Assembly (NCBI GenBank): GCA_019693395.1
Contig: JAAMXP010000453.1
Location: forward strand, 35,631 to 75,464
DNA: 39,834 bases
DNA from: Ettlia oleoabundans
Lineage: Eukaryota; Chlorophyta; Chlorophyceae; Chlamydomonadales
Direction of reading: 5' to 3'
The position numbers and the translations under genes are program-made. Under the pieces are notes generated by a model. The model ran no database searches. It had not been told where the DNA came from and was given only the letters and a program-made list of their open reading frames with translations. Shown piece by piece: positions 1-39,834 of this stretch (position 1 is the first letter of the stretch; every line of letters starts with the position of its first letter).

Positions 1-248
1 CTACAGGAGGCTGGACATTGTTGGCTGGATAGCAGGTTGTGTCAAGATAGGTAGAAAGATGGGCGGCTGTGCGGTTGTGCCAGCTGCATGGCAGAGTGGG
101 GGATGCTTACGGCGCTACTGACCCGCATCTTTTGCACCTGCCCGCCTGCCTGCCTGCCTGCTTTGCATGCGCACAACAAGTTCTTCCGTCTGTACCTCCC
201 ATGCCTTGCTCCCCTTGCTACGGCCGTGTTTGTTGCTCGCTGCTGCAG
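1..248 (+). other. Probable COG5 intron with possible upstream exon fragment
   Basis: This stretch precedes the first recognisable COG5 exon and ends in a pyrimidine-rich tract and a tgctgcag acceptor. A ctacag followed by about 29 bases and then gcaggttgtg near positions 7-35 could be the end of an earlier exon, but its translation in any frame does not let me tie it to COG5. The rest carries a CTGC tetranucleotide repeat and reads as intron. Confidence 0.4.
144..161. repeat. (CTGC)n microsatellite in COG5 intron
   Basis: About four and a half copies of a CTGC tetranucleotide lie roughly 90 bases before the acceptor of the COG5 exon at 249. The same motif recurs in other introns of this window. 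Confidence 0.7.
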
Positions 249-2086
249 GCTCTCCTCGGCTGTCCCTGCTGGTGGCGGCCACTGTGGGTCAGGCGCTGGC
301 CGTGATGGCCCAGAAGGCCGAGTACATGGCGGCCAGCGGCCCAGACCTGCGGGCAGTCAGCGGACCCTGCAACGCCTCACAGTTACGCAACATCTCCCTC
401 TGCAACTGCTTGCACGAGGTGCACCGAAGCGTGGTGGGGCTGCTGGGGCGGCTGCCCCCGCCGGCGGCAGAGGTGTTGGCGGCGCCGCTTGCTGACCTGC
501 AGGGGGTGGCACTGGGTGCGGTAGCACCCACCTTCCAGGCTCTGGTGGAAAGTATGGAGGAGCAGCTGATGCAAATGCATGCCACACCAGCCTACGCCGG
601 TCCAGAGCAGCAGGTGTCGGCAACGGGTGCTGCTCCCAGCCGCGGCACGGCTGTCAGCAGTGCCACGTCAGCAGCTGGGGGCTCATCGGCGGCGGCGGCA
701 GTGATAGACACCTCGCCTTATGTTCGTGAGGTGGCGCGTCAGCTGGCTCACTGCCGCCTCGAATATCTCACTAAATTCAACCCCTCACCCGCCTCTCCGG
801 TGCCCTCAGGTGGGGGTTGTGGGATTGTGCCGTGTGAGGGGTGTGAGTTAGCAGCAGGCTTGGGCGGGCATTTGCATCGGGCTTTCTTGTAAAAGTCCCT
901 TGCTCATTGCCTGTCACAGGGCAGTGGATACGCCTGCTCAGGGCTCACTGCGCTGTTGTTCTCTTACGCACGCATGCCCCTGTTTTGCCTCACCTCCCAC
1001 CTGCAGTGGCGCGGTCTCTAGTTGAGCGCATGGTGGCGCGCCTGCTGCTGTTTGCTGTGCGTCACGCCTCCCTGCTGCGCCCGCTGCCCCAGGCCGGCAA
1101 GCTGCAGCTGGCAAAGGTGCGGGTGGGAGGGAGGCAGGGAGGAAGCGCTTGCAAACTTGCCACCCTCTGGAGGCAGCGCCCGCTTCTGCCACCCTGTATG
1201 CATCTCACAATTGACCGCTGTAATGCTACAAGCCACCCCAGTATGGGTAACACACTTGCCATTTCCCCGTTGCTTTTCCACCCGCCTTTCCCATTATTTA
1301 GAATTGCCTAGCCATGTTTCAGGTCAGCCTGTACGTCGACAATGTGGACCCCAACCGCCTCTACTTGGACAAACGGGGTATGTACCCGGGCCGACCCACT
1401 CCTCTTATCCATCCTGTTTATCTATGCTATGCTTCAATGCTGTTCCGCAGGACCTGGCTGAGCTTGAGGCAGCTGTGGGTCAGAGCCTGCTGCCTCTGGA
1501 GCAGCTGGGAGGCCCTGCCCGCACGCTGCGTGCCTTCCGCCGCTTTCTTTTTGTGGACACAGCAGAGGTTGAGGGCAGTCCCCTGCTCAGGGAACTGCCC
1601 AGGCCAGAGGTGCTGCACCACCTCTACTCACGCGCCCCGTCAGCCCTGGAGTCGCCCCACACCCGTAGCGGGTTGACACCTGTGCAGGTGTGTGGAAGCT
1701 GTGCTGCTGACTTGGTTGCTTCCAGTTGGTAGCTAGTTGCTGTAGTTGGGCATTCTGCAAGTGTTGCGTCTCTTTGCGGGAGTGGCTTTGACTGGTGCTG
1801 GTCCCTGTGCCTGAGGCCTTTGGGTGCCTTGCTCCTGCTGTGGCACTTGCCTGCCAGCCACACTTCACTGAATGCTTTGTGCTTGTGCCTGGACCTGCCT
1901 TGAGCGATGCTGCCCCTGCTCTGCCCACCTATCCTGCAGTATTCTTTGTGGCTGGATGGGCACAGCGATGCTGAGACCCTGAAATTCATCCGCACAGCCC
2001 TGGAGGCGTGTGCCGGCAAGGCCAAGGCGGCTGAGGGCTTTGACGCCATCTATCCTTTGATGAAGCGCCTGGCCACAGCCACTTAG
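249..2086 (+). CDS. COG5: Conserved oligomeric Golgi complex subunit 5 (C-terminal part, 5' end outside window)
   Basis: COG5 belongs to lobe B of the COG tethering complex, which captures vesicles for retrograde transport within the Golgi. The visible exons are 249-809, 1007-1116, 1451-1687 and 1940-2086, joined in frame and ending at TAG. They give about 350 C-terminal residues; the N-terminal half lies to the left. As I remember it, the plant COG5 C-terminus aligns along its length: SPRLSLLVAATVGQAL, then GPCNASQLRNISLCN, then VRHASLLRPLPQAGKLQLAK followed directly by DLAELEAAVGQS, LRAFRRFLFVD, LHHLYSRAPSALESP and YSLWLDG, finishing with a YPLM motif near the end. The first listed exon starts in phase 1 after a ctgcag acceptor. 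The intron 1117-1450 contains an exon-like stretch (1323-1377) that is not part of the conserved protein. The neighbour HPt gene is convergent. Confidence 0.9.
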
Positions 2087-3108
2087 CACAACCCTGGTGG
2101 CATCAACCGCCACACTAAGTGGTGGTATCTTGCGGATTTCATTCCCCTGCTGTTGCGCCTGCATTGAACCTTGCAGTCAGCGTGAGCAGCGAAACTGCCT
2201 GCCTGCCAACCCACCTGGGTCTGCTGGGAGCCTCTCAACTGGAAAGTTCATTCTTTGCTGAACTCTTCACTGAATGCTTGTCTCTTGGTTTGCGGCTCTT
2301 AAAGTTTGACGTAAAAGAGTTACACACAAGCAAATAGGTGGGACATGTCGTTAGAGGGAGTTTCAAGGGGGGGGCATCAGGGACATTATCAATGCCTGTA
2401 AGAGAGAGGGTGAAGGTGGGAGTGAGCGGGCACGACGGCAAGGTGGGAGACGCAAGGACAGACGGAGCACAGTGAGTCACATTCGTCGACAGCAGCGGCA
2501 GCAGGTAATCGGTGGGGCGTGGGGGAGCACAGCATGGTTGGGTGGTAGTAGTGCAGCGCGAGAAGGTGTGTCGTGGCGCCGCCACCAATACATGCGAGTG
2601 CTCTGCCTGACTGCGGCGTGCGCTGCGGTAGAAAGAGTGGGAGAAAGCATGACCAAGTGTAAACAAGATGCCGGGGGGCTGCGTCATTCTGGCAGCGCCA
2701 GGGGAGCAGACCAGGTGGTTCAACCGCCCGGGCCAGGGACAAGGGGCATGATAGAGAGGCTCAGCTATTGAGGGGAGGCGAATGGCGGGAGTCAAGCGCC
2801 TGATCACTCTTCAGCCTGGTAGGACAAAGGGACCTCTTTTAGAGGGAATGAAAGGGGAGGGGAGGGGTGGAACAAGGTACAGGCGTGTGGGCACATCCGG
2901 TTGTTGCTCGTGGTAGAAGCGTGATTTGCTCCTGGTTCATTCGTTTGTTGTAAGTGGGGGGGCAGTGTGGCAGGTGCACCAAGGCAGAAGGCAGCCTGGC
3001 AGGACCAGCAGGGCTCAGTGCCGGATAATCGCAGTCCAGCAGCCAGAGAGCCTCAAGCACGACCGCTGCAGTGACGCCCAAAAGCAGGCAGGTAGGCAGG
3101 CAAGTGGG
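2087..3108. other. Convergent spacer holding the 3' UTRs of COG5 and the HPt gene
   Basis: No coding exon could be supported here: the open frames lack splice-consistent partners and show no family resemblance. Both flanking genes end into this 1 kb spacer, so it should hold both 3' UTRs. A TGTAA lies at 2397-2401 on the plus strand. A reverse-complement copy (TTACA) at 2320-2324 could serve the minus-strand gene only with a very long 3' UTR. A short GCAGGCAGG repeat lies at 3084-3102, just after the HPt stop. Confidence 0.5.
2397..2401 (+). promoter_or_regulatory. Candidate TGTAA polyadenylation signal for COG5
   Basis: TGTAA is the common chlorophyte polyadenylation signal. This copy lies about 310 bases after the COG5 stop, a normal 3' UTR length for such algae. 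A five-base motif is expected by chance about once per kilobase, so the call is weak. Confidence 0.3.
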
Positions 3109-4060
3109 TTATCGCCCGCCTGCCTGCTTGCGTTGATTTTCAAGGGCCATGAATTGCTCCAAGCGCGCCTTGAGCACAGCGAAACTGTTTCGCAAATGCT
3201 CAACCAGCTGCTGGCATGCGGGCTGGTTGTGGGCGTGGCAGGCGTCCCGTAGCTGGACACACAGGGTGGCCATGGTGTGGGCGCCAAAGCTGGCGCTGCT
3301 GCCCTTGAACTGGTGCACGAGTGCATCGATCTGCATGCGGCAGGGGAAGGAGGGAGCGGGAAGCAGTTTAAGTGGCATCAGGCAGAGCCCACAATGGCAT
3401 GTTGGTCCAGCTATAATAGGAAGAACAAGTGAGCCAGGTGTGTTGCCCATGCTCGCAGGCTGGGAAAGCAACGCTACTGCGCAAAGATGCCTAGCTGCGT
3501 GCCGGACACAATCTGCACATAAACCACTCCTGATGAAAAATGTGGGGTGATACCTGGCAAACAGACCTGTCCGTAGTTGGGCACGGGTTCTTGCAGCTTC
3601 TGCTGCAGCGTGTCGATCTTGGCTGCACTGTCCTCAAAGTAAAGCTCCACCACTTCGGACACAAAGTCGGGGTTGCTTTCATCCTGCAGTTGATGCAAGG
3701 GCGTGCGTGCTTGTGTGTGGCATATCAGGCAGCAGGGCAGGCATACAGGCCAGCATTGACAGAACCCTAACGTGCATGCCTCGCCTGGGCAAATTGCTGC
3801 ATATTGGCGCTCTGCAAGCTGCTCTAAAGCTAAGCAGAGGCAATTAAGGCAGCCTGGCAGGGATGGCGGCAACCCGGAGCCAGCAACCTGGTGGAGGCCG
3901 CATGCATTGACCCATGCATGCTGCCTTGTCTCTTGAATTTAACTGAGCCTGTCACCTGCAATTGTATCAGTTGCAAGAATTGGTCATCCAGCAGGCCCTC
4001 CTGCACTGATTGCGCCAACAGTTGCTGTATCGCCTGAGCAGCGGCGGCAGCGGGGTCCAT
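3109..4060 (-). CDS. Histidine-containing phosphotransfer protein (HPt/AHP type)
   Basis: Phosphorelay carrier that accepts a phosphate from the receiver domain of a hybrid histidine kinase and passes it to response regulators, as AHP proteins do in plant cytokinin-type signalling. Exons on the minus strand are 4060-3956, 3683-3567 and 3330-3109, all in phase 0, giving 147 residues, the usual AHP length of about 150. The sequence follows plant AHPs closely: LLDDQFLQLIQLQ at the end of exon 1, then DESNPDFVSEVVELYFEDS, and the active-site motif HQFKGSSASFGA with phospho-acceptor His80. The conserved Lys and Gly follow the His, so it looks active rather than a pseudo-HPt. It has no signal or transit peptide and should be cytosolic/nuclear. 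The ATG at 4060 opens a short Ala/Gln-rich N-terminus. The ORF is short but its three exons match the family end to end. Confidence 0.94.
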
Positions 4061-4836
4061 GGGGATGGCCGCCCGCGCGAGCTATGCTTGCTGGATGACT
4101 CTCCGACCGCTCCTGCGCCTCCAGTTGAGGACGTGTGCCCCGGTGCACACGCCTCCACACCCCTAGGACAGACCCGCCGGTCGGACACTGGACGGCGCAG
4201 GCTAGCCTCCGAAGCTTGGAAGAATTAAATAAGTTTGGATTAGAGCTACAGGATGTAGGTCCTGCAAGGTCTCACTTGATTGATATCTGGGGAGATTTCG
4301 TCAGAACAGCGGGAAGAAGGTGTCAGCGTTTGCGCCGACAGCCCCGCTGATTTACTCCACCAAACAGTGCCTATCTGAGACAATATCCTAGTGCAACTGA
4401 TACCAACAAAATTTAGCGCGCTGGATGAAGCGGCAGCCCGTCCTCAGCGCGCGCGCTTGCGTCAACCCAGCTCCCTAGCCAGTTACAGCTTGGTATGTGG
4501 CAGGCAGAAATGTACGCAGCACACTCTGTCCGCGGCTGAGGGGTCAGGCGCCGGAATGTTGGAGAAGTGCCGCTAGCGGCACTCCTGGTTGTGTCAGAAT
4601 ATCAATCAGTATCAGGTCTTGGAGGGAGGTTTACAATATGTGCAGCCCAAGGGTCCCAAAGGAGATATGAATCTCATGTTCAACATTAACAGTGGCTCAA
4701 GTCGCGCTTTGATACATCCACACGGAGGCGATGCGGGCGCATGCATTACAACTGCTTACTTTGCATCACGGCAGCATCCACATCCACGCCTTTGCAATCA
4801 CATGCCTAGCCTGTTCTGGCCAACGAAATCCTTCTT
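4061..4836. other. Spacer: HPt promoter side and FAS1 gene 3' UTR
   Basis: No coding exon is supportable. Both flanking genes run on the minus strand, so the left part should hold the HPt promoter and 5' UTR and the right part the 3' UTR of the secreted FAS1-like gene. Minus-strand TGTAA copies (TTACA on plus) occur at 4746-4750, 4631-4635 and 4483-4487. A perfect 18-base palindrome sits at 4566-4583. No obvious TATA element decides a start. Confidence 0.45.
4631..4635 (-). promoter_or_regulatory. Candidate TGTAA polyadenylation signal for the FAS1-like gene
   Basis: The minus-strand TGTAA lies about 200 bases beyond the stop at 4837. Copies at 4746-4750 and 4483-4487 are alternatives. Confidence 0.3.
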
Positions 4837-6845
4837 TCAGTATACGCCTTCCACCTTGTCCACATCATGGATCACGTGCACTACACTGCCACCGGCCTTA
4901 AGGTTGACCTGGCCAGGCCTAGGGGACAGCTGCATGTCAGGGGAGTGGACAGATGCAAGAAAAGCGCAAAATTTCAATACTGCAGTGGGTGCCGTGCCAG
5001 TGAATTGACTGGAAATATTTCTGACAAAGACTTGCATAAATACATTCTATCATCTACCGTACCCCCTCAACCCACCCCACCCACACAGTGCCGGCCCCAA
5101 GCCAGCTTCCTACGCACCTCTCCGACGTAGATGAAGCCCACGATTTCGTAGTCGCCAGCTGCATCAGTGCGGAGCTGCAGGAAGGGCACAAAGTTGGGGC
5201 AGGCTCATGCAACAAGCGATGGGTTCATTGGCATGCCCCCCAGTCCTCGCGTTGATGACTGTTGCCCAAATGCAGCATGCAATTTCCACGAGTGTTCCTG
5301 AACAGGCAGGCAGGCAGGCTTACATGAAGGACATTGGGCTTGCCATTCTGGACAAGAACAGTGTCAACTGGGATTCCGGCCTGAGGGTAGGGCGGCCTGC
5401 ATAGACAGTTGAGAAGTGCGTCCAGCTGACGTCAGCATTTGGGGGACAGCAAACCCAGACGTGTGCCCAGCCATTTGCACGAGTGTGGCCACGTTGACGA
5501 GGTGAAAGCCACGCTGTGAATCCCGCAACCATACCAGCAGCCTATTGACTGCCATGCTGAGCTTCACTGCCATTCTGCACCGGCCCACCACCCATTCCCA
5601 CCCCTCGTGTGCTGACCAGCACTGGCGCCGCCTCACCAGAAAGCAGTGGTGTGTGGTGCTTGCAGCTGGTGGTTCTGCATACGACCAGGCCAGGGGGTGG
5701 CACGTGGGCAGGTGTTGCATACCGATTTGGCATACGGTTGCGATACCCTCTGCCTATTTGTATTAGTGGCACCAGGGATACACCCAACAAGACCTACTGG
5801 GCAGCAATGATGATCAAAGCAGCCTGCCCGTTCATCCCTGCACCCTGCACTCCCAGCCACGCATCTGTTTATCATCCATCCTGCCACCTGCCTTCCTCCC
5901 CACTATAGCCAACCACCCACCAGCAAGATCTGCTCGACCAGGGGGGTGTTCATGAAGAGGGCGTCGACGGAGTGGTAGTTGTAATGCCTGGCCAGGTCCA
6001 GCCAGGCCTCGTCTGCAGTTACAAGGCCAGGGACCCGGGTCAGCATCAGGTCTCGGGTGATTAAGGGTTCAAACAGGGATTGGGTCCCAATCAGGAACAC
6101 TACGTGGTGTTTTAGTCATGGGATAGGGACATCATGCGACCCAGCAGGGCGACAGCAGTGGCGGCCAGGCTCACTGTCCATGGCAAAGAAGGTCCTTTTC
6201 AGGGAGCCGTTCATCATGCTCTTCTCCAGGTTTGTGATCTGAAAAGGGGGAAAACGCGAGAGACGGAGAAATCGAGTTCGGGGCAGGATGATGTTTGACA
6301 ACTGTGGCAGTTGAGGCAGCTATTACTAAGGGATAAGATGCCCACCCGAGCACAGCGCGCTGCTGCGCAACTCCCCCGGCAGTATGCGGACCTCATGCCC
6401 ACCCAGCAAGGCAGCCGCACCTCCAATGCTGTGCGGGTGTACTCCGTGACGCTACCCAGTTTCACCAGAGCGTCCCAAATGTTGTCTGAATACATCGGCA
6501 AAGCGGCCACGTTGTCTTCCTCAGCACGAGCACCTGCACCAACGGGGGAAGCCAGGCGCAGGGGCGGGCGGCGGCAAGCCAAACTGGGCAGATACCGTAT
6601 GTGCAACTGAAGTTGCACGAACAGTGTGATTACGCATGTATCTCGAGCAGTTGTACGGGGGGGCACCGGAGCAAACAAGCCCCGGGACGCGGGACGAGCG
6701 GGCCGGATGCATCTCCGGCGGGTGCGATATCAGCCGGTTCCAGCGCTTGCAGGGTGGATCCTGCATGCAAAACTTCTGGAAATCCGCACCCACCTGCAAG
6801 TGCTAGCAGAGCCAGCACAGCGGTGCACAACATGCGGACTGCCAT
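4837..6845 (-). CDS. Secreted single-domain fasciclin (FAS1)-like protein
   Basis: Seven exons close in frame: 6845-6794, 6533-6421, 6238-6175, 6012-5921, 5380-5324, 5174-5118 and 4908-4837, giving 168 residues. The N-terminus MAVRMLCTAVLALLALAG is a typical signal peptide with likely cleavage near Ala17-Ala19, so the product is secreted or enters the endomembrane system. The rest has the length and landmarks of one FAS1 domain: NIWDALVKLGSVTEYTRTAL (start helix), RTFFAMDNEAWLDLAR where FAS1 proteins have a TVFAPTDEAF-like motif, and GGSVVHVIHDVDKV where they have NGVVHVIDxVL. FAS1 domains mediate cell-surface and cell-wall adhesion. The conserved His after the first block appears as ARHYNYH, and no GPI tail or proline-rich linker is visible. 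Two exons are only 57 nt. The family call rests on motif memory, not a search; an unrelated small secreted protein is the alternative. Confidence 0.72.
5303..5320. repeat. (GGCA)n microsatellite beside a splice donor
   Basis: Four or so GGCA units lie in the FAS1-like gene intron, directly beside the donor of the exon ending at 5324 (minus-strand gtaagcctgcctgcc). It resembles the repeat next to a donor in the acetyl-CoA synthetase gene. Confidence 0.6.
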
Positions 6846-7724
6846 ATTTATGTTCCGTTCGCCCCGGTTCCGCAATGAACAACAGGAGTTGATGTTGAGA
6901 CAGCTAATAATGGAGTACGTGTGTGTATCCGGTCGGGGTCGCGCGGGATGAAATGCAGGGCTGCTCAGCAGCACAGCATGCGCCAGCTGGCACAGGACTT
7001 TCTGCCGCTTGCCTACTGGTGCAGTGGCCGGGCAGCAAGCCCGGTAGAATAAGCCAGAACTCAGGGCGGTGGTACTGCAACATGGCCTCGCAGCGCTGTC
7101 AATTTAGTTGTTACTTCAGTATCACTGGCTGGACAAGTGCTAGCAGTGCAAGCAGCATGACATAGCATTGAATGCAAGTGATCTGATAGATATAGAGGAC
7201 CGTCCTGGCAGCGACAAGGAACCAATAATGAGAATGAGTACAGATTAGGTGTGCATGCAAGCTCGAGGAGTGCAGAGACACATGAATAGGAGATGGAGCA
7301 AGTGATGTGCGCAGTAAAGGTGGTGCAGTTATGATTAGTGGTGCCTGTCAGGAACGTGCACAGAGATACATACGAGAGAAGATGGATCATAAATGCGGCA
7401 AGTGACGGCAAAAGCAAGCAACAGAATGCAGCAGTGCAGTGTCATGGAAGCAAGCAAAGGCTGCAGGTTGCAAGCCGTCAACCAGGTGGTGTGACGCCAC
7501 ACTAGGAGAATTTGCTGGCGCAACAAAAGGGAGCGATCTTGAAAGATCATGAGTCAGTCGAGCCAGCCAGCTTGTGGGTCCGCTAACCTGAACTTTAAAC
7601 TGACCTTCCAGCTGAGAGCGGGGTGTCATGGCTTGGCTACCAGCACTCGAACCGGGCTGGCTGCGCAGGTGCGTAGCCGAGGCTGGAAGCTGGTTCAGGA
7701 TTGACCAGCGGTTGGCCATCTATC
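6846..7724. other. Spacer: FAS1 gene promoter side and acetyl-CoA synthetase 3' UTR
   Basis: About 880 bases between two minus-strand genes. The open frames here give no recognisable protein and no splice-consistent chain. It should hold the 5' UTR and promoter of the FAS1-like gene on the left and the 3' UTR of acetyl-CoA synthetase on the right. I found no minus-strand TGTAA in it, so the polyadenylation site of the synthetase is not identified. Confidence 0.4.
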
Positions 7725-10700
7725 TCACTTGCCACGCAATTCTATCAACGTCTGCACCACACTAGGGTCTGCCAGTGTGGATGTGTCTCCCAGCTGATCC
7801 TCCTCAAAGGCAGCAATCTTGCGCAGCACGCGTCGCATGATCTTGCCAGACCGCGTCTTGGGCAGTCCGGGAGCCCAGTGGATGACATCAGGTGCGGCAA
7901 AGGCGCCAATCTGCTCCCGCACGGACATCACCAACTCTTTCCGCAGCTCTTCGCTACTCTCCACATCCTGGGCGGAAGGGAAAACGGCACAAGGCATAGG
8001 AGCGTTGACAAAGGAGGATTGCACAAGAGAAGCCACGTGGCCGGTGCCATGCAATTGCGGCGCAGGCCCGCCCATATGAGAGTTCTCAAGCTGGCACATG
8101 CTTCTTGTGCTGCCCTTATCAGTGTGTCTCTGTGCGTCCAGCAGCATGCATGACCTGTTGCCCTGCGGTATATCTCACCTCTAAAAGGGTCACATACGCC
8201 CATATGCCCTGGCCTTTGACTGGGTGCTCATAGCCCACCACTGCTGCCTCAGCACATTTAGGGTGAGCCACCAGTGCGCTTTCCACCTCTGCCGTGCCGA
8301 TGCGGTGGCCGCTCACGTTGATCACATCGTCCACACGGCCTGCAGCTCCCAGAAGCGGTGGCAGTGGGCTGTATTGAAAACAGGGTGAGAAAGGGCAAAC
8401 ACGAGGACGCAAGGGGCAAACAGCCTGCTAGTTCCTGCAGGCTGGTGGGTACGCTCCAAGCAGGGAAGGAACCAATGATTGTGACAAATGCGCACGGCTG
8501 CTCTCCAGCTGCAAATATGTCCTTTGTCGGGTTTTGGTGCCCCACAGCACACCGCAGAGCAGCCAGTTTAACCCCAACCCAGCCCATGGCCGACACACAG
8601 AGCACACCACCTGTGATCCAGTAGTAACCATCGGCATCTCGCCGTGCGCCGTCCCCACTAAAGTAGTAGCCAGGGAAGGGCGCAAAATAGGTAGTCTCAT
8701 ATCGTTCATGATCGCCATACACTGCACCACAGGGCAGAACGCAACACCGCAGCACTGCTGGCCCAAAGGACGTGTGCGCTGCTGCATGGCCAGACCGCAG
8801 CCAGTGCAATAATTGCAAAATAAGCATGGCTCAGCATAGCTGCCCCACAGAGCACGACAATGACACTGAAGCAAGGATGAAAAAGCCAGCGGCTGAGCTA
8901 AGGCCTGCAAATATGACACTGCCTCACAAGGGTCCTTCAAGCATGGCTTGCCTGTGCGGATGTTTGAGGGCCAGGACTGGGCAATGCACAGGTAGCCCTC
9001 TGCCTGGCCTGCGGAGCGAAGAGGCACATTTGCAGACGGAGGGTGCAGGGCAAAGTCCAGCGTGTCAAAGCAACACATCAGGAAAGCGCCAATAGGGGCA
9101 TACTGTTCCCAGACTGCTGAGCATCGTCCCAGTGGCTCCTCTGCTATCTCATGGAGGTTCTACAGCAGTCAAGGCGGAAGGTTCCAGAGCACCCATCGCC
9201 GCAGGGCTTACCCTCAAGCTCCTGCCCGTTCTCGTCCACCAGCGCAGGCTTGACACCAAAGAACGGCAGTGTGGCTGCAGGGGCAATTTGTAAACAAAGG
9301 GTTAAGACAGGAGCCAGCGGAAGGTGGCATCGCAACTGCGACAGCTTTTGGGGTTGAGGTCTCAGATGTAGTGGCTTGAAGGGAGTAAATGTTGGCTGTG
9401 CCACCACACTAAACCCCAGGACGTGCAGTTGAGGCAACTAAAAACACATACCGTATGCTGCTTACCTGATCCTGGCTTCTCAGGCCAGGCACCCGGCAGC
9501 GGTGTGATCATGTGACCAGCTGTCTCTGTCTGCCACCAAGTGTCGACAATGGGGCACCGTCCACCACCCACAACCTGCGGGATGCGCAAGGATGTCGGTG
9601 AGCATGCAAGGCAGGGCAATCTGCAGAGCGATCTGCAGCAATGCCAGCCTTCCCACCCACTCCAGACAGCCAGGTAGCCCCCTTCGCTTAGCCAGCCGGC
9701 ATCGAATTGCGCAGCATCTGATCCGCCAGCACCCTGCCCACCTCGTGATACCTGCACAGGAAAAGGAGATGGGACGGGCAGAATTGCAACGTCAACATGC
9801 TGATGGAACCAGGCAGACAGCTGGCAAAAATACGACACGCGTGTCAAGCCCAAAATGAATGTCACCTGCCGCACAAACGGCGCAGAAGTAAGCCAAGCAT
9901 TGCAGCAGGACGTACTTTAACCAGTCTTTGCCAGCCCAACAAGCACCCCAGCTCAACCAGTCGCCAGCTGGATTGTTGGAAATTGGAGCACCAGCCCCCT
10001 TCTTTCTGGCTGCCTACCCACCAGCGCCAGGCCTCAGGGTTGATTGGCTCTCCCACGCTGCCCAGAATACGCAGGCTGCTGCGGTTGTACTTCTTCACCC
10101 AGTCGTCCCCGGACCGCATGAGGGAGCGGATTGCGGTTGGGGCAGTGTAGAACTGCGTAACACCACAGTGGCATGGGAGGGCATAGTGCAGTGAGACATG
10201 CGAGCAGAAGCCAGGTAGTGCTTTGTAGCCACCAAATCAATGGATCAAGGCGGGTACGCCACCTATGTGTGGGATCAGAGCGGACAGGAGGAGCTGCAGC
10301 AAGGGCGACGGATGAGCTGTCAACAGACCAGCGCAAGGGCCAAGCCAAGCACCGCTTGTCAGCGCTGTAACTCCCACCTGGGTGACTTGGTACTTGTCAA
10401 TTACTTCCCAGCAGCGCCCAGGGTTGGGGTGGGTGGGCACACCCTCAAACACCACCTGGGTGGCGCGGTTCAGCAGCGGGCCGTAAGCCAAGTAGCTGTG
10501 GCCTGCAGGTGCACCCAGCAGAACCACATGCATACATTGATTCAGGCGGGAAGGAATACGCGTTGTTGACTGGGAGAGAGCCAACAGGTGGATGGCGAGA
10601 GATTTCTGCAGATACTACCAGGCACGGTGCTACCAGTACTAGGTGTGAACATCAGTCGCAAAAGCTGCTGCGCATCCAGCTTGCCGCCCCCTACATACCC

Positions 10701-13700
10701 ACCCATCCACCCGAGCAACCATTTGATCAACATCCGTTCCTTTCACCTGTTATCCAGCCGCAGTCAGCAGTACACCAGTACACATCGCCAGGCTGGAAGC
10801 CAAACACATACTTGAAGGTAGTGGCAGCGTAAACCTGCAGCAACAATGTGCCGTGGACTAGATTGGCTGTTGTAGGGTGATAGGGTGCGGCTGAACTGCA
10901 AGTTCAGCAGCAGAGAGGCAGCATCAGCAGCTGGTGTGGCTGTTGTTTGACATCTGTACCACTATACAAAACATGCCCACAAAACCCGGGACAGCACACC
11001 AGCAGCATTTCAACAACGTATAGCAGGATGCAAAGCAGGGTGAGCAGGCGGGACCCCCCATGAGCGTGATGCACTCGTACGCACCATGTAGCCCCCTGTG
11101 GTGTGCAGCACTCCCTTGGGCTTGCCCGTGGAGCCGGAAGTGTAGAGATAGAACAGTGTGTCCTCACTCTCCATCCACTCCACCTCTGCAGCGGGGCAGG
11201 CGGGTAGCAGCCCCACAGGGAAGGGACGGGAAGAGAGGATGGGGAGGTGTCAGGTAACATACTCTGTGAAGCGAGGAGTGAGTGCGGGGCATGTGTTGAA
11301 GGCGGGCTGCAATGTTGGTTGTCATAGTTTGTCCCAGAGCCATGGCCGCGGAGGTACCAGGCAGCTAGCTGTAGGCACGCACCTGCGGTGTCTGGCTGCT
11401 GTGGGATGGCATCCTGCCAGAACACATCCCGGCCTGCGGACATGTGTGTGTCTTCTTTCTTCTCCGCGTCATCATTGGCATACACTAGCACATGCTCCAC
11501 CTGCAGCAAAGGGCAGACATGCCAGTCACAGGTCTGCATGTCTTGAAATGCCAGACCCAAACGCAAAGCGAAGCGAACCACGGCCCTAGAATGTAAATAC
11601 AGCAGCGGGTGGTGAATCTGGCAGCATATGTGTATTGCAACGGCGAGCTTTGCAGCCGTTCAGCAGGCAGGGAATGGCAGGCAGGCAGGCAGGCAGGTGA
11701 CTCACGTTGAAGCCCTGCTGCTTTGCAATATCAAAGCCCTGGTCCGCAATCTTCTTCAGGTTAATGACCTTGGTACCACGGTTGACAGCTGCAATGCAGA
11801 AAGGCATTTGCAGCTGGATGAGTTTGAAGGGAATGACAGCAGCGCCAACAGGAAAGGGCGCCGGACAAAACTGGCTGCTACTGAACCGGTTTTCTTGCAG
11901 GAATAACATCTCCATGCGCTGCGCGGTTGAAGATGTTAGGTGCCCTGCCTCCCTGCTTTAGCTGGCAGCCATGCTTGATTTCCTGGATTCTGCTGGTGGA
12001 TGCTGACTGGCAGTTTCTCACCATTGCATGTGATAACCACCCTGGCCTTGCAATCCTCAATGCGGCTGCCCAGTGCATCTGCCGAGAAGCCGCCAAACAC
12101 CACACTGTGCACTGCGCCTATGCGGGCGCACGCCAACATTGCAATGGGCAGCTGCAGGCAGGAATGTGGGGGCACGGAGGACTAGCATTTTGCAATCGGT
12201 AAGTTGGCAGCACGTAGTCAAATTAGAAGAGTTGGGTTAGAAGGCCAGTCACACTGTGTGCATAGGTGAAAACGCAAGCTTGCCATTCTCACTTCTCCCA
12301 TGAGTTGGTAGGATTTCTGCATGCTGCATGTGACTGGCCGTTTACCCATCCGGCGGTGTTCACATTTAAATTCGTTGCCACTGTCGCCGCAGCCGCAAAC
12401 CTAAGCAACGCACTCATCACGTGCACGCACCTCACAGACCATTGGCATGTAAATTGCCACTGCATCACCCTTCTTAACGCCGGCTGACCGCAACCAGTTG
12501 GCCACACGGCAAACCTCCTGTACGCAGTAAAATCCGACAGCTTGGCACAATCAAGGAACCAGACAGGGCATTTTATTGAAACAGTCCACAGTGACATGTG
12601 CCTTATTTGTTCGGCCCCCGCACTTCTCCCCGCAACGATGTCTCCCTGAGGGCCGGATCTTTTGCACGTTGTCTCACACCTCCCAACCTCGCCCAAAATC
12701 TGGAAGTGTGGGCAGCATGCCGAGTCAACAACGTTTGGACTCCTGCTTGCCACATAGTATCAGCACAATCCTGCTTCCCACATGCACCTGTAGCACGTCT
12801 CCATATGTCATCACACCATCGCGCCCAACATCATTCCCCTCAAACAAGAAGCAGGGCTGATCAGCATGTCCCTCACTGATGTGGCGGTCTAGACAGTTGT
12901 ACGCAATGTTGGTTTTACCGCCTTTGAACCACTCTGCAAAGATCGGGCCCTGCAGGCGCAGACAAGGGTACTAGTTAGCAAGACCTCAGCCGTCGTGTGC
13001 CCAGGCGGATGCTGTCAGTAAATGCAAGCTGGCCTTGCGAGCATGTAGAGCCAGTTGAGGGGCAGCCCAGGGATTGAGGGGTGGCCAGCAAGAGGTGATG
13101 AACACTGTACTGTCGCTTGGCAACATAACAAAGGAATGCCGACTCCGCACCTTACGGACGTCAAAGTTGGCTGAATGATGCTGCTCTGGGATGGGCTGCT
13201 CCCAGTGAAAGTCGTTTGAGGCAATTCCGCGCCAGAAGCCTAAGACGGTTTTGGAGATACACAAGACAGGTTGGCAAGTCTGAGATCTAAGGGCATACAG
13301 CATGGGATGCACAGATGCACCCTTGATTGCAAAGTGCTATTGATGTAATGCAGCCATCAAGATACAAGAGACCATACACTGTGAATGTAAAAGCACTGCT
13401 CTCATTCAATCCAACAGCCGGTGCCAAGCTAAAGTGGCAGTCATGTCAACAGCACAAACATGGCTGCACACACCGTTGGGGTCGTCAATAGACCGTTTGT
13501 ACATCTCCTTGTACTGCTCAAGGCTGTGCACATGGGCATGCTGGTGCACGACTGCCGGGTGTACAGATGCACCCTCCTCCTCAACCTAAAATGGATGAAC
13601 ACCGTGGCATGTGGTTGAGGCGCATGCACATTGGAATTGGAATGCATTGAACTTGCCAGAAGTAATGTGTGTAGGTGAGGGATGGTCTGCTGATAAGAAT

Positions 13701-13957
13701 ATCTCCTGGAGATGTAAGTAATCCTCGCTTCGAGTCTCCTGTTTGAAAAGCATAAGGCCAGCAGAAGCAACCACTCGCCGCCGGCAGCTACAACAGTAGC
13801 ATGACGCGTGCTTTCAATATGGCGGACTACGAGACATGGTCCTCACCCTAGCGGCCTTAACTACCACAGCATGACGTCCCGTGGAACTGCTGCTGCGTAC
13901 GGCTTGGCGACGTGCGGGGCAGGGCGGGTTGGCAGCAGCGGCATGGCCGGTCGGCAT
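7725..13957 (-). CDS. ACS: Acetyl-CoA synthetase (AMP-forming), organelle-targeted
   Basis: Activates acetate with ATP and CoA to acetyl-CoA via acetyl-AMP, feeding lipid synthesis or acetate assimilation. Nineteen exons close in frame to 696 residues: 13957-13847, 13585-13474, 13239-13151, 12949-12788, 12517-12431, 12151-12022, 11788-11706, 11500-11383, 11185-11085, 10834-10747, 10502-10378, 10152-10022, 9751-9742, 9574-9466, 9274-9212, 9008-8952, 8721-8611, 8339-8179 and 7967-7725. Landmarks: FWRGIA near residue 75, P-loop [14 protein letters not shown] (312-325), VDTWWQTET (459-467), [17 protein letters not shown], and [11 protein letters not shown] with catalytic Lys658. Residues 1-37 are rich in Ala, Arg and Ser and acid-free, as in a plastid or mitochondrial transit peptide. 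An in-frame ATG at 14011 would add 18 residues. Exon 13 is only 10 nt. Intron 16 starts with GC. No peroxisomal C-terminal signal is seen. Confidence 0.95.
9742..9751 (-). other. 10-nt microexon of acetyl-CoA synthetase
   Basis: The ten bases GTATCACGAG are flanked by a cctgtgcag acceptor and a gtgggc donor. They complete the Trp codon and add Tyr-His-Glu between [14 protein letters not shown] and [14 protein letters not shown], exactly where acetyl-CoA synthetases have a W-Y-x-x stretch. Without it the frame breaks. Confidence 0.85.
11676..11697. repeat. (GGCA)n microsatellite in acetyl-CoA synthetase intron
   Basis: Over five copies of a GGCA unit lie a few bases inside the intron after the exon ending at 11706. 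On the sense strand the donor gtgagtca is followed at once by CCTG repeats. Confidence 0.75.
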
Positions 13958-15147
13958 GGCCAGCAGGGTCTTGCCTGCACAGTGTTGATCGGCGCGGATA
14001 AAGTCACGCATTCCGTCCGATGCACATCCAGAAAACAATGAGTTGCCCCAAGCGCAGTAGATTGCGTGCAAAAACACCTCTAAGCTGCCTTCAGACCTGC
14101 ATTGCCGACAGCCGTGCGGATGGGGCACTGCATACCAATGTACACGTGTGAGCGAGCGACAAGGGCGTTGCGGGACAAAACCTGTTGCAACCAGCAGCTT
14201 GGCGCAGGCGGCCCCGACAGCAATGCAGGAACGCACTGCAGATGCGAGGGATGCGCAGAGCAGAAGTTGAAGTGCTATTGGTGTATGCTTGATTGGTCTG
14301 CCTTGGTGAGCTTAGACTCAGCGCAGCGTGACATGGCACGTCACTGCAGCAAGCTACCACGGCTTCGTTCAAAATGTGCACACTAACTAGCACACTCAGC
14401 GCCACATTTCGAACAATAATGATGCCTTTCATATTGTGATCAAGTCTCTGTTCGGGTTCGTTCAATAAACTCAGCATTTGGTAGCTGACAAGTGCCCGAA
14501 AGGCACCTAGGGGTGCGGTGTGCATATCCATGCAGGCACACATGGAGCATATACCGGGCATGTGGGTGCGTGGTTTGGACTGTGACAGGAGGAATCATTG
14601 CTACTGTATTGGCTTGCTTGATACCCCAAATGTTATTGGGCCCAGTGCCTGAGTTCATTTGATGCCAGAAGTTATTGATGTGCGCGCCTGCTTGGCGAGC
14701 GGTGCGCATAGCAGCAATGAATACCACATAAAGATCTAATTTATGAAGCTGCAGTTTTGGAAGTCACTTATGTCTCTCAAGCCTGCAACCAGCTGGCAGC
14801 CCACCAAAGGTGTGTGCCAGTTTCTTCGCCAGTCTCTTGGGGGTTGTTGAGCCAGCATTCTCCACTCTCATGATATCCTGCGCATCGCACGTTTAAGTGG
14901 ATGGCGGAGAAGTGATTGTGATTGACCCATCCAGGGAACCTGGCCTTCATCCCTGCATCGACTGCATAGACTCCCAGCAGCGGGAGGCCGACCAGCCTGC
15001 TGCGCTGTGCTGCTCCATGCATGGGGCATATTTGGCCAGGCCCACACTTCTTACCCACAAATCCCCCGTCCCTGTCTCTCAAAATTCCCCACCAGCAGCA
15101 GAGGGAGCCGCGGCCACAACCGCGAGGACCCAGGGAATCAGGGCATC
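13958..15147. other. Divergent intergenic region (possible bidirectional promoter)
   Basis: About 1.2 kb separates the start of acetyl-CoA synthetase (minus) from the start of the RanBP2 zinc-finger gene (plus), so it should carry both promoters and 5' UTRs. Several open frames exist, for example 14777-15082 on minus and 14897-15517 on plus. None shows a family signature or a splice chain, and the latter runs through the first exon of the zinc-finger gene in another frame. No TATA box could be assigned with confidence. Confidence 0.5.
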
Positions 15148-17098
15148 ATGGCAGACGAGGAGCACAGGTGGGCCGCGGCAGGAGGAAGGAGGCGCGTTAG
15201 ATGGGAGCGGTGTGGGTGGGTGGCTGCATCAGAGCAGCGGGCGTCTCATTAAGAGCGGTGGTTTGATGGCGGGAGAACAACGCTGCATCGGCTGCCGCTC
15301 ACTCACGACACGCCTCTGCTTCCTGCGGCAGGCCTCCATGGGGGTCTGCCGCGGCGCGGGGTGCGGGGCACATGAAAGCCGGCGCGGCCGCTGCGACCTC
15401 CGCTGCAGCACAGCTCGGGGGTGTGGGTGTGGTGGTGGGGCCCAGCCTGAACCTTTGCGGCGCTGGAATATTGCTGGTGTGATCAATCGGTGTGAGATGG
15501 TGGCACAGGTCGGCTGAGGGGGAGGAGGTGCTGACAGCGGCTGAGGGGGCGGCTCCAGAGGCGGCAGAGGCTCAGGTAGCTGAGGCGGCCCAGGCAGAGG
15601 GTGCCGTTGCGTCAGAGCTGGTGCAAGAGGTAAAGGCAGCAGACCCTAAGGCGTACGCGACCGAGAACCAAGCACCCACGGACAACGACAGGGCCCGCTC
15701 CCGCAGCCGGAGCAGGACCAGGAGCCGCTCGCGGTCGCGCTCTCCCCGCAGCCGCAGCCGCTCGCGGGACCGGCGCTCTCGCACCCGCTCTCGCAGCAGG
15801 TGACGCCACCCTTACACGAACATGCAAGCATTAGCAAACTACATGCTTGCTAGGCATTTCGCATACGCACGACTCAGTTGTTTTCAGGGAGCAAAAGCCG
15901 CCTGTTTTTCCACACAATCTACCTTACTTGTATGGCATCATATCCTGCCAGGCAACATCATCATCTGGCAAACATCACCTGACACGCACCGCCATCGCAT
16001 TCGACTGCAGGGACAGGCGCGACGGTGGGCACCACTACGGTGGTGGCTCCGGGGCCCCACAGTCCTACGATCGCCCGCCGCCACGCGAGCAGGCCTGGCG
16101 CCAGGGCGACTGGGAGTGCCCATCCTGCCGCTTCCACAACTTTGCCAGTCGCGACCGCTGCTTCAAGTGCGGTAAGTTGCGCCAGCCCTCCATTATAGGT
16201 TGGCGCTGCCAGCCAGGGTCAAGCAAGCCACTGTTAGGTGGCCAGCCGTCCTTGGCCTGTTCCCCTCTGAGTTTGGATCTATCAACGCAAGTTGGGGTGT
16301 CTTGTCAAGACAAGAGGAATGCCTGCTGGCAGGCCCATGAGGTCAGATGCAAGCTGCATAGTTGCATCTTGTTGCTGTACTTTCGCAGTTGCTTCATTTT
16401 GCTTGTTTATTTTTTGCTGCTACGGCAGGTTCCGACAGGTCTGGAAACAAGAGCGGCTATGGTGGCGGCGGTGGTGGCTACGGCGGGTACGACCGCTATG
16501 ATGGTGGAAGCTATGGCGGTTATGGTGGGTATGGTGGCGGTGGCTACGGCGCCAGTGGTGGGTATGGCGGTGGCTACGACGCCAGCGGAGGCTACGGCAG
16601 TGGTGGCTATGGCGGGGGTGGCTACGGTGGTGGTGGTTACGGTGGTGGTGGCTACGGCGGAGGCGGTTACGGTGGTGGCGGTTACGGCGGCGGGGGCTAC
16701 GGCGGCGGGAGCGGTGGCTATGGTGGCAGTGGTGGCGCACCCAGGTGTGTGGCAACTGTCGGCAAGGCTCCCACTCCCTTTGGCTGTGACAGTTGCACTA
16801 TTTGCATCAGGCATTGGCTGGCGCGCTATGTGTGTGCCTCTGTCAGCTTTGCTGCGCTAGCCATGCATTTTTGGCCTGGCGGGTCAAGGCTGTTGGGACT
16901 GTGTCGGCTTTCACCTTGCTGTGCTGCTCAGCCAGCCGTGCTGGGGATCACCCTTGCGGAGGATCAACCTTACATGTCCATCTCAATTGCAGGCCTGCAC
17001 CTGCCTTCCGTGAGGGCGACTGGTACTGCAAGGAGTGCAACACCCACAACTTTGCCAGCCGTAGCAGCTGCTTCAAGTGCAATGCCCCCCGTGACTGA
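15148..17098 (+). CDS. SR- and YGG-rich RNA-binding protein with two RanBP2 zinc fingers
   Basis: Five exons (15148-15167, 15509-15799, 16011-16171, 16429-16744, 16993-17098) close in frame to 297 residues. After MADEEHR comes an acidic/Ala-rich part, then an arginine-serine region to about residue 103. The first RanBP2-type finger follows (W138, C140, C143, NF, C154, C157; spacing CX2CX10CX2C), then about 100 residues of Tyr-Gly-Gly repeats (158-262), then a second finger (W273, C275, C278, C289, C292) just before the stop. RanBP2 fingers of the ZRANB2 and FUS/TAF15 kind bind GGU-containing single-stranded RNA. The RS and YGG parts suggest a nuclear splicing- or transcription-linked protein able to condense. 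The two fingers share the sequence HNFASR. The first coding exon is only 20 nt. The low-complexity part makes the length likely to vary between strains. Confidence 0.88.
16459..16735 (+). repeat. Coding YGG/GGY low-complexity repeat
   Basis: Near-perfect repetition of GGTGGCTACGGC-like units encodes Tyr-Gly-Gly(-Gly) runs inside exon 4 of the RanBP2 zinc-finger gene. Third-position changes between units show that the repeat is partly diverged rather than freshly expanded. Confidence 0.9.
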
Positions 17099-17866
17099 GC
17101 TGCCTTGCTGGTCCTCCAGCAGCCAACCAAGCAGCAGGGCAAGCACAGGAGAATGCCCTCGTCCTACCTATGTGCTGCTGCAAGCGCTGTATGCAGCCAC
17201 ACCCAGATGCAGCAACAACTGGCTGTTAAATGCGTGTTCTCACCACCATCGTAAGCCTCCATCTTGTGAAGATTGTTTGGCAGACACTATGGGTGTCTCT
17301 GTGCTGCCGTTCGTCAATCCCGGCAGTGTGGTTTGTTGTGTTGTCTGTCATTATGTTGTCGGGTTATGGCTCCATCCACGTCTGGCTTCCACCCTGCCCA
17401 TTTTTGGTTTGAAGAACCTGTTCAAAATCCTGTGTTCATTCACTGTTTGTAATGCGCTGAAAAAGGCTGGAAGCAAGGTTGCTTTGTATGGGTGGCGGCA
17501 TGACTGATCTGTTGCAGAGATTGTGTTGCCATAGTAAGGGTTGATGACGTGCAGTGTTGGCACGCAGTAAGTTCTTCCCCCTGTCATTGACCTACAGCAA
17601 CTGGCTGCCCAACTCAGTAAATGACGAGCGCACATTACCTTGTGGCGCAAATTTCTCCCTCGTCAGCATGATTTTGTTTCTGCCCTTGCTTGTACCCTGC
17701 AATGCCACGCCTCTCATCGATATGAAACGTGAGATATGATCGTGACCCGCCGCTGGTGGGCAGGACGGCAGCGCGCCCGTGTGGCGGCGGCTGGCTTTGC
17801 ACTCTGGCAGCAGCGATTGTTGTAACCGTACTGCTTCCATTCTCTTCCCAACGTGCTACTGAGCCG
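17099..17866 (+). other. 3' UTR of the zinc-finger gene and promoter of the RS/K-rich gene
   Basis: A spacer of about 770 bases between two same-strand genes. No exon could be supported. A TGTAA lies at 17448-17452. The frame of the next gene stays open upstream of its chosen ATG to about 17729. Confidence 0.5.
17448..17452 (+). promoter_or_regulatory. Candidate TGTAA polyadenylation signal of the zinc-finger gene
   Basis: TGTAA lies about 350 bases past the stop at 17098, in a T-rich stretch. Its position fits a chlorophyte 3' UTR. Confidence 0.4.
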
Positions 17867-19271
17867 ATGGATCTCAGTACGCGCCAGAAACTGGCGGAGC
17901 TCATTCAGAAAGACATCGACCAGTTGCGGGAGAAGGCCGAATGTAGGCAAATTCGTGCGGTTGGTGTTGCACACAATGGTGCTGCCAGCGGTATCCTGGG
18001 CTCCGGCTAACACTAGCACCGCCCCGCCCTGCCGCTGCAACCAGCACGCCGCCACCGGCCGTGCCTCTGCCTCATATAGCGCCTTTATCCACACGTGGCT
18101 GAGCACATCTTTCAACTGCGATCTTGACCTGCAGCACAGGGCGTGACGGCCTGGCTGACTCGACCTGTGCAGCGGAAACGACCCAATGAGCGCTTCCTCA
18201 TCAACACGCTCCGTAGCGTGCAAGTGCACAACCGTCGGGCGGAGGAGGAGGAGATGTGGGAGCGCTACGAGCAGCGGCGGCAGCGGGAGGAGGAGCAGCA
18301 AGCGCAGCGGCAGCGCGGCACTGTCTGGCGGGACACGGAGGAACGAAGAGAGGAGGAAGGCAGCAACAGGCACGGTTCACGTCGCCGCAACAGCAGCAGA
18401 AGCAGTCTTAAGAGCAGGGGTACCAATAGGAGCAGAGGTCGCGGCTCTAAGCGACAGAGGAGCCGCAGCTTGAGCATAGAGGGCAGGAATCACGGCAGGA
18501 GCAACAGCCCTAGCGATGGCGGCGGTGGCGGGCACGAGCGGCAGCCGACGGGTTCTCGCAGCTCTGCAGAGGCTGCGCAGCCGCAGTCAGCGGAGCAGGT
18601 AGATGAAGAGGTTACAGTGCAAGAAGAAGAGGGGTACTTGAGTGACGAGGCTATCGGAGCAATGATTGCCAGCAAAAGCAGCAGGTAGGCACGCTGTGCT
18701 GCTGGCCGGCTTCTTGCACTACAAGGTGCTGCGGGGTGGCTTCTGCTGCATGTCCAGTAGCGCGTGCAGGCATGAAAGCTCAGTGCCAAACATCATCATG
18801 TCGGCTGTTGAATAGCTATAGCCCAAAACCCTTACATGCCACTCATTTCCTGTTATGCATGTTGCCTTGTTGCATGTGGTTCTATGTAGGGGTCGGGGCG
18901 GGGTGGGATCACGCATGGATGTGCCTGGGCCCTACCTCCTGCCGGATGATGAAGCAGCTGAGCTGGCAAATGAGGACACAGAGGTAGTCAGGAGGCGGCA
19001 GCTAGGCCCAGCCCGCCCAGACTGGATGGTGCAGCAGGAGCGGGAGCAGCGGCGCCAGGAGCAAGAAGAGGAGGAGCGGCAGCTGATTGCCATGGCTGAT
19101 GAGCTTCAACCGCGCCGGGTGAAGAAGCAGCGGCGACGGAGCAGTGGCAGCAGCAGATCTGAGAGCGATAATGATAGCAGCGGAAGCAGCAGCAGCGAGC
19201 GGCGACGGAGGAAGAAGAAGAAGCGCAGCAAGAAGGAGAAGAAGAGAAAAAAGAGCAAGCACCGGAAGTGA
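17867..19271 (+). CDS. RS/lysine-rich nuclear protein resembling NKAPD1 (UPF0396)
   Basis: Three exons (17867-17942, 18135-18684, 18890-19271) close in frame to 335 residues. The N-terminal part carries a helix (LSTRQKLAELIQKDIDQLRE) and then WLTRPVQRKRPNERFLINTL, RSVQVHNRRAEEEEMWERYE (about residues 32-70). This resembles the L-x-N-x-(I/L)-R-x-x-x-x-H-N-(K/R)-x-x-E-E-x-x-M-W block of the NKAPD1 family and its plant relatives. An Arg/Ser/Gly-rich middle follows, then an acidic stretch ending in GYLSDEAIGAMIASK, then RGRGGVGSRMDVPGPYLLPD, a QE-rich coiled coil and a polylysine tail that is a strong nuclear signal. The role is unknown; RS composition hints at pre-mRNA processing. The ATG chosen begins the conserved helix; the frame is open further 5', so a longer N-terminus is possible. 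The family match is from memory and tentative; the exon model is firmer than the name. Confidence 0.75.
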
Positions 19272-19961
19272 GCATGTGGTGCCCTGGGTTCAATCCAGCC
19301 GTAGGAATGGTGGTCGTTCAGCCGGCTCAATTTGCAGATCTTTTGCTAGTTGCAAACTATTCTTCTTGCTAATTTGCTGATAAAAGTTCTGCAGTACATA
19401 ATGCGCAACACACGGTCGCTTGTCAGGCTGATTTCCTGGAGGGACGGAAGCGTGGGAGTCGGTGTGACAGGGTGGTGACAGGCATGCTGGGAGCGCTGGA
19501 GACAGAAAGTATAGGCACTGGGTCGGCCTTTGGTGTATTGAATCAAGAGGGTAGTTCTCAAGTCCACTGCTACTGATTGGGCACACGTGTTGGCATATGA
19601 GCCAATCGGCAGAAGCTGTCGTGCATGGCCAGTTTGTGGTGCTGCCGGGACCGGCGGGGCCGCCAGAACACCTGGTTCACCTTGCTGTACTCGAGAGTGG
19701 CATGCAACACATGCATGCTGAGGCACAGTTGTTTGTTTCATGACCTGTTCTACCCGTGCAATGCCGAGCATCATATTCATATTCTGCATGCATCGTGCGC
19801 TTTGCGAGGCTCGACTTACGTAGGGCTCACCCCGCACATGGGTGCCACGCCTCGACGGCCTACGGGCCGCGTCTTATTTTCTCCTTTATTAACCGTCTGT
19901 TGCCACTAACATAGATAACCTCAATGCCGCGCTGACTGTTGTTGGGTCTGGAGTTTGGGGA
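19272..19961. other. Spacer between the RS/K-rich gene and the receptor kinase
   Basis: About 690 bases expected to hold the 3' UTR of the RS/K-rich gene and the promoter of the receptor kinase. No open frame here shows coding character, and no TGTAA was found near the expected 3' end. Confidence 0.45.
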
Positions 19962-22900
19962 ATGAGGGCGCGGCAGGCAGCGAGGCTTTTTCTGCTACTG
20001 CTGCTGGCAATCTGCAACCGGAGATTCGGGGTGGGACAGCAGCCTGCGCAAGGTGAGGTCACCCAATGTTCCGCTGGTTCCGCTGGCAGCCGTATACACG
20101 GCGTCTTCAGAGCCTTCCCGGCGAACGCTGGATTACAAAGTGTTAGAGAGAGGCAGCCACATGCACGCGGAGGCAGGCTTGCCTCCCTTCCGTAGCGGCT
20201 TCGCAGAGCCGCCGAGAGGCAAGCGGCGAGCGCCCCAAGGCCATTAAGCCTGCATAGAGCGCTTGCCCAGTTATCATGCTCACTTATGGCGCTGTAGACA
20301 GTGAGGTAGCATCAGTTTCACATTGACTCTGCGCTGCCATGCTTGCAGAGGTCGCCGCGCTGCTGTCGCTGCCAGCGGCATGCAGCAACTGGGCGGCTGC
20401 GTCAGCCAACCTGCCAGGGGCGCCATGGCAGGAAGGCACAGACCCCTGCGGCGCCGCTGACGGATCCACGGAGGCATGGAAGGGAGTGCAGTGCAGTGCA
20501 GGGGGCAATGTGACTGAGGTGGTTCTCAGTGGGCTAGGCCTGATTGGCACGCTGCCAGCGCAGCTTTCGGCAGTTGTATCCTTGAAGCGTCTAGTCCTTG
20601 ATGGCAACAAGCTGCAAGGTGGGTGGAGCATTCATCCCTAGAAAGCAGCATGGGTGGGGATCACCTGCAGAGTGGGGCTTGTTGCTGCGTTTTCTTGTAT
20701 AACGAACAAGGATCGTGCTCCTGAAAAAGATGCCTGTGTTGCGAGTAAAGCGGAGATTCCTGTCACTGCTGCCGCCACGAAATGCGTTGCAACCCCTGTT
20801 GATCTGAAAATTATCTGAGTGTTATGATGTGTAAGATGTGCAGGCATGCTTCCCATGCCTCAGTGGACGGACCGCACAGCTTTCACTGGCGGCTCGACCA
20901 TCGTGGAGCTGCGCCCGGGAAACCCAGGCTTATGCGGTGAGCAGCCGGTGTGCCAGATGATGCCAGTTGGTGCCAGCGGTTGCGCTGGGTCATCCGAAAT
21001 GTGAGTGATGGCGAAAATTGTGTGAATGGTGGTGCCTCGTGCTTTCAGAACTTGCTTTGTGTCTGTGCAGGTCCCGTGATGCCCCTCGATCCGCAGCTCT
21101 TCCCAGAGGGGAACCTTGATCGCAATGCAACCCTGGTGCGGCGAGCCACCCTCATGCACCCTCATCACCGGTTGAATATGCGACCTGTGCTCTGCAAGGC
21201 TGCGCAATGGCCCAGCTGCCAAACCTCAACATTGGATTGCAGCCAATGCGGCAGTTGCGCCAGCTCAGCATCATCTTATGCCCTGGCTGCCGCAGATCCC
21301 AGCTGCCAACCTCATGCACACCGGGGAACAGATGACAACTCTCATAGTGAGCCCTGCTGTCAGTCGACTGTCACCCACGCTTTGTTGTAGATAATAGACA
21401 TTACAAAACCTGATACTCGCCATCCCCCAACATGTCCTTGCTTCTGGGTTGAGGGCCAACCTCTCCTTAGCATCCCTTTGCATCAACACTATGCTGTTCT
21501 TGTGCCTATTGACCCTGCAGCTTACACAACGCGACTTGCTTTCCCCAGGCACCAGCGTCACAGTCACCAACTGGCTTGGCTCCTGCATGATCCCTTGCGA
21601 CCAAGGTGGGCCTGGTACCCCTGCTGTGACATCCGGCACCCCGCTGCTGTGCGGCCCAACTGACAGCCGGTTGCTGTGCTGGCGACCAACAGTCGGTTGC
21701 GGTTGCTGCTTTAAAACAAGCCTTGTTATAAACGTCAACCGATCAGGCTGTCTCCATGCATCTCCTTTAGCACCCCTTACGTCGGTTTGCACGCCACTCT
21801 GCAGTGACAAACGGGCTGACACAAGCGCCGCCCGGGGTGGCGGCTGCCCGCCTTCCCTGGCCGCCTGCCATCACCACCAACATTTTTGACCTTAGTTGGA
21901 CTTACAACATGACGTGAGTGGGGTGTAAGCGGTGCTGGCTTGGCCTCAGTTAACATGAATTCCTCCCTCAACGTTGCCTACTGCACGTGGGCATTCGTGC
22001 TCGTGTAGAACGCCACGTGTAGCCATGATGCTCCCTGCTTGCCTTTGACCTGCTCTTGCAGCTGAGCCTCCACCCCGATATCTGTGCCATGCCTCCTGCG
22101 GGTTGTGCTGCAGTATGGCGGACTTGGTTCAGTTGAACCCAGATGCTGCTTGGATGCAGTCTGGGGAAATCTCGCGCCTGCCCTGCTACCCCTCCAAAGG
22201 CAACATTCCTTTCGCGTACTATGGGGGAGACGTGGCCTTTGGACAGGCAAGATTGGCCAGGCCCACTCGTGTTGCCTACTCGGCCTACTCATCACTCGAC
22301 TCCCCCGCTGTTGCCATTCATTTTGCATCAACCTTGGTAATGTTTAAGTGTTCTTGCGTGTTGTCTGTTGAACCGCTTCGCTTCTTGTTCCTGCAGTTTC
22401 TGCGCTTGCATGCGTCACTGATATGTGAGTCTGCTGAGCCATATTTACTGGTATCGTCACGCCCACATGTACTGGTGCAGTTCTCAGGAGGCAACCAGCT
22501 TCCGGGCGCAAAGGGCCTGCCAGCAGCAATGGCAGCCGCAAGATTGAATGCCAACATCCCCAACACGTGAGCATGCTGGCAAGCCAGCCAAGCACTGCTG
22601 GCCAGCGTACAAAGCGGCAAAGGATGGCTCGTGCTACCAGTGCAGCCCAAATACTGTTTCGTGGCATGTATTTGCAGTTTGCTCGCCATTCAATACTGCT
22701 CCCTGAATGATTTTCAAACACCATCATATCGATACCTTGTCTCTTACTACCTATGCCTGCCTGTTTGCTTGCCTGCCCATCTGCCTGCCCATCTGCCTGC
22801 CCACTTGCCTGCCCACCTACCTGCCTGCAGCTTCCACTGGCCCAGCATCTACACAGGCACTCCCGCCCCAGATGAGCTGGGTGGCGGTATCGTTCAGCCG

Positions 22901-25900
22901 GTGTACTGGTTTGTCGACCTCCTGGCCAACTACCACGTGAGTTGGGGCGTGGGCCCACAGCTGCCCACGGTCATCAATGCCTTTGTTTAGCTGCCAGCTG
23001 CTGGCTGCGGCATATTAGAGATGATGGCTGAGCCTCGGCTCGCAAGCTCTGCTGCCCTCTGTGCTTGGTTTCAATTATGTTTCTGAGATGTCATGCTGCG
23101 CTGCTTCTCGATTTTTTGAGCCGCTGTCTTGCATCCGTGTGCCTGCAGGTGTCAAATGTGCTGGTCACTGCGGGCGGGCCCACTTCCAATGCCTCCATAT
23201 TCATCGGCACTGACAGCACCTCCGTGGTCGCCAATACACTAGTGGCGGTGAGTTTTCCGGCAAGAGTTGCGCCCAGAACTTCTATTTTTTAGACGGCCCT
23301 GCCATGACCGGCCTGGCATCTGGGAAATTTGTCACAACTTACAACTCCTGGCCTGCATCTGTGCCTGCTTGCAGGCTGGAATCAACCTGGCCGCCGGCCA
23401 ACAGCTGGCATTTGCGGGGAAGGGCGTACTGGGCCGCTATGTTATTTTCTACACTGGAATGGCTGATGAGGTGCGTCAACCGTGCCTCTGTGGTGCTGCT
23501 CCCACCTCATTGCATCTGCACGGCGCTGCAATTTGTGTCAGCATTCTCTGGATCTGCCTGTCATAGCTGCCAGCGCATCCTGCCCTATGCTGCCCTATCG
23601 TGCCGCTCTCCTTCTCCGGGCCCCGCCAATCCTGCTGCTCCCTGGTCGTCCTGCAAACTGCAACCTCTTCCTGCTTGGGAGAAGGATGAGCTGCTGCTTG
23701 TACTGAATCACATAAGTGTAAAACGTATCTGCCACCCCTTGCTGCCTTTCCGCAGGGCATCATGAGCCTCGACGACATACAAGTCTACACATATGGTGGG
23801 TTCCGGCTCCTTATTGCTCCTACATTCTGTTCTACCCCCGCAGCAGTAGGTGGCAGCAGCCTGTCAGTAGTCTACTTCCAGCGGCGCTGCTGGTGCCTGC
23901 CTGTCTCTTGGCCCATCCAGCAACAGAAATGGGAGGCACACAGAGCATGCTCAGAAAGACTCACAGAGCATGCTCCCAGGCAGCCTCTGCTCCTCGCTTG
24001 CGCCTTGCCCACCTGGCCACACCCAATCATCCACACTTTTCCGTTTGCCTTGGTGGTGCAGAGGCCAATGCCGCGTATCGCAAGCCGGTAACAGCTTCAG
24101 AGCTGAGCAGCAACAGCAGTGCTGGCACTACCGCCATCAGCGGCAGCCAGAGGGATTTCTCGTCGCTTGAAGCACTGGTGGACAACAACGTCAGCACCTG
24201 TGTGTGGCTACAAGGCGGCACGGACAACAGCCCGGGTGCGCTCCCTGCTCGAGTGCCGGCATGCACTAAAAAGCCGTCGTTGCTTTGCCGACCTCAAAGT
24301 AAAGGTCACCTTGCTGTCTCCACCGGCCATCATGTGCTGATTCCTCGATTGCAACAACCAGCTGCAAACCACGGTGCGTGCTTTCAATCAACCGCTTTTG
24401 TGCAGCGTACGCAACCGTGGATCTTGGATATGTCGGAGCCGTGGGGTCTGTGGTGGCTGTGACTGGCCCAGACGTTGCGCTGGGGACCCAGTCTCGTGCC
24501 TATGTCACACAGACGGCCGATGAACCTCTGACAGATGCGGCAGCATGCAGCAGCGAGGGGCGGGAACTGTCTCCTGGCACCTGGACCGTGGGCGCGTGCA
24601 ACCGGCAGGGGCGGTGAGCAATAACGGGTGGTGCAAAAAGCTTGGTTGAAGGGGCGTGCACTTGTGCGGCATGCTGCACAGCTTGGTGCACCTCATCACA
24701 TCGTTGTGGGTTGACTGCCTCAAAGCTGTGCTGACCTCGTGCACCTCGGCTGCTGACTCGGCAAACTGCCCACATTTATCAGTCTGGTTGCCCTTACCAG
24801 TGTGCCTGTGCTGAGTTGTTTCTCTGCTGCTGCCTTGGGGCGCAGTTACATAACTTTCCAGTTGCCCGACACTGAGGGAGAAGCCAGGGTGGAACTGTGT
24901 GAGCTTCAAGTAGCCATCACCCTCCGGCCAGAACCACCTGGCAGCGGCAACAGCACCTTAAGTGGCAGCAGCAGCAGCAGTATAAGCGGCGGCGCCATTG
25001 CAGGCATTGTGGTGGGCGGGCTGGCGGCGTTAGCCCTGCTGTCGCTGCTGGCGGCTTACCTGTGGTGGCGGCAGCGCCGGCTTCGCCAACAGCGTGGGAG
25101 GGCAGCACTGGGAGGGGCCCAGGGATACGACCAAGATGCCTGGGACCGCCAGCATGCCGAGGATCTCAAGGGCGGCAGCAGCAATGGCAACAAGCCACCA
25201 GTGGACAATGGTGGCGGCAAAGGTGGCCAAAAGGCAGCGGCCGTGCCGCTCTCTGCGACTGATGTTGCTGGCGGCTATGGCGGCATGAATGGGAAGGACG
25301 TTGAAGATGTAGAAGCAGCAGCGGCGGCGGCAGAGGGCAAGCCAGGAGTTGGGGCAGCCAAGGATGGGAAGAAGGGGGACAGCAAGGGTGCACAGAGGAG
25401 GAGGCGTGGCTACGTGTCTGAGCTGGCGCTGATGCGAGAGTTTGTCCGGGCGGTGAGTGCCAATGTGCGGCGCGGGATGCTGCTTGCACAGGCACTGTTG
25501 TGCAGCGGATGGATAGGAAGCGCTTGCCTGGCTGGTTGCCTGTCGCTTATTGGCCTGACCTGGCCAGACACATCGAGAAAGCTGCTGCCACCTGAACTTT
25601 CCAATCCTCCATAATACATGCACCCTCCCTGTCTCCCACCCTCGCCAGCGGTGTGCCCCTCAAACCCACGCACACCGCACCAGCCCACCCCACCTCATGC
25701 TACTTGCTATCTGCAGCTGCTGGGCCGACGGACCTTGGAGGACTTCTCGGGCAACCTGATGCAGCGCAGCAAGACGGCCTCCGCCTTCTCAATATCCAGG
25801 GAGCACGGCACGGTGGGCAAGGCGGACACAGACCTCTCCAAGCTCCCGTCCGGCTTCTCGGAAGGTGAGGCACCTGCTCACCAGCGCGCTTGCATGCCGT

Positions 25901-28867
25901 GCATACCCCAGTCATCGACTGGCATCACGTGCTTGCACTTCTCCTCGGACACTCCATCCCCATATGGCATATCGAGATTCTATGTTGCCAGGCCTGTTTG
26001 CTTTACCGGCTGCTCTCCGGGAGGGTACGGCTAAAAATTCCGCATCGTTAGCAGGCGCAACTTGGCGTCCCCACGCTGTAGCCATTTTTATCTCACTTTC
26101 CCCTCTGTACTGTCTTGTACTTGCAGTCTCCCCTGCCGACATCCAGCTGGTGGAGATTGTGGGGGAGGGATCCTTTGGAGAGGTGCGCCTGGTGCAGCCA
26201 AACAGCCGCTGTTGCCAGGCTGGCTTTGCGATGGGCAGCTAGTTGTTGAGGGAGGCCTCAGTCTTCGAGTGGTTTCCCAACCCAGACCAGCCCCAACATA
26301 TCTGTGGCTGCCTGCACGGCTGCCCGGTCACTGCCATCGCCTTTTCACGTTTATGCCACTGGCCTTCACACTTCGCAGGTCTGGCTGGCCAAATACTGTG
26401 GAGCGCTGGTTGCGGTCAAGATCCTGGCAAAGGTGCGGCCCTGTGTTTTTTGGGTGGAGCCATCTCCCGGCAACAAGGGACCCACTTTGTGATGAGTGTT
26501 GTTGGTGGGGCTTCGCCTCGATTTCGGGCTGTTCAGGGTAGCGGATGCCTAATGAGTTGATGTAACCAACTCAGCAGTGTGTATGCCCACCACTACCTAT
26601 ACTTGCTCCTGGGCTTTTCCAAAGCTGTCCGCGCTCATTGTCCTCCATTGAATCTGATTGCACAGGTCAGCTGGGATACTGCATGCATGGTGTAACCACC
26701 AAGCTGCTGGCTATCTGGTGTTGCTCTCCCCGCAGATTGGCTCCGACAACATGACCTCCTCCATCCAGAACGACCTGCTGCTGCGGTCGCTCAAAAAGGA
26801 GGCACTGCTCATGTCCAAGCTCAGGCACCCCAACGGTGAGCAGACCCTGTGGTACCCATACCCTTAGCCCTGTGGTTGTGGTTAACACACAGTGGGAGCT
26901 GATACAGTGTTTTAAGTAGCAAGGGCACAGATACGAGTTGGCACTGCAACTGTGCTGCCCCTGGTCTCATTCAAGGCGTGCCGCCTCCGCTGAGTGCCTG
27001 CTTGCCTAGCTGCCACTTTTGCTTCGGCCATGAGCATTGCTAATGCCTTAGCCTTGGAGCCCTTTGTCCTCTCGCAGTCTGCCTGTACCTGGGTGCCTGC
27101 ACCGAACCCCCCAGCCTTGTGTTTGAGTACTGCGCCAAGTCCAGCCTGGACATGCTGCTGCGGGCGGGGATCAGGCATCCACAGGTGGGTGAGGACGGCA
27201 GCTCGGGTGGCTTTGGCCCTCCTCAGCAATGCGGGAGGGTACTTCTGCCAGCGCAGTCTCCCTAAACAATAAGGCATTAGACGCTCCCATGTGGCTGGCC
27301 CTGCTCGGCTGGTTCTGGCACGCACGCTAACTGGCGTGTCGCTACATGCGTTGGTGCATTTGTCATACAATCGACACACGGCAGACAGTGACTTATTGGC
27401 ACAAGGCTACCGCCTCCCTGCCTGTTGCACTCCATAGTGGGTTAGGTCATTTGTCCCCTGTTGCTGCAGATGGCCCGGCGGTTGACGTGGCCACGGCTGC
27501 TTGGGATAGCTCTTGACGGCGCCAAGGGCATGCTCTACCTGCACACGCGCGCGCCGCCTGTGGCGCATCGTGACCTCAAGAGCGCCAACATCCTGGTGGA
27601 CAGCCAGTGGCACGCCAAGGTTGCTGACTTCAGCTTGTCGCGGGCCATAGAAGTCAATACCCGGGCCAGCACTGTGGTGGTGACAAACCCCAGGTGGCTG
27701 GCTCCAGAGGTGCTCAACGGCATGCCGGGACAGCTGCCTGCCGACGTGTGGGCCTTTGGCACGGTGATGTGGGAGCTGATGACGTGGCGCCTCCCCTTTG
27801 AAGACCTCAACACCTTCCAGGTAGAGGGGGGCGATGCCGGCAACTTTGCTTGTTGCCGTGCGTGCGACCGGTTTACCGTTTCCGTTGTATCTTTCAGCAC
27901 ATTTGTTGTGGTTGGTGGTGCTGCAAGGCTGCGTGTGACAGGCCAAGCAACAGGCCATTGCATCCCGCATGCCGATGTATGCCCAGCCGTAAAGCCACAC
28001 CGCCGTTGCCATGCACAGCCCCGTCCTGCTTCCAGCTGCTTCTTCCATACCTGCCTAAGTCCATTGCAGATCATCTCCACAGTTCAACGTACCGGCACCT
28101 CTGGCCTGGCGGTACCGCCTGCGGAGGAGCTGGCAGCGGGGTCCTTCACGTGCTACCCGCAGTATGTGGCGCTCATGCAGGCTTGCTGGGCACAGGAGCC
28201 AGCAGCCCGCCCCAAGTTTGGAGCCATCGTGGAGCAGCTGAGGTGAGCTGGCAGATCCGATTCCGAATTCATGTTTCTAGTGCTAGCGGAGACTGCTTCG
28301 TTGCACATGTTGGGTTGTGCTTGTGTTGTATGGAGGTGCTTGTCAAACCCAAATGACTCCTGCGCCCACTTGATGGGGCCATCCCTTTGCTGCAGCCTGA
28401 TGCTTGCCGCGGAGCTTGCGCCCCAGCAAGCAGCAGCCGCAGCAGCCGCCAGCGAGATGCCTTCTGCGCAGCGCAGCCCGCCTAGAATGCCTAGCAGTTC
28501 GGTGCCACCACCCATTGCAAGGCCCAGCCCTGGCCGGGTCAAGTCCAAGGCGCAGGGAGGCAGCAGCCGGCGCGCCACCGCACGTGTTGCCCCCGCAGGC
28601 GGCCCGGGAAGCTCCACTAAAGCCAGCAGCGGCAGTGCAGGCGGTACAGGGGGCCTGGCCGCTGTACTGCCGCCGGGCATCCCAAAGGGCGAGGACCCAG
28701 GAAATGTGCCACGGGATAGTAGTGAAAGTGGGGCAGCTGCAGCGACCACAGTGGACCGCCGAGGTGCCGGCCCACCAGTGCCGCCACCCAGCGCTGTTGA
28801 GAGTGGGGGCAGCGGCTCCAGGCAAGGCACTTCCTCCTTTCAACTCCCCAGCTTGCCGCCAGGCTGA
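19962..28867 (+). CDS. Receptor-like kinase: LRR, two FTP-lectin-like domains, TM, TKL kinase
   Basis: Twenty-three exons close in frame to 1331 residues: 19962-20052, 20349-20618, 20844-20936, 21071-21346, 21549-21605, 21805-21913, 22114-22336, 22481-22566, 22831-22936, 23149-23247, 23375-23470, 23756-23795, 24062-24235, 24406-24613, 24846-25452, 25717-25864, 26127-26182, 26379-26432, 26736-26835, 27078-27184, 27470-27820, 28070-28242 and 28396-28867. Domains: signal peptide (1-25); LRR-cap-like part with WKGVQC, LSGLGLIGTLPAQL and GNPGLCG (31-151); Cys-rich part (152-300); FTP/discoidin-like domain 1 (about 338-515, YWFVDLL, GRYVIFY); domain 2 (516-666, YATVDLG, RYITFQLP, LCELQV); membrane helix (691-717); kinase (about 896-1174) with GEGSFGEV (907-914), AVK927, E953, HRDLKSAN (1033-1040), DFS (1053-1055), APE1080 and DVWAFG. 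A Pro/Ala/Ser tail follows. Exons 4 and 8 are the least certain. The likely role is sensing a cell-surface glycan or peptide and signalling through a RAF-like kinase. Confidence 0.85.
22770..22817 (+). repeat. 12-bp tandem repeat forming a splice-acceptor pyrimidine tract
   Basis: Four copies of tgcctgcccatc (the last two with one or two changes) run into tacctgcctgcag, the acceptor of receptor-kinase exon 9 at 22831. The minisatellite supplies the polypyrimidine tract. Confidence 0.85.
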
Positions 28868-29408
28868 TTTTCAAATCTCATTGATCGCTGACTCTACCCC
28901 ACGACGTATCAGCACACATTTTTGGCTTTATAAAAGCAAAGAATACTGGGTGTGATGCATTGTGCGGTGCAAATGCACAGGGGTCGTTTCTCCCCAACCC
29001 AGCTTACTCTTCGCTTTTCCGAGGGCCCACCATCATATCTTAACCCACTGCCCCATTCCGCTTTCGTACACATGCCACGCACTGTGACATACGACGGTTC
29101 TATGCGATTGTCTGCCTTTCTCCCCCTGGTTTCTGTGACGCCTTCCTTCCCCGCATGAAAGGAGTGGAGGGACATGGGGCCTCTCTCAGCCAACGCTGGC
29201 CCTATAGGCCATTCAGCTCTTTTCGCACTGCACTTGTCACTGAGTCGTCTTCTTCCCCGTCCCATTTCTTGTGTGTGTTTGGGTCTTTTTGAGCCGTAAT
29301 GCTACCTTTATCCAACAAATGGCCCCACTGCCTGTCCCCTTTTACCCCCCAATATGGGCCCCATTTCAGCGCAAGTTTGAGAGAATGGTCTGCAAACCTT
29401 GCAAAGTT

Positions 29409-29413
29409 TGTAA
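29409..29413 (+). promoter_or_regulatory. Candidate TGTAA polyadenylation signal of the receptor kinase
   Basis: TGTAA lies about 540 bases beyond the stop, in a T-rich context (agtttgtaagtgttg). It is the first plus-strand copy I found after the gene. Confidence 0.35.
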
Positions 29414-29540
29414 GTGTTGTTGCTTTATCAAAGATACATTCGAATTCCCTCATAACCTTGCTGCAAGTTTTATCCCTCCCTACCAGCGCATTACATAACC
29501 CTTTATTTGGTCACTGCAACGGCTTACAAAGGGATGGTGG

Positions 29541-29545
29541 TTACA
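29541..29545 (-). promoter_or_regulatory. Candidate TGTAA polyadenylation signal of DDB2
   Basis: The minus-strand TGTAA lies about 400 bases beyond the DDB2 stop. A second copy follows at 29524-29528 and a third at 29491-29495. Confidence 0.35.
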
Positions 29546-29943
29546 ACACAAATCTTGGCATGCATGAAAGAGAGGCACCACGCTGCACGGTGACCGGAGA
29601 TACGAGTAGCATGTGTAGCATGCATAAAGGGGCCACAGGCAGAGGGCCAAAGTACAGGTTCATGATTCATAGCATGTCATGTACATGCATGCAACAGGGG
29701 ATAGGACAACAGCGGAGTACATCGCGTGACGCCATATGGCCCGCTCAAGCATAAGGCCCGCCCAAGGGCAGGATGGTACAGCCTCAAAGGAAAGAGTCTG
29801 GGTAAGGCAAAGATGGCGCCAAAACAGCCATGTCGGGGCACGGCGGAGGGGCGCTCGAAGAGCGGCAAGCTTGAGCGACATCACGAGGATCAACACCAGC
29901 CGGCAATTTTTAAAGCCTGTATTGATGGGAGGTTTAGGTGGAG

Positions 29944-30339
29944 CTAATTGCTACCCTTGCGCTGCCGCTTGGCCCCTCCTCCAGCGCCGCCGCTGCGCTT
30001 GCTGCCGGCGCCGCGCTTGGGCATGCGGCTGGGGCCTGGCCCATCTTCCTTCTCCTCTTCTACCTCCTCCATCTCCTCCTCCTCCTCGTCCTCCCCAGCC
30101 TTGTTTGAAGGGCCAGGCGTAGGCTCAAGTGATGCCGCCACCGCCGCACCTGCCGCTGCTGCACCTTTGCCACGAGCTTTGCTGCCACCTGCCTTGCTGG
30201 CAGGGGCAGGAGCGCTCGGTGTGCTGGGTGCCGCCGCCGTTGCTGCTGTCGCCGCTTTCCCACGAGGCTTTCCCTTCTTCTTTTCGTCGGGGTCAGCATC
30301 AAAGAAAATGAAATTGGCAGAGCCCTGCAGCACAGCAAA

Positions 30340-30370
<31 letters not shown>

Positions 30371-33300
30371 AAGTGGAGCCAGAACGAGGATGAGAGGCTT
30401 AGATATTGCTCTGGCCACATCCAGCATCACGTGGATGCAACTGGCGTTGCAGACATACATCAGCATTGACATGCGCAATGATCGCACCTTTAAGTTGAAG
30501 GGTGGCCCGCCGCCACCTCCACCTCCACCGCCGCTGCCCCCGCTGCCACCACCGCTGCTCCTGTCCTGCTTGCTGGCCCCCCTTTCTTCCTCCTCATCCT
30601 CCTCTTGGGCCGGACGCCAAGCGTACAAGCTCCTGCTGCTACCGCTCACTGCATATAGCAGAAGGCAAGTTACGGTACTCAAACCTACTGCAACCAAACC
30701 CGCCCAACCAAGGGCCCAACCAACTTCTGCATGCTTTTCCTGCGTTTCTTCGTCATGAAGCTACATTCCCCACGCATGAGTCCATGAAACTTCCAACTCA
30801 ACGCCGAAGTGTGCAATCCAAACACCCACCAACTACCCACGCACAGAAAGAGATTGACTGTGCTGCTGTGCTGTGCTGTGCTCACCGATGAGGTCCAGTC
30901 GCGGGTGGGGCTTGTTGACCGGGCAGATGGTGGTGAGGTTGGGGTCGGTCAGCTCACCCACAAGCGCGCCTGCAGGGTTGGGTGGGTCAGGATGTGAACA
31001 TACCCTAGACATGAACTGGGTAGGGTTGGGACTGAATAAGAGGGTGTTGACATGTGATCTCCAGAGACAAAAGCACCTGCCCAACCATGTATACTATACC
31101 CACCCACCCACCCGTGGCTGCATCCAGCAGGTCTACCGGGTGCAGCGCCAGCCCCCCAAAGTCCTCACTGATGTACCTGCACTCAGTACAGGCGATACGC
31201 TTGGCAAGGCAGTGCACCACTTCAGCGAGAGTGCGGTATGGCGGCAGCTGCCATGTAAGTGCCATGTCCTCAGCGCTACGGTAGGTGTAACCATCGCTTG
31301 GTAGTAGCCACGTCAGGCACCTGCCGACCACGAAGAGGCGCTCAGCAGGGTCCTTAGGATCCCACTCCGCCTTGAAGGGCGACAAGTAGCGGTTGAAGTT
31401 CTGGCTGTGGACTATCTCGCGGTCAGCTGGCTGCATAAAATGCAACAAGGGGCAGGGACAGGGATTGGCAGGCGTGAAGGGGTGTAGTGAGTGGAGGGGG
31501 AGCGCGGGAGCACAATGGTACTACACGTCGTACAGCTTTGCAAGGTAGTGCATGGAATACATAAGTACGTGACAGGAAGGGCACCACGCCAGCACATGGC
31601 ACGCAGCAACCGGACTTGAATGTGCTGTATGATGGTGCCGAACTGATGCAGAGCCGATCCTAAGCTGGCAGTTTGTTCATAGCAACATGCCTGCTGTGTT
31701 GCGTACAGGTAGTCCCACACACGCAGGCGATTGTCCTGGGAGGTGGTCAAGATCTTGCGGCCTGCACACCCACATACAACGGGATGATGTATGAGCAGTT
31801 TTTGGAGTGTTTGTGGTCGATAATCATGAGGTGGCAGGCCAACTATGTGGATGAAGGTGGTTAACTCTGTTGGCATGGGTGAACGCTGGACTCCCAACTG
31901 CACACCCTCGGCTGTGAAGTGTGAAGGCACGCAAGGATGGCCGAAATGGCGCCATACCAGCCGCAGCGGCGCACAAACTGTGGCACTCAAAGACCAGCGG
32001 GCTCCTCCACTGCATGTTTTAGGCTCACCACTGATGGGTGAGAAGTAGGCTGAGTTGATGACCTTGCTGTGCTGCAGGAGCGCCAGCTCAGCAGAGGCGC
32101 CGCCACAGCTGTACCCCACGGCCACCTTGCCCTTACTGTCCGCGCTGTTGCCTGCAAAGGCAGTAGCAAGTGGGGTTGGGGCACTGTCAGTAAAACCATG
32201 TTTAGTAATGAAGAAAGTAAAAGAACAGATACAGAGTATCGCATACAGTATGCTGCTTGCGCGCTCTTCACCCCAACTGCTGCCACCTCGTTTGCCCTTT
32301 TGCTGCCACTTTCCCCCTCACTTCCTGGTAGACTGGCATCAAGCAAGCAGACAAGGTTCCATACCCGACACTAGGTTTCGTATGTCCAGCACCCGCGCTG
32401 TGTAGTCGTTGCCGGCGCTGATCACAAGGTTGGCGTCAACCGGGTTGCAGTGCACGCTCTGGACCTGCAGCAGTCACAAAGGCGGGTCCTAGGTTGGCTG
32501 TCTGGGTGGACTGGGAGGCTCACTAGTGGAGAGCAAGACTTGGTTGGGCAGCATCAACACGCTCCAGTTTCCACCTTTCCGTTCTTCTTGTGCAGCGCCA
32601 TGCTGGCTATGGGCAGCTTCATGCGCGGGTCCAAGAAATGCAGGCGCCCAAAGTTGTCCCCCACCACGATTGTGCTAGCTGCAGGTGCACTAGGTGCGAG
32701 GCATGGCAGGGAAAGATGGGGGGGAAGGCGAGATGTGGGACGAACATGGCATTGCGCAGGGGCCAGAAGGAGACGAGATGAGATGGGTGTTGCCAGTTTT
32801 GGCACGCGTCCACAGAGCTCAAGCATGTCTTGTCCCTAACCCTGCTCTTGACCCGTGGCCAAGCCAGCAAGCACCCAATCACCCCCATCCCCCACCCCGT
32901 TTGCAGGCAGCTGCAGCGGTGCGAACGATGCGTGTCACTCACCCGAGGGGATTACATCCATGCCCATCATGGTGACCCAGGTGCTGGCCGCCTCGCTTTC
33001 TTCCACCGCGTCCCAGCCTTGGGGGTTCGCGTCAAACACTGTGCTGGCGCAGCCAGTCTCCACGTCAAACACCTGCAGCGTTGTCGGGGGTGGGGGGGTG
33101 GTTAGCGTGTGGGTGGTGGGCGGGTGCGCGTGCGGGTGGTGGGTGCGATACAATAGAGTGGTTGGTTGGGAGTTTGGGTGGTGCATGGGAAGAAGATTGG
33201 CATAAAGACATGATAGGAATGATGACGATGCAGCTAAGATGTGATGCCATGGTTGCTGGTTACTGTGCCTCAGCCACCCCACCCACCTTGATGGTCCCGT

Positions 33301-34997
33301 CATATGATGCGCTGGCACATGTGTCGCCACCTCGCATGAAGCGCAGCTGGTTGGTTAGCCAGCGGTTGATGTTGGTGTACAGGGTGCGCTCATAAACCTG
33401 CATGGGGGCGGTGGGGTGGTGGTGGGGTGGTGGTGGGGGGCAAGATGATGCTGGCCACTGCCCACACGGCTGCAGTGGCTGTCATGGTGGCGCAATGATG
33501 CGTGGAGCAGTTCAATGTTACCGTTGGTAATCAAGAAACAGCCTTGCAGAGTAGGTGCTGATCTGAGCCGTAGTCCCACATCTGTCCCAAACAGACAGCA
33601 GGCTACACCGGCGGGGCTGCCCGCTCACCTTCTCCCAGTCCCACACCGCAATCTGGCCACGCTTGTCGCCGGACAGAACCAGGTGATCCTGTTTTGGCAA
33701 GGGTTACATGTCATTGCGATGACGGAGTATAAGGCGTCTTTGTTGCATCACTGGGCAGGCATGGGTGTATCAAGGGAACCAGCGGAACAAGGGACAGGGT
33801 GACAATGGGAGCCAACTTATCCTACTGTATGAGCGTCATGGCAAGATGGCAAGAGAAAGCTTTGCGCAACCTTCCCACACTTTGCCTGTATTGCCCCATT
33901 CCTCCTGTGCCTCTCACCAGAGTTGGGTGGAACTCCAGGCAGGTTGTGCGGCGGGAGTGAAGTTTCAAAACGGCGGCATCCACCTGCCACCGGCGCGTTG
34001 TGGGGGCCAGCGGCGGCGGTTGCCGCCCGCCCTGCTCCCGTTTGCGAAGCGCACTGAGCGTGGTGCCGCTGCCCACGCCTGCTGCAACAGTGCAGCCATG
34101 GCCGGGGGCGATCCTGCAGGCGGGCAAAAGTCACAGGCCAGCTGGGGCGGTGGGTGGGGAAGGGGTGTTCATTGAGCTTCGTGTCGGCCATCCTTTTGCA
34201 TCAGCAGTTGTTATGCTGCAAACAGCTGGAACATTCTTATCAAGCATAAAGATTGATTACATGAGTCCGCGGCCCTAACAGCATGCATGAAGTCAGCGAC
34301 ACTGGCTGGAACCAGCTTGCCAGGTCGCCCCAGCTGGCACTTGCCTGAAGGGGCAGGTCATGGTGCTGTGTCCCTGCTTGCCACATAGATAACATGGTTT
34401 GTTGGGGCAGTCAACATATTTGGCCCCAACAAATCCTGCGCTGTGGCCCCGCTTGCCGCACACCTGCGCATTTGGCAGCAGTGGGAGTTTAAGCGGGGCA
34501 AGGCGGTCCGTGAGCAAAGGGCACGGCGGCAGGGCGGAATGACTGATTGGCAGAATGTCAATGACAGCTCATAAGATGCACAGAAACAAGCAGGTGAGTA
34601 CATTACACGGCTTCAAGGCCAGTTCGGCCAACGCGGAAAGCGTCCAGCAGCAGGACGGCGTGCATGCTCCGGAGATTTTGCATTATGGAAGATAGCTGGG
34701 GCGCAGCGAGTAAGCTGTAGCAAGATGTGCATGCATGCCACTTCATCAAGCACTTACATGGCAAATGTCTGTGCCACGCAGCTTGATGCTAATCTTCCGC
34801 TGCTTAATGGTGCCTGGCGAGGGCGCCGCTGCAGCGCTGCTGGGGCCAGCGGCGGCGGGCTCCTCATCCTGACCCTCCACCGCGTCCTCCTCGTCCACCT
34901 CTTCTACGTCCTCGCCTGTGACTTCCTCCAATACTTCCTCATCCTCCGAAGTGCTTTGCTCGTCGCGATCCTCCTGAGCAATCAACCAGCGCGCCAT
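29944..34997 (-). CDS. DDB2: DNA damage-binding protein 2 (plant-type, zinc knuckle plus WD40)
   Basis: DDB2 recognises UV photoproducts in chromatin and links them to the DDB1-CUL4 ubiquitin ligase, starting global-genome nucleotide excision repair. Fifteen exons close in frame to 684 residues: 34997-34758, 34463-34345, 34113-33918, 33688-33629, 33397-33287, 33072-32943, 32678-32575, 32464-32365, 32151-32029, 31761-31691, 31430-31321, 31176-31112, 30969-30886, 30648-30488 and 30324-29944. After an acidic N-terminus comes the plant-type knuckle pair (C79, C82, H87, C99; then C104, C107, H112, C117 as CX2CX4HX4C). WD40 landmarks follow: HSRRTTCLEFHPT, LSGDKRGQIAVWDWEK, VVGDNFGRLHFLD, SVHCNPVDANLVISAGND, KVINSAYFSPISG, LTTSQDNRLRVWD, REIVHSQNFNRYLSPFKAEW and SGSSRSLYAWRP. 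The C-terminus is a Gly-rich and basic tail. Intron 2 starts with GC; intron 10 probably does too. The ATG at 34997 is the first in frame. Confidence 0.93.
30341..30370. repeat. (CAGC)n microsatellite next to the last DDB2 acceptor
   Basis: Seven and a half copies of a CAGC unit (CTGG repeats on the sense strand) lie 17 bases upstream of the acceptor of the last DDB2 exon. This is an odd, purine-interrupted substitute for a polypyrimidine tract. Confidence 0.85.
33404..33441 (+). repeat. G-run tract beside a DDB2 acceptor (G-quadruplex-capable)
   Basis: Repeated GGTGGGGT units with four or more runs of four to six G lie on the plus strand inside a DDB2 intron. On the sense (minus) strand they form a C-rich pyrimidine tract directly before the acceptor of the exon starting at 33397. 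A similar but shorter G-rich tract lies at 33082-33125, before the exon starting at 33072. Confidence 0.7.
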
Positions 34998-35553
34998 TGC
35001 ACCTCCGACACCCAATTGGGCGCGCCGCCTGGGATACACTTCGGTCAACAAAAGTCAGCAATTATACCGCACGGGGTTGTGGTAGCCTGAGGCCCAGCAT
35101 GCATGTCATGGCCCACCCAACCGCTCCCGCTCCCGCCCAATCCTGGTGCTTGCCTCTGCCCGTTCCCACGTACATCCATCCTATCCAATTTCATGACGAA
35201 CGGTTGCCACAACGGGTAGTGTACAGGAAACGTGTAGCATGCAACAACATCAGCAAGCATGGGCATTACTATTTGGCAACCTTGGTGCTCTGTTCAGGAG
35301 ACCAGCCATGCCGCGGCACAGGTAGACCGACACCGATCAAATGAAGCCGGCCAACAGGATGCTCCTCAGTGCCCCGCTTCATGCTGCACATGTTGGTTTT
35401 GCAGGTATTCCAGGCCCATCCCGGCAGAGGGGCGGCTGTTGTTGGCAGGCTGTCGCGATTGTGAACAGCATGGGCAGAGAGGCGGCTCTAGCTGGCACGC
35501 TTTCGTGAGAGGGAACACTAATGGCTGAGAAAGCTGGCTGAGGGCGGCAGGTT
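34998..35553. other. Spacer: DDB2 promoter side and SDR 3' UTR
   Basis: About 555 bases between two minus-strand genes. No coding exon can be supported. It should contain the DDB2 promoter and 5' UTR on the left and the dehydrogenase 3' UTR on the right. No polyadenylation signal could be picked with confidence. Confidence 0.45.
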
Positions 35554-38258
35554 TCAGGAGGCCTGGCCAGGCTTCACTGCCTTGAGCACAATCTGCAGGC
35601 GAGAGAGACCATAAAGAGTGCACGAGTGAAGCAAAAAATGGGGAACCAACAAACTGATCCTGCTGGCAGGCAGCACAGTCTGAGCAACTTGGGCGCGATC
35701 TTGCCTGCCCGCCAGCCTGCCAGCCCGCATGTCAACTGCCAACAACCCACCTCCTCAGGCACCGCGTTCTTGGAAAGGCGGAAGCAGAACAGCACGGCCT
35801 CCGCCACATCATCGGGCCGGATGGCGCCCTGCCCACCTGCAGTACACAGTCAGATGGATGCAGCCGTCCGATAAAAAACAGTATTTCATACTCGTAAATA
35901 GAGTGCGACTCTTGCTACAGGGCTTGACCCAGGGTGCAGATGTGCATGTTTAATCGCAGCAATCTCTGACTAAGCAAGCCATTCTGCCCACCATCCCCGG
36001 CCTGGTGCGGCTCGGTGCCTACCGTGCATGTCACTCTTTTCGGCCATGCCAGTATTGGCGACGTTGCCGGGGGCAATGTCCACCACCTGCACAAGTATGG
36101 CGATTGCAGTTCACTTCAGTCATACTTCAACTCTTTTTCCTAAGAAGGATCCAGAGGTCCAACTCTATTCATCACGCTGGCCAGAACTGGCAAAACAGAG
36201 GTCTTGCAAAGGGCAAAGCACGGAACTGAAGGTGCCAGCACCACTTAGGCCTCACCCTGACATTGTGCTTCCTCAGCGTTTCGTAGGCGGACAAGCCAAA
36301 GCCGCGAAGGGCATGCTGCAGAGTTGGGTAAAAGCAAGGATGGGATGTGGGTTTTTTAGGAAGGTGCGCGAGCAAATGACTAACGGAGGGCAGCAACGTA
36401 TTTTCTCCCCAGCGGAAGACAGCTGGAGTGGTTGGGGCACTCTTTGACAAGGCTGGATTCACATGGCACTACTTCTCAACAATAAGTTCTTTATGCGAGA
36501 ATGACAACATTAACCATGGATGCATTGCAGCTTGTTGGCATGCACGTGCCAACACAGCCCTAGACTTAAAAGAGCAGTGGTGGACCTGGGATGGTCAGAT
36601 GATACCTTGGAGGCGGCATATGCGGCGTGGTGCGGGCCCTCGTGCACGGCCTCCACATCGCTGATGTTGATGATCCAGCCCTCGCCCTGTAAAGAAAACC
36701 AACGCCAAAGGAACATGTCAGTGAATAGATGGGTCACACAAGCTTTAAAATCAGGAAACAAGTCCTGACGCGCTGGTGCTGAAGGAGGGCGCACCGCTGC
36801 AGCATATGTCAGCTGCAACTGTTGCGTCACAGCGTGAACAGCACTCTTTAGCTCCCTTGGGTTCTACCGCAAACTCTAAACCGATGCAACCTGTGGGCCC
36901 CCACCCACCTTGTCACACATCTTGGGGGCCAGTGCCCTGTAGCAGCAACGGCAGCAGATGCAGCTGGCATTTGAGTGCAAGCACATCAGGTGCAGCAGCC
37001 AGCCACCTGACATTACTCCAAGATCACACCAGGATGTGATTCACCATCGTGTTTCCGCATTCAAAGCGCCAACGTTGAAGGTGCAGCCTGAACGGCGCAG
37101 CTCAGTTGCACAGTAGCATGCCAACGCATGCTGCGCCCTCCCGCACCTGATGAGCCTCATGGGCGCCAGAGCGTTCACCTTCATCACGCGGTCCCAGTCA
37201 TCCGGGTTGCCTGCCAGGGTTCAGGAAAACAGACAGCCAGGTATAATCATGCAGAACAGGGCACGTGCCCGGGCTTCGGAGAGGCTGCACAGTGCGGCTG
37301 GCAGGGCACTGCACAAGGCTGTGTAGGCAGACCAAGACTGTCAATTGCCTGACTGAATGGCAAATGCACTCACCCTTGAGGGGCCCCAGCTCTTCGGCCT
37401 GGTGGGAGCCAAAGATACCAGCATTGTTGATCAGAACATCAATTCCCTTGTTGGCATACTGGTCAGCCAACTTCTGCACAGCCTGCAACTAGAAGCAGCA
37501 TAGTGGCAGAGCGGCAAAGGGCTGGTTTTGCGGTTTGTAGTCAACTGGACCAGCAGTGGTCAGTGCCTTGGAAGCAAGCTGCCCAGCCTGCAGGGACCAA
37601 CCTGCCGGCTGATCTCTGGTGTCTAATAATCCACATGCTGCTGTTGCGACTGCTTCTTGCTTTCTGTGTTTGCAGTCTGCGTAACCGCAACGTAACTTGC
37701 GACCAACTGAACTATCACCAACACCCTGTCCTGCACCAAATCAGCCTGCCGCCCAGCAAGAGATAGCTGCACCCACACTACCGCGACAGTCGAGGTGCTG
37801 GGCCCGTACCTGTGTATCAGCAAGGTCCACGCACTGGGTCTCGCACTCCTTGGCACCACAGCTCTTCGCCTTCTCTGCGCACTGCAGGCATGGTGGCGGA
37901 CATGACTGGCTGTTGTGCTTAAGCGAAGTCCTTAGGAAGCCGATGGGCATCGCCCCACTAAGCCATGCGCCACCCAGAGGTGTCATCCACTCTCAGCCGC
38001 CCCAACACCTCGATACACCTCTTTAGCCACAAAGCACGTATTCAAGGGCCGACTAGGTGCGATTCATGGCTGTTCAGATTGGGTTTCGCCATTCTGTTCA
38101 CAGCGACTGGTACCCACCTGCTGCAGATCCTGTTCGTGGTGTGGATGAGCGATCAGGGTGAGGCTGGCGCCCTCCTTGGCCAGGGCACAGGCAATGGCAG
38201 CGCCAATGCCGCGGCTGGCACCAGTGAGGAGCGCCTTCTTGCCTTGGAGCAACGACAT
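35554..38258 (-). CDS. Short-chain dehydrogenase/reductase (classical SDR, FabG-like size)
   Basis: NAD(P)-dependent oxidoreductase of the classical SDR family; substrate unknown. Ten exons close in frame to 247 residues: 38258-38118, 37881-37810, 37482-37374, 37210-37147, 36936-36909 (28 nt), 36686-36606, 36315-36256, 36086-36023, 35836-35751 and 35592-35554. Motifs: cofactor-binding TGASRGIG (12-19), NNAG (90-93), active-site Asn120 in KVNALA, WIINISD, YAASK with Tyr161 and Lys165, then HALRGFGLSAYETLR and VVDIAPGNVANTGM. In a FabG-type alignment the catalytic Ser, 13 residues before Tyr, falls on Asp148, with Ser147 one residue earlier. The protein starts directly at the Rossmann fold and has no transit peptide, so it is probably cytosolic rather than the plastid fatty-acid synthase reductase. 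A 247-residue length is typical. The promoter should lie right of 38258. Confidence 0.92.
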
Positions 38259-39834
38259 TGTAGGCTGCAGCTCACGATCAAGGTCGCAACAGAGGGATGA
38301 CGCTTGAAGAGTAAGATAACGGAAGTAATGCAGAGTCCAAGGGCACAAGGGTGTAGTTCTTGGCCAGTAGGCTGTACCCCCCAACCTGTACTGCCCTTGA
38401 CACAGCAACCGCCATAATCAAAAAGTCAACTCGGCTCAATCCGGCTAGCTTATTGCCGACTTATTTCGTTTTCTGTGCCAGTTTGTGCCCTACCTCCATT
38501 GGTGCCCTCTGGAGACAAGGCCTTCATGGAGCATCCGTTGCGGTAGCCAAGCAGCAGCCGTAGGCAGAATCTGAAGTTCAAGTAGAAGCTCAAGAAGGAG
38601 CTTGCGGTAGGGCAGGAGGAGTAGCCACATCACATGTGATTCATCAAAGCGCCAGCACACATGTGTACAGCCATGCGCTCGGCTCACATGCACAGTTACA
38701 AACAATTCCGGCGTGCTACCAGCAGCCCAGTGCACAAATTGAGGTGACGGAGGGCGGTGTTAATCGACGCATAAGCCTAAAAAGTCATGTGGAGGCAGCC
38801 AGTGCTAGTGCTCGCTACAGTCATGCCAGCTCAGCGCCTGCTTACGCTTGGTAGGCTTCAGCGGATGCTCAGGGCAGAGGATCCTTTCAGAGGCCGGATG
38901 CATGGGAGCCAAAGGCAATGCAGCCAGTTGGCTGTGCCATGTCTCCTTCCCAGAGGCACTGCCGTCCTGCCTGCCTGCCAAATTGGCAGGTCCCGCCTTG
39001 GCAGTTGCTGGCATGTCTCTCAGCCAGAGACACCGCCTCAATGGCAGGCATCTGCTTGGTGTATGCCTTAGTGGGTAGCTCACACCTGGCCCAACAGGGC
39101 GTTGCTGCCCATCAGGCGCTGGCAAGTCAGCTGCTTCTACCTCCGCTTTGCGCTTTCTCTTGCTAACAGATGAGCCATGACACCCGCACAATTAATCAGC
39201 AGAGCTTCTTCAGTGCTCCCAGCGACGATCTGGCTGGCCTACTAGTAGCGGGCAAGCGCACAGATTAGCTGCCTGGCTATTTTGCTGGTCACCCCCCGCC
39301 ACTTCTCTTGCTAGCAACTGCTGCCCATTCACAACAGCAGTTGCCCCTTCACCCACCCACCCGTTCGTTTGTGCAGCATTCTCGGCTACCGCATGCATTC
39401 AGTTGGCACATCTCTGGCGAGTTCCTCTCCTGACTCCCATCCCAGAGCCTGCCCTTCCATTCCCCCTATCCACCACCGATGCCCGAGTTACACTGCATTA
39501 CCCCTCCTTACAGTTGACGACACCGAGCTTTCCTGTTCCAGCAGCCTTCCGTCAGCCGTCTCCCCCTCTCTCTCTACCCTCAGTTTTGTGCTGTCGTTTC
39601 CTTTTTTCTAGGATGTGTGCCGCCCCAGGCCTGTTGTCGCTTATATGACCAAACGGGTGTAACAGACCACCAGCAGCAGCAGCAGCAGCACAACCACAGA
39701 CGCGCAGCCACCATTAGTCCAGCAGCAGGAGGAAAAACGACTATCAATCCACATCTTACACCAGCGGATCGCCCTAAAGGCAGAAGTGCAGTTATAATGG
39801 TCACTCCAAAGGATGTGTGTGTGCGTGTGTGGCG
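38259..39834. other. Gene-poor right end; SDR promoter and unresolved sequence
   Basis: No gene can be supported in these 1.6 kb. The part next to 38258 should hold the dehydrogenase promoter. A minus-strand stretch around 39077-39161, rich in Lys/Arg codons and flanked by AG and GT, could be an exon of a gene extending to the right, but no partner joins it in frame. A C/T-rich plus-strand tract at about 39420-39610 and a CAG run at 39671-39690 look like 5' UTR or promoter sequence of a gene starting beyond the window. Confidence 0.35.
39671..39690. repeat. (CAG)n trinucleotide repeat
   Basis: Between six and seven CAG units lie outside any supported gene. They are followed at the window edge by a short GT-rich stretch (about 39813-39831). 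Confidence 0.75.

Follow-up and report, generated by a model that had tools for sequence, protein, structure and literature searches.

A predicted green-algal receptor kinase combining LRR, LysM-like and tandem F-type lectin-like modules with a Raf-like kinase domain

Several described proteins share parts of the architecture that we report here. In land-plant LysM receptor kinases of the CERK1/NFR type, three LysM domains, a transmembrane (TM) helix and an RLK/Pelle kinase lie in one protein. CTR1 of Arabidopsis is cytosolic or ER-attached and has no receptor ectodomain of its own. Among green algae, Chlorella variabilis NC64A is described as having five LRR receptor kinases of the receptor kinase group, each with LRR, TM and kinase; in the passages of the source that treat them, they form a lineage-specific clade with LRRs likely acquired independently of land plants (PMC3268121). 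A Chlamydomonas protein that pairs LysM with a fucolectin-tachylectin-pentraxin domain appears in the relevant part of one survey, in which chlorophytes yielded no lectin receptor kinases (PMC6362431). LysM-RLKs have been called exclusive to embryophytes, in a passage that credits green algae with G-lectin-, malectin- and WAK-RLKs (PMC10834447).

The gene described here lies in a window of 39,834 nucleotides, the whole stretch of DNA that was analysed (G000:C161:35631-75464; the assembly comprises 32.9 Mb in 1230 contigs). Its predicted protein runs from a signal peptide through a short LRR part with a GNPGLCGP cap, a LysM-like module, two tandem F-type-lectin/discoidin domains and a TM helix to a Raf-like kinase. 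We give a probability of about 0.6 to the reading that this is a single-pass cell-surface receptor kinase with a putative glycan-type ligand, in a green alga related to Micractinium. A preliminary description had presented the gene as 23 exons and 1331 residues. That finding is real and needs corrections: our model encodes 1257 residues in 24 exons, and a LysM-like module is added. The splice sites are predictions, placed by homology to relatives. Positions in the window are as follows.

19962..28867, + strand: whole coding span of the corrected 24-exon model, 1257 residues; no internal stop, aligned to six full-length relatives
19962..20052, + strand: exon 1, hydrophobic N-terminus taken as signal peptide; starts at the first ATG in frame downstream of an upstream stop
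20349..20618, + strand: exon 2, LRR N-cap and first LRRs; 47-54% identity across the LRR region to six relatives
20844..20936, + strand: exon 3, last LRR and GNPGLC cap; spliced model and alignment
21071..21135, + strand: exon 4, GPVMPLDP cap end and linker; ended from the relatives' alignment (previously extended to 21346)
21136..21295, + strand: intron previously translated as a 'Cys-rich part'; missing from aligned relatives (alignment A1)
21296..21346, + strand: exon 5, linker; spliced model and alignment
21521..21605, + strand: exon 6, linker with invariant NxLGSC...C; alignment (start previously placed at 21549)
21805-21913 and 22114-22246, + strand: exons 7-8, LysM-like module, corrected residues about 235-281; hhalign profile comparison
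22247..22480, + strand: GC-AG intron, donor CAG-GCAAGA with the junction at the hyphen; missing from relatives
22481-22566, 22831-22936, 23149-23247, 23375-23470 and 23756-23795, + strand: exons 9-13, bridge and F-type/discoidin block 1
24062-24235, 24406-24613 and 24846-24921, + strand: exons 14-15 and the start of exon 16, F-type/discoidin block 2
24988..25065, + strand: predicted TM helix, residues 617-642; hydropathy reaches 2.48 at residue 620, and a basic stop-transfer stretch, WRQRRLRQQR, comes next
25066..25864, + strand: juxtamembrane linker, remainder of exon 16 and exon 17; weakly conserved, 22-34% identity with the TM helix counted in
26127..28242, + strand: exons 18-23, Raf-like kinase domain, residues 821-1101; PK_Tyr_Ser-Thr 170 bits
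28396..28867, + strand: exon 24, low-complexity C-terminal tail and stop; spliced model

The 23 introns of the corrected model are 127-303 bases long, 22 of them GT-AG and one GC-AG. The chain first described is possible as a stop-free splice of 19962-28867 and gives exactly 1331 residues. Its 'Cys-rich part' does not survive: it is intron 21136-21295 read as exon, followed by an acceptor taken too late, and the relatives carry no such stretch. Where relative P0002 reads NPEQNQPLIPPANMMRTGDNMTHVILTQRNLFTPGT, exons 21071-21135, 21296-21346 and 21521-21605 give NLDRNATLIPAANLMHTGEQMTTLILTQRDLLSPGT. A 30-residue extension after FGQ was likewise rejected; it is the first 90 bases of the GC-AG intron 22247-22480 in translation, and these residues are missing from relatives. 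The 1257-residue model aligns to relatives without either insertion. Two cysteines of the exon 6 linker, C212 and C216, are invariant in all seven aligned sequences. We also observed that the 3′ end of intron 22567-22830 (about 22755-22830) is packed with the short repeats CTGCCTGCC/CATCTGCCTGCC.

Relatives were sought among 5.8 billion proteins by scoring the roughly 8000 candidates with most shared words, which makes the resulting count a lower bound. An alignment search of proteins was not exhaustive either, as it added the partial P0031 without listing P0004 or P0030. The ectodomain is shared by at least seven public relatives (P0001-P0004 and P0029-P0031), six of which carry the kinase as well, so the architecture is not due to chance. 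P0001-P0004 were matched over most of the length, P0029 and P0030 were found with the ectodomain as query, and P0031 is an ectodomain-only prediction. Two of them, P0002 and P0030, come from Micractinium tetrahymenae and P0004 comes from Micractinium sp. CCAP 211/92. That all three named full-length relatives are Micractinium makes the lineage-specificity proposed earlier plausible, on a count of relatives that is a minimum.

The domain order is the same in the six full-length relatives, at 41-54% identity over the whole alignment. By region, identity is 47-54% in the LRR, 42-57% in the LysM-like module, 42-63% in lectin block 1, 35-50% in block 2, 22-34% in the TM plus juxtamembrane part and 57-76% in the kinase, the best conserved part. 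One polypeptide joining ectodomain and kinase, as originally proposed, is thus conserved in six kinase-bearing relatives. Three of these occupy short contigs: P0001 has 1243 residues (coding about 3.7 kb) on 4394 bases, P0003 has 1148 (about 3.4 kb) on 3916 bases and P0029 has 1287 (about 3.9 kb) on at most 5219 bases. This leaves scant room for introns, and if the genes are intron-bearing like the window gene, these contigs probably represent assembled transcripts in which both halves are joined. Domain order, conservation, fold class and the intact catalytic Lys and Asp are supported by the sequences compared here.

At the N-terminus, a hydrophobic run, LFLLLLLAIC, can be read by eye as the signal peptide previously claimed, but it falls below threshold in a 19-residue hydropathy scan, in which five of eight members exceed 1.6. 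The short LRR segment stands as described, with an LRR N-cap and a GNPGLCGP cap as in land-plant LRR receptor-like kinases. LRR_1 is above the Pfam cut-off in P0001-P0004, no Pfam LRR model is above cut-off in the window protein itself, and the LRR part of P0001 matches the plant LRR receptors MIK2, FLS2 and others. The single membrane helix is likewise borne out, its hydropathy peak occurring at the matching place in seven of eight members and missing only in P0031. LRR, TM and kinase are thus shared with the Chlorella variabilis receptor kinases, which the source, where it treats them, describes without LysM-like or F-type domains; that difference is one of description, not of sequence (PMC3268121).

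Exons 7-8 encode a module that the preliminary description had overlooked. Its stretch TNIFDLSWTYNMTMADLVQLNPDAAWMQSGEISRLPCYP and the counterparts in relatives resemble the second part of a LysM. An hhalign comparison of the family module with a LysM profile from the same genome, i.e. with bona fide LysM, gave 93.2%. A rerun with other settings gave 42.4% and a score of 27.0, compared with at most 9.3 for 200 column shuffles (at most 0.5%) and 5.7 for the reversed profile. When HMMER was run with the LysM profile built from this genome, the nine modules of the family scored only 4.5-9.4 bits, a value reached, per row, by 0-2 of the 150-199 scored residue shuffles. In the reverse comparison with seven true LysMs, one did no better than shuffles (73/162) and another was reached by 5/189. 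Pfam LysM (PF01476) matched three of nine members, at best with 19.6 bits and so below the 20.9 cut-off, and did not match the window fragment. A PDB profile search with the module gave five matches, none of them a LysM-named chain (best All3315, E 0.019). Folded alone, the module was modelled with helices only at pLDDT 41, the LysM fold being beta-alpha-alpha-beta. We call it LysM-like, stopping short of LysM proper: profile comparison supports the name, and the Pfam cut-off is missed. A LysM or LysM-like part, a TM helix and a cytosolic kinase in one protein are common to this protein and the CERK1/NFR type, from which it differs in its single divergent module, its Raf-like kinase and its additional LRR and F-type domains.

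The two discoidin/FTP-like blocks are supported. A profile of six relatives (A2) matches the tandem fucolectin FBP32 (3cqo) at E 2.4e-9, spanning both blocks, and the lectin 1k12 at 1.1e-3. Domain search and structure prediction, as proposed earlier for these blocks, both returned lectin or F5/8-type matches. For the whole protein, Pfam F5_F8_type_C_2 stays below its 27.8-bit cut-off at 26.3 bits; for the isolated two-block ectodomain the score rises to 32.7 bits, block 2 containing the best-matching stretch, and block 1 plus the sequence upstream of it scores 15.1 bits. Foldseek ranks FBP32 first (2.0e-10) and DDR1 second, at TM-scores of only 0.22-0.31 for FBP32 and from an AlphaFold model with a mean pLDDT of 51.6. 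Profile and jelly-roll fold similarity thus place the blocks with F-type (FTP) lectins. When the genome was scanned with PF22633, three matches came up, all below threshold; the window gene, split by introns, was not among them.

Fucose binding, which the preliminary description had linked to such domains, is not supported. In the relevant part of the literature the F-type fucose motif is given as HX24RXDX4(R/K) and the calcium motif as h2DGx (PMC5712786). The fucose motif, strict or loosened, is absent from the first 720 residues of all eight members, and the calcium motif from the lectin blocks of all eight; the window protein has one calcium-motif match at residue 66, outside the blocks. 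We therefore rejected the reading as an F-type lectin that strictly binds fucose, and the term 'fucose receptor' is unsupported. Fish FBP32 shares two tandem F-type domains with the algal protein, but this lectin is soluble, occurs in serum and has the fucose motif, whereas the algal domains lack the motif and sit in a membrane kinase.

The kinase is complete and of the TKL, Raf-like type, as first described. Pfam PK_Tyr_Ser-Thr scores 170 bits, and the best solved relative is CTR1 (178.6 and 176.3 bits), ahead of a chain labelled EGFR (137), MLK4 (121.4) and other MAP3Ks, with LCK at about 102. There is no RLK/Pelle chain among the best 60 of 2501 PDB matches. Five plant-type LRR kinases are 25-28% identical (63.5-77.8 bits), and the Raf-like P0033 scores 171 bits. 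In a kinase tree the family groups together (95/94); its deep placement, on long branches, has support of 49/78. By its sequence matches the kinase is closest to the Raf-like MAP3Ks (CTR1/MLK/Raf), and not to that of land-plant LysM receptor-like kinases, which have an RLK/Pelle domain, or of animal discoidin domain receptors, which have a tyrosine kinase. Unlike CTR1, the algal kinase sits behind a TM helix. DDR1 and DDR2 share two tandem discoidin-type domains, a TM helix and a kinase with it; given the Raf-like TKL kinase and the added LRR and LysM-like modules of the algal protein, this likeness would be convergent. Residues K853, E879, H959-R960-D961, N966 and D979 are invariant in seven of seven sequences. 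The DFG Gly (residue 981, corrected model) is replaced in all seven, by Ser in five and Asn in two, with the Mg-binding Asp kept, so kinase activity is not certain.

Of the 17 matches that a search with the ectodomain had in the genome, 15 fall in the window gene and the other two on contig C1028. The C1028 locus (G000:C1028:3500-11050) has an LRRNT (35.5 bits), LRRs, a LysM-like stretch, a sub-threshold F5/8 piece (22.3 bits), a TM-like GAIAG segment and an extra Pro-rich part that matches no Pfam family; the contig stops before any kinase. A locus on C592 (G000:C592:11200-21100, matches 2513-5458 and 6754-9735) has LRR stretches, apparently in two successive sets, then a TM-like GAIAGI segment and a kinase of the closest type with VADFNLSRA. 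Nothing in it matches the LysM-like or lectin part, and it is, as its sequence predicts, an LRR-only sister receptor. Four further loci (L032-L035) were matched only in the kinase, with no ectodomain match within the stretch fetched, and two (L029, L030) were not matched. The window gene, C1028 and C592 together suggest one LRR-Raf receptor frame with exchangeable modules.

On the receptor reading, the ectodomain, i.e. the LRR cap, the LysM-like module and the two F-type/discoidin domains, would bind a ligand outside the cell, for which a glycan from a nearby microbe or from the wall of the alga itself is the likeliest candidate. The receptors would cluster on binding, and the clustered Raf-like (CTR1/MAP3K-type) kinase domains may then phosphorylate one another and cytosolic targets, so that surface recognition would pass straight into a MAP3K-type pathway. 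We infer the membrane placement, the glycan ligand and the sensing of it (as the preliminary description did), the clustering, the kinase activity and its targets from the domains present.

Discoidin-type folds also bind proteins and lipids. The blocks could bind a protein, as in DDR1 and neuropilin, or act as spacers, with the LRR binding a peptide and no sugar being read. We regard a protein or peptide ligand as unlikely, since the best sequence-profile matches are lectins (FBP32, 1k12, Sm-hPAF) and the adjoining LysM-like module points to glycans. Alternatively, the ectodomain might tie the membrane to the alga's own wall as a tension or adhesion anchor, the kinase being a pseudokinase or scaffold. 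Three putative wall-binding modules and the loss of the DFG Gly in 7/7 would fit such an anchor; against it, the catalytic K, E, HRD and DFG Asp are retained in 7/7 and the kinase is better conserved than any other part, which makes it improbable.

It might also be asked whether our splice model has fused an ectodomain gene to an adjacent kinase gene. The splice sites were placed by homology, P0031 is predicted without TM and kinase, and at the C1028 locus ectodomain and TM are present but the contig runs out ahead of any kinase. Nevertheless, a single exon, number 16, encodes the last portion of block 2 together with the TM helix and the juxtamembrane part, and six relatives on independent contigs have the joined protein. 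On these two grounds we rejected a two-gene artefact, the chance of which we consider very small. A receptor kinase with a glycan-type ligand is the reading that we prefer.

In open-licence PMC literature we found no description of LRR, LysM-like, two F-type domains and a Raf-like kinase in one protein. The pairing of LysM with an F-type domain is shared with the Chlamydomonas protein, which is described, in the part of the survey concerned, without a kinase (PMC6362431). LRR receptor kinases in Chlorella and LysM with fucolectin in Chlamydomonas are therefore already known; what seems new, judging by the predicted protein, is their combination with a Raf-like kinase in one polypeptide. It is possible, and we offer this only tentatively, that chlorophytes invented pattern-recognition receptors independently of land plants, with LysM-like and F-type modules behind an LRR cap coupled directly to a Raf-like MAP3K. 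The LRR/TM/kinase frame would be kept and the lectin modules swapped within the genome (window gene, LRR-only C592 and C1028), and microbial or ciliate-host glycans would be read. If true, a conserved chlorophyte LysM-like/lectin Raf-like receptor would be a second route to glycan-sensing kinases, and would offer a candidate, open to testing, for the means by which small green algae perceive walls, bacteria or the ciliates that host them. Micractinium tetrahymenae, the source of a relative, is introduced in its description as an endosymbiont of Tetrahymena (PMC12516953).

Elsewhere in the window, one of ten neighbouring ORFs has a Pfam match. At 15835-17504 a RanBP2-type zinc finger (PF00641, 30.5 bits) lies near a long Gly-rich reading frame; the two perhaps form one RNA-binding protein of the FUS/TAF15 type.
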